Notes: a model not told the origin generated them from the sequence alone. Positions 1-64,000 are shown, counted from the first letter of the stretch. The stretch is 64,000 nt of DNA from an uncultured Rhodospirillales bacterium (GCA_903828515.1 CAIKMD010000007.1:1272706-1336705), one strand, 5' to 3'. Made by a program: numbers and translations.

Positions 1-893
1 GGCCCTTCGCTTATCTTTCGGCGCGGGATTTGGCCGATGCGCCGGCCGACGCGGTCGTCACCGATAGCCTCAACCCAAAATCGACGATCTTTCGCCGTTT
101 GTGGCAGCCCTTGGCTGTCGCCGCGCTCAATACCGAGGTCGACACCGGATCGGCGCGTCTTTTCGGTACGATCGTGCGCGAGACATTGGGGGCGGGCGGC
201 GAGGCCTGTATTCCCCTGGTGCCGCGCGAGGGGTTGAGCGAAAGCCTGGTCGATCCGGCCTTGGCGCGGTTACGCGCGCAGGGCACGAATTTCCGCAATC
301 CCTCAAGGCTTCGGGACATCGGTTTCGAGGACGGTCGGGCGGTAACACTCGACTTCGAAGGCACGGCCGAGACGTTGAAGCAGGGCGAGGCGGTGGTGCT
401 GGCCGTGCCGGCACCGGTTGCGTCGCGCTTGGTTCCCGACCTCACGGTGCCTGATGAATTCCGTGCCATCGTCAACGCGCATTACCGGGTCAGCCTGCGC
501 GGTGACGCGCCATATTTCGTCGGCTTGGTCGGCGGTCTAGCGGAATGGGTGTTCCGCAAGACCGAAACCCTGTCCGTCACCATCAGCGCCGCTGATCGGC
601 TGATCGATCGGCCGGCCGAGGAACTGGCGCCGTTGCTCTGGGCCGATGTCGCTGCCGCCTATGACCTGCCGCCCGAACCGATGCCGCCATGGCAGATCGT
701 CAAGGAAAAGCGTGCGACGTTTGCGGCAACGCCGGCGCAACTCAAGCGTCGACCGCCGACGGCAACGCCGTGGAGCAATCTGGTGCTAGCCGGCGACTGG
801 ACCGATACCGGGCTGCCGGCGACTATCGAAGGCGCCATCCGATCCGGTTTTCGTGCGGCGGCGCATCTTCTGGGACGGGACCAAACCCGCTAG
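1..893 (+). CDS. hpnE: HpnE, hydroxysqualene dehydroxylase (3' part; start lies before the window)
   Basis: This is the C-terminal part of a FAD-dependent amine-oxidase-like protein of the squalene-associated desaturase family. The reading frame is open from base 3, so the gene continues to the left; a TTG at 30 is internal. Family knowledge: HpnE reduces hydroxysqualene to squalene after HpnC and HpnD, at the inner membrane. Visible family marks are the segment LWQPLAVAALNTE near the visible start and the C-terminal FAD-contact segment LAGDWTDTGLPATIEGA, after which the protein ends. The gene stops 10 bases before the squalene-hopene cyclase start, so the two are probably one operon. The N-terminal dinucleotide-binding fold is outside the window. 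Confidence 0.88.
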   Translation, partial: PFAYLSARDLADAPADAVVTDSLNPKSTIFRRLWQPLAVAALNTEVDTGSARLFGTIVRETLGAGGEACIPLVPREGLSESLVDPALARLRAQGTNFRNPSRLRDIGFEDGRAVTLDFEGTAETLKQGEAVVLAVPAPVASRLVPDLTVPDEFRAIVNAHYRVSLRGDAPYFVGLVGGLAEWVFRKTETLSVTISAADRLIDRPAEELAPLLWADVAAAYDLPPEPMPPWQIVKEKRATFAATPAQLKRRPPTATPWSNLVLAGDWTDTGLPATIEGAIRSGFRAAAHLLGRDQTR

Positions 894-903
894 GTTGTGC
901 CCC

Positions 904-2811
904 ATGCCCGATACGCAGAATCCCTCGCTGGAGCTTGCCGTCGACCGTGCCGCCGCGTCGCTCGTCGCGTTGCAGAAAGACGACGGCCATTTTCTCTTCG
1001 AACTCGAGGCGGATGCCACGATTCCGGCCGAATATATCCTGTTGCAGCATTATCTCGGCGAGATCGATGACGTGCTCAACGCTGAGATCGCCGCGTTCCT
1101 GCGCGCCCTCCAGGCCGACCACGGTGGCTGGCCGCTGTTCTTCGGCGGCGATCTGGATCTCTCATGCAGCATCAAGGCCTATTTCGCGCTGAAGGCGGCA
1201 GGCGATTTCGCCGATGCGCCGCATATGGTCCGGGCTCGCGAGGCGATCCTGGCGCGCGGCGGCGCCGCCCGGGCCAATGTCTTTACCCGCATCCAGTTGG
1301 CGCTATTCGGCGAAAATTCCTGGAAGACCGTGCCGGTGATGCCGGTCGAAATCATGGAATTGCCGCGCTGGTTTCCGTTTCACCTGACCAAGGTGTCGTA
1401 CTGGTCGCGCACGGTGATCGTGCCGCTGCTCGTGCTGATGGCGAAGAAGCCGCGCGCGCGGAACCCGCGCGGCATCACGATCCGCGAATTGTTCCTGCCC
1501 GGCACCGATATCAAGCCAGCTCATGTCGCCGGTTCGGCGTGGGCGACGATCTTCAACGCGATCGATGGCGTCTTGCGTGTCGCCGAGCCGTTCTTTCCGA
1601 AACGCTTTCGCCAACGCGCGATCGACGATGCGGTTGCTTTTGTGACTGAACGCCTTAACGGCGACGACGGGCTCGGTGCGATCTATCCCGCAATGGCCAA
1701 TACGGTGATGATGTTCGATTGTCTTGGCATACCGTCGAGCGATCCGCGTGTCGTCATCGCGCGCGCGGCACTTCAGAAACTTCTCGTGCGCAAGCCGGGC
1801 CGTACCTATTGCCAGCCCTGTCTCTCGCCGGTGTGGGATAGCGGTCTTGCGGCTTTCGCGCTGATGGAAGCCGGCAGCGTCGCGGCGAAAGATGCAGCCG
1901 AGCGCGCGCTCGATTGGCTGGTGACGAAACAGGAAACCAAAGTCGTCGGCGATTGGGCGGTATGGCGGCCGAATCTGAAGCCGGGTGGTTGGGCTTTCCA
2001 ATATGCGAACCCGCATTACCCGGACTTGGACGATGCGGCGATGGTAGCCTTGGCGCTCGACCGTTTCGATCGCGCCAAATATCGCGAGCCGGTGGCGCTG
2101 GCGGCGGCTTGGCTCGACGGAATGCAAAGCCGCAACGGCGGCTGGGCGGCATTCGATGCCGACAATACCTACTACTATCTCAATTACATTCCGTTTGCGG
2201 ATCACGGCGCATTGCTTGATCCTCCAACGGCCGACGTATCGGCGCGCTGTGTCGGGCTGTTCGGCCAGATCGGCGGTTATGCGTCCACGCTGGCGCGCGG
2301 CATCGACTATCTGCGCCGCGAACAGGAACCGGATGGGTCCTGGTTTGGACGCTGGGGCACCAACTACATTTACGGCACCTGGTCGGTGCTGTGCGCGCTC
2401 AATGGCGCGGGGGTCGACAAGGCCGATCCGATGATTCGCCGCGCCGTCGCGTGGCTGGTGTCCAAGCAGCGCGCCGATGGCGGCTGGGGCGAGGACGGGC
2501 GTTCCTATTGGCATGACCAGCCGCGTGGCGAAGGTCCGGTCAGCACCCCATCGCAAACCGCCTGGGCGCTGTTGGCGCTGATGGCAGCGGGCGAGGCACG
2601 CCACGAAGCGGTGACGCGCGGCATCGGCTATCTCCTTGCCACACAAAGCGCGCAGGGCCTGTGGGACGAAGAGGCTTTCACTGCGGTGGGTTTCCCGCGC
2701 GTGTTCTACCTGCGCTATCACGGCTACTGCGCGTTCTTTCCGCTCTGGGCGCTGGCGCGATATCGCAACCTCGCGAGCGGCAATCGGCCGGACTATCCGC
2801 ACGGTCTGTGA
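904..2811 (+). CDS. shc: Squalene-hopene cyclase
   Basis: Cyclises squalene to hopene and hopanol, the C30 hopanoid step, as a monotopic membrane enzyme. The product is 635 residues, normal for the family. The catalytic acid motif DLDD is at residues 374-377 (family pattern DxDD; usually DVDD followed by TA, here AA). QW-type repeats recur along the protein (GGWPLFFGG, GGWAFQYAN, NGGWAAFDAD, DGSWFGRWG, DGGWGEDG, QGLWDEEAF), and the C-terminal stretch RVFYLRYHGYCAFFPLWAL is typical. ATG 904 was chosen over an upstream GTG at 853 because it follows the hpnE stop and gives the expected N-terminus. The TGA overlaps the ATG of hpnG by one base, implying coupled translation. Confidence 0.97.
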   Translation: MPDTQNPSLELAVDRAAASLVALQKDDGHFLFELEADATIPAEYILLQHYLGEIDDVLNAEIAAFLRALQADHGGWPLFFGGDLDLSCSIKAYFALKAAGDFADAPHMVRAREAILARGGAARANVFTRIQLALFGENSWKTVPVMPVEIMELPRWFPFHLTKVSYWSRTVIVPLLVLMAKKPRARNPRGITIRELFLPGTDIKPAHVAGSAWATIFNAIDGVLRVAEPFFPKRFRQRAIDDAVAFVTERLNGDDGLGAIYPAMANTVMMFDCLGIPSSDPRVVIARAALQKLLVRKPGRTYCQPCLSPVWDSGLAAFALMEAGSVAAKDAAERALDWLVTKQETKVVGDWAVWRPNLKPGGWAFQYANPHYPDLDDAAMVALALDRFDRAKYREPVALAAAWLDGMQSRNGGWAAFDADNTYYYLNYIPFADHGALLDPPTADVSARCVGLFGQIGGYASTLARGIDYLRREQEPDGSWFGRWGTNYIYGTWSVLCALNGAGVDKADPMIRRAVAWLVSKQRADGGWGEDGRSYWHDQPRGEGPVSTPSQTAWALLALMAAGEARHEAVTRGIGYLLATQSAQGLWDEEAFTAVGFPRVFYLRYHGYCAFFPLWALARYRNLASGNRPDYPHGL

Positions 2812-3473
2812 TGCGCCTGCGCGCGATCACGGGGATGACGTCCGAAGCGCGCATTGCCGAACGCGCGGGTATCGAGGCGATGGCGTCGGGTGGCGTCGCC
2901 GCGACAACGGAAATGCTGATCCGCGATGCCGACCGGTTGATCAGCTTTGGCATCGCCGGTGCGTTGGCACCACGCCTGGTGCCCGGCACCTTGTTGCTGC
3001 CGCATGACGTGATCGACGAAAACGGTGCGCGCTATCCGATCGACGCAGCGTGGCGTTCGCGGGTGCTCGCGGCTCTCCGATCCGCCGGATTGGTGGCCGA
3101 GGAGGGAACGCTGATTGGTACGTCCGAAGCGGCGGCGAGCGTGACGCAAAAGGCGGGGCTCTTCGCGCGCACGGGCGCCATCGCGGTCGATCTGGAAAGC
3201 CATATCGTGGCGCGCGCGGCTAAGCCGTTTCTGGTTCTGCGCGCGGTCGCCGACCCGGCGAGCCGCGACCTGCCGCCCGCGGCCTTGGTCGGGTTGGCAC
3301 CCAGTGGTGCACCGGCCATCGGTGCGGTTCTCGTGTCATTGGCGTGGGATCCAACACAGTTGCCGGCGCTCTTGAGGCTTGCCGGTGATTCGCGCCGGGC
3401 GCTTTCCGCGCTAGGCTCGGCACTCGCACAGGGCGCGGTTCGCGACGCTTTGGCATCGGGAGGAGACGCGTGA
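2811..3473 (+). CDS. hpnG: HpnG, hopanoid-associated nucleoside phosphorylase
   Basis: Family knowledge: HpnG acts after HpnH, removing adenine from adenosylhopane to give a ribosyl-hopane intermediate for extended hopanoids. The 220-residue product has the nucleoside-phosphorylase fold signs: an early ITGMTSEARI segment, the glycine-rich FGIAGALAPRL core and AVDLESHIVA, matching the family's substrate-contact region with an acidic residue before the serine. The start ATG overlaps the shc stop (TGATG). Its stop overlaps the next gene's ATG in the same way, so hpnE-shc-hpnG-MDR reads as one transcript. The partner hpnH lies about 42 kb away in this window, not next to it. Confidence 0.9.
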   Translation: MRLRAITGMTSEARIAERAGIEAMASGGVAATTEMLIRDADRLISFGIAGALAPRLVPGTLLLPHDVIDENGARYPIDAAWRSRVLAALRSAGLVAEEGTLIGTSEAAASVTQKAGLFARTGAIAVDLESHIVARAAKPFLVLRAVADPASRDLPPAALVGLAPSGAPAIGAVLVSLAWDPTQLPALLRLAGDSRRALSALGSALAQGAVRDALASGGDA

Positions 3474-4462
3474 TGAAAATTGCCCAGTTCAAGACGCCCG
3501 GTGCGCCCTCGGTGCTCGAATATATGGAAGTGCCGATCCCGCCGCTGAAAGACGGCGAAGTCTTGGTGAAGGCACAGGCGATCGGCGTCGGCATGCCGGA
3601 TATCCTGATCCGGCAAGGCAAGTACAACTGGATGCCGCCGTTGCCGGCGGCGCCGGGTACCGAAATGAGCGGCACGATCGAACAGGTCGGGCCGGGCACG
3701 ACGCTCAAGGTGGGGCAGCGCGTCGTGGTTTCGGCGCGTGAGCGCGAGCATCGCGGCGGCTGCTATGCGGAATACAACGCGACGCCGGAATCATCGGTCT
3801 ATGCATTGCCGGACGGTGCCGATATGGACGAGGCCGCCGCGCTTGCCAATTACCAGGTCGCGTTTCACCTGCTTTACGACTGCGTCCATGTCAAAAAAGG
3901 CCAGAGCGTTTTGGTCTATGGCGCGGCGGGGGGATGCGGGAGCGCGCTCGTCGATCTGGCGCGCGGCGCCGGGCTCGAGGTCATCGGCATTTGCAGCGGT
4001 GCGGAGAAGGCGGCGTTCGTCAAAAGCCTCGGCGCGGCGCATGTCATCGACCGCGGTGCCGGCAATCTGTTCGACGCGATTAATATGACATTGGGCCGCA
4101 AGGGGGTCGATATCGTGTTCGATATCGTCGGCGGTAAGGATTTTACCCGCAATTTCGAGTTGCTCGGCCGCTACGGAACATTAGTTAGCTATGGTCAACT
4201 AGGTGGACCGGTCCAGGGCGACGTCTTCGCCGCGATGCGCAAGCAGACCGCGAGGAATCTCGCCCTGCGGACCTTCACGATGCATATCTTCGATCACTGG
4301 CCGGAGCGCCGCAAAGAGGGCATGCGGTGGCTGATCGAGCGCCTCGGCACGCATGAAATCAAGCCGCGCATCCACGGGCATCTGCCGTTGGCCCAGGCAC
4401 GCCAGGCACACGAACTGTTCGAGAGCGGCGCGGTCATGGGCAAGCTGCTGCTGAAGCCCTGA
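3473..4462 (+). CDS. Zinc-type MDR alcohol dehydrogenase / quinone oxidoreductase
   Basis: A 329-residue medium-chain dehydrogenase/reductase. It has an N-terminal GroES-like domain (GTEMSGTIEQVGPG near residue 62), a Rossmann domain with the NAD(P)-binding segment VYGAAGGCGSALV near residues 148-160, and the family C-terminus GAVMGKLLLKP. It lacks the structural-zinc cysteine cluster, so it looks like the quinone-oxidoreductase (zeta-crystallin) branch. A GTG at 3470 and the ATG at 3473 are both possible; ATG is preferred, with GGAGGAG about eight bases upstream. It overlaps the hpnG stop and may be co-transcribed with the hopanoid genes, but no hopanoid role is known for this family. The substrate is unknown. 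Confidence 0.85.
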   Translation: MKIAQFKTPGAPSVLEYMEVPIPPLKDGEVLVKAQAIGVGMPDILIRQGKYNWMPPLPAAPGTEMSGTIEQVGPGTTLKVGQRVVVSAREREHRGGCYAEYNATPESSVYALPDGADMDEAAALANYQVAFHLLYDCVHVKKGQSVLVYGAAGGCGSALVDLARGAGLEVIGICSGAEKAAFVKSLGAAHVIDRGAGNLFDAINMTLGRKGVDIVFDIVGGKDFTRNFELLGRYGTLVSYGQLGGPVQGDVFAAMRKQTARNLALRTFTMHIFDHWPERRKEGMRWLIERLGTHEIKPRIHGHLPLAQARQAHELFESGAVMGKLLLKP

Positions 4463-4478
4463 AGCGCGATTACTTGCT

Positions 4479-4495
4479 CCCCGGTTTGGCCGGGG
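4479..4495 (+). terminator. GC-rich hairpin after the hopanoid operon (weak terminator candidate)
   Basis: Six-base arms CCCCGG and CCGGGG enclose the loop TTTGG, 17 bases after the MDR stop. There is no clear T-run after it, so termination would be inefficient, or the hairpin may only mark the boundary with the CHAT gene. Confidence 0.3.
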
Positions 4496-4539
4496 CTATT
4501 CTTCGCCCAAGAGACGCGATCGACTGGGAGGATCCGCCC

Positions 4540-7500
4540 GTGAGTTCGCATAGTCGCTGGTTCGGCATCGTCGCGTTGATGGCGGTCTGGCTGCCGCGTA
4601 TCGCCATCGCCGAGACGGCGCCGACCGCCGCGACCTTCGTTCCGCCGCCGCGGACGATCGACGACATCACCGCGATTCTCGATCAGGAAAAACCCGACAA
4701 GACGAAGATCGCGCAGCTGACGGCGACCGCCGACGCGCAACCGCGGGCCGGTATCGACGATGCGGCGCGCGTGGCCTTCCTGACCGATCGGTGCGAGGCC
4801 GCGCTGACGCTGGGGCGGGTTACCCAGGCGCTGGCCGATTGCCATCAGGCCGTCGACCTTGCCCAGAGCCGCAACAAAAGCATGCCGGAGATCATTTCAG
4901 CGTTGATCGATCTGTCGCGGGTGCAGCGACGTGCCGGCGATCTCGTCGAGATGAACAAAACCGTGCAGGCGGCCTTGAGCGCCGTTTCGGGCAGCCGGAT
5001 TCGACAGGGCTTTATGTTCACGGCCTATCGCGACTTCACCTTCGACGCGGTACGTGCGGGAAATTTCGATCAGGCCAATCAGTGGCTCGCCAAGCTCGAC
5101 GACACATTGCGCGACTCGTACAATTGGAAAGGGGCGAACGGCTATCAAAACTGGTTTCGCTATTTCGTCGATTACGCCCATGCCGTGGTGCTCGACAATC
5201 GCGGAAATTTCGCGCAGGCCGAGCCGCTTTATCGCCGATCCATCGCCGAGGTGCGCCAGGCCGAAGTGGATACGGTCGGCTTGGTGAATACGGTGGGCGC
5301 GGGCACGCCGCCGCGTGGAAGCTACACCACTGCGGCCGATCTGGAGCAGGGTCAACTTGCGTTTGCCATCGCGCGGCGAGGGCGTGTGATCGAGGGCGAA
5401 GTCGAGGCGCGGCAGGCGCTGCTCAGTCAGTTGAAGCTGCACGGACGCTATACGTCCGAGACGATGTCGGCGGTGACGACACTCGACCAGATCATCGGCA
5501 TGCAAGGCCGCTTCGCCGAAGCGGAAAAACTCGCCCATACCGCCGTCGATACCTATCAGACGCTGGGCACGGCGCCGAATTCGTCGGTTTTGCTGCTGGC
5601 GCGTGAAACGCTGGCTGCGAATCTCGTCGCGCAAAACAAGATCAAGGAGGCACTTGCCGAGTACGACCTGATCAAACAAGGGGTCGGCGACAACGCCAAA
5701 TTGACCGCCCTCTTTCTCCATGGCAGTCCCGATTATACCATCGCCATGCTGTCCGGGGGACAGGCGCAACTCGGGCTGACCGCCGCCGAGGCGATTTTCG
5801 CGGCGCGCTCGAAGGTGTCCGGCGAGGGAAGCTATCAGACCGCCGAGGCGCAGGGGTTGCGTGGGGCGGCGCTCGCGGCGACCGGAAATCTGGCCGCGGC
5901 GCAGGATGCCTATGCGAAATCGGTGCCGATCCTGTTGGCGGCGTCGCGTCATAACGACGACGAGGAAGACGATTCGTCGCAAGGCTTCCAGGCGGGACGG
6001 CTGAAATTCATTCTCGAATCCTATCTGGGCGTGTTGGCCAATTCGAAGACCGCCGAGGCGGGCGCCGAGGCGTTCCGTATTGCCGACGCGGTGCGCGGAC
6101 AGAAAGTCCAGCGCGCGGTGGCGGCGGCGGCGGCGCGGACCAATGTGAAAGACCCGGCGCTGGCCGACGTCATCCGTCAGGATCAGGACGCGCAGCGTCA
6201 GGTCACGGCGCTCGATGCGCTGGTGGCGGGCAATCTCGCGATCTCGTCCGATCAGCGCGACGAAGCCGCGATGAAGAAAATGCGCGACGACATCGACAAG
6301 CTGAAGGCGACGCGCGCCACATTGCGCGATCAGATCCGGAAAAAATTTCCCGAATACGCCGAGCTGATCGATCCGCGTCCGGCGACGGTCGAGCAGACGC
6401 AAAAGGCGCTCGGTCCGGACGAGGCGTTGTTCTCGGTCTATGTCGGTAACGGCAAGACCTATGTCTGGGCGGTGCCGAAATCGGGTCCGGTCTCGTTCGC
6501 GATTTCGCCGTTGTCGCCCGCCGATGTCGACAAGGCGGTGAAGGATCTGCGCAAGACGCTCGATCCCGATGCCTCGACCGCCGGCGACATCCCGGCCTTC
6601 GACGTGGCCACGTCCTACAAGCTCTATGCCGGTCTCCTCGAACCGGTGAAGGCCGGCTGGCAGAACGCCAAGAGCCTGCTGATTGTCCCGCACGGCTCGT
6701 TGGGTCAGTTGCCGTTCGGCCTGCTGGCGACGCAAAACGTCAAACCCGCCGCCGATCAGGCCGGGCAGCCCTTGTTCACGGGTTATCGCGCGGTGCCGTG
6801 GCTGATCCGTCAGGTCGCGGTGACGCAACTGCCATCGGTCACGTCGCTGACGACACTGCGCGCGACGCCGGCCACGACCGCACAGCGCAAGCCCTTCATC
6901 GGTTTCGGCGATCCGTGGTTCAGCAAGAAGGAAGAAGCACAGGCGATCCGCGAGCAGGGTCAGATGCTCGCGTTGCAGATTGCCGGCGGCGGCCTCGTCG
7001 CGATGCGCAAGGCGCCGGTCAAGCTGCGCAGTGCCCCGAAGACCGAGGGCGTCAACAGCGCCGATCTGGCGGAATTGCCGCGCCTGCCGGATACCGCCGA
7101 AGAGGTAAGGCTGGTTGCCGAAGCGCTGAAGGCCGATTCCGCCAAGGACGTTTATCTGGGTGCGCAGGCCAACGAGCAGATCGTGCGCACGATGAAACTC
7201 GACGATCGCCGCGTCATCATGTTCGCGACGCACGGCCTGATCCCCGGCGATCTCGATGGGCTGACCGAGCCGGCGCTTGCCTTGTCGGCGCCTGACGTGG
7301 CGAAGGTGCCCGGCGACGGGCTGTTGACCGTGAGCGAGATATTGGGGCTTCGCCTCAACGCCGATTGGGTGGTGCTGTCGGCCTGCAATACGGCGTCGGG
7401 CAACGGCGCCGGCGCCGAAGCGGTGTCGGGCCTCGGCCTCGCGTTCTTCTATGCCGGGTCGCGCGCGCTGCTGGTCTCGAACTGGCCGGTCGAGACGACA

Positions 7501-7707
7501 TCGGCCCGCATGATCACGACCGAGTTGTTCAAGCGCGAAGCAGCGACACCGGGGCTGACCCGTGCCGAATCCCTGCGTCAGGCGATGCTCGCGCTGATGG
7601 ATGGACCGGGCCTCCTCGATCCGGCGACCCAGAAGCCGGTCTATTCCTATGCGCACCCGATTTTCTGGGCGCCGTTCTCGCTGGTCGGCGACGGCGGCGC
7701 GGGGTAA
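4540..7707 (+). CDS. Secreted TPR-CHAT protein (putative caspase-like peptidase)
   Basis: A 1055-residue protein with an N-terminal signal peptide (hydrophobic GIVALMAVWL, cleavage near AIAETA), a long alpha-helical TPR-like region (about residues 50-480), a charged helical linker and a C-terminal CHAT domain (about 620-1050). The putative catalytic dyad is visible: His898 in FATHGLI and Cys949 in VLSACNTAS, followed by GLGLAFFYAGSRALLVSNWP, the CHAT signature. CHAT proteins are caspase/separase-related proteases. Those with TPRs and signal peptides are common in proteobacteria but mostly uncharacterised. GTG 4540 was chosen because GGGAGGA lies 7-13 bases upstream and the signal peptide then starts at residue 1. 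It precedes the AT-rich envelope cassette, and a decayed copy of its tail lies at about 14.2 kb. Confidence 0.9.
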   Translation: MSSHSRWFGIVALMAVWLPRIAIAETAPTAATFVPPPRTIDDITAILDQEKPDKTKIAQLTATADAQPRAGIDDAARVAFLTDRCEAALTLGRVTQALADCHQAVDLAQSRNKSMPEIISALIDLSRVQRRAGDLVEMNKTVQAALSAVSGSRIRQGFMFTAYRDFTFDAVRAGNFDQANQWLAKLDDTLRDSYNWKGANGYQNWFRYFVDYAHAVVLDNRGNFAQAEPLYRRSIAEVRQAEVDTVGLVNTVGAGTPPRGSYTTAADLEQGQLAFAIARRGRVIEGEVEARQALLSQLKLHGRYTSETMSAVTTLDQIIGMQGRFAEAEKLAHTAVDTYQTLGTAPNSSVLLLARETLAANLVAQNKIKEALAEYDLIKQGVGDNAKLTALFLHGSPDYTIAMLSGGQAQLGLTAAEAIFAARSKVSGEGSYQTAEAQGLRGAALAATGNLAAAQDAYAKSVPILLAASRHNDDEEDDSSQGFQAGRLKFILESYLGVLANSKTAEAGAEAFRIADAVRGQKVQRAVAAAAARTNVKDPALADVIRQDQDAQRQVTALDALVAGNLAISSDQRDEAAMKKMRDDIDKLKATRATLRDQIRKKFPEYAELIDPRPATVEQTQKALGPDEALFSVYVGNGKTYVWAVPKSGPVSFAISPLSPADVDKAVKDLRKTLDPDASTAGDIPAFDVATSYKLYAGLLEPVKAGWQNAKSLLIVPHGSLGQLPFGLLATQNVKPAADQAGQPLFTGYRAVPWLIRQVAVTQLPSVTSLTTLRATPATTAQRKPFIGFGDPWFSKKEEAQAIREQGQMLALQIAGGGLVAMRKAPVKLRSAPKTEGVNSADLAELPRLPDTAEEVRLVAEALKADSAKDVYLGAQANEQIVRTMKLDDRRVIMFATHGLIPGDLDGLTEPALALSAPDVAKVPGDGLLTVSEILGLRLNADWVVLSACNTASGNGAGAEAVSGLGLAFFYAGSRALLVSNWPVETTSARMITTELFKREAATPGLTRAESLRQAMLALMDGPGLLDPATQKPVYSYAHPIFWAPFSLVGDGGAG

Positions 7708-8160
7708 AGAGCAATTTTGATCTGCCGTCCCAGAGACCGACTTATCGTCGTTGGCCCCCACTAGAACTATTTTCCCCGAATCCCTCTCGTGCGACCGCTG
7801 ATAAGTAGCCGCCTGCACCATCTTTAGTTGCAAGTTTTTGTGCGGCATGTTTCAGTTACTGCGCTGAAGAAGCGACCGGGGGAAATGAAATGTATCGGCT
7901 GAGTGCTTGGGGAACGCGATTGGCGATCCGCCATAAGCATACTTATCGGTTGTACATCTCAGCAAGATTCTCAAACCGTCCCCAATCAACAGCGTCGCAG
8001 CAGAGCTAAATGGCCGACCGTTTCTGTTGCTCGAAAATATCGACGTAAAATCAGTTTCAGAATGTGACACCGATATCACGTTGATCTGAGACGTGATGGT
8101 GTACGGCAAAGTGAATCCGGCATTCACGCCGACGACTAAATACAGAACCTTGGGGAAAGC
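7708..8160. other. 453-base gap with no supported gene; probable leader/promoter region of the envelope cassette
   Basis: The base composition changes here from GC-rich to clearly AT-richer. No convincing gene was found. A 91-codon open frame on the minus strand (7852-8127) has no recognisable domain and no good ribosome site. A plus-strand open stretch of about 50 codons (about 7940-8090) lacks a start and may be decayed coding DNA. The sequence TTGGGGAAAGC just before 8161 is the only plausible ribosome site for the next gene. Confidence 0.5.
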
Positions 8161-9690
8161 ATGGCCAATTTAGCGAGAGCAACTCTTCTGATCGGCCTAG
8201 CACTTTTCTCGCAACGCCTAATACTCGCTGATGCTGTAGCCCAGAACGCGGTTTCCAATCCTTTCGGCAATGTACTCAATAGTCTTGGTGCGCTTGGTAA
8301 CACCCTTACCTCGCCTAAGGCGACCGTACCCGCGTCGCCGCCACCGCCCGCCAATTCGATGGGTACGGCATCAACGAACCAACCCCCGATCGTTCGCAAA
8401 GCAGATGGGTATAGCAAGTTCGACGACTACCTGAAGGTTGGCGACTATTCCAACGCGAAGCAGTTCGCCATGACCTCGGGTGGCGTCAACGCCGACGGCA
8501 GCGCGCGCGACTTGTTATGGGCTTTGGAGGCTGGCGCGGTGCTGCTTTACGCAGGTGATGCGAATACCGCGGTTCACGTTTTAGATAACGCAGAAAAGTT
8601 GATGGGAGATCGCGACAATTCGACCTTATCTGGTCAATACAATTATACGACTTACGATGCCATCATGGACAATTCGTACACGGCGTTGGCGTTCTTTCTT
8701 GTCGGAAATTTTAGCGACGCGCGCGTGGAATTTAATCGAGTGCGCGATCGCCAGGCGCGCGCCGAAGAGCAGTTTCGAAAGGAAAAGGAAAAGCTCGACC
8801 AAAGTACTCAAGCAGCAGAAAAGCAGCCCACTAACGTGAATCTTGCAGGCACATTGCAGGAGGCGTTGAATAGCCCTCAATACAAAGACGAACAGGCCGA
8901 GTTGCAGAAATATGCAAACTACAAGCCGTTCATCAATCCATTTGCTGGATATTTAACAGGAATTTTTCTGGTCAACTCCGCAGAAAGTGGTGATGCTGAG
9001 AAAGCTCGCACAGAGTTTGTTCGCGTACGCGACATGGTTGGTAAGAACCCGACGATCCAAGCGGATCTTGCGCTTTCCGAGACCTTCAAAGGCGACCACA
9101 AACCTAGAACCTGGGTGATATTCGAAGATGGACAGGCGCCGATTTTAACGGAAAATCGGATCACCATTCCTGTTCCCATCATTGGAACGACGAACTACGC
9201 AAGTACCATTACGATCGCATTCCCGCGAATGGTTTTTAATCCATCGGCATATCAAACATTGATCGTGACGGCGGGCTCACAGCGGGCGCAGACCTATTCT
9301 GTCGGCAGCTTCGAAAGCGTGGCGGCAACCGAATTTCAAGCGCGGTTGCAAGGCATCGTTCAACGCAGCGTCGTTGAAGCTGCGGTCAAAATTGGAATTC
9401 AATACGGAGCCGATCAGGTTAAGGGCATTGCCGGCACCCTGCTGAAACTCGGTACTGCCGTGGTTGCCAATGTGTCGTCGGCCGACACGCGCTCGTGGAC
9501 GGCCTTGCCAAAAGATTTTCAAGCAGCGCGTATCGATACACCCGCGGATGGCGTCATTCATGTGAGTGCACCAAATGGCCAAGAGCTTGGTTCGGTAAAA
9601 GTGGGGGCCGACCATTCTAGTATCGTCTACGTCAAGGCAGTGAGTCCGGGCGGCAAAATCTCGACGCAAGTCTTTTCTTTAATGCACTGA
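8161..9690 (+). CDS. COG3014-like exported TPR-type protein, first gene of the envelope cassette
   Basis: A 509-residue exported protein: signal peptide with core TLLIGLALFS and cleavage near ADAVA, then a Pro/Ala-rich linker (residues about 55-75) and helical repeats. The segments NSYTALAFFLVGNFSDARVE and AGYLTGIFLVNSAESGDAEK resemble the paired TPR-like units of COG3014 proteins. In gammaproteobacteria that family sits beside LpoB, and an LpoB-like gene follows here 22 bases later. A charged coiled stretch (about residues 195-225, rich in K/E/Q) separates the two helical units. The C-terminal half is beta-rich and unrecognised. No lipobox cysteine is present. Codon use is AT-richer than in flanking genes, suggesting separate ancestry. 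Function is unknown; a periplasmic scaffold is a reasonable inference. Confidence 0.75.
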   Translation: MANLARATLLIGLALFSQRLILADAVAQNAVSNPFGNVLNSLGALGNTLTSPKATVPASPPPPANSMGTASTNQPPIVRKADGYSKFDDYLKVGDYSNAKQFAMTSGGVNADGSARDLLWALEAGAVLLYAGDANTAVHVLDNAEKLMGDRDNSTLSGQYNYTTYDAIMDNSYTALAFFLVGNFSDARVEFNRVRDRQARAEEQFRKEKEKLDQSTQAAEKQPTNVNLAGTLQEALNSPQYKDEQAELQKYANYKPFINPFAGYLTGIFLVNSAESGDAEKARTEFVRVRDMVGKNPTIQADLALSETFKGDHKPRTWVIFEDGQAPILTENRITIPVPIIGTTNYASTITIAFPRMVFNPSAYQTLIVTAGSQRAQTYSVGSFESVAATEFQARLQGIVQRSVVEAAVKIGIQYGADQVKGIAGTLLKLGTAVVANVSSADTRSWTALPKDFQAARIDTPADGVIHVSAPNGQELGSVKVGADHSSIVYVKAVSPGGKISTQVFSLMH

Positions 9691-9712
9691 ATATTTTAGT
9701 GGAGGTTCGGCA

Positions 9713-10315
9713 ATGTTGAGGCGCCTATTTTTTTCCGCAATGCTGCTTGCGCTCGCGGGGTGTGCCGCACAATCGAACACGGTCCTGATCAATCAGAAAA
9801 ACGATACCAGTGCGGTCGGTGTAGGCCTCGACATGCGCGATTTCGAGGCGGCGGCCGATGCCTCGGTGCAATCGATGCTTGCTTCACCCGCGATGACGAA
9901 GCCATCCGGAGGACGGTACGTAATGGCTCTTTCGCGTATGACCAACGACACGATGCAGCGTATCGATACGGACCTGCTCGTAAAAAAGATCAGGGTTGAT
10001 TTGCTGAATTCAGGCAAGGTGGTGATGACGACAGCGGTGGGGGCTACCGTGGAGGATCCGCTTGCGATGCAGACGCGGGAGTTACGGGGGTCCCAGGAAT
10101 TCAATCAAGCGCAAGTTGCGAAGACCGGTCAGATGGTTGCGCCGGATCTCAGTCTGTCGGGAAAGATCATTCAACAAAACACGCGTCTGGGCGACGGGAC
10201 ACAACGGATCGAATATTCTTTCCAACTTTCCGTAACGGATATTCGAACCGGCTTGGCGATTTGGGAAGGTGAGAAACCAATTTCAAAGCTAACGACGGGA
10301 GCCGCAGCATGGTAG
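9713..10315 (+). CDS. LpoB-like outer-membrane lipoprotein (penicillin-binding-protein activator family)
   Basis: A 200-residue lipoprotein: signal peptide ending in the lipobox LAGC with the lipidated cysteine at residue 17. It is followed by the LpoB-type core: GVGLDMRDFEAAAD near the start, a middle segment GGRYVMALSRMTNDT, and a late SFQLSVTDIRTGLAIWEGE that matches the last strand and helix of the family. Characterised LpoB stimulates the peptidoglycan synthase PBP1b from the outer membrane. Alphaproteobacteria usually lack a canonical LpoB-PBP1b pair, so the partner here is unclear. GGAGG lies about eight bases before the ATG. Its end overlaps the next start by seven bases, showing tight coupling in the cassette. 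Confidence 0.82.
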   Translation: MLRRLFFSAMLLALAGCAAQSNTVLINQKNDTSAVGVGLDMRDFEAAADASVQSMLASPAMTKPSGGRYVMALSRMTNDTMQRIDTDLLVKKIRVDLLNSGKVVMTTAVGATVEDPLAMQTRELRGSQEFNQAQVAKTGQMVAPDLSLSGKIIQQNTRLGDGTQRIEYSFQLSVTDIRTGLAIWEGEKPISKLTTGAAAW

Positions 10316-11658
10316 GCATTCGCCAGATATTTGCTTTGACGGCTCTGATCGCGCTGGCTCTCACGGCACCCTCATATAGTCAAGACGCTCAAAAGACTAA
10401 TGACGCTGTTGACGTCGCCGCTAAGGTCGCTACCGATCCGCCGCCTTCCGTTGGAGAATTGATCGATGAAAAGATCCAGGACTTCATCGACAAATCCGGT
10501 TTTGGTGCACGCGAACGTCGTGGTGAATTGTTTGTCCTTCATGGAACAGCCCCAATTAATCTACCTGCAAGCAATCCAGACTGGGTTAAGGCGCGTGAAA
10601 TCGCCTATGCCGATGCTTTGATCGAAGCGCAAGCCGCCTTTGTCGCCGAGCGGTTTACCTTTCAGACAACGAACACCGTCAAGGACTTCTATAAAGCGGG
10701 TACCGACGAACCCCCGCCCTATATTGACGGACGTTCGACGAACGGAGCCGTGACCGTGCTCAGAAAGTTGCTTGGTGTCGTCAACGGCAAACTCGATAAG
10801 CAATTGCTGGACATGGGCATCGATCCGAAAGAATACGCTAAAGCTCCCGAGCCGCAGAAGACAGCGTTGTTAACAAACCATCTAAAGATCCAAAACATCA
10901 AAAAATCCTTCGGTGATATGATCGGACTTCTACCGGTCATGACATTCGAAGCCAATGATGGCGCGCACAACTTCCGCGTGGGGGTTGTTGCCGTCGTGTC
11001 ATCGTCGATGAAGGATTTTGCGAAACAAGTGCTCTCCGCGCAGGGCGGGTTTCAACCGAATTCGGAACGTGCACAGGACCTCACGAAGCTATATGCGGAC
11101 AAAAAGCAACTTCTTAGTGATTTTGGGGTTCGGCGGCTCTACGACGAGCGTGGATTGCCGGTGATCGTGTCGTTTGCCCAATGGGGGTCTTCCTACTCTG
11201 GAACAGATGCCGCGATGGCGGCGACCTACGAGGATGCAGCCCGCCGCCAGGCCGAAGCGGTCGCGGATGGGCAAATTTCGGATTTCCTTGCTGCCAATGT
11301 CGCATATTCCGACACGAGTGAAGTGGGGCAGGAGCAAGATCGTATCGCCTCTAGCTTGCCGGACACAGTATCAACCGCCGAAACGGTAAAAATCGTCGAT
11401 GCGTTAACAAGAACAATCAAACGCACATCGAGTGCGAAAATTACTGGTCTTCACACGCTCTACCAGTGGACAGGAAGACATCCGGCGTCCAAGACACCGA
11501 TTATCGGCGTGATACGGATTTGGTCGGCTTCCGCGGAGCAGGCCATCCGGGGGTTGGATAGCCCCAAAAAGGCTGATGACGCAGCTTCGCCGTCCGCTAC
11601 GAAGGGAACCCCCGGAGTTACGCAAGGGCGCCAACTAATGAACAAGGATGACTTTTGA
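10309..11658 (+). CDS. Exported protein resembling the DUF6844 family, third gene of the envelope cassette
   Basis: A 449-residue exported protein with signal peptide (core IFALTALIALALTA, cleavage near SYSQ). After it comes a conserved-looking region with IDEKIQDFIDKSG, then GTAPINLPASNPDWVKARE, and a helical segment rich in alanine and acidic residues. From memory, this pattern (modified-start helix, 'FxxxGTA' strand, then an A/E-rich helix) fits proteins annotated DUF6844, which occur next to LpoB and CsgG-like genes; I could not check this. The C-terminus is low-complexity and polar. No catalytic motif is visible. It overlaps both neighbours in the operon (7 bases upstream, 4 bases downstream). 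AT-rich codon choice matches the rest of the cassette. Confidence 0.68.
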   Translation: MVGIRQIFALTALIALALTAPSYSQDAQKTNDAVDVAAKVATDPPPSVGELIDEKIQDFIDKSGFGARERRGELFVLHGTAPINLPASNPDWVKAREIAYADALIEAQAAFVAERFTFQTTNTVKDFYKAGTDEPPPYIDGRSTNGAVTVLRKLLGVVNGKLDKQLLDMGIDPKEYAKAPEPQKTALLTNHLKIQNIKKSFGDMIGLLPVMTFEANDGAHNFRVGVVAVVSSSMKDFAKQVLSAQGGFQPNSERAQDLTKLYADKKQLLSDFGVRRLYDERGLPVIVSFAQWGSSYSGTDAAMAATYEDAARRQAEAVADGQISDFLAANVAYSDTSEVGQEQDRIASSLPDTVSTAETVKIVDALTRTIKRTSSAKITGLHTLYQWTGRHPASKTPIIGVIRIWSASAEQAIRGLDSPKKADDAASPSATKGTPGVTQGRQLMNKDDF

Positions 11659-12839
11659 CTAGGTTAAAAGCGGCGGTCCGGTCCGCTGTTGTAGCGTCGT
11701 TGTTTTTTGTTGCACCAAATTCAATGGCGACGACGATCGAGACCGACGCGACCGGCTCCGGGTCGACGCGGGAAGACGCAATTACCGCGGCACTGGTTTC
11801 CGCCATTCAACAAGTCACCGGGGTTGCGATCACGGCAAACCAAATGACGCAAGTTGAGGCTGGATCTGTGACGGTGGGCGACGATCAAAAAGTCAGAATT
11901 ACGGAAGAGCATCAAACCGAGACAAAGCGGCTCACGAATGGTGTCGTGAGGAGCTACAAAATAGTCGACGTGGAAGCGTCGGGCGTAACGTTTGTTGCCC
12001 ATCTCTTTGTCGACATTGAAAAATTCGAACCCGTAGGTGGCGATGAAAATCGCAGAAGAATCGTTGTTTCAGTGTTTGCCGGTAACCGGAGCTATGGCGG
12101 ACGGTTAAGGGACCAGATCGCCTCCAATCTTGCGCGTGCGCGGCGCTTTTCTGTTCTCGATCGCTCAAATGACGCGGCATACGATCGGGAAATGGCCATG
12201 CTCAATGATGCGCCGGCAATCGAGCGAGTTCGTATTGGACAGGTTCTTGGCGCAGATTACGTCGTCGTCGGTACAATTCGTGACGCAAACGTACAGCGTA
12301 CCGATCGAACAATTTCGTTAACGGGAGAAAGAGTTCAGACTGCGTCCGCAAACGTTGACATTGATTTCTCGGTCTTGGAAATCGCGACGCGACAGATTAA
12401 ATGGGCGGATTCAGTCCGCCTAGGCGCTGGCGATGCATCAATCAATGGCTTGATCGATAATGCAGCCGCGAAGATCGCGGATGAGATCACGCAGACAATT
12501 TACCCGATGCGGTTGATCAAGTTCGATGATCCAGGCGCGTTGATCGTCAATCAAGGCGGTGGAACAGTGCATTCCGGGCAACAATTTCGAGCCATGTTGT
12601 TGGGCGAGCCCTTGATTGATCCAATCACCAAGGAATCGCTTGGACAAGTGGAACGGGAAGTCGGAATCATCGTGGTTGAACGCGTGGAACCGAAGGTTTC
12701 TTATGCTCGCTTGGTGAAGGGGAGTCTTCCCCCGCCGAACAGCGATATAATCTTGCGTAAAATTGTCGAGCCGGCCCGCAAACCCCAGAAGCCGCAAGAC
12801 GTTGCCCCGCCGGTAGTTAAAATACCGGGAGATCCGTAA
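11655..12839 (+). CDS. CsgG/HfaB-like exported protein with FlgT-like N-terminus
   Basis: A 394-residue exported protein (signal peptide core VVASLFFVA, cleavage after SMA). Residues about 30-120 resemble the FlgT N-terminal unit: an opening beta strand, then GSTREDAITAALVSAIQQVTG. Residues about 130-290 look like the CsgG/LpoB fold: RRIVVSVFAG, GLRDQIASNLARA-type helix, FSVLDRSND, GQVLGADYVVVGTIRDA and a strand SANVDIDFSVLEIATRQ. CsgG/HfaB proteins form or anchor secretion channels for curli or holdfast; there is no lipobox here, so a pore role is uncertain. Start is TTG 11655 overlapping the previous stop (TTGA), with AAGGA six bases upstream. A short Pro/Lys tail closes the protein. It is the last gene of the cassette. 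Confidence 0.75.
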   Translation: MTRLKAAVRSAVVASLFFVAPNSMATTIETDATGSGSTREDAITAALVSAIQQVTGVAITANQMTQVEAGSVTVGDDQKVRITEEHQTETKRLTNGVVRSYKIVDVEASGVTFVAHLFVDIEKFEPVGGDENRRRIVVSVFAGNRSYGGRLRDQIASNLARARRFSVLDRSNDAAYDREMAMLNDAPAIERVRIGQVLGADYVVVGTIRDANVQRTDRTISLTGERVQTASANVDIDFSVLEIATRQIKWADSVRLGAGDASINGLIDNAAAKIADEITQTIYPMRLIKFDDPGALIVNQGGGTVHSGQQFRAMLLGEPLIDPITKESLGQVEREVGIIVVERVEPKVSYARLVKGSLPPPNSDIILRKIVEPARKPQKPQDVAPPVVKIPGDP

Positions 12840-12872
12840 TTGATCGCCCGCTAACGACGTCGGGACTGTGAT

Positions 12873-12885
12873 CGAATCGGATTCG
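12873..12885. promoter_or_regulatory. Small perfect palindrome CGAATC-G-GATTCG after the cassette
   Basis: Two six-base arms with one central base, 34 bases after the CsgG-like stop and about 200 bases before the next gene. It could be an operator for the binding-protein gene or a remnant of a terminator (no T-run). Seen directly; function not known. Confidence 0.25.
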
Positions 12886-13057
12886 CTTCGTCCTCGCAAC
12901 CGGACATCGTGCTAAGGTAGGAATGGCCGCTCTGAGCCATAAACGAAGATGGCACGCTTGCGCTGCCGGCCTTCGCCGCCTATCGATCTCCCTGCGATCG
13001 AGGCATGACTGTCGCAAACGTGTCGGTGAGAACGGCGACGATCGGTGATGTCGGGTT

Positions 13058-13075
13058 CCTCGTCTCCGGACGAGG
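13058..13075 (+). promoter_or_regulatory. Leader hairpin CCTCGTC-TCCG-GACGAGG just before the ribosome site of the 13,091 gene
   Basis: Seven-base arms close a TCCG tetraloop, and the strong ribosome site AAAGGGGGG begins one base later. No T-run follows, so this is more likely a stabilising or translation-affecting leader structure than a terminator. Confidence 0.4.
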
Positions 13076-13090
13076 AAAGGGGGGAATGAA

Positions 13091-14116
13091 ATGAAGAGGT
13101 CAATCATGGTGACGCGTGGATTATTGCGTTGGGCTGTCGTTGCGCTTGGCGTGGCGACATTGGCGGCTGAGTCGGCACGGGCGGACTCGGTCCCGGTGAC
13201 CCTGGCGCTGCCGTCGGTCAACATCTCGTTCACGGCGCTTTATCTCGCCGACACGTTGCACCTCTGGGCCGACCAGGGCCTCGACGTGAAAATCATCGTC
13301 TTGCCGGGCATCGGCACGAACAACGCCGTCATCAACGGCTCGGTCCAATTTGCCATCGGCTCGTCCGACGCGATCACCCGCGCCTGGGCGCATGGCCAGC
13401 ATATGCAGGCGATCGGCGCCGGCGTCAAAAAGACCATGGAATGGGTGATGATCCGCAAGGAAGTCGCCGAGGCCGCGCATTTCGATCCGACCGCGCCGCT
13501 GAGCGAGCGCGCGAAAATTCTCAAAGGCCGCACGATCGCGATTACCGGCCTCGGCTCGCTGCCGGATGCCGTGTTGAAATCAGTCGCGGCCGAAGCGGGC
13601 ATCGGCCCGAGCGATATCGAGACGCCGACGATGCTGCCGCCCGAAATCATGGCGGCATGGAAAACCAAGCGGATCGACGGGTTTTCGAACGCGATGCCGT
13701 ATGCGCAGCAGGTGATGGCCGATGGCTCGGGCGTGATGGTCTCCGACCCGACCAAGGGCGAGCCGACCAAGTTCTTTCCGATTGCGGCGTCGATCGTGAC
13801 CGTGATGGCCGATTACTGCCCGGCGCATGCCGATCTCTGCACCAAGTTCATGAACGGCATGACCCAGGGCATCAATATCGTGCTGACCGATCGCGAGAAA
13901 GCCATGGGCGAAATGAAAAAGCGCTTTCCCGCTTATGACGATACCGTCCTCACCATGGCTTACGACGCGCTGAAGGATGCCGAAAATTACCCGCCGCGCG
14001 TCGATCCGAAGGCGATGGAGAACGGCGATCGCATGAATATCGCCGCCGGCTTCCTGAAGCCCGAGGAAAAGCTCACCGACTATGCGCCGCTGATCGACAA
14101 CAGCTACATCAAGTAG
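13091..14116 (+). CDS. ABC-type solute-binding protein, NMT1/TauA-like (orphan)
   Basis: A 341-residue periplasmic binding protein: signal peptide (core RWAVVALGVATLAA, cleavage near ARADS), then the NMT1/SsuA/TauA pattern with VTLALPSVNISFTALYLAD, a 'GSVQFAIGSSDAI' gate segment and ALKDAENYPPRVD near the end. The family binds sulfonates, nitrates, pyrimidine precursors, riboflavin or aromatic acids for ABC importers. No permease or ATPase gene lies nearby. Composition returns to the GC-rich host type, unlike the cassette before it. An ATG at 13086 gives only a two-codon frame, so ATG 13091 with its strong ribosome site is the start. Ligand unknown. Confidence 0.85.
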   Translation: MKRSIMVTRGLLRWAVVALGVATLAAESARADSVPVTLALPSVNISFTALYLADTLHLWADQGLDVKIIVLPGIGTNNAVINGSVQFAIGSSDAITRAWAHGQHMQAIGAGVKKTMEWVMIRKEVAEAAHFDPTAPLSERAKILKGRTIAITGLGSLPDAVLKSVAAEAGIGPSDIETPTMLPPEIMAAWKTKRIDGFSNAMPYAQQVMADGSGVMVSDPTKGEPTKFFPIAASIVTVMADYCPAHADLCTKFMNGMTQGINIVLTDREKAMGEMKKRFPAYDDTVLTMAYDALKDAENYPPRVDPKAMENGDRMNIAAGFLKPEEKLTDYAPLIDNSYIK

Positions 14117-14132
14117 CGCCGCGCCGGAGTGA

Positions 14133-14277
14133 CTGACGCATGCCGAGGCATTGTGCCAGGCGATGCTCGCGCTGATGGATGGATTGGCTACCGTTTGATC
14201 CGGCGATGCAAAAGCTGGTGTATTTCTACGCCCAACCGATCTTCTGGGCGTCGTCTCCTCGCCGTTCAGCGATGTGA
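14133..14277 (+). pseudogene. Decayed 3' end of a second CHAT-protein gene
   Basis: This gap matches the last ~45 codons of the CHAT gene at 4540-7707. Conceptual reading gives LTHAEALCQAMLALMDG, corresponding to LTRAESLRQAMLALMDG in the intact gene, then a stop at 14196. After a one-base shift it gives DPAMQKLVYFYAQPIFWA, corresponding to DPATQKPVYSYAHPIFWA. At the DNA level a 24-base run (CAGGCGATG... to ATGGATGGA, from 14157 and 7580) appears identical; several other stretches differ, so this is an old, frameshifted copy. Only the tail remains; the segment directly before it is the stop of the binding-protein gene. Confidence 0.85.
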
Positions 14278-14283
14278 GTAAGC

Positions 14284-15039
14284 CTACAATTTAAGTAACG
14301 GAAATTCTTGCTCCGACAGCGCTGCCTTATCATTCATCAGGTAGGCCAAATGCCGGCGAATTATCTCGTCCGTGATTTCAAAGACCTTGGCGCGTTCCTC
14401 GTCGGTAATTAGCGATGGCTTCCCGTGTCTTGGAAAATCAGCATGCGATTTCACATAATCTATTACGGTGCGGTCGACGCAAAGCGTTAAGTTTAATCGA
14501 GGCCAGACTACATTTTCTTTCTCGTTCGGGTTTTCCTTCATGGCCTGCATCATTGCCTCGATTGCGCGATAGCAAAAGAATCCTGTAGCCACCGGGACCC
14601 GCATCGCCTCCCTAAAATCGGCTAATGCCATTTGGGCTGATAAATTCTTACCGACGACCTCAACCAACTTGCCATCAATCTCGCCAGACCGATTTTTGCG
14701 TCGTTCACTTAAAACTGGGATATTGATTCCAAATACATGCCAATCGTCCGCGTCTCTGCTTCTTGCCGATATGATATCGACGTCGAGGCTGAGAGCTGCG
14801 TCATAGCCAATGATATCGGTTATGTGCCTAACGCAATTCTCAGCGACATTGCGGAGGTTGAACAAATCGATCTCACCCTCTGTTACATCAAGATCGACTT
14901 GAACCTGACCGACGTGAATAACCACTCGATAATTGCAGGTCGCACCAACAAATGTTTTTACAGTGCCCATTAACGGTTCCGAAAACGACGTCGGAAATCG
15001 TTCTGGAAGCACGCGGCCGAAGAACGTCCAGCTTGTCAT
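14284..15039 (-). CDS. Hypothetical protein of AT-rich composition
   Basis: About 251 residues, no recognised domain. It looks cytoplasmic: no signal peptide or membrane span. It opens with a beta-rich part (TFVGATCNYRVVIHVGQVQV), then a middle with two acidic stretches, then a helical C-terminal half (FREAMRVPVATGFFCYRAIE) and a charged tail. AT-rich codon use contrasts with the GC-rich formaldehyde dehydrogenase next to it and resembles the envelope cassette. Start is uncertain: ATG 15039 has AGAGGAG 12 bases upstream; a TTG at 15048 has the same site only three bases away. It ends a few bases from the CHAT remnant, so it may have arrived with that DNA. The C-terminal pattern (a segment around residues 160-190 ending in a fixed-length helix) hints at a stand-alone cargo or defence-type gene, but nothing supports a function. 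Confidence 0.6.
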   Translation of the reverse strand: MTSWTFFGRVLPERFPTSFSEPLMGTVKTFVGATCNYRVVIHVGQVQVDLDVTEGEIDLFNLRNVAENCVRHITDIIGYDAALSLDVDIISARSRDADDWHVFGINIPVLSERRKNRSGEIDGKLVEVVGKNLSAQMALADFREAMRVPVATGFFCYRAIEAMMQAMKENPNEKENVVWPRLNLTLCVDRTVIDYVKSHADFPRHGKPSLITDEERAKVFEITDEIIRRHLAYLMNDKAALSEQEFPLLKL

Positions 15040-15115
15040 GTCTGTCAACCACTCCTCTGAGGAACGACATGAACCAAGCTAACAGCCTTTGTTAGTGCTG
15101 TCGGTTTCGGCGGTT

Positions 15116-16225
15116 TTAGTATGTCACGACCGTCCGGATCGATTCACCGCGCGCCATCAGATCGAAGCCTTCGTTGATGCGTTCCAGCGGCAGCGTGTGG
15201 GTGATCAGGGAATCGATATCGATCTTTTTTTCCATGTACCAATCGACGATGCCGGGTACCTGGGTGCGCCCGCGCGCGCCGCCGAAGGCGGTGCCCTGCC
15301 AGACCCGTCCGGTCACCAGTTGAAAGGGGCGGGTCGAGATTTCCTGGCCGGACGCCGCCACGCCGATGATCGTCGAGACGCCCCAGCCGCGATGGCAGCA
15401 TTCCAGCGCCTGGCGCATCAGCGTCGGATTGCCGACACATTCGAAACTGTAATCGGCGCCACCACCGGTCAGCTCGACGAGATGGCCGACCAGATCGCCT
15501 TTGATATCTTTCGGATTGACGAAATGGGTCATGCCGAATTGCCGCGCGAGTTTTTCGCGCGCGGGATTGATGTCGACACCGACGATCATGTTGGCGCCGA
15601 CCATCTTCGCGCCTTGCACCACGTTGAGGCCGATGCCGCCGAGCCCGAAGACGACGACGGTGGCACCCGCCTCGACCTTCGCCGTGAAGATCACCGCGCC
15701 GATGCCGGTGGTGACGCCGCAGCCGATGTAGCAGATCTTGTCGAAGGGGGCGTCGTCGCGGACCTTGGCCAATGCGATCTCGGGCAGCACCGTGTAATTC
15801 GCGAAGGTCGAGCAGCCCATGTAGTGAAAGATCGGCTTGCCGCGATAGGAAAACCGGCTGGTGCCGTCGGGCATCACGCCTTTGCCTTGGGTGGTACGGA
15901 TCGCGGTGCAGAGATTGGTCTTGTGCGAGGTGCAGCTTTTGCACTCGCGGCATTCCGGCGTGTAGAGCGGAATGACGTGGTCGCCGGGTTTCAGCGTGGT
16001 GACGCCGGCGCCGACCTCGACGACGATCCCGGCGCCCTCGTGCCCGAGGATGCTGGGGAAGAGGCCCTCGGGGTCGCTGCCCGACAGCGTGTATTTGTCG
16101 GTATGGCAGATCCCCGTTGCCTTGATCTCGACCAGAACCTCGCCGGGTTTCGGGCCGTCGAGCTGAACGGTTTCGACGCTCAGGGGCTTGCCGGCTTCAA
16201 AGGCGATGGCGGCACGAACGTCCAT
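15116..16225 (-). CDS. frmA: S-(hydroxymethyl)glutathione dehydrogenase (class III alcohol dehydrogenase)
   Basis: Oxidises the glutathione adduct of formaldehyde with NAD+, and reduces S-nitrosoglutathione, in the cytoplasm. 369 residues, the usual length. Catalytic zinc ligands are Cys40 (GICHTD), His62-Glu63 (LGHEG) and a cysteine in YIGCGVTTGIG. Structural zinc cysteines are Cys92, Cys95, Cys98 and Cys106. The NAD-binding VFGLGGIGLNVVQGA segment is intact, as is the family end GESIRTVVTY. It follows the DUF763 gene by 13 bases on the same strand. Formaldehyde could come from demethylation by Rieske enzymes of the nearby catabolic region, though that link is inference. The same protein is also called AdhC. 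Confidence 0.95.
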   Translation of the reverse strand: MDVRAAIAFEAGKPLSVETVQLDGPKPGEVLVEIKATGICHTDKYTLSGSDPEGLFPSILGHEGAGIVVEVGAGVTTLKPGDHVIPLYTPECRECKSCTSHKTNLCTAIRTTQGKGVMPDGTSRFSYRGKPIFHYMGCSTFANYTVLPEIALAKVRDDAPFDKICYIGCGVTTGIGAVIFTAKVEAGATVVVFGLGGIGLNVVQGAKMVGANMIVGVDINPAREKLARQFGMTHFVNPKDIKGDLVGHLVELTGGGADYSFECVGNPTLMRQALECCHRGWGVSTIIGVAASGQEISTRPFQLVTGRVWQGTAFGGARGRTQVPGIVDWYMEKKIDIDSLITHTLPLERINEGFDLMARGESIRTVVTY

Positions 16226-16238
16226 ACAAGCGCACTCC

Positions 16239-17495
16239 TCACTGTTTCAGGCGAGCGTCCTGTTCCGGAGCCGGTTCCCAGCCGAAGACGCTTCGTCCGC
16301 CATAGGAATGAGAGAGATGTCGCTCCCGCGCAATCGTCTCGTCGACAAATTCCCGTGACGCGTGACGGTCGATCCGTCGCGCCTGGTCGTCGAGCCGCTT
16401 GAGCGCGCCGAGTTCCTCCTCGTGCCCGAGTTTGGCGTTCCGTACTGCCGATTTCAGGACGTTGATTGTCTGATCATAGACCTTGATCGGCACCGGAAAG
16501 GGATGCCGGTCCTTGCCGCCATGGGCAAAGGAAAACCGCGCCGGATCGGTAAAGCGGTGGGGCGCGCCATGGACGACCTCCGCGACCAGGGCCAACGCGC
16601 GAATGGTCCGTGCGCCGATTCCGGGCACGAGCAGTAGTTGGGCAAAATCGGTGGGCCCACGATCCGCCGCCGCGGCGAAAGTAGCTTGCAGGCGGCGCGC
16701 CAGCACGTCGGCAGGGCGGACGTCGTGATGGTCCGGCATGATCAAATGCGGCAGCGAGAATTGATCGGGTGGCGCGGCATCGCCCCGGCCTTCGAGAGCG
16801 GCCCATTCCCGCACGATCTTATCCGGCCCGAAGCTTTGCAGCAGGTCGAGCTGACCGCGACGCGAGGCTTCGGCGCGGCGATCGGTCAGGTTTACGATGT
16901 TGCCCTGGTTTTCCCCGTCGATCGCGGCATGCGGCTCATCGAGGAAATTTTTCAGGCCTTCCGACAGCCAGTGATATCGGCGTGCCTGTTTTTTATCGCC
17001 ATTCATGCCCTGCTGGACGACGACCCAATGTCCATCGTCGGTGACGATGAAGCCATGGAGATAGAGATCGAAGCCGTCCTGCACCGCGGCGCTGTCCACC
17101 TTGGCGACGAGCCGGCTGGTGGTGGCAAGCGCCCCGCCATCGAACCCGACCCGGTCGCCGATCGCGACGAGCTGTTGCGGCGTTTCCCGCGAATGTCTGC
17201 CACGGCCGCCACAGACATGGATGCCCAATTCCTTCGACAACGGCGTGAGGCCGCGCTTCAGCGCGCCGATGACGCTGGTGGTGATGCCGGAGGAATGCCA
17301 ATCCATGCCCATCACCGCACCGAAGGACTGGAACCAGAAGGGATGGGCGAGGCGGCGCAGCAATTCGTCGCGCCCATATTGATGGACGATCGCCTCGCTC
17401 ATCACGGCCCCGAGGCGACTCATGCGTTCGGCCAGCCACGGCGGAACCCGACCGCCATGGAGCGGAAGGTCGGCGCTGCCGCTTCGCCGTGTCAT
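16239..17495 (-). CDS. DUF763 protein
   Basis: A 418-residue protein matching the DUF763 family: opening segment GSADLPLHGGRVPPWLAERM, then LAHPFWFQSFGAVMGMDWHS, SKELGIHVCGGRGRHSRETP, and the later helix-hairpin-like LLVPGIGARTIRALALVAEV. The last motif resembles DNA-binding helix-hairpin-helix elements. Family function is not established; some members are found near DNA-processing genes in archaea and bacteria. ATG 17495 was taken because AGAGGAAA precedes it with good spacing; the frame extends 27 bases further but without a ribosome site. It is 13 bases from frmA and probably co-transcribed. Divergent from the CDF gene across about 160 bases. Confidence 0.85.
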   Translation of the reverse strand: MTRRSGSADLPLHGGRVPPWLAERMSRLGAVMSEAIVHQYGRDELLRRLAHPFWFQSFGAVMGMDWHSSGITTSVIGALKRGLTPLSKELGIHVCGGRGRHSRETPQQLVAIGDRVGFDGGALATTSRLVAKVDSAAVQDGFDLYLHGFIVTDDGHWVVVQQGMNGDKKQARRYHWLSEGLKNFLDEPHAAIDGENQGNIVNLTDRRAEASRRGQLDLLQSFGPDKIVREWAALEGRGDAAPPDQFSLPHLIMPDHHDVRPADVLARRLQATFAAAADRGPTDFAQLLLVPGIGARTIRALALVAEVVHGAPHRFTDPARFSFAHGGKDRHPFPVPIKVYDQTINVLKSAVRNAKLGHEEELGALKRLDDQARRIDRHASREFVDETIARERHLSHSYGGRSVFGWEPAPEQDARLKQ

Positions 17496-17654
17496 TCGCT
17501 TTTCCTCTGAGCCGCGCCGCAAACCATGTCGGCGAGCTTGCCAGAATCATTGAAACAAAACAAGAACACCTGGACTGGTAAGATGATCCCGGGAATAGCG
17601 GGACTTTTGTGCCGTTCCCCAAAGACGCGACGCGGTGGATAGGATTGCCCGGCG

Positions 17655-18608
17655 ATGAAAGACGAAAAGCTTCCGGCCTCCGAGCGCCGCGACGACGCGT
17701 CCGATGGCGGTGGTCTGCGCCGTCTGTCGAGCGCCATCGTGCTGGGCGTGGCGTCGGTTCTCGTCGTCGTCAAATTGTGGGGTTGGTTCGTCACCGATTC
17801 CGTCGCGTTGCTGACATCGGCGGCGGATGCGGCGGTCGATGCGCTGGCCTCATTGGCGACGTTTATCGGCGTTCGCTATGCCGACCGACCGGCCAATCGG
17901 CATTATCGCTTCGGGCACGGCAAGGGCGAGGCTCTGGCCGCGTTCACGCAGGGGATATTGCTGGCGGGAACCGGACTTGCGCTCGGCGCCGTATCCGTCG
18001 AGCGTCTGATCTTTCCCGCGCCGCTCAGCGAAATCGAAACCGGGCTTTGGATCATCGTCGGCAGTCTTGTTGTCGCGGGCGCGCTCACGGTGATGCAGAG
18101 TTTCGTGGTCAGCCGCACGAAGTCGACGGCGATTGCCGCCGACCGGGTTCACTATCTGACCGATGTTGTCGTGAACGTGGCGGTGTTGGTCGCCTTCGTC
18201 GTGACCCAGCTCACGGGCTGGGACAGGACAGACCCGGCCTTCGCGGTCGTGATTGCCGTCTACATGATGTGGAATGCCTGGCGTATCGCACAGGACGCGT
18301 CGCGCCAGCTTCTCGATCGGGAATTACCGCGCGGCCGACGGGACGAGATCGAAGCCGCGGCGCTTGCCTGCACTGGCGCCCGCGCGATTCACGACCTTCG
18401 CACGCGCGATGCCGGCGACCGTGTGTTCATCGAGTTTCATCTCGAAGTCGACGGCGACATTTCGGTTCACGATGGCCACGCCATCGTCGATGCAGCCGAG
18501 AATGCCGTCGCCGCTTTATTCCCGGATGGGAGTGAGGTCATCGGCCACCTCGAGCCGGCGGGGATTGTCGACGATCGCCTCGACGACCGCGTGCATCAGA
18601 ACAGCTAA
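17655..18608 (+). CDS. Cation diffusion facilitator (FieF-type divalent metal exporter)
   Basis: A 317-residue inner-membrane antiporter that exports Zn2+/Fe2+/Mn2+ against protons. The transport site is visible: Asp58 and Asp62 in SAADAAVDAL and His166/Asp170 in DRVHYLTDVVVN, which is the D-x3-D plus H-x3-D arrangement of FieF/YiiP. HYRFGHGKGEALAA is the loop after the second helix. The cytoplasmic C-terminal domain contains FIEFHLEVDGDISVHDGHAI, the ferredoxin-like dimer part. Six membrane helices are expected and can be traced. It is a stand-alone gene with its 3' end two bases from the convergent SnoaL-like gene. Metal specificity is not readable. Confidence 0.92.
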   Translation: MKDEKLPASERRDDASDGGGLRRLSSAIVLGVASVLVVVKLWGWFVTDSVALLTSAADAAVDALASLATFIGVRYADRPANRHYRFGHGKGEALAAFTQGILLAGTGLALGAVSVERLIFPAPLSEIETGLWIIVGSLVVAGALTVMQSFVVSRTKSTAIAADRVHYLTDVVVNVAVLVAFVVTQLTGWDRTDPAFAVVIAVYMMWNAWRIAQDASRQLLDRELPRGRRDEIEAAALACTGARAIHDLRTRDAGDRVFIEFHLEVDGDISVHDGHAIVDAAENAVAALFPDGSEVIGHLEPAGIVDDRLDDRVHQNS

Positions 18609-18610
18609 GG

Positions 18611-19222
18611 TCAACCGTCCGCCAGCCACGCCTCGCTTTCGGCGCGAACCTTCTTTTCGCTGTCGGTCCCGCCCAGCGGGATGTCGGCGGGAATTTTGCC
18701 GCCGCGCTTTTCGGTGCGCCAGCGCACCAGTGCGACCGCGGCACCCGGCGCGGTCAGGTCGACGCCCTCGAAGAAACCTGCCGGCACCGAACCGTGGATG
18801 ACCGGATCAAGCCGGTCCTTGTCGTAGATCGCATCCATGCGAAGTATTTTCCACTCACCATTTCGGCGCTCGAGGCGATCGTAGAGCCGGATATAGAGCG
18901 TGAAATCGAAGTGGTGGCCGAGAAAGGCGCTGCGGCCAAGAACCATCGCGTCGGTCTCGAGCAGGGCGCGGTCGTTCTTCACCCAGACCCGTGAATTGCC
19001 GAACCAGTGTTTGCTGTGATCGCCGGGCTTCTTGGTGGCGGCTGACGCGACAGTTTCATCAAGGAAACCGGCGGCGGGTCCCGAGTACCACAGCACGCGC
19101 ACGGTCGCGTCGGGATGAAAGCAGGCGCGCATCGTGTCCCAGTCGCCGCCGTCGCGGGCGAAGGCCCAGATCTGGCGGACGCGGCGGACTTCGTATTCGG
19201 CGAGCATCTGCTCGACATTCAT
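18611..19222 (-). CDS. SnoaL/NTF2-like protein
   Basis: A 203-residue soluble protein with the alpha+beta cone fold of SnoaL_4/NTF2: early YEVRRVRQIWAFARDGGDW, a DATVRVLWYSGPAAGF pocket segment and the strand-helix unit FTLYIRLYDRLERRNGEW. This family includes ring-hydroxylating dioxygenase small subunits, isomerases and dehydratases. No dioxygenase large subunit is adjacent; instead it is 16 bases after the TRAP permease on the same strand, so it may process the transported compound. AAGGAGAG gives a good ribosome site. Exact reaction unknown. Confidence 0.75.
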   Translation of the reverse strand: MNVEQMLAEYEVRRVRQIWAFARDGGDWDTMRACFHPDATVRVLWYSGPAAGFLDETVASAATKKPGDHSKHWFGNSRVWVKNDRALLETDAMVLGRSAFLGHHFDFTLYIRLYDRLERRNGEWKILRMDAIYDKDRLDPVIHGSVPAGFFEGVDLTAPGAAVALVRWRTEKRGGKIPADIPLGGTDSEKKVRAESEAWLADG

Positions 19223-19238
19223 GGTCTCTCTCCTTCGC

Positions 19239-21173
19239 TTACTTCATCGTGCTGGGCAGCCACAGCGCGAAGAAGGGAAACAGGATCAACAACGCCAGTT
19301 TGACGAAATCGGCGGCAAGGAACGGGATGATACCGCGAAAGATCGTGCCGATCGTGACGTCCTCGCCGGCGACGCCCTTGATGATGAAGGCGTTGAGGCC
19401 GAAGGGCGGATGGATGAGCCCGACCTCGACCGCCGCGATGGTGACGATGCCCCACCAGATCGGATCGTAGCCGAGGCTGACGACCAGGGGGCCGACGACC
19501 GGCACGGTGACGAACATCGTCGTGATCGGGTCCATAAAAAAGCCCAGCACGAGATAAATCAGCAGCAGCAGGCAAATCACCGCCAGCGGCGCGAGATCCT
19601 GCGTCTTGATGAACGCGACCAGAAGCTGCGGCAGTTGGGTGACGCCGATGAAGAACGAGAAGGCGACGGCGCCGAACAGCAGGAGATAGATCAGCGCCGT
19701 ATTGCGGGCGACATCACCGATCACACGCCAGAAGGCATCGCCTTTGAGGCGGCCGCGTCCCAGCGCGAAAAGAAACGCGAACCCGCCGCCGACGGCGCCG
19801 GCCTCGGTGGCGGTGAAGACCCCGGCATAGATGCCGCCGATGACGGCGCCGAACAGCGCGACGACGCCCCAGCTATTGAGGATCGCCCGGAATACCTCGC
19901 GCATCGGCACGCGTTCGACCGGCCCCGCCGCGTCGGGCTTGACCCGCACATAGACGGAAACCGTCAGGATATAGAGAAGCGTGGCGAGCAGCGCGGGCAG
20001 GATCGCCGCGACGAAAATCTTGCCGATCGATGTCTCGGTCAGGACCGCATAGATCACCATGATCCCGGAGGGCGGGATCAGCGAGCCGAGCGTGCCGCCG
20101 GCGGCGACGCAGCCGGTCGCGAGCTGTACCGAATAGCCGCGCCGGCGCATTTCGGGCAGGGCGATCGTGCCGATGGTTGCGGCGGTGGCCAGTGATGAGC
20201 CGGTGACCGCGCCGAACGCGGCGCAACTGCCGATCGTTGCGATGGCGAGGCCACCGCGCCGGCGCGCGAACAGCGCGTGGGCGAGGCGATAGGCATCGCT
20301 CGACAATCCCGCCGCCGTCGCGAAGCCGCCTTTCATCAGGAAGAGCGGGAGGACGACGAGGTTGAGGCTGCTGAGAAATCCCGCCGACTGGAGGACGACG
20401 GTGTTGATCGTCGGGCTGAACCCGACCAGGACGCTGGCGCCGGCGAGGCCGGCATAGGCCATGGCGATGCCGACCGGGATCATGATGACGATCGGCATCC
20501 ACATCGCCGCGAAGGCGAGCGCGGCGAGGGTGACCGGGGTCAGCGTCGTGCCGAATTGCAGCACGGCGCCGTAGAGCACCATCGTCGCCAGGATGCTCGG
20601 CACCACGATCAGCGTGCCGGACAGCAGCCAGCCGCCGCCTTCGCGATCCAAGGCCTTGGCAAGCTGGTTGAGAAAGATGATCGCCTGCATGGCGGCGCAC
20701 ACGGCCAGCATGGCGGTCACGCCCCACCAGAAGGGGGCGACCGGCAGCGCGATGATCGGCGTCGCGGATTGCCGCAGCATCAAACGATCGGCGTAAGCCC
20801 CGAAGCGCAGCGTCAGCACGACCATCATGCCCAGCACGAGGGCGCCGCCGACGGCTTCGAGCGCGGCCTGGTAGCGCGGTCCGATCGGCCGGCGAAAGAA
20901 GTCGATCGCGACGTGGTTGCGCGTCGCGATGCCGATCGGCAGGCTCGCACTGACGATCACCGCCATGATGAGCTGGGTCGCTTCGTCGAGGCCGATGATC
21001 GGGGTGCTGAAGAAATAGCGTAGGCTGACATCGACGATAGTCAGCAACGACAACACCAGCATGCCGATCACCGCGACGACGGCGATGCGCCGCGCCAGGG
21101 CGATGCACCCTTGTTCGAGCCGCGCGAGAAGCGACGATGCAGTCGGGTTCATCGGCGATGTCGGCGAAGCCAC
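19239..21173 (-). CDS. TRAP transporter fused permease (DctQ-DctM type)
   Basis: A 644-residue inner-membrane protein that joins the small (DctQ-like, about residues 25-180) and large (DctM-like, about 200-640) TRAP subunits in one chain. Small-subunit marks: SLRYFFSTPIIGLDEATQL and ATRNHVAIDF. Large-subunit marks: GAVTGSSLATAATIGTIALP, LGSLIPPSGIMVIYAVLT, GVFTATEAGAVG and GFFMDPITTMFVTVPV. Two hydrophobic linking helices join the halves. Driven by an ion gradient, it works with the binding protein encoded just upstream. Start: GTG 21173, nine bases after the dctP stop; ATG 21152 is an alternative with no ribosome site. Substrate probably a carboxylate, not determined. Confidence 0.92.
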   Translation of the reverse strand: MASPTSPMNPTASSLLARLEQGCIALARRIAVVAVIGMLVLSLLTIVDVSLRYFFSTPIIGLDEATQLIMAVIVSASLPIGIATRNHVAIDFFRRPIGPRYQAALEAVGGALVLGMMVVLTLRFGAYADRLMLRQSATPIIALPVAPFWWGVTAMLAVCAAMQAIIFLNQLAKALDREGGGWLLSGTLIVVPSILATMVLYGAVLQFGTTLTPVTLAALAFAAMWMPIVIMIPVGIAMAYAGLAGASVLVGFSPTINTVVLQSAGFLSSLNLVVLPLFLMKGGFATAAGLSSDAYRLAHALFARRRGGLAIATIGSCAAFGAVTGSSLATAATIGTIALPEMRRRGYSVQLATGCVAAGGTLGSLIPPSGIMVIYAVLTETSIGKIFVAAILPALLATLLYILTVSVYVRVKPDAAGPVERVPMREVFRAILNSWGVVALFGAVIGGIYAGVFTATEAGAVGGGFAFLFALGRGRLKGDAFWRVIGDVARNTALIYLLLFGAVAFSFFIGVTQLPQLLVAFIKTQDLAPLAVICLLLLIYLVLGFFMDPITTMFVTVPVVGPLVVSLGYDPIWWGIVTIAAVEVGLIHPPFGLNAFIIKGVAGEDVTIGTIFRGIIPFLAADFVKLALLILFPFFALWLPSTMK

Positions 21174-21182
21174 GTTGATCGC

Positions 21183-22217
21183 CTATTTGATCTCCGCATT
21201 GAGCGCGGTCGTCTCGGCGCGAAACGCGGCGAGGACGGCGGGCCCGTTGGGTACGCTTTTTTGCCACATGTCGGTCACCGGTTCGGCCGCCGCATGCCAA
21301 CGCGCGGACTCGGTGGGCGACAGTCCGTAGGGCGCCTCGATCTTGCCTTGTGTGGCGAGATCCTTCAGCCGCGCGCGGACGCGAACCACTTCGCCGTCAT
21401 TCGATTTGCCGAGCGCGCGGGCCAGCAGCTCGCCGGAATGTTTCTCGAACGACGCTTTCGCGTCGGCCGGCAGTGCCGCATAAGCTTCTTTCTTCATGAT
21501 GAGCATGCCGCCGCCGCCATTCAGCGGCGCCTCGAGGAAGTATTTCGCGATCTCGTCGACGCGGAACTGGCCGGTCGCCACGAGCGAAGTCCAGAGCCCG
21601 TCGATCACTCCGCGATCCATCGCCTGATAGACCTCGTCGACGGGGATATTAACCGGCGTGGCCGAGAAGGCGGTGACGGTCGCGGTTTGCCAGCGGCCCT
21701 GTGCCCGCAGCTTCAGACCTTTCATGTCTTCGAGGGTTTGAACCTTCTTCGAGCGGGTCTGGATTTCGGCGCCGGGCCATGCCGTCAGGCCGAAGAGTTT
21801 GACCTCGTCGAATTCGTTGGCGATCAGCCCCTTGTCGTAGAGCCGCCACAGCGCGACGGCGCCGGCCTCGCCGGTATCGTAGTTGAACGGCAATTCCACG
21901 ACGCTCGATTTGACGAACCGGTTCGGCACCGAGCCGAGCAGCGCCCAGCCGATGTCAGCGGCGCCGGTCAGGACGGCGTCATACATGTTGCTGGCATTGC
22001 CGAGCACGCCGCCGCCGAAATACTTGATGTTGACCGTGCCGTTCGAGTCTTTGTTGACCGCCTCCAGCCAGGGGATCAGGACCTCGACATAAAAATACGA
22101 TTGCGGCGGGCCGAAGGTGGCGAGCTTGAGCGGGATCGGGTCGGCCTGGGCGAGCGGGGCGGTCGACAACCATGCGGCGGCAACGGCACCGGCAACACGA
22201 AGAAGAAATCGGGACAT
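21183..22217 (-). CDS. TRAP transporter solute-binding protein (DctP family)
   Basis: A 344-residue periplasmic binding protein: signal peptide (core RVAGAVAAAWLSTA, cleavage near AQADP). DctP-family signs are KLATFGPPQSYFYVEVLIPW, YDAVLTGAADIGWAL, the ligand-carboxylate arginine region (GLKLRAQGRW) and PVNIPVDEVYQAMDRGVIDG. It delivers a carboxylate-type ligand to the fused permease downstream. ATG 22217 (with GGAGG nine bases upstream) was chosen; the open frame reaches 74 codons further without a sensible start. Divergent from the class II aldolase gene across about 160 bases that probably hold both promoters. Confidence 0.92.
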   Translation of the reverse strand: MSRFLLRVAGAVAAAWLSTAPLAQADPIPLKLATFGPPQSYFYVEVLIPWLEAVNKDSNGTVNIKYFGGGVLGNASNMYDAVLTGAADIGWALLGSVPNRFVKSSVVELPFNYDTGEAGAVALWRLYDKGLIANEFDEVKLFGLTAWPGAEIQTRSKKVQTLEDMKGLKLRAQGRWQTATVTAFSATPVNIPVDEVYQAMDRGVIDGLWTSLVATGQFRVDEIAKYFLEAPLNGGGGMLIMKKEAYAALPADAKASFEKHSGELLARALGKSNDGEVVRVRARLKDLATQGKIEAPYGLSPTESARWHAAAEPVTDMWQKSVPNGPAVLAAFRAETTALNAEIK

Positions 22218-22380
22218 GGCATCTTTCCTCCGGCGATGCGCCGCGCGGGCGCCGTTTCTTGCGATTGTAGATGCTTCTATGTAGTACTTATTTCGCGTGG
22301 GCGGGGTTGTCAACAAAAGCGGAATTTGGACAGCCCGATGCCGATCGATCATAGTCGCGATACCGTGGAGGAATGAAATC

Positions 22381-23118
22381 ATGAGCGATCTGCAACGTTC
22401 GATCAGCGACCTCGTCATCGCGAACCGAATCCTCGCCAATCAGAACGTGGTCGATGCCTATGGTCATGTCAGCATGCGCCACCCGACCAACCCCGAACAT
22501 TTCCTCCTGTCGCGCTCGCGCAGTCCCGAGCTGGTCGATCAAGGCGACATCATGGAATTCACCCTCGACGGCAAGGTCGTGGGCGACGATCGCCGCCCGC
22601 CTTATCTCGAGCGTTTCATCCATGGCGGCATTTATGAATCGCGCCCCGATATCAATTCGGTGGTGCACAGCCACGCCGAAGAGATCTTGCCGTTCGGCCT
22701 GACCGACGTGGCGCTGAAACCGATGATGCATGTCGGCGGCTTGCTCGGACCGACGATACCGGTCTGGGACATCGCCGAGAAATTCGGCGACGAAACCAAC
22801 CTGCTCGTGGTGAACCCGGATCACGGCCGCGATCTCGCCAAGCGGCTGGGGCAGGGCAAGATCACCTTGATGCGCGGTCATGGTTTTGCGGCGGCCGGCA
22901 TGGACGTTCAGGAAGCGGTCCGCCTGTCGATCTATCTTCCGGTCAACGCGCGGGTAATGACCGCGGCGATGGGATTGAGCGACCACATCAAGGCGCTGGC
23001 GCCGGGCGAGATCGAGATTCGCCGTCTCTATAACCCCAAAGCATCCGAGTCCTGGCGCGCCTGGGAGTACTGGGCGGGCCGCGCCGGGGTGAGCGATCTG
23101 CTCGGCCCGGCGCCCTGA
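22381..23118 (+). CDS. Class II aldolase/adducin-fold protein (first paralog)
   Basis: A 245-residue zinc enzyme of the class II aldolase fold (fuculose-phosphate aldolase, 3,4-dihydroxyphthalate decarboxylase and related decarboxylases). Metal ligands His96 and His98 are in VVHSHAEE and His167 in MRGHGFA; the acid residue in YLERFIHGG (about Glu77) is in the expected place. Since no sugar-phosphate genes are near, an aromatic-acid decarboxylase or hydroxy-acid aldolase role is more likely than sugar metabolism, but this is inference. GGAGG precedes the ATG. The second paralog is at 28218. The MarR-type gene follows after 22 bases and could regulate it. Confidence 0.88.
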   Translation: MSDLQRSISDLVIANRILANQNVVDAYGHVSMRHPTNPEHFLLSRSRSPELVDQGDIMEFTLDGKVVGDDRRPPYLERFIHGGIYESRPDINSVVHSHAEEILPFGLTDVALKPMMHVGGLLGPTIPVWDIAEKFGDETNLLVVNPDHGRDLAKRLGQGKITLMRGHGFAAAGMDVQEAVRLSIYLPVNARVMTAAMGLSDHIKALAPGEIEIRRLYNPKASESWRAWEYWAGRAGVSDLLGPAP

Positions 23119-23140
23119 GCCGCTTTTCGAGGGAGCGAAG

Positions 23141-23713
23141 GTGAGCGCGAAGACTGTGACCAAGCGGTTCGAGCCGTGGGACGTGCCGACGCAAGGCCGC
23201 GGGCTTCGCTATCTCGTCCGCTTCGTCAATCGCGCCTATACCAAGCTGGTCGAGGCTGAATTGCGCAAGCATGTCGACATCACCTATGCGCAGTGGTCGT
23301 TCATTCGCGTGCTGTGCGAAAAAGACGGCTTGTCGCAGCGCGAGCTGAGCGACCGCAACGGTTTGATGGAGAACACCACCTTCGTCGCGCTCAATCTGAT
23401 GCAGGCACGAGGCTGGGTCCGGCGCCAGCGCGATACCGTGGATAAGCGACGCTGGCTGATTTATTTGACGCCGGAAGGCCGCGCGTTGTCCCGGTTGCAT
23501 CTGCTGGTCGAGAAGACGGCGCGTCTCGCCATTGAGGATGTTCCGCCGGAAACCATCGTTGCCGTCCGCCAGGGCCTGCGTCAGATGCTGGGCAATCTCG
23601 AAACCGCCCTGGAAAAGCGCGCGAACGGCGGCGTCGCGAAGATCGGGAAATTGACGCCGCGAAAGCGCGCCAGGCTGCCGGCGCTGCGCAAGCCAAAGCG
23701 GCGGGCCGCGTAA
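23141..23713 (+). CDS. MarR-family regulator
   Basis: A 190-residue winged-helix regulator. The helix-turn-helix with wing is seen at TYAQWSFIRVLCEKDGL, SQRELSDRNGLMENTTFVAL and RRQRDTVDKRRWLIYLTPEG, the last being the MarR wing with the DKR signature. Such proteins usually repress a nearby operon and are released by phenolic or other aromatic acids, which fits the location at the edge of the catabolic region. It has a longer basic C-terminal tail (LTPRKRARLPALRKPKRR) than typical MarR proteins; this could add DNA contacts. GTG start with GAGGGAGCGAAG before it. Followed by a strong hairpin. Confidence 0.9.
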   Translation: MSAKTVTKRFEPWDVPTQGRGLRYLVRFVNRAYTKLVEAELRKHVDITYAQWSFIRVLCEKDGLSQRELSDRNGLMENTTFVALNLMQARGWVRRQRDTVDKRRWLIYLTPEGRALSRLHLLVEKTARLAIEDVPPETIVAVRQGLRQMLGNLETALEKRANGGVAKIGKLTPRKRARLPALRKPKRRAA

Positions 23714-23717
23714 GCCG

Positions 23718-23750
23718 GCAGCATTTCCGAATATGCGGAAATGCTGCTTA
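23718..23750 (+). terminator. Rho-independent-type hairpin after the MarR gene
   Basis: A perfect 12-base stem GCAGCATTTCCG / CGGAAATGCTGC with a six-base loop starts five bases after the MarR stop. The T-run after it is short (TTAT). It separates the aldolase-MarR unit from the following binding-protein gene. Confidence 0.7.
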
Positions 23751-23838
23751 TCGGTGGCGCTGACGGCCGTGGCGGGATAGGCCTCGGGGACGCAAGGGAA
23801 AACCCTGCGACCGATAACCTCGAGGGAGGCCGAACGCC

Positions 23839-25068
23839 ATGCCGCTAGCGATCAGACATGTCACCGGACGATGCGTGAGAGGGACGACGCTCGGCGCGAC
23901 CTTGTTCTTGGCGGCCATCACATCGGCGCCGGCACAGCAGGCGCCGGGCGTCACGGATACGACGATCAAGATCGGCCAGACCGTGCCCTATAGCGGCCCG
24001 GCCTCGGTCAGCGGCGCCAATGGTGTTGCCGACGTGGCGTTCACCAAATCGATCAACGATCAGGGCGGCATCAACGGTCGCAAGATCGAGCTTCAATCGC
24101 TGGACGATGCGTTCAGCCCGCCGAAGACCATCGAGCAGACGCGCGCGCTGGTCGAGCAGGAACAGGTCGCGTTCATCTATCGCAGCATCGGCACCGCGAC
24201 CCAGGTGGCGATCTCCAAATATCTCAACGACCGCAAGGTTCCCCAGCTTTTTATTGGCTCTTCGGCCAGCGCCTGGAACGATCCGGTGAATCATCACTAC
24301 AGCATGGGTGGCGCGATCAGCTACGAAATGGAAGCCGCGATCTACGCGCGTTACGCGGTGTCCGCGAAACCCAACGCGAAGATGGCAGTGCTCTATCAGA
24401 ACGACGATCTCGGCAAGGATTTCTACAGCGGCCTGAAAAAAGCGCTCGGCGACAAGGCCGAGAAATATATCATCAAGGACGCGAGCCTTCAGGTCACCGA
24501 TCCGACCGTCGACTCGCAGATCGTGACGCTTCAGGATTCCGGCGCCGACGTTCTATTCGTCTTTGCCACGGTTCGTCCGACGTCCCAGGCGATCCGCAAG
24601 GCCTACGACATCGGCTGGAAGCCGATGATCTTCATCATCAACAACGCCAATACCGTCGCCGGCACGTTGAAACCGGCCGGGCTGGACAAATCGGTCGGCG
24701 TGGTCAGCGGCACCTATGTGAAGGACCCGTTCGACCCGCAATGGAAGAACGATCCGGGCGTCGTCGCGTGGAACGCGTTCATGGACAAATATCTGCCCGC
24801 GGCTGACAAGACCGATATCGTCAATGTCCTGTCACCGACGATCGGATCGATGCTGAAGCAGACTCTCACGCAGGCGGGAAACGATCTCAGCCGCGAGAAC
24901 ATTCTCAAGCAGGCAACCAACCTCAACGGCGTCACGTCGCCCATGTTGCTGCCGGGTATCACCTACAACACCACGCCGACCGACTATCGTCCGCTGAAGC
25001 AACTCCAGCTTGCGCGCTTCGACGGCGAAAGATGGGTGCGGTTCGGCGACGTCATCAGCGGTGAGTAA
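23839..25068 (+). CDS. ABC transporter branched-chain/aromatic solute-binding protein (LivK-like, orphan)
   Basis: A 409-residue periplasmic binding protein: signal peptide (core LGATLFLAAITSAPA, cleavage near PAQQA), then the type I binding-protein pattern TTIKIGQTVPYSGPAS, NGRKIELQSLDDAFSPPKT and LFVFATVRPTSQAIRKAYD. The family binds branched-chain amino acids, amides or aromatic acids. No LivHMGF permease or ATPase genes follow. GAGGGAGG lies before the ATG. Its last 14 bases overlap the convergent iclR gene. In this region the ligand is likely an aromatic acid, but that is inference. Confidence 0.9.
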   Translation: MPLAIRHVTGRCVRGTTLGATLFLAAITSAPAQQAPGVTDTTIKIGQTVPYSGPASVSGANGVADVAFTKSINDQGGINGRKIELQSLDDAFSPPKTIEQTRALVEQEQVAFIYRSIGTATQVAISKYLNDRKVPQLFIGSSASAWNDPVNHHYSMGGAISYEMEAAIYARYAVSAKPNAKMAVLYQNDDLGKDFYSGLKKALGDKAEKYIIKDASLQVTDPTVDSQIVTLQDSGADVLFVFATVRPTSQAIRKAYDIGWKPMIFIINNANTVAGTLKPAGLDKSVGVVSGTYVKDPFDPQWKNDPGVVAWNAFMDKYLPAADKTDIVNVLSPTIGSMLKQTLTQAGNDLSRENILKQATNLNGVTSPMLLPGITYNTTPTDYRPLKQLQLARFDGERWVRFGDVISGE

Positions 25069-25813
25069 GGATCGACTTGGCCGGCTGGGTGAGCGTCTTC
25101 ATCTGGTCGAGCAGGATTCCGGCGAGGATGTCGACACGCGATTCGATTCGTTCGGTGGGCCCGCCGATCCCGATCGCCAGTCTTTGCGCGTGATAGGCGA
25201 TCGGCATCGGTGCGGCGACGATGGCCGCATTCGGGTTGAACGAATCCTTGAGGAAGACGTAGCCGTCGCGGCGGCAGGTCTCGATTTCGCGCATCAGATC
25301 GTCGAGCGACAATTCGCGTCCATCGCACAGACCACGCGCCACCGAGCGGCGATAGATGCGTTCGATGAACGGGTCCTCGTCGAGGCTGAGGAGCGCACGG
25401 CCGACGCCCGATTTGATCAGCGGACGGTGGGTTCGCCGCCCGGTCGTGAGGGGCCGATCGGTTTCCTGGGATTCGAGCACGGCGATATAAATTACCTCGA
25501 GATCGTTCGGCGTACCGAGCAGAATGGTATCGGCGGTCGCCATGCGCAGGTGGTTCAACACCTCGACCGGATAGGCCTGCTGGAGGACGTCGGTCATGAT
25601 CCAGCCGCCGAGTTCGCCGAGCCTCGTGGTTGGAAAATACGCCCGCGTGATCGGGTCAAAACTGATATAGCCGCCCTGCGAGAGCGTTTTCAGAATGTCG
25701 GCGACACTCGACGACGGGTAGCCGAAATGTGTCACCAGCTCCTTGAGCGACAAGGGTCGCTGGAGTTGGCGGAAACGTTCCAGGATTTCGAAGGCGCGGC
25801 TGATCGAACTCAT
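25055..25813 (-). CDS. IclR-family regulator
   Basis: A 252-residue regulator with an N-terminal winged helix (SSISRAFEILERF, LSLKELVTHFGYPSSSVADIL, LSQGGYISFD) and the IclR effector-binding domain (GRRTHRPLIKSGVGRALLS, GYVFLKDSFNPNAAIVAAP, QRLAIGIGGPTERIE). IclR proteins in catabolic clusters often bind aromatic acids and activate or repress the divergent operon. Here the divergent unit is the VOC-dioxygenase-like gene and first Rieske oxygenase, separated by about 155 bases. It converges with and overlaps the LivK-like gene. Confidence 0.9.
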   Translation of the reverse strand: MSSISRAFEILERFRQLQRPLSLKELVTHFGYPSSSVADILKTLSQGGYISFDPITRAYFPTTRLGELGGWIMTDVLQQAYPVEVLNHLRMATADTILLGTPNDLEVIYIAVLESQETDRPLTTGRRTHRPLIKSGVGRALLSLDEDPFIERIYRRSVARGLCDGRELSLDDLMREIETCRRDGYVFLKDSFNPNAAIVAAPMPIAYHAQRLAIGIGGPTERIESRVDILAGILLDQMKTLTQPAKSILTHR

Positions 25814-25968
25814 GCCCGGCGATCCTATGCCCGATTGGGTCTTTCGTTAAGATGCCGACCGATCACGATTTCCGCCCATCCGGAAATGGCGATGTATCCT
25901 TGTTTGGGATTTGCGAGCGAACGCAACGTGGTTACCCTGTCCTGATGTCTCATGAAGGAGACGATATA

Positions 25969-26835
25969 ATGAGTGCAGCAAAAATAACGGCGGTCCGCAG
26001 CGTCAGTTTGGGTGTTCCCGATCTTGCCGCGAGCCGGAAATTCTATACCGAGATCTGGGGTGTTACGCCGGTGACCGAGCGTGACGATGCCGTCTATCTG
26101 CGTGGCACGGGCGCCTATCATCATATCCTGGCGCTTCATGCGCATGACAAACCGCAAGTGCTCGGCCTCGATCTCCTCGCGGACGATCGCGCGTCGGTCG
26201 ATGCGTTGCGAACAGCCGTCGCGGCATCGTCGGCGACCCAGGTCACGGCGGCCGGACTGAGGGACGAGCCGGGCGGCGGCTATGGTTTCTCGTTTGTCGA
26301 TCCGGACGGACGCCATGTCGCGATTCTGACCGGCGATGCGCGTCACGCCGATACCGCGGCGCATCCCGACCGGCCGATCAAGATCACCCATGCGGTGCTC
26401 AACGCGCCCGACATGGACGCGACCTCGACCTTCTATTGCGAGACGCTCGGCTTCCAGCTCTTCAATCGCATCAAGGTCATGTGTTTCCTGAAGTGCAACC
26501 AGGACCATCACTCGCTCGCCTTTGCCGCCGGCAGCGCGAGTACGCTCAACCATCTTGCTTTCGCAATGCAGGATGTCGGCTCGGTTTCGCGCGGTGCGGC
26601 GCGGATGATGTCGCACGGTTTTCCGATGGGGTGGGGTGTCGGCCAGCACACCGCCGGCGAAGACGTCTATGCCTATTTCGAAGGGCCCGAAGGTGGCGGC
26701 ATCGAATACATCACCAAGGTGCCCGACGGTTGGCTCGGCACGACCGAGAACACGGCGCATTGGGATATCGCCCTGCGCCCGACCGAAAAGCAGGCCGGAG
26801 CGATGCGTCGGATCCCCTTCACGGTCGGCACCTGA
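25969..26835 (+). CDS. Two-domain VOC protein, extradiol dioxygenase-like
   Basis: A 288-residue protein with two glyoxalase/VOC units. The second unit has the type I extradiol metal triad in order: His141 (ITHAVLNAPD), His195 (LNHLAFAM) and Glu246 (GIEYITKV). Catechol-type extradiol dioxygenases (BphC, HsaC) use this Fe(II) H-H-E triad to cleave aromatic rings next to a hydroxylated carbon. It therefore could cleave the product made by the Rieske oxygenase encoded 12 bases later. ATG 25969 with GAAGGAG eight bases upstream; a longer open frame starts at 25852 without a ribosome site. Divergent from the iclR gene. Ring-cleavage activity is a strong inference, substrate unknown. Confidence 0.85.
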   Translation: MSAAKITAVRSVSLGVPDLAASRKFYTEIWGVTPVTERDDAVYLRGTGAYHHILALHAHDKPQVLGLDLLADDRASVDALRTAVAASSATQVTAAGLRDEPGGGYGFSFVDPDGRHVAILTGDARHADTAAHPDRPIKITHAVLNAPDMDATSTFYCETLGFQLFNRIKVMCFLKCNQDHHSLAFAAGSASTLNHLAFAMQDVGSVSRGAARMMSHGFPMGWGVGQHTAGEDVYAYFEGPEGGGIEYITKVPDGWLGTTENTAHWDIALRPTEKQAGAMRRIPFTVGT

Positions 26836-26847
26836 AAGGAATGATCG

Positions 26848-28128
26848 ATGGTCTCTAAACAGGAAAACGCGATTCTGACCGGTGTCGGCGCCGGTACGCC
26901 GATGGGCGAGCTGATGCGCCGCTATTGGATTCCGGCGGCGATGTCGAGCGAGGTGGAAGCGGATGGATCGCCCTTGCGGTTGATGCTGCTCGGCGAGCGG
27001 CTGGTCGCCTTTCGCGACAGCAATGGCGAGGTCGGCATTCTCGATCATCATTGTCCGCATCGGAACGCCTCGCTGTTCTTCGGCCGGAACGAACAGGGCG
27101 GGCTGCGCTGCCTCTATCACGGCTGGAAATTCGGCGTCGACGGACAATGTCTCGATATGGCGAATGTGCCGCCGCACCAGGATTTCAAATCCAAGATCAA
27201 GGCGAAGTCCTACCGGACGATCGAACGCAATGGTTTGATCTGGACCTACATGGGACAGGACGAACCGCCCGCCTTGCCGAGCATCGAGGCGACCATGGTG
27301 CCGGCCTCCAAGGTCACGTTCAACTGGATGCAACGCGAGTGCAATTGGTTGCAGGTCCTGGAGGGCGATCTCGACACGTCGCATACCGATTTTCTCCATG
27401 GCGGGGCGCGGACGGTTCAATCCTTCGCGCCGGACGATCCTCGGCGTTTCGGCGCCGCCAATCGCGCGCCGGAATATGAAATCGAGGAATCCGAGTGGGG
27501 CACGATGTACGGCGCCTTCCGTCCCGCCGATCCCGGCGAGACGTACTGGCGCGTGGCCCATTTCATGTTTCCGTTCTGGACGATCACGCCGAGCGGCCCG
27601 TTCGGTCGCCACCTCTATGCGCGCGCCTGGGTGCCGATGGACGACACGCACACGATGGCGATGCGGATTATCGGCAACGCCGGCAAGGTCGCGCCGGGCG
27701 GCTCGGGGATCGTCACCGGGCTGGATGACCTCATGCCCAATACGACCGACTGGTATGGCCGTTTCCGGCCCAACACCAACGCGGAGAACGATTATCTCAT
27801 CGACCGGGAGGTTCAGCGGACGAAGACCTTCTCGGGGATTCCCGGCATTGCGGCGGAAGACCAGGCGGTCACCGAAAGCATGGACGCGATCACCGATCGC
27901 AGTACCGAACATCTCGCACCCAGCGATCGCATGATTGCGATAACCCGGCGGCGGTTGCTCGAAGCGGCGGAGGCCATCGCGCAGGGCGCCAAGGCGCCGG
28001 GCCGAGACGGGAGCATCTACGCGGGTGCGCGCGGCGGATATTTCATCGCGCCGAACGGCGGGTCGCTGACCGATGCCTATCGCGACGCTTTCGGAAAAAC
28101 AGCGCCGATGAATCTGGCGCTGACCTGA
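26848..28128 (+). CDS. Rieske non-heme iron oxygenase, alpha-type subunit (first copy)
   Basis: A 426-residue oxygenase of the phthalate 4,5-dioxygenase/VanA-like group. Rieske [2Fe-2S] ligands are Cys69-His71 (HCPHRNAS) and Cys88-His91 (CLYHGWKF). The mononuclear iron histidines are His179 and His184 in LDTSHTDFLHGG. These enzymes hydroxylate or demethylate aromatic carboxylates with electrons from a reductase. No reductase gene is in the window, so it must be elsewhere. It follows the VOC gene by 12 bases and is probably co-transcribed. Paralog at 40740, which shares both ligand positions. Substrate not readable; an aromatic acid is likely. Confidence 0.94.
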   Translation: MVSKQENAILTGVGAGTPMGELMRRYWIPAAMSSEVEADGSPLRLMLLGERLVAFRDSNGEVGILDHHCPHRNASLFFGRNEQGGLRCLYHGWKFGVDGQCLDMANVPPHQDFKSKIKAKSYRTIERNGLIWTYMGQDEPPALPSIEATMVPASKVTFNWMQRECNWLQVLEGDLDTSHTDFLHGGARTVQSFAPDDPRRFGAANRAPEYEIEESEWGTMYGAFRPADPGETYWRVAHFMFPFWTITPSGPFGRHLYARAWVPMDDTHTMAMRIIGNAGKVAPGGSGIVTGLDDLMPNTTDWYGRFRPNTNAENDYLIDREVQRTKTFSGIPGIAAEDQAVTESMDAITDRSTEHLAPSDRMIAITRRRLLEAAEAIAQGAKAPGRDGSIYAGARGGYFIAPNGGSLTDAYRDAFGKTAPMNLALT

Positions 28129-28217
28129 ACCAAGCGAACCACGCGTGCCCGCGCGACGATAAGGCTCGCATCAATTCGTCACGGCGCGCGGGAACGGCAT
28201 AGAGGGAGGAATCGACC

Positions 28218-28925
28218 ATGGACCTGAAGGATCATCTGCGCGATCTCGTGATCGCCAATCGCATTCTCGCGCATGAGGGCGTGGTCGATGCGTTCGGCCA
28301 TGTCAGCATCCGGCATCCCGAACGGCCGGACCGGTTCTTTCTGGCAGCGGGGCGCAGTCCCGAACTCGTCGTCGCCGACGACATCATGGAATACGATCTC
28401 GATTGCGTGTCGATTTCACCGGCGCACGACATGTATGTCGAGCGGCCCATTCACGGCGCGATCTATCAAAGCCGCCCGGACGTGCATTCGGTCATCCACA
28501 ATCACGCCCACGAAGTGATCCCCTACAGCATCAGCAAGACGACCAAGCTTCGGCCGGTCTTCATCACCGCTGCGTCGATCGGCAAGGACATTCCGGTGTG
28601 GGACAACCGCGACAAGTTTCGCGGCTCCAGCATGTTGGTGACGACGATGGAGCAGGGGCATGACTTGGCGCGCACGTTGGGCCAATCGACCGTCACGCTG
28701 ATGCGCGGCCACGGCTGCGCGGTGACCGGAAAGTCGATCTACGACGCCGTGCAAACCGCCGTTCTGCTCAAGGACAATGCCAAGCTCCTTTCCGAAGGAT
28801 TGCGGCTTGGCGAAGTCATCTATCTCGCCGACGACGAAATCGAGGCGATGTCGCATCGTCCGCCCGGGCCGAAGTCGCGCGCCTGGCAGTATTGGGCCGC
28901 GCGCTGCGGCGCGGCGTTGCTTTAG
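28218..28925 (+). CDS. Class II aldolase/adducin-fold protein (second paralog)
   Basis: A 235-residue homolog of the 22381 gene: shared start pattern DLVIANRILA, VDAFGHVSIRHP and GRSPEL, zinc histidines His94 and His96 in VIHNHAHEV and a later RGHGCAV. It lacks the short insertion of the first paralog after the HSHA region. The fold includes 3,4-dihydroxyphthalate decarboxylase, which would fit next to a Rieske oxygenase and the ring-cleavage-type enzyme; this is inference. It follows the Rieske gene by 89 bases and precedes a binding-protein gene. GGGAGGA before the ATG. Confidence 0.88.
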   Translation: MDLKDHLRDLVIANRILAHEGVVDAFGHVSIRHPERPDRFFLAAGRSPELVVADDIMEYDLDCVSISPAHDMYVERPIHGAIYQSRPDVHSVIHNHAHEVIPYSISKTTKLRPVFITAASIGKDIPVWDNRDKFRGSSMLVTTMEQGHDLARTLGQSTVTLMRGHGCAVTGKSIYDAVQTAVLLKDNAKLLSEGLRLGEVIYLADDEIEAMSHRPPGPKSRAWQYWAARCGAALL

Positions 28926-28972
28926 GCACTTTTTCGACGATCACGCGGTCCAGCACCGAAGGATATCTGTCC

Positions 28973-29989
28973 ATGAATCGCAGGTTCGACTGGTTTGGCG
29001 CGGCGTTGTTGCTCGCGTTTTGTATCACGGCTTCGGCGGCCCAGGCCGAGAGCATCAAGATCGGTATTTCTAAATTGTTCGGAACCTCGGGCGCACCGAT
29101 CGCGGTCGATCGCGGTTACTTCAAGGCCGAGGGCATCGACGCCGAGATGGTCTATTTCGATTCGGCGCAGCCCATCGCCGTGGGTGTCGCCTCGGGCGAT
29201 CTCGATTTCGGCGTCTCCGGCATGTCGGCGGGTTTCTATACGCTGGCCTCGCAAGGCCAGTTGCGGCTGCTCGCGACGTCGAGCGGCGAAGCGCCGGGTT
29301 TCCATGCGCTCGTCATTCTTGCCGGTGCCAAAGCCTTTGCCGACGGTCTGATCGCGCCCAAGGATCTCCGTGGTCATACCGTTGCGATCACCCAGGTCGG
29401 GACCGGCCTCCATTACGGCATCGGTCTGGTGGCCGAACGCTACGGATTTCCGGTCAGCGAGATCACGGTCCGTCCGCTCCAATCGAACACCAATATCATC
29501 TCGGCGCTCGGCGGCAATACGGTCGACGCCACCGTTCTGCCGGGCGCCACCACCCTGGTGGCCATGCAAAAGGCCGATGCGAAGCTGATCGGATGGGTCG
29601 GCGATCTCGGCGTCGAGTTCACGACGGGCAGCGCGCTGTTCACCAGCGCGAAAGATGCCAATGAACGCGGGGACATGGTGCGGCGGTTCATGATCGCCTA
29701 TCGGCGCGGCACGCGCGATTTCCACGACGCGTTCACCGGTCCCGACGGCAAGCGCAAGGACGGGCCCAATCAGGCGATGGTTCTCGATGTCATGTCGCGC
29801 TTTACCGGGGTCGCCCCCGAGGAACTCTTAAAAGTCGTCCCCTATGCCGACGCCGAAGGCCGTATTTCGACGGCGGATGTGGCGCGGATGATCGCTTGGT
29901 TCAAATCCCAGAACCTGATCAAAGGCGACGTCAAAGCCGATGAATTGATTGATGCTCGCTACGCATTGCCGTTGACGGTCATCCGCTGA
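28973..29989 (+). CDS. ABC-type solute-binding protein, NMT1/TauA-like (orphan)
   Basis: A 338-residue periplasmic binding protein: signal peptide (core FGAALLLAFCITASAA, cleavage near AQAES), then IKIGISKLFGTSGAPIAVDRG, GDLDFGVSGMSAGFY and a hinge region (ALGGNTVDATVLPG). No permease or ATPase is adjacent. It sits between the aldolase and the molybdenum hydroxylase, in the same direction as both, so its ligand may be the substrate of that enzyme. ATG 28973 gives a clean signal peptide; the longer frame reaches into the aldolase gene. Confidence 0.88.
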   Translation: MNRRFDWFGAALLLAFCITASAAQAESIKIGISKLFGTSGAPIAVDRGYFKAEGIDAEMVYFDSAQPIAVGVASGDLDFGVSGMSAGFYTLASQGQLRLLATSSGEAPGFHALVILAGAKAFADGLIAPKDLRGHTVAITQVGTGLHYGIGLVAERYGFPVSEITVRPLQSNTNIISALGGNTVDATVLPGATTLVAMQKADAKLIGWVGDLGVEFTTGSALFTSAKDANERGDMVRRFMIAYRRGTRDFHDAFTGPDGKRKDGPNQAMVLDVMSRFTGVAPEELLKVVPYADAEGRISTADVARMIAWFKSQNLIKGDVKADELIDARYALPLTVIR

Positions 29990-30120
29990 CGGAAGGGCAA
30001 AACGCGCTTCTTGCCTCGCCCCGGGCAACGTGAAATCCTCTTGTCCTCGGCCGCACCGATCGGTGTGAGACCGGGACGGGGGCGTGAGCCACCCGAACCA
30101 ATAATCGTGAGGGGGGCAAG

Positions 30121-30576
30121 ATGGCGATCTCGTTCAAGGTCAATGGCCGAGCGGTCGACGTCAACGCGCCGCCCGATACCCCGCTTCTGTGGGTGCTCCG
30201 GGAGGAGTTGAAGCTCCCCGGCACCAAGTTCGGCTGTGGCGTCGGCCAGTGCGGCGCCTGCATGGTTCACGTCGATGGCGATCGTACTTTTTCGTGCCAG
30301 GCGCCGGTGGCCGCGGTGGCCCATCGTTCGGTGACGACGATCGAGGGTCTCTCGGCTCATTCCGATCATCCGGTACAGAAGGCGTGGCTTGCGGAACGGG
30401 TTCCGCAATGCGGTTACTGCCAATCGGGCCAGATCATGAGTGCCGCGGCGCTCCTGAAAGACCATCCGCATCCGACGCGGGCGCAAATCGTCGAGTACAT
30501 GAGCACGAATATCTGTCGCTGCGGCACCTATCCGCGCATCGTTCGCGCCATCGAGCGCGCGGCGCGGGAGAGCTGA
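30121..30576 (+). CDS. Molybdenum hydroxylase small subunit, [2Fe-2S] protein (isoquinoline 1-oxidoreductase alpha type)
   Basis: A 151-residue iron-sulfur protein with two clusters. The plant-type cluster is bound by Cys39, Cys44, Cys47 and Cys59 ([13 protein letters not shown] ... FSCQ); the second by Cys97, Cys100, Cys132 and Cys134 (CGYCQSG ... NICRCG). It passes electrons from the molybdenum site of its partner, encoded two bases downstream. Related to IorA, NicA and aldehyde/nicotine hydroxylase small subunits. A strong GAGGGGGG ribosome site precedes the ATG. Stop and next start are two bases apart, showing operon structure. Confidence 0.95.
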
Positions 30577-30578
30577 CC

Positions 30579-32777
30579 ATGGCGAGCTCCCCCTCCGTCT
30601 CTCGTCGCGGCTTCATGGTCGGTGCCGCCGGACTCACCTTCGGTGTCGCCGCGTGCCTGCCGCACAGTGTCGGCGTCGCGCAAGCGGCCGTACCGAGCAA
30701 GCAAGCCGTCCTCAGCCCGTGGGTGACGCTGTCGACCGATGGGACGGTCTCGATCGTCTCCCCAGCCGCCGAAATGGGGCAGGGATCGTTCACCTCACTG
30801 CCGCTGATCATCGCCGAAGATCTCGATGCCGACTGGGCGAAGGTACGCGTGGTGGTGGCGCCCCCTGACGACAAGCTCTACGCCAATCCCAATTTCGGAT
30901 ACATGTACACCGCATCCAGCAACGCGGTGCTCGCCTATTACACGCCGCTGCGCCGCTTCGGCGCGCAAGTGCGCAGAGTGTTGCTCGATAATGCGGCCCG
31001 GCATTGGAACGTGCCGGTCGCCGAGTTGACCACCGCGCCGAACGTGGTCATCCACGAAAAATCGGGCCGCCGTCTCGATTACGGTGCGATCGCCGCCTTC
31101 GCCGTCGTGCCGGAAAAAGCTCCCGAGGTGAAAGAAGAAGAACTAAAGCCGTCGAGCCAGTTCCGCCTCATCGGCAAGGACGTGATGCGGATCGACATGC
31201 CGCACAAGGTCAACGGCACGGCGCAATACAGCATCGACGTGCAGACGCCGGGCATGCTCTACGGCGCCATCTTGCGCGCCCCGGTCGAAGGCGCCGCACC
31301 CGATCAGGTCAACGACGCGAAGGCCCATGCCATCGCCGGAATCGTCAAGATCGTGCGCCTGCCTTATGGCGTCGGCGTGATCGCCAAGACCTCCTGGGCG
31401 GCCTTCGCCGGCAAGAAAGCGCTCGAGGTCACCTGGACGCGCGACGGCAAGGCGTGGGGATTCGACAGCGACAAGGGCAGCGAAGACTACGCGGCTGCCG
31501 CGCGGAATCCGCAGGTTCCGGTGCAAACCTGGGTCACGCAAGGCGACGTGCCGCAAGCCTTGCAGAATGCCGCCACGGTGCTCGAGGCCGACTATGGCTG
31601 CGGCTTCATGTATCACGGGCAAATGGAGCCGTTGAACGCGGTCGCTTCCGTATCGCCCAAGGGCGATAAGGTCGAGATCTGGGTCGGCGTTCAGTCGAAG
31701 ACCATCGCGGTGACGGTCGCGGCCGATGCGCTTGGCATCGCGCCCGATAAAGTCGTTCTGCATGACATGCTGATGGGCGGCGGCTTCGGCCGGCGCGGCC
31801 ATCGCGACGAGGAGTTCGTGCACGACGCGGTGGTGCTGTCGAACGCGGTCAAGAAGCCGGTCAAGATGATGTGGACGCGCGAAGACGATGTCCGCAACGG
31901 TCGCTTCTATCCGCTGTCGGCGCATTACCTACGCGGCGGCCTCGACGCTTCGGGCAAGCTCGTCGCGTTGCATCACCGCAAAGCCTGCGACCAGGTCACG
32001 GCGTTTCAGGACCCGGTGCGGTACCAGCAGATCAAGGGCCGCGACACGATCGCCTTCGCCAATCTCGACATGAAGTGGTACGCGATACCGAACCGTCTTG
32101 CCGAGGGCGTGCCGCAGGACAATGGTGTGCGCAGCTCGACGCTGCGCGGGGTTGCGAATCTTTCCAATGCCTTCGCCACGGAAAGCTTCATCGACGAGTT
32201 GGCACGCAAGGGCGGGATCGATCCAGCGGCTTTCCGCCGAAGCCTCGTCGCGGATTCGCCGCGCAGCCTCGCCTTGATCGATGCGGTCACGCGAATGTCG
32301 CAATGGGACCGCAAGCGCACCGATACCGCGCTCGGCATCGGCTTCGAGAATTATTCAAATACGCTGATTGCCGAAGTGGCCGAGGTGTCGGTCGACCGGC
32401 GCACCGGCGCCATCCGCGTGCACGATATCTGGGTGGCGATCGATCCCGGCATCGCCGTGCAGCCGGACAGCGTTCTGGCCCAGACCGAGGGCAGCGTCGT
32501 CTGGGGGCTCGGCTTCGCCCTGTCGGAGCACATCTCGATCAAGGACGGCGTGGTTCAGCAAGTCAATTTCTCCGACTATCACGTGCCGCGCATGAACGAG
32601 ATTCCGGAAATTCACATCGAGCTGATCGCGACGGAGGTTCACCCCAGCGGGGTCGGCCAGATGGCGATGCCGCTGGTGGCGCCGGTCATCGGTAATGCCG
32701 TGGCCGCGCTCACAGGTGTCCGTCTGCGCCAGGCGCCGATGACGCGCGACCGCGTGCTGGCCGCGCTCAAGGCGTAG
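30579..32777 (+). CDS. Molybdopterin-binding subunit of an isoquinoline 1-oxidoreductase-type hydroxylase
   Basis: A 732-residue large subunit of the IorB-like branch of the xanthine dehydrogenase superfamily. A Tat-type signal starts it (SRRGFMVGAAGLTFGVAAC), so export with the iron-sulfur subunit as passenger is expected. Cofactor-contact segments include SPAAEMGQGSFTSLP, GYGCGFMYHGQMEPLNAVA-like loop (YGCGFMYHGQMEPLN), MGGGFGRRGHRDEEFVHDAV and MPLVAPVIGNAVAAL near the end. Members hydroxylate N-heteroaromatics or aldehydes using water-derived oxygen. The large subunit of this branch is split from the FAD domain found in xanthine dehydrogenase; no FAD subunit or MoCo chaperone gene is near. 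Convergent with the TAXI gene 15 bases later. Confidence 0.93.
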   Translation: MASSPSVSRRGFMVGAAGLTFGVAACLPHSVGVAQAAVPSKQAVLSPWVTLSTDGTVSIVSPAAEMGQGSFTSLPLIIAEDLDADWAKVRVVVAPPDDKLYANPNFGYMYTASSNAVLAYYTPLRRFGAQVRRVLLDNAARHWNVPVAELTTAPNVVIHEKSGRRLDYGAIAAFAVVPEKAPEVKEEELKPSSQFRLIGKDVMRIDMPHKVNGTAQYSIDVQTPGMLYGAILRAPVEGAAPDQVNDAKAHAIAGIVKIVRLPYGVGVIAKTSWAAFAGKKALEVTWTRDGKAWGFDSDKGSEDYAAAARNPQVPVQTWVTQGDVPQALQNAATVLEADYGCGFMYHGQMEPLNAVASVSPKGDKVEIWVGVQSKTIAVTVAADALGIAPDKVVLHDMLMGGGFGRRGHRDEEFVHDAVVLSNAVKKPVKMMWTREDDVRNGRFYPLSAHYLRGGLDASGKLVALHHRKACDQVTAFQDPVRYQQIKGRDTIAFANLDMKWYAIPNRLAEGVPQDNGVRSSTLRGVANLSNAFATESFIDELARKGGIDPAAFRRSLVADSPRSLALIDAVTRMSQWDRKRTDTALGIGFENYSNTLIAEVAEVSVDRRTGAIRVHDIWVAIDPGIAVQPDSVLAQTEGSVVWGLGFALSEHISIKDGVVQQVNFSDYHVPRMNEIPEIHIELIATEVHPSGVGQMAMPLVAPVIGNAVAALTGVRLRQAPMTRDRVLAALKA

Positions 32778-32792
32778 CGGTCGCGCCGCCGG

Positions 32793-33758
32793 TCAGGACA
32801 GGTAGCCGCGTTCCCGCCAATACCGCTCGGCGCCGGGATGGAGCGGCAGGTAGAGCGGGCCGTCCTTGCTGTCTTTGCACAGGCGCTCGAGCGGCAACGG
32901 CCCGTCGCCGCCTTCCCAGGGCACCAGGCTCTTGCGGTTGTCGAGCGCGGCGCAGAAATTATAGACCATCTCGTCGGACGCGCTTTCGAGACAGAACACC
33001 GGCCAGCCGCTGAAATCGATCGTCCATACATCGGGGCCGATGCCGGGATATTCCGCGTCGGTGATCGCCGCGCGCATCAGCCCGTCTGCTTCGAGCGACT
33101 TCAGTTGCGGCTCGTCGACGGACAGATACCGCATGCCCAGTTTGAGCGATTGCGGGGTCCAGCGCGGGAGCGCCTCATCCCACACCGAGTCCAGTTCGCC
33201 GCGCTCGACGGCGCCGAGCCGGTCGGGCCCGCTCGGCATGCCCTCGGTGTAGACGAGCTTGCCGCCCCAGCTCACTATATCGTCGAGCGTCATGCCGTAA
33301 GCGCTGAGCACATGATTGCAAACCAGGTGGATCGAGTGATCCGGCTGACCGCGCAGCGATATCCGCAGCGGATAGCGCGTGCGCTTGAGATCGCCGAGGG
33401 TCTTCAACCCGGTCTTGGCGGTCACCGCGAAGCCCAGTTGATCGAATTGCGGGATCACCATCAGCGAGCGCAGCGGCAACGGCTTTTTGTAAGGGCCCCG
33501 TCCGCGCAAGGCCATACCGAGCACGCCGCCCGGATTGCAGATCGCGATGTCGGCTTCGCCGTTCATCACCATGTCGATCGAATCCGGCCCGTCGCTCGCG
33601 TAAAAGCGGGTGCGCCACTGGCTATCGCCCTGCGGCCGCATCAGGATCATGACCTGCTTGTCGAGCCACTGGCTGGCGGCGACCAGTTCGGAGACCGTCT
33701 CGAGCATGAGCCGCGAACGCATGATCGCGGGAATGCGGATCGGCGGAATGGTCAGCAT
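32793..33758 (-). CDS. TAXI-type solute-binding protein without signal peptide (first copy)
   Basis: A 321-residue protein of the TAXI/NMT1-like binding fold. It begins MLTIPPIRIP with no hydrophobic export segment, unlike known TAXI proteins. Shared segments with the second copy at 36234 include KPLPLRSLMVIPQFD, RYPLRISLRG, IDFSGWPVFCLE and the tail LHPGAERYWRERGYL. It follows a TauA-like binding-protein gene by 31 bases in the same direction. Without export it cannot be a classical periplasmic binding protein; it may be a cytoplasmic sensor or carry an unrecognised export route. AAAGGAT lies before the ATG. No TRAP permease adjacent. Confidence 0.75.
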   Translation of the reverse strand: MLTIPPIRIPAIMRSRLMLETVSELVAASQWLDKQVMILMRPQGDSQWRTRFYASDGPDSIDMVMNGEADIAICNPGGVLGMALRGRGPYKKPLPLRSLMVIPQFDQLGFAVTAKTGLKTLGDLKRTRYPLRISLRGQPDHSIHLVCNHVLSAYGMTLDDIVSWGGKLVYTEGMPSGPDRLGAVERGELDSVWDEALPRWTPQSLKLGMRYLSVDEPQLKSLEADGLMRAAITDAEYPGIGPDVWTIDFSGWPVFCLESASDEMVYNFCAALDNRKSLVPWEGGDGPLPLERLCKDSKDGPLYLPLHPGAERYWRERGYLS

Positions 33759-33789
33759 GAGGGAATATCCTTTTCGTTAGAGTCTTTTA

Positions 33790-34764
33790 TCACTTGGGCA
33801 GGTACGCCTCGGTATAAAGCGTCGCCATGTCGGGAACGGTATCCAGGAGTTGCAATTCGACGAAGGAGCGCTTGAGCACGGCGAGCGATTCCGGGTCGAA
33901 TTTGCAGTCGGTCGAATACATGTCCTTCACGATGTCGTAGTCCTTGGCCATCACGCTTTCCGAAAACCCGGTGATGACGCTTTCCATCTTCACCACCTCG
34001 GCTTTGTGGGTGCGGATGAAGCGGGCGGTCTCGATCCAGCCGGCAAGGAAGGCGCGGATCGCGTCGGGGTTGGTCTTGATCAGGTCGGTCGACGCGAAGA
34101 GCGTGCCCGAGCCGACGTTTCCCTCGTACTCGGAAACCGGGAAGAGCAGGCGCCCGATCTTGTTTTCGGTCATCGTCAGGAACGACGCCGTGCCGCCGAT
34201 ATACGCGTCGATCTGATGGGATCGGAACGCCGCGGTGATGGCGGCGGGATCGCTGCCGATCATCACATGGGTGACGCCGCCGGGACCCCAGCCTTCCTTG
34301 CGCTCCAGTTCCTGCGCCAGCCAATCGTTCAGCGAGCCGACGGTCGAGACGCCGACCTTTTTACCCTTCAACTCGGCTCGGGATTTGATCGGCGAATCCC
34401 ATGGCACGCCGAAGGCGAAGAAGGGAAGCGTCGTGGTGTTCTCGCAGATCGCCAACATGGGAACACCCTTGGCGATGAACGACATCTGGGTTCCGGCACC
34501 GATCCCGATATCGATGCTGCCGGCGGTCATCGCCTGGATCATCTTGCCGCCGCCGCTGAAGTCGACGATCTTCAAATCGAGGCCGTGCTTTTTGAACAGG
34601 CCGAGTTGGTCGCCCATGTTGACGGGAATGTTGGTATCGGAAATCGCGGACGCCTTGCCGATGGTGAGCGTCGTGTCCGCCAATGCCGACGCGGGCATCA
34701 TCGCCGCGCCCAGCGCGACGGCGAGGGCGGCGCGAACGATGGCGCGCGATCGGGATGTACTCAT
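33790..34764 (-). CDS. ABC-type solute-binding protein, TauA-like (orphan)
   Basis: A 324-residue periplasmic binding protein: signal peptide (core ALAVALGAAMMPAS, cleavage near ALADT), then TLTIGKASAISDTNIPVNMG, the SIDIGIGAGTQMSF segment and KSRAELKGKKVGVSTVGSLN, typical of the SsuA/TauA/NMT1 family. No permease or ATPase nearby. It is first in a two-gene unit with the signal-less TAXI gene, and divergent from the HsaA-like monooxygenase gene across about 230 bases that look free of genes. GGAGGGAAGG before the ATG. Ligand unknown. Confidence 0.88.
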   Translation of the reverse strand: MSTSRSRAIVRAALAVALGAAMMPASALADTTLTIGKASAISDTNIPVNMGDQLGLFKKHGLDLKIVDFSGGGKMIQAMTAGSIDIGIGAGTQMSFIAKGVPMLAICENTTTLPFFAFGVPWDSPIKSRAELKGKKVGVSTVGSLNDWLAQELERKEGWGPGGVTHVMIGSDPAAITAAFRSHQIDAYIGGTASFLTMTENKIGRLLFPVSEYEGNVGSGTLFASTDLIKTNPDAIRAFLAGWIETARFIRTHKAEVVKMESVITGFSESVMAKDYDIVKDMYSTDCKFDPESLAVLKRSFVELQLLDTVPDMATLYTEAYLPK

Positions 34765-34995
34765 GACGTCCTTCCCTCCGGTATTATTGTTTATCGCGGA
34801 AACGGTGACGCCCGACTCCTATCGCAAGTTCGACGACAGGGCAACGCGGCTGTTCTGCAAGGTAGCTGGTGCAGCGCAGCAAATTTACGCCGACGTTATG
34901 TACCGCGAAAGGTTTTCTTATAGAGTAAAAATCGTTTAGTTTCGCGCGACCGGCCCGCCCCGTATTATGGTTGCTGAACAATCGAAGAGGCTTCC

Positions 34996-36201
34996 ATGTT
35001 CGTGCTCGGTCCCCGTTTCAATACGAACTATGACGGCATGACCATCCGCTATGAAGAGGCGATCGAGCGCGCACAGACGATCGCGCCGGTTGCCAAGCGC
35101 AATGCGCAAGCAACCGAAGAACTGCGCCGGATGCCCGACGAAAACCTTCAGGCCATTCTCGATTCAGGGCTTATGCCGCTGATGCGTCCGCGCATGTTCG
35201 GCGGTTACGAGGCGGATTGGATGACCTCGATCGATTGCGTTTCCGAAGTCGCGCGGTTTTGCGGCTCGACCGGCTGGTGCATGGCCTTCCTGATCCTGCA
35301 TCAGATCTGGCTCAGCCTCTATCCCGAGGAGACGCAGCGTTACGTTTACGAGCATCAGGCCGACCCAAGGATCGTCTCGGCCTTCAATCCGCTGGGAACG
35401 ATCAAGGAAGTGCCCGGCGGTCTGGAAGTCAGTGGGCGCTGGCGTTTCGGCTCCGCCGGCGATCATTGTCAGTGGGCCATCGTCGGCGGCGTGATCAAAT
35501 CGGAAGACGGCTCGACCAAGAAATACAACGTTCTGTTGAAACCCGAGCAGTTCAAGATCGATCGGGTGTGGAACAGCCTCGGGCTCAAAGGATCGGGCAG
35601 CAACGACATTCTCGTCGAACCCACCTTCGTTCCCTACAGCTTCACCTACAAGATCGACGACGCGTTGATGGGCCGCGCGCCCGGCAACATGGTTCATTCG
35701 GGCATTCTTTATCGCACGCCATTCGTCTTCAGCATGGGCTTCGCCGTGATGACGCCGATGCACGGCATCGCGCGCGGCGCCTATGAGTCTTTCATCGACT
35801 TCACCGCGGCGCGGGCGGCCGGGCCGCGCGGTAAGTCGGCCGAGATGGAACGCGTACAGACGGCGATCGGTGAATCGAAAGCCGAGATCGATCTCGCCTA
35901 TCTCATCACCGAAAAATTGACAGCGACGACCTTCGACGGCATCAAGCGCGGCCGGGTCGATGCGGTGCGCCAGCGCCGCGACATGGCGCTGGTTCAACGG
36001 TTTCTGCAAAGCGCGGTCGACCGGCTGTTCGATCTGAGCGGCGCCAACGGTCTCGACGTGGACGTCGCGTTGGGACGGCATTGGCGCGATCTTCACGCGA
36101 TCGGTCATCACGCCCAATGGGCGGCGCCGGCGATGCAGGTGGCGGGGCGCGATGCGCTGGGCTTGCCGCCGATGGCGACCGACGTGTACCAGTTCTCGTA
36201 G
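34996..36201 (+). CDS. Flavin-dependent monooxygenase, HsaA/acyl-CoA-dehydrogenase-like
   Basis: A 401-residue protein of the acyl-CoA dehydrogenase fold, of the group-D flavin monooxygenase type (HsaA, HpaB-like partners). Marks: MPLMRPRMFGGYEADWMTS (start of the helical domain), FCGSTGWCMAFLILH, VSGRWRFGSAGDHCQWAI (beta domain) and the C-terminal FDLSGANGLDVDVALGRHWR with LHAIGHHAQWA. HsaA hydroxylates phenols ortho to a hydroxyl using reduced FMN from a separate reductase. No reductase gene is near. Together with the extradiol-like and alpha/beta hydrolase genes it could form a meta-cleavage set. AGAGG before the ATG. Confidence 0.9.
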   Translation: MFVLGPRFNTNYDGMTIRYEEAIERAQTIAPVAKRNAQATEELRRMPDENLQAILDSGLMPLMRPRMFGGYEADWMTSIDCVSEVARFCGSTGWCMAFLILHQIWLSLYPEETQRYVYEHQADPRIVSAFNPLGTIKEVPGGLEVSGRWRFGSAGDHCQWAIVGGVIKSEDGSTKKYNVLLKPEQFKIDRVWNSLGLKGSGSNDILVEPTFVPYSFTYKIDDALMGRAPGNMVHSGILYRTPFVFSMGFAVMTPMHGIARGAYESFIDFTAARAAGPRGKSAEMERVQTAIGESKAEIDLAYLITEKLTATTFDGIKRGRVDAVRQRRDMALVQRFLQSAVDRLFDLSGANGLDVDVALGRHWRDLHAIGHHAQWAAPAMQVAGRDALGLPPMATDVYQFS

Positions 36202-36233
36202 TCGAGTATCGCTGCAATCCTTGGAGATACGGC

Positions 36234-37268
36234 ATGGACAAGACTCTTCCCCGGTATAATTCGGGGATACAGCGCTCGAAGGGGCTCCTCGAGATGGCGG
36301 CGGCGCTCTACGACACGTCGCTTTCGCGTACCGCGACGCGTGGCCGTACCAAGGCGCCGCAGATCGATTCCCGTCTGGGCGCCACGCTGTCGGTGCGGAT
36401 CGAGCCACGGAAAGCAGTCACTGAAGATGCCGGGTTGGGGCTGTCCTTCGGCGTAAACGGATTTCACGACAACATCATGCAGGTGGTGAACAAGGAGATT
36501 TCCCTGCTCTGGGTCAATCCGAATGCGCCGCTGGCATTGGCCTATCGGGGCTGCGCGCCTTTCACCAAGCCGCTGCCGCTCAGGGCCATCGCGGTCTTTC
36601 CGTCCTGGGATGCCGTCGTCATCGCCGTTCATGAATCGACCGGTATTACCGCCGTCGAGCAGATCGCGGAACGGCGTTATCCGCTCCGCGTGTCGACCGG
36701 CGGCTCGACAACGGCACCATTCAATGAAGACGCCACGATGTTTACCGTCGACACGGCGATGAAAGCGGCCGGGTTCTCGTTCGACGATATCCGGGCGTGG
36801 GGCGGTTCTCTTCAAACCACGTCACGGCCGAGCCATCCCGACCGGTCCGACGCCATCGCCAAGGGTGAGGTGAATGCCGTCTTCGACGAGGGCATCCTGA
36901 GCTGGGGACAGTATGCGCTCGAACACGGCTTCCGGATTTTGCCGATCGAAGGCGCGATGCGCGAGAAGATGATCGCCGCCGGTCACGACATCATCACAGT
37001 GACGCCGGATCGGCTGCCCGGTCTTTCCCAAGGCGTGCCGGCGATCGATTTTTCCGGCTGGCCGATGATCGTCCATGCGGATATGCCCGACGACGTGGCC
37101 TATGCGCTCTGCGAAACCATCGAGGATCGCAAACTGGTCATTCCCACCGACAATTACAAACCGCTGAACCTGACGCAGTTGTGTACGCCCGATGAGGAAA
37201 CCCCGCGCGGCGCGCCGCTTCATCCCGGCGCCGAGCGTTTCTATCGCGAACGCGGCTATCTGCGTTGA
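36234..37268 (+). CDS. TAXI-type solute-binding protein without signal peptide (second copy)
   Basis: A 344-residue paralog of the 32793 gene. It also lacks a hydrophobic leader: it begins MDKTLPRYNSG. Same segments: KPLPLRAIAVFPSWD, RYPLRVSTGG, IDFSGWPMIVHA and LHPGAERFYRERGYL. The ligand-pocket region TTAPFNEDATMF differs from the first copy, so ligands may differ. It follows the HsaA-like gene by 32 bases, and the luciferase-like gene follows by 22, so it is probably in their operon. The TTGGAGAT site supports ATG 36234; the longer frame overlaps the previous gene. Two paralogs with the same missing export signal argue against an annotation error. Confidence 0.78.
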   Translation: MDKTLPRYNSGIQRSKGLLEMAAALYDTSLSRTATRGRTKAPQIDSRLGATLSVRIEPRKAVTEDAGLGLSFGVNGFHDNIMQVVNKEISLLWVNPNAPLALAYRGCAPFTKPLPLRAIAVFPSWDAVVIAVHESTGITAVEQIAERRYPLRVSTGGSTTAPFNEDATMFTVDTAMKAAGFSFDDIRAWGGSLQTTSRPSHPDRSDAIAKGEVNAVFDEGILSWGQYALEHGFRILPIEGAMREKMIAAGHDIITVTPDRLPGLSQGVPAIDFSGWPMIVHADMPDDVAYALCETIEDRKLVIPTDNYKPLNLTQLCTPDEETPRGAPLHPGAERFYRERGYLR

Positions 37269-37290
37269 TCGGGCCTGAACGAGAGACATC

Positions 37291-38346
37291 ATGAAATTCG
37301 GTTATTTCACGCTCAGCGACAACAATTATCGCCCGAACCCGCGCGATCCGAACCAGTTCGTTCTCGATATCGCCGACGAAGCGATCTACGCCGAGACGAT
37401 CGGGATGCATTCGGCCTGGATCGGCGAGCATCATTTCAGCTCGCTGGGGGTCAACTCGGCGCCGGAGTTGCTGCTGACCCATATCGCGGCACATACCAGC
37501 AAGATCCGTCTCGCACCGGCGGTCACGGTTCTGCCGCTGCACCATCCGATCCGGGTCGCCGAGCAATGGGCGACGCTCGATTTGCTGAGCGGCGGGCGGG
37601 TCGATTTCGCCACCGGCCGCGGTTACGACCGGCGCGAATACGAACCCTTCGAGGTCGATTTCGACAACAACGCCGAAATCTTTGCCGAGGGCGTTGAGAT
37701 CGTCTCGAAGCTCTGGGCTGCCGAAGCGCCGCTTACCCATCACGGCAAGCATTATTCCTTCACCGATGCATGGGTCACGCCGCGGCCGGTACAGCGGCCG
37801 ATGCCGCTCTATGTCGCCGCGTTCTCGCGTCCGTCGATTGAGCTGGCCGCGCGCCTCGGCTCGGGACTGGCCGTGGCGGCGGGCGCCGCGAATTCGATGC
37901 ATGGCGGCCTCGCCGAGGTGGGGCGGATGTATCGCGAATGCTGCGCCCAACAAAGCCATGCGCCGGGTCGGCTGATCACCAGCTACTTCATCCATTTCGC
38001 CGACACGCCGGAGCAGGAGCGCACCGCGCGCGAGCGCCAGTTGCGCTACCATAAGGAATGCACATCGCCGGCATTCCCGGGCGATCCCAAGACCGCGCCC
38101 GAGAACTATCAGTACTTCGCGAAGATCGTCGAACGCTATCAGACGATGAAGCCCGAGGATTTCAACGACAACGCGGTGCTGTTGGGAAAGCCGGCGCAGA
38201 TCATCGATTCGCTGAAGGCCAAGGTGGAAGCCGCCGGGTTCGATGAGGTCATTCTCTATTTCAACATGGGCCTCAAGCCGCACGCCCAGGTGAAAGACGA
38301 GATGGCGCGTTTCATGGCCGAGGTCGCGCCGGCTTTCGCAACCTAG
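37291..38346 (+). CDS. Luciferase-like (LLM) flavin-dependent oxidoreductase
   Basis: A 351-residue (beta/alpha)8 flavin protein of the LLM class. Family marks: EAIYAETIGMHSAWIGEHHF, TVLPLHHPIRVAEQWATLD, LSGGRVDFATGRGYDRREY and the later GLKPHAQVKDEMARFMAE. These enzymes take reduced FMN or F420 and oxygenate aldehydes, sulfonates, ketones or aromatics. No flavin reductase gene is near. It belongs to the same-strand row HsaA-like, TAXI, LLM, MFS, hydrolase, Rieske, UbiD, FAD hydroxylase. Substrate unknown. Confidence 0.92.
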   Translation: MKFGYFTLSDNNYRPNPRDPNQFVLDIADEAIYAETIGMHSAWIGEHHFSSLGVNSAPELLLTHIAAHTSKIRLAPAVTVLPLHHPIRVAEQWATLDLLSGGRVDFATGRGYDRREYEPFEVDFDNNAEIFAEGVEIVSKLWAAEAPLTHHGKHYSFTDAWVTPRPVQRPMPLYVAAFSRPSIELAARLGSGLAVAAGAANSMHGGLAEVGRMYRECCAQQSHAPGRLITSYFIHFADTPEQERTARERQLRYHKECTSPAFPGDPKTAPENYQYFAKIVERYQTMKPEDFNDNAVLLGKPAQIIDSLKAKVEAAGFDEVILYFNMGLKPHAQVKDEMARFMAEVAPAFAT

Positions 38347-38484
38347 CGGCGAGTTGCCGTCCGAGACGGCTTCGCGTCGCAGCCAACCTTGTGTGCCCGA
38401 GCGAATTCGGACATCATTTCGCGAACATCCCCGAGTATCCGGGGAAAGCGGCTCGTATTGAGTCGTCATAGGGAAGGGACGACC

Positions 38485-39909
38485 ATGGCTGAGCACGGCC
38501 TGTCGACGGGGACTCAGGGTGTCGGTCGGGAAGCCGACGAAATCGTCGCGCGGCTGGACCGGCTGCCCTTCACGTCATTGCATCGGCGGGCTTGCGGCGT
38601 CATCGCTCTCGGCTCGTTCTTCGACTCTTTTGATGCGTTGCTGCTTGCCTCGGCGATCGCCGTCGTCATCAGCGTCCTGCACATCAGCTTTTTAAATATC
38701 GGCCTGCTCATCAGTGCCGCGAATTTCGGCATGATGATCGGTGCGCCGTTCGGCGGATGGCTTGCCGAGAAGTTCGGTCGTCGGCCGGTCCTGATGTCGT
38801 CGATTGCGGGCTTCGGCCTGCTCTCCGTCGCGTCCGCTTTCGCGTGGGATTTCTCCAGTCTGTTGACCATTCGCTTCGTCGAGGGCCTGGCGCTGGGCGC
38901 CGAAATTCCGGTCGCGGCGGCCCTGTTCAACGAGTTCATTCCCGGTCGCCGTCGTGCCCGTGCGTTCCTCTATGGCTTCGGCACGCTCTTTGCCGCCGGC
39001 TTTCTTTTTGCGCCGCTTGCCGGGTTGGGCTCGATCGCTCTCTTCGGCCCGGCGCTCGGCTGGCGCGTGCTGTTTGCGTGCGGCGGCCTTGCCGTCATCG
39101 TCGCGGTAGCGATGTATTTCATGCTTCCGGAATCGCCGCGCTGGTTGGCCAGCAAGGGGCGCATGAAGGAAGCCAAGGCCACTGTCGAGAAGTTCGAGAT
39201 GCTCGCGCTGGCGGACGGGAAGGAGTTGCCGCCGCCGGTCGCGCGGCTGCATGTCGAAGAACGACCCACACGCGCCGCCGAACTGTTCAGTCCGACCTAT
39301 CGATCGCGAACGATCCTGATCTGGATTCTATTTTTCGTGACGTACTTCGTGGCCTATGGAATCGCGGCATGGCTGCCGACGCTTTACGTCCGGGTCGGCG
39401 GCTTGCCGACGGATCAGGCGTTGAGCCTGACCGTTCTGTACGGTTTGACGCAGGTCGTCGTGGTTTTCTTCTGGGGAACCGTGGCGGACCGGCTGGGCCG
39501 ACGACGCGTCTATATCATTGCCTTGGCGCTTCTTGCTTTCACCATGATGGCCGGATTTATCGTGGTGGCATGGCTGAACTTTACGGCTTGGCCGGTCCTG
39601 GCGGTGGTCGCTTTTGTCGCCGGAATCGGCAACGGCGCGACGTCGTCCCTGAGTTTCCTTTATGCGTCCGAGTTGTTCCCGACCCGGATGCGCGCCTGGG
39701 CCGCGGCGACCTGCACCTCGGCCAATCGTATCGGCACGGTTCTGGCCCCCGGCGCCATCGGCGCTTTGCTGGCGGCGGATCTCGGCCTCGGGAGCGTGTT
39801 TCTGATGGTCAGTTGCGTGGCCTTCGCCGGGTTGATCTGCGTCGTGGCGCTCGCGCCCGAGACCGGGACGGGTACGCTCGAAGAGGCATCGGCGGAAGCG
39901 TCGGCCTGA
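38485..39909 (+). CDS. MFS transporter, aromatic acid:H+ symporter type
   Basis: A 474-residue carrier with 12 membrane helices. MFS signatures are seen at FGGWLAEKFGRRPVLMSS after helix 2 and GTVADRLGRRRVYI after helix 8. The opening CGVIALGSFFDSFDALLLAS, with the DxFD acidic pair in the first helix, is typical of the aromatic acid and sugar-acid symporter groups (PcaK, BenK). ATG 38485 is supported by GGGAAGGGA; the longer frame from 38389 lacks a start signal. It is probably co-transcribed with its neighbours. Likely imports an aromatic acid, inferred from family and context. Confidence 0.9.
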   Translation: MAEHGLSTGTQGVGREADEIVARLDRLPFTSLHRRACGVIALGSFFDSFDALLLASAIAVVISVLHISFLNIGLLISAANFGMMIGAPFGGWLAEKFGRRPVLMSSIAGFGLLSVASAFAWDFSSLLTIRFVEGLALGAEIPVAAALFNEFIPGRRRARAFLYGFGTLFAAGFLFAPLAGLGSIALFGPALGWRVLFACGGLAVIVAVAMYFMLPESPRWLASKGRMKEAKATVEKFEMLALADGKELPPPVARLHVEERPTRAAELFSPTYRSRTILIWILFFVTYFVAYGIAAWLPTLYVRVGGLPTDQALSLTVLYGLTQVVVVFFWGTVADRLGRRRVYIIALALLAFTMMAGFIVVAWLNFTAWPVLAVVAFVAGIGNGATSSLSFLYASELFPTRMRAWAAATCTSANRIGTVLAPGAIGALLAADLGLGSVFLMVSCVAFAGLICVVALAPETGTGTLEEASAEASA

Positions 39910-39940
39910 CGGATGCAAAATCAGACGCACGGTATTTGAC

Positions 39941-40726
39941 ATGGCACGGCACATTCCCGGACCGCTCTACTATGAGCAACAAGGTGCGACTGGCACGCCG
40001 ATGCTGTTTTTGCATTCGACGCCGGACGATCACCGCGTCTGGCTTTACCAGACGGCACATTTTTCGTCGTGGTATCGCACGATCGCCGTCGATTTCGCCG
40101 GCTACGGGCGGTCGCCCGCGCCGCAACCGGGCGCGACGATTGCCGATCAGGCGGCGGCGTGCTGGGAAGTCATCGATCGTTTCACCGCCGGCGGCGCGAT
40201 CATTCACGGCAATTCGATGGGCGCCCAGGTCGCCGTGCACATGGTGGCGCAGCAACCCGAACGCGCGCTCGCGGTGATCATTTCCGGCACCGGATACCCG
40301 CCACCGACCGCGCCGATGATTCGCCTGATGCAGCGTTATCGCGATGAAGGCCTGAAGCTCCGCTACGAACAAATCCTCGAACATTTTTCGCCGGCGGGGC
40401 AGGCCCATCCGTTGCTGCAATATTACGCCCGGATGGTGACCGAGCTCGATAACGTATCGACGCTCGATAGCATCATCGCGATGAACGAAGCCCTGTCGCA
40501 TCCCGCGCCGGAAGAATTCTACCGCAAACTCGCCGCGCCGTTTCTCATCCTATGCGGCACGCTCGATCGCAGTCATGCCGGCGCCATCGAGATGCAGAAG
40601 GTGATCAAAGGCTCCGATTTCCGCAGCATCGAAGACGCCGGTCATGCCTGCATGATCGAACGCCCGTGGGACTACGACCGGCACTGCATCGAATTTCTGG
40701 CAACGCTTGGGCTGTTCCCCGGCTGA
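39941..40726 (+). CDS. Alpha/beta hydrolase
   Basis: A 261-residue hydrolase. The nucleophile elbow is IIHGNSMGAQ with Ser92; the acid is probably Asp in ILCGTLDRSH; the base is His in EDAGHACMIERP. The oxyanion strand is LFLHSTPDD, near residue 22. The fold includes the C-C bond hydrolases of meta-cleavage pathways (BphD, HsaD) and lactonases. Given the extradiol-like and HsaA-like genes in the region, a meta-cleavage hydrolase is plausible, but ester or lactone hydrolysis cannot be excluded. It is the only ring-fission-product hydrolase candidate here. 13 bases before the Rieske gene. Confidence 0.88.
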   Translation: MARHIPGPLYYEQQGATGTPMLFLHSTPDDHRVWLYQTAHFSSWYRTIAVDFAGYGRSPAPQPGATIADQAAACWEVIDRFTAGGAIIHGNSMGAQVAVHMVAQQPERALAVIISGTGYPPPTAPMIRLMQRYRDEGLKLRYEQILEHFSPAGQAHPLLQYYARMVTELDNVSTLDSIIAMNEALSHPAPEEFYRKLAAPFLILCGTLDRSHAGAIEMQKVIKGSDFRSIEDAGHACMIERPWDYDRHCIEFLATLGLFPG

Positions 40727-40739
40727 GGACGACGCGGAC

Positions 40740-42023
40740 ATGATCGATGACGACAACAAGCTCTTATCCCAAACCGGGCCCGGAACGCCGATGGGCGAAT
40801 TCCTGCGGCGGTATTGGACGGCCGCGCTGCTCTCGAGCGAGTTGCCGGAACCCGATGGTGCCCCGGTGCGCGTGCGGCTTCTCGGCGAGGACCTGATCGC
40901 CTTTCGCGACAGCGATGGCCGCGTCGGGCTGCTGGAGGAGCATTGTTCGCATCGTGGCGCCTCGCTCTATTTCGGCAAGAACGCCGAGGGCGGGCTGCGC
41001 TGCTGGTATCACGGCTGGAAATACGACGTCGCGGGCAACTGTGTCGACATGCCGAACGAACCGCCGCAGACGCGATTTTGCGATAAGGTGAAGCATGTCG
41101 CTTATCCGTGCATCGAACGCAACGGCGTCGTGTGGGCCTATATGGGGCCGCGCGACAGGATGCCGGCGCTGCCGGAACTCGAATGGCTGACGGTGCCGTC
41201 GTCGCATGTTTATGTCACCAAGTGCATTCGCGAATGCCACTGGACGCAAGGCATGGAAGGCGACCTCGATTCAATCCATGTCGGGTTTCTTCATCAGGAT
41301 ATCTTCAAGAACCGGGCGACGGCGCTCAACCATGAATCGGCGAAGTGGCTTGCCGCCAATTTGACGCCCGAGGAAGAAATCGCCGAGACCCCGGCGGGTT
41401 GTGTTCACGCGACCCGCCGCGATATCGATCCGCAAAACAGCTACTGGAAAATCAGCCATTGGTTCTTTCCGGGATTGACGACCATTCCGGGATTCGTCGG
41501 GGACGGCCCGCTCGGCGGACATGCGTGGGTGCCGGTCGATGACAATCATTGTTGGGTGTTTGCCTTTTCCTGGCATCCCACGCGGCCCCTGACGGCGGCG
41601 GAATTGAGCGGCAAGGGCGCGCTCGCGGCCTTTCACGCGGAAACGATGCCGGGCTCGCCGGTCACGGCGTGCAACCGGAGCAACGACTACGCGGGTCCGA
41701 ACGCCCCGGCGGCGGCGCAGCCTTGGATGCGGATTACCAACGTTCAGGCCCAGGACATCGCGATGACCGAAAGCATGGGCACCCTCTACGATCGCAGCAA
41801 GGAGCGCCTGGGCCACTCGGACCGGCTGGTGGCCCGAACGCGACGTCGTCTCGTCGCGGCGGCGAAAGCGGTGCGGGACGGCGCGGAGCCGCCGGGCATG
41901 AATCCGAAGGACTATCGTCAGCGGCCGATTTCGATGCTGCTCCCGCGCAACGTCGAATCATGGACCGATGCCATCGCGGAGGTCACCGATACCCGCCCGG
42001 AAACCTTTCGCGCGTCGGTATAA
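40740..42023 (+). CDS. Rieske non-heme iron oxygenase, alpha-type subunit (second copy)
   Basis: A 427-residue paralog of the gene at 26848. The Rieske ligands are again Cys69-His71 (HCSHRGAS) and Cys88-His91 (CWYHGWKY); iron histidines His180 and His185 in DSIHVGFLHQD. The exact match of ligand positions shows recent common ancestry, yet the second half (ITKCIRECHWTQ-type pocket) differs, pointing to a different substrate. It lies 13 bases after the hydrolase and about 125 bases before the UbiD gene. ATG 40740 was chosen over an upstream frame start at 40707. No reductase is seen. Confidence 0.93.
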   Translation: MIDDDNKLLSQTGPGTPMGEFLRRYWTAALLSSELPEPDGAPVRVRLLGEDLIAFRDSDGRVGLLEEHCSHRGASLYFGKNAEGGLRCWYHGWKYDVAGNCVDMPNEPPQTRFCDKVKHVAYPCIERNGVVWAYMGPRDRMPALPELEWLTVPSSHVYVTKCIRECHWTQGMEGDLDSIHVGFLHQDIFKNRATALNHESAKWLAANLTPEEEIAETPAGCVHATRRDIDPQNSYWKISHWFFPGLTTIPGFVGDGPLGGHAWVPVDDNHCWVFAFSWHPTRPLTAAELSGKGALAAFHAETMPGSPVTACNRSNDYAGPNAPAAAQPWMRITNVQAQDIAMTESMGTLYDRSKERLGHSDRLVARTRRRLVAAAKAVRDGAEPPGMNPKDYRQRPISMLLPRNVESWTDAIAEVTDTRPETFRASV

Positions 42024-42147
42024 CCGATTCGCGTTTTCTCTCCGTGACAGTTTAGGCGTGTCGCTGTCTTGACGGTAACGGCGCCCGCCTGCACGATGCT
42101 TTGAAGTCGCGGGCGGAAACGGCGTTCCGTCGGCTGGGGGAGATATC

Positions 42148-43830
42148 ATGGCCAATGTGAACGACGTTATTCCGGCGAAGACGAAAACAGCGCCTGAGTA
42201 TGTTCGTGCGGCAGCTTCCAAAACAGCGATGGCGCCGCGCAAAGACGTCGACCTGGATGCGTTTCGGCTGCGCCGTCTGGTCGACAAGCTGGTCGAGCTC
42301 GACAAGGTCGAGGTCCATGACGAGCCGGTGACATTGACCCAGATCAGCGGCATCGTCGAGGCGTCGGACCGCGCGATCCTGTTCCGCCGCGCGGGGCCCG
42401 AGCAATTCGAGATCGTCGCGCGCGCCGCCGGCAGTCGCGACCGCATGGCGGTGGCCTATGGCGTCACGGCGGATAAGGTGCAGCAAGAAGTCTTGCGTCG
42501 CGCCGACACGCCGCAGCCGATCTTCGACGTGCCCTCGAAGGAAGCGCCGGTCCACCAGGTGGTTTTGACCGGCAAGGACATCGATCTCAGCAAGCTGCCG
42601 TTCTATCCGCATCACCAGTACGACGGCAGCACCTATATCAATTCGGGCCTCGATTACGTCGTCAATCCGGAAACCGGCCTGATGAATGTCGGCGCCCGCC
42701 GGCTCAGCCTGCGCAATCGGAACGAGCTCGGCTGCAATCTGACCGCGCCGTCCGATTTGAGGACCCTCTACCGTAAATGCGTCGCTCGCGGCGAGCCGCT
42801 GGCCGTGAGCTTTACCTGCGGTGCCTGGCCGACCGACCTGCTGGCCGCGGCCGGCATGCGCGCGGCACATCTGAAAGACGAGGTTGAACTGGTGGCCCGC
42901 ATGCGTGGCGCGCCGCTGCCGCTGGTGCGCGGCGTCACCAACGACGTACCGGTGCCGGCCGACGCCGAGATGGTTCTCGAAGGGTACTTCGACGCGAAGG
43001 GTTATCACGAGCCGGAAGGGCCTTACGGGGAATACATGGGTTATTATGGCGGTATGCATCTGGACCCGGTGTTCCACGTCACGGCCATCTGCATGCGCAA
43101 GGACGTGATGCATCAGACACTCTTGAACGGTGCCGGCAAACATCTCGATCGCACCGATGGCGGCGGCGGCGTTTTCAAAGACGCCGGTGAGGCGCAACTC
43201 ATGCGGCGTCTTCGCGGCCTCGGCTTCGACGTGGTCAAAGTGTTCTTCCCCGGCGCCGCCGGTGCGGGTCATCATTTGCGCGTCGCCATGCGTCCTCGCC
43301 ATGCCGCCGACGCGCACGCTCTCATCATGACCGTCTTCGGATTGATGGCGATGATCAAGCATGTCTTTGTGGTCAACGACGACATCGACGTTGAAGACGA
43401 TCATCAGATGGAATGGGCGATGTCGACCCGCTTTCAAGCCGACAAGGATCTCGTCGTCCAGTCGGGCCTGGCGCGCAACCCGATGGATCCGTCGAGCTTC
43501 GGGCAGGCGACCGCCACCAAGGCAGGCTTCGATTGCACGACGCCGTTCGGCCGCGAGCCCACGGTCACCACGCTCGGCGCAACCGCGCCGGTCTTCAGCG
43601 AACCGGCGCGTTTCCAGACCGTGCGCCAAGCGTTGCAAACCGGGCCGATGTACTTCGCCAAGATCATGGAAGGCGTCGGCAGCGATGACGGTCGCGAGAT
43701 CGCGCTCGCGCTCGACGAGCTTCGGGGTGCCGGCGAATTGGTGCGCGATTTGGAAGGACGCTACTTGCTCGGCAAGGCCGAGAAGGGAACGACCGGAATC
43801 GCCGGCGACATCCACGACGTCTACGATTGA
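42148..43830 (+). CDS. UbiD-family decarboxylase (prFMN-dependent)
   Basis: A 560-residue reversible decarboxylase of the UbiD family, which needs prenylated FMN made by a UbiX-type flavin prenyltransferase (no ubiX gene in the window). The E-x-x-Y/E-type active region is EGPYGEYMGYYGGM, with the acidic residue of the E-R-E network in GPYGEY. Other family marks: VFHVTAICMRKDVMHQTLL and MAMIKHVFVVNDDIDVED. The N-terminus is somewhat longer than in UbiD of E. coli. UbiD members decarboxylate hydroxybenzoates, protocatechuate, gallate and furoates. Placed after a Rieske oxygenase and before an FAD hydroxylase, it could act on an aromatic carboxylate. Substrate unknown. Confidence 0.92.
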   Translation: MANVNDVIPAKTKTAPEYVRAAASKTAMAPRKDVDLDAFRLRRLVDKLVELDKVEVHDEPVTLTQISGIVEASDRAILFRRAGPEQFEIVARAAGSRDRMAVAYGVTADKVQQEVLRRADTPQPIFDVPSKEAPVHQVVLTGKDIDLSKLPFYPHHQYDGSTYINSGLDYVVNPETGLMNVGARRLSLRNRNELGCNLTAPSDLRTLYRKCVARGEPLAVSFTCGAWPTDLLAAAGMRAAHLKDEVELVARMRGAPLPLVRGVTNDVPVPADAEMVLEGYFDAKGYHEPEGPYGEYMGYYGGMHLDPVFHVTAICMRKDVMHQTLLNGAGKHLDRTDGGGGVFKDAGEAQLMRRLRGLGFDVVKVFFPGAAGAGHHLRVAMRPRHAADAHALIMTVFGLMAMIKHVFVVNDDIDVEDDHQMEWAMSTRFQADKDLVVQSGLARNPMDPSSFGQATATKAGFDCTTPFGREPTVTTLGATAPVFSEPARFQTVRQALQTGPMYFAKIMEGVGSDDGREIALALDELRGAGELVRDLEGRYLLGKAEKGTTGIAGDIHDVYD

Positions 43831-43879
43831 TCGGGGCGTCGAGCGGGAACCACGCGTGACATTACAGGACGGTGATCGG

Positions 43880-45508
43880 ATGGACCGCGGCGATGTGACG
43901 GTCCCCGTTCTCATCATCGGCGGCGGCCCGATCGGTCTCGGCCTCGCCGCCGATCTCGGCTGGCGCGGTGTCGAGTGCCTGCTGATCGAGAAGAACGACG
44001 GTACGATCTACCATCCGCGCGCGGATACCGAAAACTGCCGGACGATGGAGTTCTGCCGTCGGTGGGGCATCGCCGAAAAAGTAAGGGCCGCCGGGACACC
44101 GCCCGATTTTCCGCGCACGGTGATCATCGTCACGGCGCTGACCGGGTTCGAGATCGCCCGCATCGAGCGCCCGACTCATGGCGGCGAAGCGCCGCTTCCC
44201 TACACGCCCGAGCGCACGCAACGCTGTAATCAGATCCGGTTCGATCCGATCCTGCGCGAACTGGCGGAAAGCTTTCCCAGCGTTCGGTTGCGCTACAAAT
44301 GCCGCTTCGAAAGTTTCGTCCAGAACGCCGATGGCGTCACCGCGGAGGTCACCGACGTCGTCTCCGGACGCCGCGAGCGCATTCACGCGCAATACATGAT
44401 CGCGTGTTGCGGCGGCCAATCCTCGGTCGCCAAGAGCCTCGGCATCGGCTTCGACGGCGAGCCGGTCCTCGATCACAACGTGAACATCATGTTCCGCGTG
44501 CCGGAGCTGTGGAAGTACCACGACAAAGGCAAATGCGCGTTCAACTTCATCATGGGACCCGAGGGCAATTGGGGTAACGTGATGGAGGTCAACGGCGACG
44601 ATCTGTGGCGCCTGGGGGTCAGCGGCTTCGACGAGCCGGTCGACCCGAAAAAGATCGATCCTCACCACTACATCCGTCGCGCCATCGGCACCGACATTCC
44701 GTATGAGATCATCTCGGTCAATCCATGGACGTGTAGGTCCCTGGTCGCGAAGAGCTATGGGCGCGGGCGCGTGTTCCTGGCGGGCGATGCGGTGCATCAG
44801 CATTCGCCGGCCGGGGGGATCGGCATGAATACCGGCATGGGCGATGTGGTCGACCTGAGCTGGAAACTGGATGCCGCGCTTTCCGGTTGGGCCGGACCCG
44901 ATCTCCTCGCGTCCTACGAGGCCGAACGCCTGCCGGTCGGACGCCGCAACGTTCGCGTCGCGACCGAGAATTTTTTCCTGTCACGCCAGCAATTCGATGA
45001 GCCGCTCACGCCCATCGTCGATGCGACGCCGGCCGGAGAGGCGCTACGCCGGGAACTCGGCAAAAGCCTGGTCGAACAGCGCAGCAAGGTTCACATCTTC
45101 GACGGCATGGCGTTGGGCTATCGCTACGACCAATCGCCGATCATCTGGCCCGATGGCGTGACGCCGCCGCCTGAGATGAAGACGGACTACATCGCCAATG
45201 CCTGCGTCGGCGCGCGGGCGCCTCATGCGTGGCTCGCCGATGGCCGCTCGATCCTCGATCTGTTCGGGCGCGGTTTCGTGCTCTTGCGCTTCGGCGGGGG
45301 CGAGGCGGATACGGCCGGTCTTGAAAAAGCGGCCCGCGCCCACGGCGTGCCGTTCACGGTTTGCGATATTGCCGATCCGGAGATTCAGAAACTCTACGAG
45401 CGCCGTCTCGTTCTCGTGCGGCCCGACGGGCATGTCGGCTGGCGCGACGACGCGCCGCCCGCCGATCCGGCCGCCGTCATCGACCGGCTGCGCGGGGCTG
45501 CGACGTAG
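43880..45508 (+). CDS. FAD-dependent aromatic hydroxylase (PheA/MhpA-type)
   Basis: A 542-residue flavoprotein monooxygenase. The FAD-binding Rossmann motif GGGPIGLGLAADLGW is near residue 14 and the second FAD motif GRVFLAGDAVHQHSP with the following GGIGMNTGMGD is typical of the class A hydroxylases. The C-terminal thioredoxin-like domain (LLRFGGGEAD to the end, about residues 465-542) is the phenol-hydroxylase dimerisation domain. NAD(P)H-dependent ortho-hydroxylation of a phenol or hydroxypyridine-type ring is the family reaction. ATG 43880 was chosen; a GTG at 43856 is also possible. It follows the UbiD gene by 49 bases, so the decarboxylated product may be its substrate. Its stop is eight bases from the convergent hpnH gene end. 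Confidence 0.92.
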   Translation: MDRGDVTVPVLIIGGGPIGLGLAADLGWRGVECLLIEKNDGTIYHPRADTENCRTMEFCRRWGIAEKVRAAGTPPDFPRTVIIVTALTGFEIARIERPTHGGEAPLPYTPERTQRCNQIRFDPILRELAESFPSVRLRYKCRFESFVQNADGVTAEVTDVVSGRRERIHAQYMIACCGGQSSVAKSLGIGFDGEPVLDHNVNIMFRVPELWKYHDKGKCAFNFIMGPEGNWGNVMEVNGDDLWRLGVSGFDEPVDPKKIDPHHYIRRAIGTDIPYEIISVNPWTCRSLVAKSYGRGRVFLAGDAVHQHSPAGGIGMNTGMGDVVDLSWKLDAALSGWAGPDLLASYEAERLPVGRRNVRVATENFFLSRQQFDEPLTPIVDATPAGEALRRELGKSLVEQRSKVHIFDGMALGYRYDQSPIIWPDGVTPPPEMKTDYIANACVGARAPHAWLADGRSILDLFGRGFVLLRFGGGEADTAGLEKAARAHGVPFTVCDIADPEIQKLYERRLVLVRPDGHVGWRDDAPPADPAAVIDRLRGAAT

Positions 45509-45516
45509 AGCAGGCT

Positions 45517-46665
45517 CTACTCGGCGGCTTCGGTTTCGGCGATGGTGCCGGCTTTGCGGTTTTTGATGTTTTCCATCGCGTTCTCGACGTGACGCGAGAA
45601 CACGTAATCGGCCGGGCGCTGCTTATCCATCGAGATCTCGGGCACCATGTCGCCCTCGGTCTTGACGCCGCGCATCGATACGCCGAGCGCCTTCAGCGGA
45701 TGTTTCACCGCATCCATCACGGCGGTCGCTTCGTAGCCACTATGGACCATGCAGTCGGCGCACTTTTCGTAGTTGCCGGTGCCGTAGGCGTCCCAGTCGG
45801 TGGTTTCCATCAGCTCTTTGAAGGTCTTGGTATAGCCTTCGCCGACGAGATAGCAGGGGCGCTGCCAGCCGAAATAGGTGCGGGTCGGATTGCCCCACGG
45901 CGTGCAGTGATAGCTCTGGTTGCCCGCGAGGAAGTCGAGGAACAGGCCCGACTGCGAGAACGACCATTTGGTGCCGTTCTTGGCGCGGAAGATGCCGCGG
46001 AACAGTTCCTTGGTCTTCTGCCGGTTGAGGAAGTGGGCCTGGTCGGGCGCGCGCTCATAGGCGTAGCCCGGTGATACGGTAATGCCGTCGAGACCCAGAT
46101 CCATCACCGTGTCGAAGAACCGCGCCACGTGTTCCGGATCGGCGCCGTCGAACAGGGTGCAGTTGATGTTGGTGCGGAAGCCCTTGGACTTCGCCAGCTT
46201 GATCGCCGAGACGGCGCGCTCGTAGACGCCTTCTTCGCAGACCGAGTGGTCGTGCATTTCCTTGTCGCCGTCGAGATGGATCGACCAGACGAAATAAGGA
46301 TTGGGCTTGAACCGGTCGATCTTCTTTTCGAGCAGCAGCGCGTTGGTGCAGAGATAGACGAATTTCTTGCGCGCGATGATGCCTTCGACGATCTGTTCGA
46401 TCTCGCGGTGGAGCAGGGGCTCGCCGCCCGCGATCGACACGACCGGCGCGTTGCATTCGTCAACCGCCTCGAGGCATTGCTCGACGCTGAGGCGCTGATT
46501 GAGGATGGGATCCGGATAGTCGATCTTGCCGCAACCGGCGCAGGCGAGGTTGCAGCGGAACAACGGCTCGAGCATGAGGACGAGCGGATAGCGCGACACG
46601 CCGGTAAGGCGCTGTTTGGCGACATAGGCGCCGACGCGAATCATTTGATGCAACGGAACGGCCAC
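45517..46665 (-). CDS. hpnH: HpnH, radical SAM adenosylhopane synthase
   Basis: A 382-residue radical SAM enzyme. The iron-sulfur motif CNLACAGC holds Cys38, Cys42 and Cys45 (Cx3Cx2C). Other HpnH marks are QQ-like start LHQMIRVGAYVAKQRL, PVVSIAGGEPLLH and the tail with KALGVSMRGVKTEGD. Family reaction: couples the 5'-deoxyadenosyl radical to hopene to make adenosylhopane, the first step to extended hopanoids. It follows ispH by 14 bases on the same strand. Its usual partner hpnG is at 2.8 kb with the other hopanoid genes, so the locus is split here. Confidence 0.95.
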   Translation of the reverse strand: MAVPLHQMIRVGAYVAKQRLTGVSRYPLVLMLEPLFRCNLACAGCGKIDYPDPILNQRLSVEQCLEAVDECNAPVVSIAGGEPLLHREIEQIVEGIIARKKFVYLCTNALLLEKKIDRFKPNPYFVWSIHLDGDKEMHDHSVCEEGVYERAVSAIKLAKSKGFRTNINCTLFDGADPEHVARFFDTVMDLGLDGITVSPGYAYERAPDQAHFLNRQKTKELFRGIFRAKNGTKWSFSQSGLFLDFLAGNQSYHCTPWGNPTRTYFGWQRPCYLVGEGYTKTFKELMETTDWDAYGTGNYEKCADCMVHSGYEATAVMDAVKHPLKALGVSMRGVKTEGDMVPEISMDKQRPADYVFSRHVENAMENIKNRKAGTIAETEAAE

Positions 46666-46679
46666 GCTGACTTCCTTCT

Positions 46680-47612
46680 CTATTCCGCCGGTTCGACGAG
46701 CTTGGCCGGCATGCGGAAACGAACATTTTCGGTGATACCGGGCAAGGTTTCCAGTTCGATTTTCTCGATCTGGCCGAGCCGGTTGATCAGGTCCTGGACC
46801 AGATCGTCGGGCGCCGAGGCGCCGGCGGTGATGCCGACGGCGCGCGCACCCTTGATCCAGTCGAGGTTGAGCGCATCGGCATCGGCGATGAGATAGGCCG
46901 GCACGCCTTGCTCCGCGGCGATTTCACGCAGGCGATTCGAATTCGAGCTGTTGGCCGCGCCGACGACCAGAACCACGTCGACACCCATGGCCAATTCGCG
47001 CGCGGCGTGCTGGCGGTTCTGGGTCGCGTAGCAGATGTCCTTGGTATCGGGCCCGACGATGGTCGGGAACCGATCGCGCAGCGCGTCGATCACCGCCCTG
47101 GTGTCGTCGACGCTCAGCGTCGTCTGGGTGATATAGGCGAGTTTGTCCGGATCGCCGACCTTGAGGGTGGCGACTTCCTCGGCCTTGGAGATGAGATGAA
47201 CTTTCCCCGTGATTCGGCCCATCGTGCCTTCGATCTCGGGATGGCCGGCATGACCGATCAGGACGATCTCGCGATCCTGGTTGGCGTAGCGCTGACCCTC
47301 GCTGTGGACCTTGGAGACCAGCGGGCAGGTGGCATCGATCACTGGCAGGTTGCGGGCCTCGGCCTCGTCCTCGACCAGGCTGGCGACGCCGTGGGCGCTG
47401 AAAATGGTGACGCTTCCGGGCGGAATCTCGGCCAAATCGTCGACAAAACGGGCACCTTTCGCCCGCAACCGCTCGACGACATGGCGGTTATGGACGATTT
47501 CATGCCGGACATAGATCGGCGGGCCGTACTTCTCGATCGCGCGTTCGACGATCTCGATCGCACGTTCGACGCCGGCACAGAAACCCCTGGGTTGAGCCAG
47601 GACGACCTTCAT
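46680..47612 (-). CDS. ispH: 4-hydroxy-3-methylbut-2-enyl diphosphate reductase
   Basis: Last enzyme of the MEP pathway, giving IPP and DMAPP. 310 residues. The [4Fe-4S] cluster ligands are Cys12 ([12 protein letters not shown]), Cys96 (DATCPLVSK) and Cys194 (DICYATQNR), as in the family. The substrate-contact histidines are in [23 protein letters not shown] and the late [10 protein letters not shown] with the conserved Ser-x-Asn-Ser. ATG 47612 with GAGG seven bases upstream; an upstream start would give a poor N-terminus. It is first in the unit with hpnH and divergent from dxs, so isoprenoid supply and hopanoid side-chain synthesis are co-located. Confidence 0.97.
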
Positions 47613-47713
47613 GGAAAAGCCTCGCTGTCGCGCGTGATGCGCCGACGACAATTGGTGCGTCGCATTATACGCGGAATGACCGATGCGGCCAGTGGCCTTT
47701 TACCTATAAAACT

Positions 47714-47727
47714 GGCGGATTTCCGCC
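47714..47727. promoter_or_regulatory. Inverted repeat GGCGGA-TT-TCCGCC in the ispH-dxs divergent region
   Basis: A perfect 6-base repeat lies about 100 bases before both starts, in the 235-base region between ispH and dxs. Could be an operator or part of a small hairpin; no regulator can be named. Confidence 0.3.
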
Positions 47728-47847
47728 CTGCCTTAAATCTTGCCTCATAGGATCAACCTGTTAAGCTGAATCGTTCGTTGTATAGGTTTAACGAGGCTGA
47801 TGCCGACTCGGCACTGGCCTTCGCGCAGGCTGATGAGGGATAAACCC

Positions 47848-49812
47848 GTGGCAAAGACGTCCGAGCCGACGGCCGATACTGATCACATGCCGCATCGGGG
47901 AAATTGGACCCCGCTGCTCGACAAGGTCAATGTCCCGGCCGATCTCCGCAAGTTGCCGGAATCCGATCTGAAGCAGGTCGCCGAGGAACTGCGCCTCGAA
48001 CTGATCGACGCGGTCTCCGTGACCGGCGGCCATCTCGGCGCCGGGTTGGGCGTGGTCGAACTGACCGTGGCCCTGCATTATGTCTTCAACACGCCTGCCG
48101 ACCGTCTGATCTGGGATGTCGGGCACCAAGCCTATCCGCACAAGATACTGACCGGTCGGCGCGACCGCATCCGCACCCTGCGCCAGGGCGGCGGTCTCTC
48201 CGGCTTCACCAAGCGTTCGGAAAGCGAATACGACCCGTTCGGCGCTGCGCACAGCTCGACCTCGATCTCGGCCGGTCTCGGCATGGCGGTCGGGCGCGAC
48301 ATGAAGGGCGAGAAGAACGATGTCATCGCTGTGATCGGCGACGGCGCGATGAGCGCGGGCATGGCCTATGAGGCGATGAACAACGCCGGCTCGATGGATT
48401 CGCGCCTCATCGTCATCCTGAACGACAACGACATGTCGATCGCGCCGCCGGTCGGCGCGATGAGCGCTTATCTGTCGCGGCTGCTCTCGTCGAAATCCTA
48501 TATGAGCTTGCGCCAGTTGGGCGCGGCGATGGCCAAGCGCTTCCCGCGCGGTCTCGCCAGCGTTCTCGGCCGGGCCGAGGAATATGCGCGCGGCATCGTC
48601 ACCGGCGGCACGCTGTTCGAAGAACTCGGCTTTTATTACGTCGGGCCGATCGACGGTCACAACATCGATCATCTTCTGCCGGTGCTGAAGAATCTCCGCG
48701 ACAGCGACGATCGCGGTCCGGTGCTGGTGCATGTGGTTACCCGCAAGGGCCATGGCTACGGCCCGGCCGAGCAGGCCGCCGACAAGTACCATGGCGTCGT
48801 GAAGTTCGACGTCGCGACCGGCGCGCAGATCAAGGCCAAGGCAACCGCGCCCAGCTATACGGCGGTTTATGCCAAGGCGCTGATCGCCGAGGCCGAGGTC
48901 GACGATCGCATCGTCGCGATCACCGCCGCGATGCCCTCGGGCACCGGCATCGACAAATTCGGCGAACGTTTCCCCAAGCGCACTTTCGATGTGGGTATCG
49001 CCGAACAGCACGCGGTGACGTTCGCGGCCGGTCTGGCGTGCGAGGGCATGAAACCCTTCGCCACGATCTATTCGACCTTCCTGCAGCGCGGCTATGACCA
49101 ACTCGTCCATGACGTGGTGATTCAGAAATTGCCGGTGCGCTTCGCGATGGACCGCGCGGGACTCGTCGGCAATGACGGGCAGACCCATGCCGGTTCGTTC
49201 GATCTTGCCTATCTCGGTTGCCTGCCCGGTATCGTCATCATGGCGGCATCGGACGAACTCGAACTCATGCATATGGTGGCGACCGCTGCCGCGATCGACG
49301 ACAGTCCCTCGGCCCTGCGCTATCCGCGCGGCGACGGCGTCGGCCTCGCGTTGCCGGCGCGTGGCGAGGTTCTGCCGATCGGCAAGGGCCGGATCGTCCG
49401 CGAAGGCACCAAGGTCGCGATCCTCAATCTCGGCACGCGGCTTCAGGAATGCCTTAAGGCCGCCGACGAGCTGGCGGCGCTGGGGTTGTCGACGACGGTG
49501 GCCGACGCGCGCTTTGCCAAGCCGCTCGACACCGACATGATCGAACGCCTGGCGCGCGAACATGAAGTGCTGATCACCATCGAGGAAGGCTCGATCGGCG
49601 GTTTCAGCAGCTTCGTGCTGCACCACCTCGCCACCGCGGGCATGCTCGATCTCGGCCTGAAGGTCCGTCCGATGGTCCTTCCGGATATTTTCATCGAGCA
49701 CGAATCGCCGGTCGCGCAATACGAGCAGGCCGGCCTCAACGCCCGTCACATCACCCAGACTGCGCTTGGCGCGCTGGGGATGAGCAGCGCGGCGCGCTCG
49801 GTCCGGGCCTGA
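47848..49812 (+). CDS. dxs: 1-deoxy-D-xylulose-5-phosphate synthase
   Basis: First enzyme of the MEP isoprenoid pathway: condenses pyruvate and glyceraldehyde 3-phosphate with thiamine diphosphate and Mg2+. About 654 residues. Thiamine-binding marks: [33 protein letters not shown] (GDG...N), and the transketolase C-terminal [17 protein letters not shown] with the catalytic glutamate. Start: GTG 47848 has GAGGGA eight bases upstream; ATG 47800 and 47833 are alternatives that would add 11-16 residues. It leads the dxs-tlyA-RNA methyltransferase unit and is divergent from ispH. Confidence 0.96.
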
Positions 49813-49819
49813 CACTTCC

Positions 49820-50554
49820 CTGAGCGGCAAGAAGAGGCTCGACGCGCTCCTGGTCGAGCGCGGCCTGGTGGAGACGCGCGCCAGGGCACAGGCGCTGATT
49901 CTCGCCGGCGTGGTGTGGAGCGGCGACAAGAAACTCGATAAGGCCGGCACCAGTATCGCCGAGGATACCGCGCTCGAATTGCGCGGACGCGATCATCCCT
50001 GGGTATCGCGCGGCGGGGTCAAGCTCGCGCATGCGATCGATCATTTCGGCATCGATGTATCGAACATGACCGCGCTCGATATCGGCGCCTCGACCGGCGG
50101 CTTCACCGACGTCTTGCTGACGAAGGGCGCGCGCTTTGTTTACGCCGTCGATGTCGGTCACGGACAACTGGCGTGGAAGCTGCGCCAGGATTCGCGTGTC
50201 ACGGTTCTCGAACGGATGAACGCGCGTCATTTGACTGCCGAGACGATACCGGAGTCACCGGACATCGTCGTCTGCGATACCAGCTTCATCGGGCTCGAAA
50301 CCGTGTTGCCCGCCGCGTTGGCACTGGCCAAGCCGACCGCGTTGCTGGTCGCGCTGATCAAGCCGCAATTCGAGGTCGGGCCGTCGCGCGTCGGCAAGGG
50401 AGGCGTGGTGCGCGATCCCGCGCTGCATGCCGAAGTCTGCGCACGGATCGAAGCCTGGCTCGGTGCGATCGGTTGGAATGTCATCGGCGTGGTCGAAAGT
50501 CCGATCAAAGGCCCCGAGGGCAATATCGAGTTCCTGGTCCATGCCAAACGCTGA
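49820..50554 (+). CDS. tlyA: TlyA-family 16S/23S rRNA 2'-O-methyltransferase (apparent CTG start)
   Basis: About 244 residues: an N-terminal S4 RNA-binding domain (KKRLDALLVERGLVETRAR) and a C-terminal FtsJ-like SAM methyltransferase (DIGASTGGFTDVLLTKGA, VSRGGVKLAHAIDHF, DTSFIGLETVLP, LIKPQFEVG). TlyA methylates ribose 2'-OH in 16S and 23S rRNA. Without the start proposed here the S4 domain would lose its first strand: the only in-frame start codon before the motif KKRLD is CTG 49820, while the nearest GTG (49868) lies inside the domain. CTG lies eight bases after the dxs stop. The frame has no ATG, GTG or TTG after the stop codon at about 49781. It overlaps the next gene by 14 bases. Confidence 0.85.
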   Translation: MSGKKRLDALLVERGLVETRARAQALILAGVVWSGDKKLDKAGTSIAEDTALELRGRDHPWVSRGGVKLAHAIDHFGIDVSNMTALDIGASTGGFTDVLLTKGARFVYAVDVGHGQLAWKLRQDSRVTVLERMNARHLTAETIPESPDIVVCDTSFIGLETVLPAALALAKPTALLVALIKPQFEVGPSRVGKGGVVRDPALHAEVCARIEAWLGAIGWNVIGVVESPIKGPEGNIEFLVHAKR

Positions 50555-51761
50555 ACCGGTGACGTTGACCGTTGAGCGCGTCGGTGCGCGCGGCGACGGT
50601 ATCGCGTCGTGGCAAGGCAACGACATCTATCTGCCGTTCACCGCACCCGGCGATGTCGTGCGCGCCCGGATCGAGGGCAAGCGCGGCATCGTGGTCGAGG
50701 TAGTCACGCCGGGCCGCCGCGCCGTGCCGGTCTGCCAACATTTCGGCACGTGCGGCGGCTGCGCGCTGCAGCACCTCGATGAGGATGCCTATGCCGAGAC
50801 GAAAGAATCATGGCTTGCCGCCGCGCTGGCGCAACACGGGCTGAGCCCGGAGCGCATCGTCCCCCTCCAGCGGCTCGGCGCTCACACGCGTCGGCGCGCG
50901 CGGTTTCAGATCGAGCGTGGTCGCGTCGGTTTTCATGGCCGCGGCAGCCATCGCATCATCGATCTCGCCGAATGCGCCGTGCTCGCGCCGCCGCTCTTTG
51001 CGCTGTTGGCGCCGCTGCGTGCGCTGACACCGACGGCAACCGCCGCTGTCACGCTGACCGAGACCGGCATCGATCTCATTCTCGACCTTCCGGCCGTCCC
51101 CGATCTGGCGATGCTCGAAAAGCTCGGCGCCTTCGCGCAAGCGCACGATCTCGCGCGCCTCGTTTGGCGCTGCGGCAAGGAGACGGCACCGGTTGCGCTC
51201 GCCCGCAAGCCGCGCATCACCGTGGCCGATGTGACGATCGATCTGCCCGACGATTATTTCCTTCAGGCGAGCCGCGAGGCCGAAGCCGCGCTGACCGATG
51301 CAGTGCTTGACCTGATCGGCGACGCGCGCCAGGTGGCGGATCTTCACGCCGGGATCGGCACGTTCACCTTCGCGCTGGCGCGTCGCGCGCGGGTTCACGC
51401 CGTTGAAGGCGCTGCGGCATCCGTCTTGGCGCTGACCCAGGCGGCGACGCGGGCCGGGCTTCAGGGCAGGGTGACGGTGGAACGACGCGATCTTGCCGGG
51501 CTGCCCCTGGAACCGGCGGAGACGGCGCGATTTGATGCTCTGGTCTTCGATCCGCCCTATGCCGGCGCCAAGGAGCAGGCTGGGGCCTTGGCGCACAGCG
51601 CGGTGCGGTCGATCGTGGCGGTTTCCTGCAACCCCGCGACGTTTGCCCGCGACGCGCGGCTTCTGGTTGATGGCGGCTACCGGCTTTGCGAAGTCAGGCC
51701 GATCGACGCCTTTATCTGGTCGGCCAATCTCGAACTGGTGGCATCGTTTAAGCGCGATTGA
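50541..51761 (+). CDS. RNA m5U methyltransferase, RlmD/TrmA-type (RumA-like)
   Basis: A 406-residue SAM-dependent methyltransferase that makes 5-methyluridine in 23S rRNA or tRNA. N-terminal TRAM domain (VTLTVERVGARGDG), an iron-sulfur motif with Cys65, Cys71 and Cys74 (CQHFGTCGGCALQHL) and a later Cys in LAECAVLAPP, and the Rossmann methyltransferase with LHAGIGTFTFALARRA. The catalytic cysteine is in VSCNPATFARD. The pattern is that of RlmD/RumA and relatives (RlmCD type); the exact base is not readable. ATG 50541 overlaps the tlyA gene end by 14 bases, so the pair is a coupled RNA-modification unit. The 50427 frame start is inside tlyA. Confidence 0.92.
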   Translation: MPNAEPVTLTVERVGARGDGIASWQGNDIYLPFTAPGDVVRARIEGKRGIVVEVVTPGRRAVPVCQHFGTCGGCALQHLDEDAYAETKESWLAAALAQHGLSPERIVPLQRLGAHTRRRARFQIERGRVGFHGRGSHRIIDLAECAVLAPPLFALLAPLRALTPTATAAVTLTETGIDLILDLPAVPDLAMLEKLGAFAQAHDLARLVWRCGKETAPVALARKPRITVADVTIDLPDDYFLQASREAEAALTDAVLDLIGDARQVADLHAGIGTFTFALARRARVHAVEGAAASVLALTQAATRAGLQGRVTVERRDLAGLPLEPAETARFDALVFDPPYAGAKEQAGALAHSAVRSIVAVSCNPATFARDARLLVDGGYRLCEVRPIDAFIWSANLELVASFKRD

Positions 51762-51829
51762 CGGTTTCGCCGGCCCGGTTTAGCCTGATCGGCAGACTTA
51801 AGACGTTAATTTGGGATGGAGCGCTGCCT

Positions 51830-52243
51830 ATGGCCAAAATTCGCCACATCGCGATTTTCTCCGACGACCCGATGGAACTCGCCAAATTTTACGCCGAAGT
51901 GTTCGGCATGACGATCAATGGCGAGAGCGGCGAAGGCGCCGTCTGGCTGACCGACGGCTACATGGACATCGCGCTGCTGAAGCGTAAGCACGAGATCTCG
52001 CCGGAAGGTCTGCATCATTTCGGCATCACGCTCGAGGCGGACGAAAAGGCCGGCGTCTATTCGCGCCTGAAAGAGCGCGGTCACGTGCCGATGAAGCCGC
52101 CGCCGGGCCGCCCTTACGTCGAAGACGCGATCAAGGATGCCGACGGCAACAAATTCGATCTCTCGACTTCGGCCGTGCGTGCGCGCGGCGGCAATGTCGA
52201 GATGAAGGACAAGGAGCGGGTGAAGGAACTCGCGAAGGCCTGA
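51830..52243 (+). CDS. Single-domain VOC (glyoxalase/bleomycin resistance fold) protein
   Basis: A 137-residue protein with one VOC unit: KIRHIAIFSDDPMELAKFYAEVFGM at the start, a HHFGITLEADEKAG-type middle strand and KDADGNKFDLSTSA near the end. The family ranges from lyases to resistance proteins and cannot be narrowed. Acidic residues and histidines at typical metal positions are present (a start His and a late Asp), so a metal enzyme is possible. GGAG nine bases before the ATG. Followed by a strong bidirectional terminator. Confidence 0.8.
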   Translation: MAKIRHIAIFSDDPMELAKFYAEVFGMTINGESGEGAVWLTDGYMDIALLKRKHEISPEGLHHFGITLEADEKAGVYSRLKERGHVPMKPPPGRPYVEDAIKDADGNKFDLSTSAVRARGGNVEMKDKERVKELAKA

Positions 52244-52263
52244 ACCGCTCCCGATCGTAACGT

Positions 52264-52293
52264 AAAAGCCGGGGCTCGCGCCCCGGCTTTTTT
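52264..52293 (+). terminator. Strong hairpin terminator between convergent genes
   Basis: Stem GCCGGGGC / GCCCCGGC with loop TCGC, flanked by AAAA before and TTTTTT after, so it can act for both the VOC gene and the convergent MFS gene. Confidence 0.9.
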
Positions 52294-52303
52294 GTTGCCC
52301 GCT

Positions 52304-53680
52304 TTATTCGGCGGCCGAGGCCGGTTCGAGCTTGCCGATCGCCGCCGGCGTCTCCTCGAAATTCTTGCGATAGAGCTTGCCGAGGCCAAGGCAGGCCAGG
52401 ATGAGGACGACGTAAGGCGCAGCCACGATATAGAGCACGTCCTGCAACGGCATTTTCCATGACAGCAGAAAGCCGAGATAGATCGGTCCGATGATCGAGG
52501 CGATGCGTCCGAGCCCCGATGCCCAGCCGACGCCGTTGCTGCGGATGCTGGTCGGATAGAACAGTCCGACCGTGCCGTTGAGCGAGGAATGCGTCGCCGA
52601 GCAGAAGGAATGCACGCCGATCGCGGCCGCCACGATGAGCCATTCGGGCTTTCCCGGAATGCCGAGCGTGATGAGCGAGGCAATCGCGATCAATGCGGTC
52701 ACGACGCTGGCGCTGGGGCCGAATTTGTCCAACGGCCGCATCAGCAGCAGCGCGATCACGATGCCGCCCGCCGCGGCGTAGGAGAAGGTCAGCGAGGCCT
52801 GAACCGGCGACAGGCCGGCGGTTTCGAGCACCACCGCGAGCCAGCTCGCGATCGTGATATAGGTCAGGCCCTCGAAAAAATAAGCGGTCCAGAGCAGCGC
52901 GGTCGCGAGGCGGTTCCGGCGCGAGAACAGTTCGGCGACGGCGAAGCCCTTGGCCTTTTCGCGTTGCGGGACGACGAACTGCGTGTCGGGCGTGATGACG
53001 AGGTCGGGCGCGAAATATTTTATCTGCCGGGCCAAAGCTGGCGATTTCGGATTGTTGACCGCCAGGAACTGGATCGATTCCGGTAGGAACAGCAGCAGGA
53101 TCGCAAGCAGCACGAGGCCCGCCGTGCCGGCGGCATAGAACACCGCGCTGAACCCGTAGATCGGAACCAGCCAGGCGGCGACGAGGCCGATACAGGTCGT
53201 GCCCGAGGGAAAGCCGAACAGCGCCATCATGGCGAAGCTCGCCCGCAGGCGTTTCGGCGCGGTTTCCGCCAACAGCGCGAGGGTCGTCGGCATCACGCCG
53301 CCCAGGCCGATGCCGACGAGGAAACGCAGATAGACGAGCTGATCGATCGACGTGGCGAAGGGGACGATGAAGGCCGGCACGGCATAAAGCAGGATCGACC
53401 AGATCGAGCCGACCTTGCGCCCCCAGCGGTCGCTGACATAACCGAAGACCCAGCATCCGATGAGAATGCCGAAATACCCCGCGCCGAAGACGATGCCCAT
53501 CTGGCTTTTTTCGCCGTGGAAGGCGCGCAGGATTGCCGGGGCCGCGACGTTGACGGTTCCGAGGTCGAAACTGTCGATGAAGATCATCAAAAAGCCAAGG
53601 ACGAGGACGAGAACGTGGTACCGGCCGAGTTTGGCGTTGGCGACCAGCTCCGAAACGTCGACGGTCTTGGGATTGCTCAT
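52304..53680 (-). CDS. MFS transporter, aromatic-acid/sugar-acid symporter type
   Basis: A 458-residue carrier with 12 membrane helices. Marks: LGFLMIFIDSFDLGTVNVAA in the first helix (DSFDxGT), GYVSDRWGRKVGSI after helix 2, and LPESIQFLAVNNPKSPA in the central loop. The first-helix DxFD pattern resembles aromatic acid symporters like the MFS gene at 38485, with which it shares architecture though not close sequence. ATG 53680 with GGGAGGAA upstream. It stands alone, far from the catabolic genes. Substrate unknown. Confidence 0.9.
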   Translation of the reverse strand: MSNPKTVDVSELVANAKLGRYHVLVLVLGFLMIFIDSFDLGTVNVAAPAILRAFHGEKSQMGIVFGAGYFGILIGCWVFGYVSDRWGRKVGSIWSILLYAVPAFIVPFATSIDQLVYLRFLVGIGLGGVMPTTLALLAETAPKRLRASFAMMALFGFPSGTTCIGLVAAWLVPIYGFSAVFYAAGTAGLVLLAILLLFLPESIQFLAVNNPKSPALARQIKYFAPDLVITPDTQFVVPQREKAKGFAVAELFSRRNRLATALLWTAYFFEGLTYITIASWLAVVLETAGLSPVQASLTFSYAAAGGIVIALLLMRPLDKFGPSASVVTALIAIASLITLGIPGKPEWLIVAAAIGVHSFCSATHSSLNGTVGLFYPTSIRSNGVGWASGLGRIASIIGPIYLGFLLSWKMPLQDVLYIVAAPYVVLILACLGLGKLYRKNFEETPAAIGKLEPASAAE

Positions 53681-53817
53681 GTTTATTCCTCCCGAAAGGG
53701 CGCGCAGTTTGGCGCATGCTTCCCTCAAATCGCGGCGCGCGTCAATTCCTCACGCTTGGCAGGGAAGTGAGGCCTGGACTAGAATTCAGCCAAAGCGAAC
53801 GATTCCGGGAGAGCGAC

Positions 53818-54261
53818 ATGGCAGACGGTCAAACCCAGACTCCTTACGACGGGCCGATCAAGCTCGGCTATGTCTTCGATTGGGAGAAGGGCGTCAAACA
53901 TCGTTACGAGCGCTACACCGTCATGAAGATGGACGGCCCGCGTATCTGGGCCTGGGGGCGCAGCGGCGAAACCTTCTTCGAGGAACCCGAATTCCGCCGC
54001 GCGGCGGTTTTCGTTGCCGACAAGCCGATCGTGAAGCCGCGACCGGTGGTGCCGACCGGTCCAATCGTGCGCCACGAGGGGCCGATCGATGTCGGCATGA
54101 AGTTCGATTACGAGCCGGGCAAGAAACACCTTTATGAGCGCTTGACCATCCAGAAGCGCGAAGGCATCCATATCTGGGCGCAAGGCCGTAGCGGCGGCAC
54201 GTATTACGAGGAAGACGATTTCCGCGATCGCGTCGTGCCGGTGCCGCCGGAGCAAATTTAG
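53818..54261 (+). CDS. Small protein with two tandem repeats, function unknown
   Basis: A 147-residue soluble protein built of two copies of a ~50-residue unit. Copy 1 spans about residues 10-60 and copy 2 about 80-132. Shared pattern: G-P-I-x-V/L-G-x-x-F-D-x-E-x-G-x-K-x-x-Y-E-R, then an I-W-A-x-G-R-S-G-x-T-x-x-E-E-x-x-F-R run. Between the copies sits a Pro-rich stretch (PIVKPRPVVPTG). No signal peptide and no recognised domain; the regular repeat suggests a beta-rich binding module. ATG 53818 is the best start; a GAGAG site lies nearby. Convergent with sppA eleven bases later. Confidence 0.72.
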   Translation: MADGQTQTPYDGPIKLGYVFDWEKGVKHRYERYTVMKMDGPRIWAWGRSGETFFEEPEFRRAAVFVADKPIVKPRPVVPTGPIVRHEGPIDVGMKFDYEPGKKHLYERLTIQKREGIHIWAQGRSGGTYYEEDDFRDRVVPVPPEQI

Positions 54262-54271
54262 GCGCGCGAAT

Positions 54272-56014
54272 TTAGCGCGGTGCGACCGGTGACATGGTGA
54301 GCGAGCCGGGCGGTGCCAGGAGAAGCGCGAGACCCTGCAACGTCCCGCGAAGGAACGCCAGACTTCCTTGCGGCATCAGCGCGTCCACACCGCCGCCGCC
54401 GATCAGGCGCGAAACCGCAGCAATGAATCCGCGCCGGGGCGGCGGGTAGGGTTTCAGATCGACGTCCTGGTCGGCGGGAATGCCTGCCGTCGCCTTGGCG
54501 AGATCGAGCGCCGTCTTCATCCCGCCGAGCTGGTCGACCAGTCCCTTGCCGCGCGCGTCCTCGCCGCTCCACACGCGGCCCTTGGCGGCGGCCTCGACCG
54601 CCTCGGCGTCGAGCTTGCGGCCCTCGGCGACGCGTCGCTTGAATCCCGCGTAGATGTCGTCGATCACCGCGTCGAGCCGAACGCGCTGGCTATCAGAGAA
54701 CTCGTCGAACAGGCTGAACATGCCGGCGTTGGCGCCGACCGTGATCGATCCCCAGGTCGCGCCGACTTTCTTGAGTACGCCGCCGAAGACAAGCTTGCCG
54801 GCGACGACGCCGATCGATCCGGTCAGCGTGGCCGGTTCGGCGACGATCTTGTCGGCCGGCGCGGCGATGTAATAGCCGCCCGAACCGGCGACGTCGCCCA
54901 TACTGACGATGACGGGCTTGCCCGCTTCGTGCGCGCGATGCACGGCGGCCCAGATGGTTTCGGCGGCGACCGCCGATCCGCCCGGGCTGTTGATGCGGAA
55001 GAGGATCGCGCGCACCGATTTATCCTCGGTCGCGAGGCGGAAGGCGCGGGTCAGGTCGTCGGCGCCCGAGCCGGCCGCGCCGGTGAGCGGATTGTCGTCG
55101 CTGCCGCCACGCGAAATCAGGCCGCTGGCATAGATCAGCGCGATGGTCGGGCCTTGACGATGCGGTGGTCCGACGGTGTCGAGATAGGTGGAGAGCCCGA
55201 CGAATTTCGCGGTCGGCCCAAACGACGACGCGGCTTCGTCGCGGCCGCCGACGTGATCGACGAGACGGGATTTGAGCGCTTCGTCGGTCAGCAGCGGGGC
55301 GCGATCGACGATCGATTTGACCTCGTCGGGCGCGATCTTCCGGTTGGCGGCGATGCCCGATTGAATTTGCCCGTAGAGCGAATTGAGCAACGCCGTCATC
55401 TCTTCGCGTTCCGGCGCCGTCATGCCGGTCTCGGTTGCCATGTTGGCGGCGTTTTTGAATTCTTCGCGATGCACGAAATCGGGCGTCACACCCAATAGAT
55501 CGAGCGTGCCGCGCAGATACGGCATTTCGACGCCCAGCCCGACGAGCCCCACCATGCCCATCGGCTGCAGCCATATCTCGTTGCAGGCAGCCGCGAGATA
55601 ATAGCTGCGCGTGCCCGAGCCGAGTTCGCCGAACGTGTCGGCATAGGCGACCGCGCGCTTTCCCTTGGCGCGAAACGCGGCGATCGCATCGCGCAGTTCC
55701 TGGATCTCTGCGACGCCGATGTTGCTGTCGCCGATCCGCAGTAAGAGACCGCTGATGTGCGGATCGTCGCCCGCCTTTTCGATGGTTCCCAGCACGTCGG
55801 CGAGCGAAGGCGAGGCGGTAAACAGCAAACGCGTCAGACCGCGTTCGCGCGGTCCGTCCTGTGGCGCCGTGCTGAGGTCGATCGAGACGACCGTGTTATC
55901 GGCGATGCGGGTTCGATGCGTCGCGGACCAGATCCAGACTCCGAGGCCGCCCAGGACGATCAGGAAGACCAGCGCACCGATCGTGGCGAGGAATCCGACG
56001 ATGTAGCGGCGCAT
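54272..56014 (-). CDS. sppA: Signal peptide peptidase SppA (67 kDa type)
   Basis: A 580-residue inner-membrane serine protease with one N-terminal membrane anchor (residues about 5-30) and two protease-fold halves, the 67 kDa type. The catalytic dyad is Lys187 (HREEFKNAANM, first half) and Ser378 (SMGDVAGSGGYY, second half). It degrades signal peptides left in the membrane. It follows aroC by ten bases on the same strand; fabI-aroC-sppA therefore look like one transcript. Functions are unrelated, so the arrangement is likely positional rather than pathway-based. Confidence 0.95.
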   Translation of the reverse strand: MRRYIVGFLATIGALVFLIVLGGLGVWIWSATHRTRIADNTVVSIDLSTAPQDGPRERGLTRLLFTASPSLADVLGTIEKAGDDPHISGLLLRIGDSNIGVAEIQELRDAIAAFRAKGKRAVAYADTFGELGSGTRSYYLAAACNEIWLQPMGMVGLVGLGVEMPYLRGTLDLLGVTPDFVHREEFKNAANMATETGMTAPEREEMTALLNSLYGQIQSGIAANRKIAPDEVKSIVDRAPLLTDEALKSRLVDHVGGRDEAASSFGPTAKFVGLSTYLDTVGPPHRQGPTIALIYASGLISRGGSDDNPLTGAAGSGADDLTRAFRLATEDKSVRAILFRINSPGGSAVAAETIWAAVHRAHEAGKPVIVSMGDVAGSGGYYIAAPADKIVAEPATLTGSIGVVAGKLVFGGVLKKVGATWGSITVGANAGMFSLFDEFSDSQRVRLDAVIDDIYAGFKRRVAEGRKLDAEAVEAAAKGRVWSGEDARGKGLVDQLGGMKTALDLAKATAGIPADQDVDLKPYPPPRRGFIAAVSRLIGGGGVDALMPQGSLAFLRGTLQGLALLLAPPGSLTMSPVAPR

Positions 56015-56024
56015 CGAGCGCGTC

Positions 56025-57095
56025 TCAGCCGCATTGCGCGCGATGGCGCAGCATATGGTCCGCCAACACGACGGCCATCATCGCTTCGCCAACCGGAACT
56101 GCCCTTATGCCGACGCACGGATCGTGGCGGCCTTTGGTCGACACCTCGATCTCGTTGCCGTTGCGATCGACGCTGCGCCGGGGGATGAGGATCGAACTGG
56201 TCGGCTTCACGGCGAAGCGCAGCACGATTTCCTGTCCGGTCGAGATACCGCCGAGAATGCCGCCCGCATTGTTGGAGAGGAACGCGACCTTGCCGTCGCG
56301 CATCCGCATCTCGTCGGCGTTCTCGGAACCGGTCAACGCGGCCGCATCGAAGCCCGCACCGATTTCGACCGCTTTCACCGCGTTGATGCCCATCATCGCG
56401 GCGGCGAGATCGGCGTCGAGCTTGCCGTAGATCGGATCGCCCCAGCCGGCCGGCACGCCTTCGGCGACGATTTCGATCACCGCGCCGGTGGAATTGCCGG
56501 ACTTGCGTAGTCCGTCGAGAAACCCTTCCCAGGTCTGCGCCATCTGCCGATCGGGGCACCAGAACGGGTTGTCGTTCACCGCGTCCCAGTCCCATGCCGC
56601 GCGGTCGATCTTATGCGGCCCCATCTGGACCAATGCGCCGCGAATACGGATGCCCTCGCCGAGCACCTTGCGCGCGACGCCGCCGGCCGCCACGCGCGGC
56701 GCGGTCTCGCGCGCGGAGGAGCGGCCACCGCCGCGATAATCGCGAATCCCGTATTTGGCGTCATAGGTGTAGTCGGCGTGACCGGGGCGGTATTGGTCCT
56801 TGATCGCCGCGTAGTCTTTCGAACGCGCGTCTTCGTTCTCGATGAACAGCGAGATCGGCGTGCCGGTGGTCAGGCCCTCGAACGTGCCGGAAAGAATTTT
56901 GACCTGGTCCGGTTCCTGACGTTGGGTCGTGAAGCGCGATTGTCCGGGACGGCGTTTGTCGAGGAAGCCCTGGATGTCCGCTTCGGTCAGGGCGAGGCGC
57001 GGCGGCACGCCGTCGACCACGCAGCCAATCGCTGGTCCGTGGCTTTCGCCCCAGGAGGTGTAACGGAAGATCGTGCCGAAGCTGTTGCCTGCCAC
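56025..57095 (-). CDS. aroC: Chorismate synthase
   Basis: Last step of the shikimate pathway: EPSP to chorismate, using reduced FMN, in the cytoplasm. 356 residues. Signatures: [20 protein letters not shown] at the start, [20 protein letters not shown] and [19 protein letters not shown], plus the FMN/histidine region [10 protein letters not shown]. Nothing is missing. The start ATG lies nine bases after the fabI stop. Chorismate feeds aromatic amino acids, folate and quinones. Confidence 0.97.
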
Positions 57096-57104
57096 GGCGC
57101 CTCG

Positions 57105-57917
57105 CTAGACGACGGAAATGTCCGGCGCGTCCACGGCCTTCATGCCGACGACGTGATAGCCGCAATCGACGTGATGGGTTTCGCCGGTCACGCCGCTGCT
57201 GAGTGAACTCAGCAGATAAAGTCCCGCGCCGCCGACGTCGTCGGTGGTGACGTTGCGCTTCAACGGCGAATTGTACTGATTCCACTTGAGGATGTAGCGG
57301 AAGTCGCCGATCCCCGAGGCGGCCAGGGTCTTCATCGGCCCGGCCGAGATCGCGTTGACGCGGATGTTTTGCCCGCCGAGATCGACCGCGAGATAGCGCA
57401 CGCTCGCCTCGAGCGCGGCCTTGCAGACGCCCATCACGTTGTAATGCGGCATGACCCGCTCGGCGCCGTAATAGCTGAGCGTGATCGCGCTGCCGCCTTC
57501 CTTCATCAGCGGCACGGCGCGCCGCACCGCGTCGGTGAAGGAGAAGCACGAGATGTCCATGCTGCGCAGGAAATTCGCCCGCGTCGTGTCGACGTATTTG
57601 CCTTTCAGCTCGTTCGGATCGGAAAAGGCGATCGCATGGACGAGGAAGTCGAGCCGGTCCCAACGTTCGGCCACGGTGGCGAACGCGGCATCGAGACTGG
57701 GGCCGTTGGTCACGTCGCAATCCATGACCAGCGTGCTGCCGACGCTTTCGGCCAGCGGCTTGACCCGCTTGCCGAGTGCATCGCCCTGAAAGGTGAAGGC
57801 CAGTTCGGCACCTTGCGCATGGACGGCCTGGGCAATGGCCCAAGCGATCGAACGCTCGTTGGCGACGCCCATGATAAGGCCCCGCTTGCCCGCCATAAGC
57901 GGTTTATGTTCGGTCAT
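57105..57917 (-). CDS. fabI: Enoyl-ACP reductase (NADH), FabI
   Basis: Reduces enoyl-ACP in fatty acid elongation with NADH. 270 residues, normal length. N-terminal Rossmann part GKRGLIMGVANERSIAWAIA and the catalytic Tyr-x6-Lys in HYNVMGVCKAALE. Triclosan-sensitive class FabI. The C-terminal segment VTGETHHVDCGYHVVGM is the expected one. It is the first gene of the minus-strand fabI-aroC-sppA group; AAGGA is near the ATG. Divergent from nothing: the upstream DnaJ-type gene runs the same way. Confidence 0.97.
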   Translation of the reverse strand: MTEHKPLMAGKRGLIMGVANERSIAWAIAQAVHAQGAELAFTFQGDALGKRVKPLAESVGSTLVMDCDVTNGPSLDAAFATVAERWDRLDFLVHAIAFSDPNELKGKYVDTTRANFLRSMDISCFSFTDAVRRAVPLMKEGGSAITLSYYGAERVMPHYNVMGVCKAALEASVRYLAVDLGGQNIRVNAISAGPMKTLAASGIGDFRYILKWNQYNSPLKRNVTTDDVGGAGLYLLSSLSSGVTGETHHVDCGYHVVGMKAVDAPDISVV

Positions 57918-58005
57918 GCATCCTTCGCGCGAAAAACCAATTGGACCAGCATCCTACACGGAAGGTGGGGTGGCGGGAAGGCTGGCCCGGATCGGTCCTG
58001 GCCGC

Positions 58006-58881
58006 TCAGTTTTGGTCCAGCTTGGTCCGCACGTCGTAGGCGTGATCGGCCGACCAGCGTTCGAGAAATTTGATCAATTCGGGATCCGGGGGGTCCGGCA
58101 GTGCGACTCGGAGTTTGACGTATTGATCGCCGGTGACGCCCTTCGATGTGATGCCCTTGGCTTTGAGACGAAGCGTCGTGCCGGTGTTCGAGCCGCGCGC
58201 GACCTTGAGCGTGACCGCGCCGTGGATCGTCGGCACGGTTATGCTGCCACCCAGCACCGCCTCGATCAGATTGACCGGCACCTCGATATGAATGTCGAGG
58301 CCCTTGCGGGTGAAGAGGGGATGCGGCTCGATCTCGATTTCGAGGAAGGCTTCGCCTTGCGGTGTCTTGAGACGCATGCGCTGGCCCGACTCCGTGCCGG
58401 CCGGGATCGCCACGTCGAGCGCGCGGCCGTCGGGCAGGGTGACACGTTGCTTGCCGCCACGCGCTGCGTCGAGAAACGACACCTTGAGTTTTTGCGCCGG
58501 CGTTTCGGTCGCGCCCGGCCGGCCGCGCCCCATGAATTCCGAAATGATGTCGTCGATGCCGCCGAAACCACTGCCGCCAAACCCGCCGGCGCTGCCGCCG
58601 CTGCGCCGCCCACCGCGCGTGCCGCCGAATCCGCCGCCGGGACGAAATCGCGCCTTTTCCGCGCCGTCGGGTCCGATCTCGCCACGGTCGTAGCGCGCGC
58701 GTTTTTCCGGGTTCGACAGAAAATCGTAGGCGGCGGTGACTTCCTTGAACTGGGCCTCAGGCGCGCGCTTTCCCGGATTGAGATCGGGATGAAGCTTTTT
58801 CGCAAGCTTGCGATAAGCCTGCTTGATCTCGTCGTCGGAGGCGCTGTTCGGCACGCCCAGCACGCTATAGGGGTCTCTCAT
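58006..58881 (-). CDS. DnaJ C-terminal-domain protein (CbpA/type II Hsp40-like)
   Basis: A 291-residue co-chaperone: J domain (RDPYSVLGVPNSASDDEIKQ, HPD triad in KLHPDLNPG), Gly/Ser-rich linker (GGGFGGTRGGRRSGGSAG), then the substrate-binding beta domains (KLKVSFLDAARGG, LDIHIEVPVNLIEAVLGGSI). There is no zinc-finger cluster, so it is a type II protein like CbpA rather than DnaJ proper. It likely stimulates DnaK under stress. ATG 58881 chosen over a longer frame. Its 5' end is divergent from pdxH across about 60 bases. Confidence 0.92.
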   Translation of the reverse strand: MRDPYSVLGVPNSASDDEIKQAYRKLAKKLHPDLNPGKRAPEAQFKEVTAAYDFLSNPEKRARYDRGEIGPDGAEKARFRPGGGFGGTRGGRRSGGSAGGFGGSGFGGIDDIISEFMGRGRPGATETPAQKLKVSFLDAARGGKQRVTLPDGRALDVAIPAGTESGQRMRLKTPQGEAFLEIEIEPHPLFTRKGLDIHIEVPVNLIEAVLGGSITVPTIHGAVTLKVARGSNTGTTLRLKAKGITSKGVTGDQYVKLRVALPDPPDPELIKFLERWSADHAYDVRTKLDQN

Positions 58882-58944
58882 TTGCCATATTGTGCCCGGA
58901 TATGGCGGTTGCGGCAACGTCCGGGCGCATTATCCTGAACGCCG

Positions 58945-59538
58945 ATGAGCGACGTTCCCCTGAGTACACCGTTCGACGAATTCGCGCGCTGGTTCGCCGA
59001 GGCGAAGGCGGCGGAGCCGACTCTGCCCGAGGCCATGTCCGTCGCGACGGCAACCGCCGATGGCTCGCCCTCGCTGCGCATGGTGCTGTTGAAGGCGTTC
59101 GATGAGCGCGGTTTTGTTTTCTACACGAATTTCGAAAGCCGCAAGGGCGACGAACTCGCAGCCAATCCGCGCGCGGCATTGTGCTTTCACTGGAAGTCGC
59201 TGCTGAAGCAGGTGCGGATCGAAGGCCGCACCGAGGAAGTGACAAAGGCCGAAGCCGACGCCTATTTCGCCTCACGCGTGCGCGGCTCGCAAATCGCGGC
59301 GACCGCTTCGCCACAATCGCGGCCCTATCATGAACCCGACGCGTTCGAAAAAATACTGAAGCAGACAGAGGCGCGTCTCGCCGATGTCGCGACGGTGCCG
59401 CGACCAACGTACTGGTCGGGTTACCGGGTGATGCCGGACGTTTTCGAGTTTTGGGAAGAACGTCCTTTCCGGCTTCACGATCGTCTGGTCTATCGTCGCG
59501 CAGGGCAGGGTTGGACCACGGAGCGGCTTTTCCCATGA
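58945..59538 (+). CDS. pdxH: Pyridoxamine 5'-phosphate oxidase
   Basis: Makes pyridoxal 5'-phosphate from PNP or PMP using FMN and oxygen. 197 residues. FMN-site segment SLRMVLLKAFDERGFVFYTN and SQIAATASPQSR; C-terminal YWSGYRVMPDVFEFWEERPF, then RLHDRLVYRR, typical of the family end. Its product is the cofactor of the hemA and aminotransferase genes nearby, though that is only positional. Its TGA overlaps the next gene's ATG (ATGA), so both are co-translated. Confidence 0.95.
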   Translation: MSDVPLSTPFDEFARWFAEAKAAEPTLPEAMSVATATADGSPSLRMVLLKAFDERGFVFYTNFESRKGDELAANPRAALCFHWKSLLKQVRIEGRTEEVTKAEADAYFASRVRGSQIAATASPQSRPYHEPDAFEKILKQTEARLADVATVPRPTYWSGYRVMPDVFEFWEERPFRLHDRLVYRRAGQGWTTERLFP

Positions 59539-60263
59539 AGACCTTGCTGCTGACCGGCGCGAGCCGGGGGATCGGGCACACCACGGTACAGCGGTTCTCG
59601 CAAGCCGGTTGGCGCATCATCACGTCCTCGCGCGAGGACGTGCCGGCCGAATGCAAGCGCGATCCGAACTGGACGCATCACATCGCGGCCGATCTTTCCG
59701 ATCCCATGGACGTCGAACGTTTTGTCGCCGAGGTCCAGGGCCTGCTCGGCGACGAAGCGCTCGACGCGCTGGTCAACAATGCCGGGGTGTCGCCGAAGAC
59801 GCCGTTTCACGAGCGGTTGGGGGTGCTGAACGGCGATCTGGTCGGCTGGAACGCGGTGTTTCAGCTCAACTTCTTCACGCCCCTTGTTCTGGCGCGTGGC
59901 TTCGCTGCTTCGCTCGCGCGCGGCAAGGGCGCCATCGTCAATGTGACGTCGATCGCCGGACATGCCGTGCATCCGTTCGCCGGCTCTGCTTATTCGACGT
60001 CGAAGGCCGCCCTCTCGGCGCTGACCCGCGAGATGGCGGTCGAATTCGCCCAACTTGGCGTGCGCGTCAACGCGGTGGCGCCCGGCGAGATCGAGACCCA
60101 GATGCTGTCGCCCGAGACCGACGTCCTGATCCCGCGCATCCCGCTGCAGCGTCTCGGCAGTCCCGAGGACGTGGCGTCGGCGATCTTTTATCTCTGTTCG
60201 GCGGATTCGTCCTATGTCACCGGCACCGAAATTTTCGTCACCGGCGGCCAGCACCTGTACTAG
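59535..60263 (+). CDS. Short-chain dehydrogenase/reductase
   Basis: A 242-residue SDR. NAD(P)-binding motif TGASRGIGHTTV near residue 8, the substrate-binding N-A-G (VNNAGVS), catalytic Ser in NVTSIAGHA and Tyr-x3-Lys in SAYSTSKAALSA. The C-terminal PEDVASAIFYLCSADSSYVT fits classical SDRs. It overlaps the pdxH end by four bases, so co-expression is likely, but its substrate is unknown. Its 3' end overlaps the convergent membrane-protein gene by four bases (shared CTAG). Confidence 0.92.
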   Translation: MKTLLLTGASRGIGHTTVQRFSQAGWRIITSSREDVPAECKRDPNWTHHIAADLSDPMDVERFVAEVQGLLGDEALDALVNNAGVSPKTPFHERLGVLNGDLVGWNAVFQLNFFTPLVLARGFAASLARGKGAIVNVTSIAGHAVHPFAGSAYSTSKAALSALTREMAVEFAQLGVRVNAVAPGEIETQMLSPETDVLIPRIPLQRLGSPEDVASAIFYLCSADSSYVTGTEIFVTGGQHLY

Positions 60264-60742
60264 CGGTTGATCTCGACCAGCAGGACCCAAGCGTCGAGCA
60301 AGGCGACGACGTAAGCGCAAATGATCGCCGGCACGAGCAAATAGAGGCCGATACCGCCCTCGGCGAGGATGACACCGCCGGCAACTGCATAGAGCAAGGC
60401 CGCAAGCTGGCTGAGGAGCATCCGAAACGCGGCGCGCTGCCGATACGTGGTGCCGGCGGCGCGTAGCGAGCGGATGTCGAAGGTTATCACCATGATCCAG
60501 ACCGCGACGGCGATGGCGAGCACCTCGATTCCGGCCGCCCGGTCCGATTGGCCCGGGACCAGCATGAGCGACGAGATCACGAGTATTTCGAGCAAAACGA
60601 CGACGGCCTGAAAGGCGCGGTCGGGAAGATGAGGCAACGCGAGAATTTTCGGCAGGCTGATCGAGACACTGACGAAGATCAACCCGGTCAGCGCCGCCGA
60701 GGCGCCGACCTGCGCGATGAAAAAATTACCCCAGGCTTCCAT
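60260..60742 (-). CDS. Small integral membrane protein, unknown function
   Basis: A 160-residue protein with four probable membrane helices: FIAQVGASAALTGLIFVSV, AVVVLLEILVISSLMLV, GIEVLAIAVAVWIMVITF and LAALLYAVAGGVILAEGG, then a fifth near the C-terminus (LYLLVPAIICAYVVALLDAW). A short cytoplasmic loop with RSLRAAGTTYRQRAAFRM is basic. No known domain. It converges with the SDR gene. The divergent cupin gene is about 90 bases away. The first helix starts almost at residue 5, so no signal peptide is needed. Confidence 0.75.
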   Translation of the reverse strand: MEAWGNFFIAQVGASAALTGLIFVSVSISLPKILALPHLPDRAFQAVVVLLEILVISSLMLVPGQSDRAAGIEVLAIAVAVWIMVITFDIRSLRAAGTTYRQRAAFRMLLSQLAALLYAVAGGVILAEGGIGLYLLVPAIICAYVVALLDAWVLLVEINR

Positions 60743-60831
60743 GGCGAATGTCCTGCGCCGCTCGACAACAATCGGGTCCGGTGTTTTTAATCCAAAAAGT
60801 GATCGCCGTAACCCGGATATGCGAGGAAAAC

Positions 60832-61362
60832 ATGGCCCACCCGATTCTCAACATCGCCGATCTGCTCGACTTTCGCGTCGTCGGACATCACGGACCGGCG
60901 ATCGGCGCGACGCGACCGGATGATGGTTATGAAGCGCGAATCGGCGCGATTTCACCGGTCATCGGCGCGCAAAAGCTCGGTTACAATCTGACCATCCTGC
61001 CGCCGGGGAAGCGCGCTTTTCCGCGCCACAGCCATCGCGTCAACGAGGAGATGTTCTTCATCGTCGACGGAATAGGCGAAGTGCGGATCGGCGATGCGCG
61101 TTATCCGGTGAAGCGGGGCGACGTGATTGCCTGTCCGCCCGGCGGTCCCGAAACCGCGCATCAAATCGTGAACCTGTCGCCGGACGCCGAGTTGAGATTT
61201 CTGGCGGTCAGTACCCGGCTCAGTCCCGAGATCGCGGAATATCCCGATTCCGGCAAGGTTGGCATTTTCGCGGAATTCCCATCCGGTGCGGACGGTCAGC
61301 CGCAAGGAATGCGGTTTCTCACCCGCGCCGGTGAGAGCCTCGATTATTGGGAAGGGGAGTGA
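60832..61362 (+). CDS. Cupin-domain protein
   Basis: A 176-residue single-cupin protein. The first cupin motif is FPRHSHRVNEEMFFIVDGIG with His-x-His and Glu metal ligands; the second is VIACPPGGPETAHQIVNLSP with the late His. A metal-dependent dioxygenase, isomerase or sugar-binding role is typical; none can be picked. ATG 60832 with GAGGAAAAC before it. Its last 19 bases overlap the end of the convergent winged-helix gene. Confidence 0.85.
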   Translation: MAHPILNIADLLDFRVVGHHGPAIGATRPDDGYEARIGAISPVIGAQKLGYNLTILPPGKRAFPRHSHRVNEEMFFIVDGIGEVRIGDARYPVKRGDVIACPPGGPETAHQIVNLSPDAELRFLAVSTRLSPEIAEYPDSGKVGIFAEFPSGADGQPQGMRFLTRAGESLDYWEGE

Positions 61363-61886
61363 GGCGCACGCAACGCGGTGAGATGCGCTTCGAGTGCCTT
61401 GACGTCGCGGTCGATCCAGTCGCGGAAAAGAGCCGGCGCCGAAGCGTGGCGGCGAAGCATGTCGGCAAGCTGCACCACTTCGCGTTCGATCGTCGCGACG
61501 ATATGCGCGCGTTGGGCTTCTTGTGTCGCCTCGGGCAGTAGCGCGAGGAAACGAAGCTTCAGTTGAAGCGTCAGGCGATTGATGTCGCCCTGACCCTGGC
61601 CAAGCCGCGCTTCGAGGAGTTCCATCAGCGCGGCACGACCCTCGGGCCTGATCCGCATCACCGCGTTGTCGGTCATGCCCTGGCCGTCGACCGCTTCGAT
61701 CAGACCCTGATAGCGCAGGAGTTCGATCGAACTGCCCATCAGATCGAGTGAGGGGCCGACGACGCTGCTGGTGAAGTAGCGAATCTCGGCAGCGAGATCG
61801 CCGTAGGCACGCGGCTGCTCGGCCAACAATCCCAGCGCCATCAGGCGGATGGCTTCAGCGGGGATGAGGGAGCGGTCGCGGAACAT
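61344..61886 (-). CDS. PadR-like winged-helix protein
   Basis: A 180-residue protein. The N-terminal part (IPAEAIRLMALGLLAEQPRA, YGDLAAEIRYFTSSVVGPSL) and RIRPEGRAALMELLEARLG resemble a PadR-type winged helix with wing ending in the 'RxxGRxxL' turn; the rest is a helical dimerisation-like part rich in Arg/Glu. It starts one base after the hemA stop (TGAGATG) and overlaps the cupin gene end, so it is translationally coupled to hemA. It might regulate the heme gene, inferred from position only. Start ATG 61886 preferred over 61928. Confidence 0.7.
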   Translation of the reverse strand: MFRDRSLIPAEAIRLMALGLLAEQPRAYGDLAAEIRYFTSSVVGPSLDLMGSSIELLRYQGLIEAVDGQGMTDNAVMRIRPEGRAALMELLEARLGQGQGDINRLTLQLKLRFLALLPEATQEAQRAHIVATIEREVVQLADMLRRHASAPALFRDWIDRDVKALEAHLTALRAPHSPSQ

Positions 61887-61887
61887 C

Positions 61888-63093
61888 TCAGGCCACGCGT
61901 CGGATCGGCAGGCGCGACCAGACGTCACTCAACGCGCCGACCAGCCGGTCGATATCGGCGTCGGAATGCTGCGGCGTCGGGGTCAGCCGCAGCCGTTCGC
62001 CGCCATGCGGCACGGTCGGGTAGTTGATCGGCTGCACATAGATATTGTGCCGCGCCAGCAGATCGTCGGAGGCCTCTTTGCACAGGCGCGCATCGCCGAC
62101 GAGGACGGGGACGACGTGGCTCGGTGACGGCATGACGGGGAGATTGGCTTCCTTGAGCCGACGCTTCAGCAGTGCCGCACGCTCCTGGTGGCGTGCGCGT
62201 AGTTCGGATGCGCCGCGAACGTGACGGATGCTGGCAACCGCGCCGGCGCAGATCGCCGGCGGCAGCGAGGTGGTGAAGATGAAGCCGGGCGCGTGGCTGC
62301 GCAGGAAGTCGACCATTGCGGTCGAGCCCGCGACATAGCCGCCGATCAGGCCGAAGGCCTTGGCGAGCGTGCCTTGAATGATGTCGACGCGATGGGCGAC
62401 GCCGTCGCGCTCGGCAATGCCGCCACCGTTCGGACCGTAAAGCCCGACCGCATGCACCTCGTCGAGATAGGTCATGGCACCGAAACGCTGCGCCACGTCG
62501 CAGAGTTCCCCGATCGGTGCGATATCGCCGTCCATCGAATAGACCGATTCAAACACGACGAGCTTCGGGCGCGCCGGGTCGGCTTCGCTCATCAGCCGCG
62601 CGAGATCTTTCGCGTCATTGTGTTTGAAGATGCGTTTCTCGGTGCGGGCGTGGCGAATGCCTTCGATCATCGAGGCGTGATTGAGCGCATCGGAGAAGAT
62701 GATGCAGCCGGGTAACTGACTGGCCAGCGTCGCGAGCGCCGCGTCGTTGGCGACATAGCCCGAGGTGAAGACGAGCGCCGCCGGTTTGTTGTGCAGCGAG
62801 GCCAGTTCTTCCTCGAGCATGACGTGATAATGCGTGGTGCCCGAGATATTGCGCGTGCCGCCGGCGCCGGCGCCGGCCTTGTCGATCGCCTCGTGCATCG
62901 CCGCGAGCACGGCGGGATGCTGGCCCATGCCGATATAGTCGTTGGAGCACCAGACGGTGATCGGCTTGCCGCTTTGATGATCGTGCGCGTGCGGAAACGC
63001 ACCGGCCTTGCGCTCGAGGTCGGCGAAGACGCGATAGCGTCCCTCGGCCCTCAGCGCGTCGAGGCGTGTCTTGAAAAACCCTTCATAATCCAT
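61888..63093 (-). CDS. hemA: 5-aminolevulinate synthase
   Basis: Condenses glycine and succinyl-CoA to 5-aminolevulinate (C4 pathway) with PLP, first step of heme and tetrapyrrole synthesis. 401 residues. PLP lysine in [18 protein letters not shown]; substrate-contact segments [30 protein letters not shown] and [20 protein letters not shown]. This enzyme, rather than glutamyl-tRNA reductase, marks the organism as alphaproteobacterial. It is followed by the winged-helix gene on the same strand. Complete and unremarkable. Confidence 0.97.
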
Positions 63094-63181
63094 CGCTTAA
63101 CCGCTCCGCCGGGTCGGCATTCCCAATTATACGACCAAACGCCAAGCCCGCCAGTCCCGCAATGGGACGCTTTGCCGCGCC

Positions 63182-64000
63182 TTAGAGGAGCTTCAGCCGG
63201 ATGGCCGCATCGTCCAGTGCCCGGCCGAATCGCTGCCAGATCTCGTCGATATCGGCTTCAGTCGCGATGAGGGGCGGGCAGAAGGCGATCGTATCGCCGG
63301 CCATGGCCCGGACGATGAGGCCGTTCTCCTGCGCCGCCGCGGCGACGGTGGCCGAAACGCTTTGGGCCGGATCGAACGGCGCCTTGGTGGCTTTGTCGCT
63401 GACCAGTTCGAGCGCCCCGAGGAGCCCGACACCCCTTGCTTCGCCAACCAGCGGATGCGCGGCGAAGTGCTGTAGCCCTTTTTGGAAGTGGGGTGCGAGG
63501 CGACGGACATGACCGAGGATATCGCGCTCCTCGTAAATTTTCAGTGCTTCCAGCGCGACCGCGCAGCAGGTCGGATGGCCCGAATAGGTAAAGCCATGCG
63601 CGAAGACGCCGAGCTTGTCGCTCTGGATGAGAAGCGCCTGATAGATGTCTTCGGAAATGATCGTTGCCGAGATCGGCAGATAGGCCGACGACACCGCCTT
63701 GGCGAGGGTCAGGATGTCGGGCTTCATCGCATAAGTCTCGGACCCGAACATGTTGCCGGTGCGTGCGAAGCCGCAAATCACTTCGTCCGCGATCAACAGC
63801 ACGTCGTGTTTTTTCAGCACCGCCTGGATTTTCCCGAAATAGGTTTCGGGCGGCACGATCACGCCGCCGGCACCCATCACCGGCTCGGCGATGAACGCCG
63901 CGACCGTATCCGGACCTTCGCGTTCGATGAGCGCATCGAGATTGCTCGCGAGCCGTGTGGCGAAATCCGCCTCGCTCTCGCCTGGCTCGGCATAGCGATA
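63182..64000 (-). CDS. Class III (omega) aminotransferase (3' part; start lies beyond the window)
   Basis: PLP-dependent aminotransferase of the class III group (ornithine/GABA/beta-alanine type). Reading right to left it enters at the edge with GESEADFATRLASNLDALI and AEPVMGAGGVIVPPETYF, then DVLLIADEVICGFARTGNMF (PLP aspartate), the PLP lysine in LTLAKAVSSAYLPISATI, FTYSGHPTCCAVALEALKI, and a stop at 63182-63184. About 270 residues are visible. It ends about 90 bases from hemA. Donor and acceptor cannot be named; the N-terminal third is outside the window. Confidence 0.9.
   Translation of the reverse strand, partial: YRYAEPGESEADFATRLASNLDALIEREGPDTVAAFIAEPVMGAGGVIVPPETYFGKIQAVLKKHDVLLIADEVICGFARTGNMFGSETYAMKPDILTLAKAVSSAYLPISATIISEDIYQALLIQSDKLGVFAHGFTYSGHPTCCAVALEALKIYEERDILGHVRRLAPHFQKGLQHFAAHPLVGEARGVGLLGALELVSDKATKAPFDPAQSVSATVAAAAQENGLIVRAMAGDTIAFCPPLIATEADIDEIWQRFGRALDDAAIRLKLL

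Follow-up and report, generated by a model that had tools for sequence, protein, structure and literature searches.

An AT-rich envelope gene cassette with a FlgT-like protein, probably acquired horizontally, in an uncultured Rhodospirillales bacterium

Introduction

The proteins considered here resemble components of several described systems. LpoB acts on PBP1B via the UB2H domain, and a housekeeping locus of gammaproteobacteria encodes LpoB together with YcfL (DUF1425) and a COG3014-type protein. FlgT forms or joins the periplasmic H ring of the flagellum, in Vibrio as part of the FlgO-FlgP-FlgT set. CsgG, PelC, and TolB share a fold that recurs in the middle domain of the FlgT-like protein treated below; CsgG itself has a lipobox cysteine as its first mature residue and transmembrane hairpins forming a 36-stranded barrel.

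A further point of comparison is the predicted operon FTT1537c-FTT1540c of Francisella tularensis, parts of which have been published separately. FTT_1540c is annotated as LpoB (PMC8149597), FTT_1539c is a recurring antigen and is found among the vesicle antigens of Francisella (PMC10963506, PMC4207810), and FTT_1538c was found in Francisella vesicles (PMC6795709). A transposon insertion in FTT1538c caused a modest loss of virulence, with possible polar effects (PMC4696196). In the papers found, this operon is never described as a FlgT/LpoB cassette, DUF6844 is not mentioned, and COG3014 does not appear in the text.

The window analyzed here is a stretch of 64,000 nucleotides from an uncultured Rhodospirillales bacterium. 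A first-pass annotation had proposed that it carries a horizontally acquired envelope-assembly or pore-forming system of four exported proteins, possibly controlled by the cleavage activity of an adjacent CHAT protein, and had stated that no system of this make-up was known to have been described. The latter statement agrees with the literature found, in which only parts of the Francisella version appear: every part of the cassette belongs to a known family, and the set as a system was not found described. The analysis supports horizontal acquisition of the four AT-rich genes, which represent a conserved, little-studied envelope gene set with a scattered occurrence among bacteria, and the CHAT gene looks like an unrelated neighbour.

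Gene layout and protein families

The region between positions 4540 and 14272 of the window comprises the following features:

4540..7707, + strand: TPR-CHAT protein gene (GTG start, 1055 aa, signal-like N-terminus; Pfam CHAT E 1.2e-47); judged to be a neighbour outside the system
8161..9690, + strand: COG3014-like protein gene (509 aa, GC 0.525, extended signal-like N-terminus without a lipobox)
9713..10315, + strand: LpoB-type lipoprotein gene (200 aa, lipobox LAGC, C-terminal Trp)
10309..11658, + strand: DUF6844 protein gene (449 aa, tandem-duplicated fold suggested, C-terminal -DDF behind a low-complexity linker)
11655..12839, + strand: FlgT-like protein gene (394 aa, TTG start, three domains, no lipobox)
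13091..14116, + strand: NMT1/SsuA-type substrate-binding protein gene, the right-hand neighbour of the cassette, of native composition
14132..14272, + strand: decayed 3' end of a CHAT gene (141 nt, broken frame; 76.6% identity, E 1.3e-21)

The CHAT gene and the four cassette genes were all found where the first-pass annotation had placed them. Its description of four overlapping frames holds for LpoB/DUF6844 (7 nt) and DUF6844/FlgT-like (4 nt), while the COG3014-like and LpoB genes are separated by a gap of 22 nt. Nor does the cassette lie directly behind the CHAT gene, as a gap of 453 nt with a sharp change in GC content intervenes. The signal peptides of the CHAT and cassette proteins were assessed by eye. 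A PADLOC search of these five proteins gave no defence match, a defence role being rejected on this basis, and no relatives of the cassette were found in viral contigs. Beyond the decayed CHAT piece lies an orphan gene (14284-15048, - strand, GC 0.48) that converges on the cassette side. Its matches all stay below threshold; among them is a type II restriction enzyme model, weakly matched.

The product of the first cassette gene (8,161) matches no Pfam family. When its relatives are combined into a profile, the C-terminal two thirds align with the COG3014-type protein encoded beside housekeeping ycfL-lpoB (97.1%, E 7.5e-11), so that its designation as COG3014-like is upheld by this neighbour of ycfL-lpoB rather than by a COG model. 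The lipobox that is missing from the window copy is present by pattern in 11 of 13 COG3014-like relatives. The second product is an LpoB-like lipoprotein, as previously proposed, and exceeds the cut-offs of both Pfam (E 1.4e-38, 132.6 bits; cut-off 22.3) and TIGR02722 (138.9; cut-off 110.55). The cassette LpoB proteins end in Trp without exception (20/20) and form a subfamily distant from the solved LpoB chains, none of which was matched at E up to 0.01.

The third product is a DUF6844 protein well above the Pfam cut-off (E 7.4e-24, 84.1 bits; cut-off 27), again in agreement with the earlier assignment. Its family includes F. tularensis FTT_1539c (profile E 3.9e-51), whose structure is deposited as a ‘hypothetical protein’ (PDB 4QVR) and is matched by the fold of the window protein over 293 residues (Z 25.1, rmsd 4.8). 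Within the family profile, the first half can be aligned to the second (probability 90%, E 1.8e-6), an indication of tandem duplication. Lpp20 and Tip-alpha were considered as relatives and rejected because the fold matches are too weak (Z 5.1 and Z 4.5, respectively). Behind a variable low-complexity linker, the DUF6844 chain of each of the 25 distinct loci terminates in an aromatic residue (23 F, 1 Y, 1 W); no terminal-residue rule was seen in the COG3014 and FlgT-like proteins. The aromatic ends of DUF6844 and LpoB may serve as a docking signal, a role suggested by their sequence conservation.

The FlgT-like protein

The last product (11,655) had been designated CsgG/FlgT-like, and only the FlgT part of this designation is retained. 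Its Pfam matches to FlgT_M (4.3e-4) and LpoB (6.3e-4) both remain below the cut-off. When compared by hhalign with a reference of five FlgT proteins from four of the cassette genomes, a profile of 14 relatives aligns with 97.2% probability and E 2.9e-11, columns 39-359 of 424 corresponding to FlgT 51-377 of 400. An AlphaFold model (mean pLDDT 72, pTM 0.58) has FlgT 3w1e as its top fold match (Foldseek 9e-16; Z 15.7, 197 residues, rmsd 15.2), followed by 8z5n of the flagellar LPHT ring (Z 15.1, 220 residues, rmsd 11.3); of the model, residues 26-284 are covered by 3w1e and residues 132-371 by 8z5n. The hhalign comparison and these two structures yield the complete three-domain architecture of FlgT (N, M, C). 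The high rmsd to 3w1e points to a different domain placement in the model, which is uncertain given the moderate model confidence and this high rmsd of the full-length match. The sequence profile additionally matches the C-terminal part of a LysM-domain, TsaP-type entry (6ve2, E 6.2e-8).

Matches to TolB, PelC, and CsgG are confined to the middle domain (CsgG 4q79, Z 11.5; CsgG 6lqh, Z 11.7; PelC, Z 13.6), that to CsgG covering about 135 residues. The protein thus has the same middle-domain fold as CsgG/PelC/TolB-type proteins, but differs from them by the absence of a lipobox, a loose pattern of which occurs in one of the 14 relatives, and by its extra N- and C-terminal FlgT domains. Since the FlgT match spans three domains, the CsgG match is confined to the middle one, and a lipobox is lacking, the protein is called FlgT-like and membership in the CsgG family is rejected. 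The structure prediction, with FlgT as best fold, likewise lends no support to the CsgG-type pore that had been envisaged for it.

Distribution and probable acquisition of the gene set

DUF6844 was detected in one of 43 genomes of the order, one of 289 sampled alphaproteobacteria, and five of 398 genomes of the phylum, the source genome being counted in each figure, and in eight of 369 genomes of a gammaproteobacterial class sample (the class being inferred from named members). Including the window, 25 distinct loci were collected. The 24 others belong to Alpha- and Gammaproteobacteria and one Verrucomicrobiota MAG and stem from an Azospirillum plasmid, ten regions of searched genomes, and 14 named contigs (a Rhodopila MAG, Marinobacterium, an Opitutales MAG, a Pseudomonas MAG, Stutzerimonas, Vibrio, Grimontia, a Vibrionaceae MAG, Alteromonas, and two more MAGs among them), with one contig listed twice (L017 and L054) counted once. 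A FlgT-like gene accompanies DUF6844 in 25/25 loci, with one intervening gene in L018. LpoB and COG3014 are both present in 20 of the 25 (19 of 24 besides the window), including L019, whose LpoB is listed under its overlapping frame; five loci have neither, in at least one case owing to a contig end (L021). The genes are usually arranged as COG3014-(YcfL)-LpoB-DUF6844-FlgT-like, giving five genes where YcfL occurs. Two AT-rich MAG contigs show a reduced form without LpoB and COG3014, in which the FlgT-like gene precedes DUF6844 (L057 2072-4685, L058 8611-11221). The flanks are unrelated among the loci and encode, e.g. PriA, UvrB, AcrB, a GGDEF/EAL protein, or a solute-binding protein.

Three Francisella-like loci (L015, L016, L024) carry all four cassette genes. 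The predicted F. tularensis operon resembles the window cassette in its DUF6844 protein (by profile) and its LpoB (by annotation); FTT1538c would be the FlgT-like protein, FTT1538c and FTT1537c being assigned by gene order. Unlike in the window, COG3014 is placed last in these low-GC Francisella-like genomes, and identity is low (about 25%). The antigen and vesicle data from Francisella are compatible with an outer-membrane-associated set of proteins.

The four genes had been described as visibly richer in AT than their neighbours, and the comparison with sampled genome sequence bears this out. The cassette (8,161-12,839) has a GC content of 53.2%, and each of 1,240 equally long windows (4,679 bp) taken from 400 kb sampled from the source genome lies above it (mean 0.637, sd 0.020, minimum 0.546). 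GC3 amounts to 0.55-0.62 in the four cassette genes versus 0.80 in the CHAT and 0.82 in the substrate-binding protein gene, both of which have a composition ordinary for the genome. At 17 other loci, the GC difference between cassette and flanks does not exceed about 5 points; the drop of about 10 points seen here is therefore not simply inherent to these genes. The anomalous GC of the four genes, next to a CHAT gene of normal composition, supports acquisition of the former and not of the latter. The proposed horizontal acquisition of a four-gene envelope unit also agrees with the rarity of DUF6844 in the order and among alphaproteobacteria. In a tree of the four joined proteins, the window groups with Azospirillum and Rhodopila (support 100).

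The cassette site and the CHAT gene

The TPR-CHAT protein, read from the GTG at 4540, has the intact dyad described for it, His898 (FATHG) and Cys949 (LSACN). The genome contains a second CHAT gene (L059 7301-10645), 60% identical to that of the window, which is likewise followed by a gene for an NMT1-type substrate-binding protein (L059 10802-11809). The substrate-binding proteins behind the two copies are barely similar (E 0.15), no clean empty site is demonstrable, and a unit of CHAT and substrate-binding protein genes was thus dismissed as the empty form of the site. The decayed piece at 14132-14272 matches the end of the intact CHAT gene by blastn, so that the cassette and the substrate-binding protein gene lie between two CHAT 3' ends. 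These ends may be the scar of a recombination between CHAT copies. No insertion-sequence ends were recognized at the cassette, with neither long terminal repeats nor a tRNA gene in evidence.

The nearest relative (G016) retains the block amine oxidase-SHC-hpnG-ADH, and synteny on the left ends after the alcohol dehydrogenase gene that terminates at 4462. CHAT, cassette, and right flank are all absent from the 20 kb read, and the ends of the insertion cannot be fixed from this genome for that reason. As a variable region, the site can account for CHAT and cassette being neighbours even if no functional relation exists between them.

Possible functions of the gene set

The idea of a secreted CHAT protein acting on at least one cassette protein by cleavage or activation draws on the adjacency of the genes on one strand and on the intact dyad. 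It is hardly credible in view of the gap and GC break between them, the native composition of the CHAT gene, and the distribution of both partners. When all open frames of the 25 distinct loci were searched with a CHAT profile of 24 sequences, it matched in the window only, i.e. the examined flanks of the 24 other loci are devoid of CHAT (0/24). The four families accordingly co-occur elsewhere without the gene, the very finding named beforehand as speaking against CHAT control. CHAT relatives occur in 17 of the 43 genomes of the order, versus the single genome with DUF6844, hence the two do not travel together, and the second CHAT gene of the source genome has no cassette. Secretion of the CsgG or PelC type, with the last protein as an outer-membrane pore exporting DUF6844 or another protein, has in its favour the CsgG/PelC/TolB fold of the middle domain. 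It is nevertheless improbable, given that FlgT is the best match both by sequence and by fold, that the lipobox is missing from the window protein and almost all relatives, and that the cassette contains no gene for an amyloid-like substrate.

Regulation of peptidoglycan synthesis would make the module an extended form of the COG3014-YcfL-LpoB locus, with a class A PBP as the target of activation. The cassette COG3014, YcfL, and LpoB proteins are indeed homologous to those of the housekeeping locus, to which the cassette adds the DUF6844 and FlgT-like genes, and five genomes with UB2H have no LpoB other than that of the cassette, so that a PBP role is possible there. This reading is unlikely for the module as a whole. 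A PBP1B-like UB2H domain is present in seven of 14 cassette genomes tested; the other seven show no UB2H or short matches in frames of ~1,125-1,220 aa, probably Mfd. As half of these genomes lack the domain, PBP1B activation cannot be the shared function of the cassette. The cassette LpoB is kept in six of these seven, among them the source genome (98.7% complete), where no UB2H domain was matched and LpoB as a PBP1B activator was discarded for want of this partner; Vibrio sonorensis, moreover, has a separate housekeeping LpoB beside that of the cassette. An accessory ring for the flagellum or a type IV pilus is suggested by the similarity to FlgT, by the match to the TsaP-type entry, and by the presence of FlgI in 13 of 14 cassette genomes, but appears very unlikely, because one genome (G739) carries the cassette without FlgI, several retain a separate true FlgT, and the flanks are non-flagellar in the window and most loci, flagellin-like genes occurring near the cassette of G400. 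The FlgT-like protein does not conform to the pattern of a motor part encoded with flagellar genes. It shares all three domains with FlgT of the Vibrio H ring, while the cassette, unlike FlgO-FlgP-FlgT, is not tied to flagellar genes. Equating DUF6844 with FlgP and LpoB with FlgO was abandoned, as profile comparison revealed no similarity, and the analogy to the Vibrio set is therefore limited to FlgT.

Since the module needs no CHAT, flagellum, or PBP1B, a role in the envelope or in vesicles is more likely than secretion through a CsgG-like pore. We hold with medium confidence that the cassette is a horizontally acquired envelope module whose products probably make an outer-membrane-associated periplasmic complex, with a FlgT-like ring or scaffold and DUF6844 as partner. 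LpoB would presumably reside in the outer membrane as a lipoprotein, as would the COG3014-type protein in most relatives. The FlgT-like protein would form or join a periplasmic ring or scaffold, by analogy with FlgT in the H ring, and DUF6844 would be the periplasmic partner, which may dock via its conserved C-terminal aromatic tail. The module comprises four genes, or five with YcfL. A bolder version, offered tentatively and as rather doubtful, takes the FlgT-like, LpoB, COG3014, and DUF6844 proteins for a widespread, mobile, flagellum-independent relative of the H ring; this would form a ring under the outer membrane, held by the aromatic tails (Trp in LpoB, mostly Phe in DUF6844), and serve an undescribed envelope or vesicle function. 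If true, it would be an example of a flagellar ring part reused outside the flagellum.

The gene set is conserved over Alpha- and Gammaproteobacteria and at least one verrucomicrobial MAG and includes one solved structure, while no function is described in the papers found. The placement of its last protein with FlgT leads to a testable ring hypothesis and sets the cassette apart from both curli-type secretion and PBP1B activation. At two loci, very large surface proteins adjoin the cassette, Ig-like or VWA/cadherin-like ones, in Azospirillum (L004 19305-31188) and Alteromonas (L054 1869-7433), a proximity that may be due to chance.
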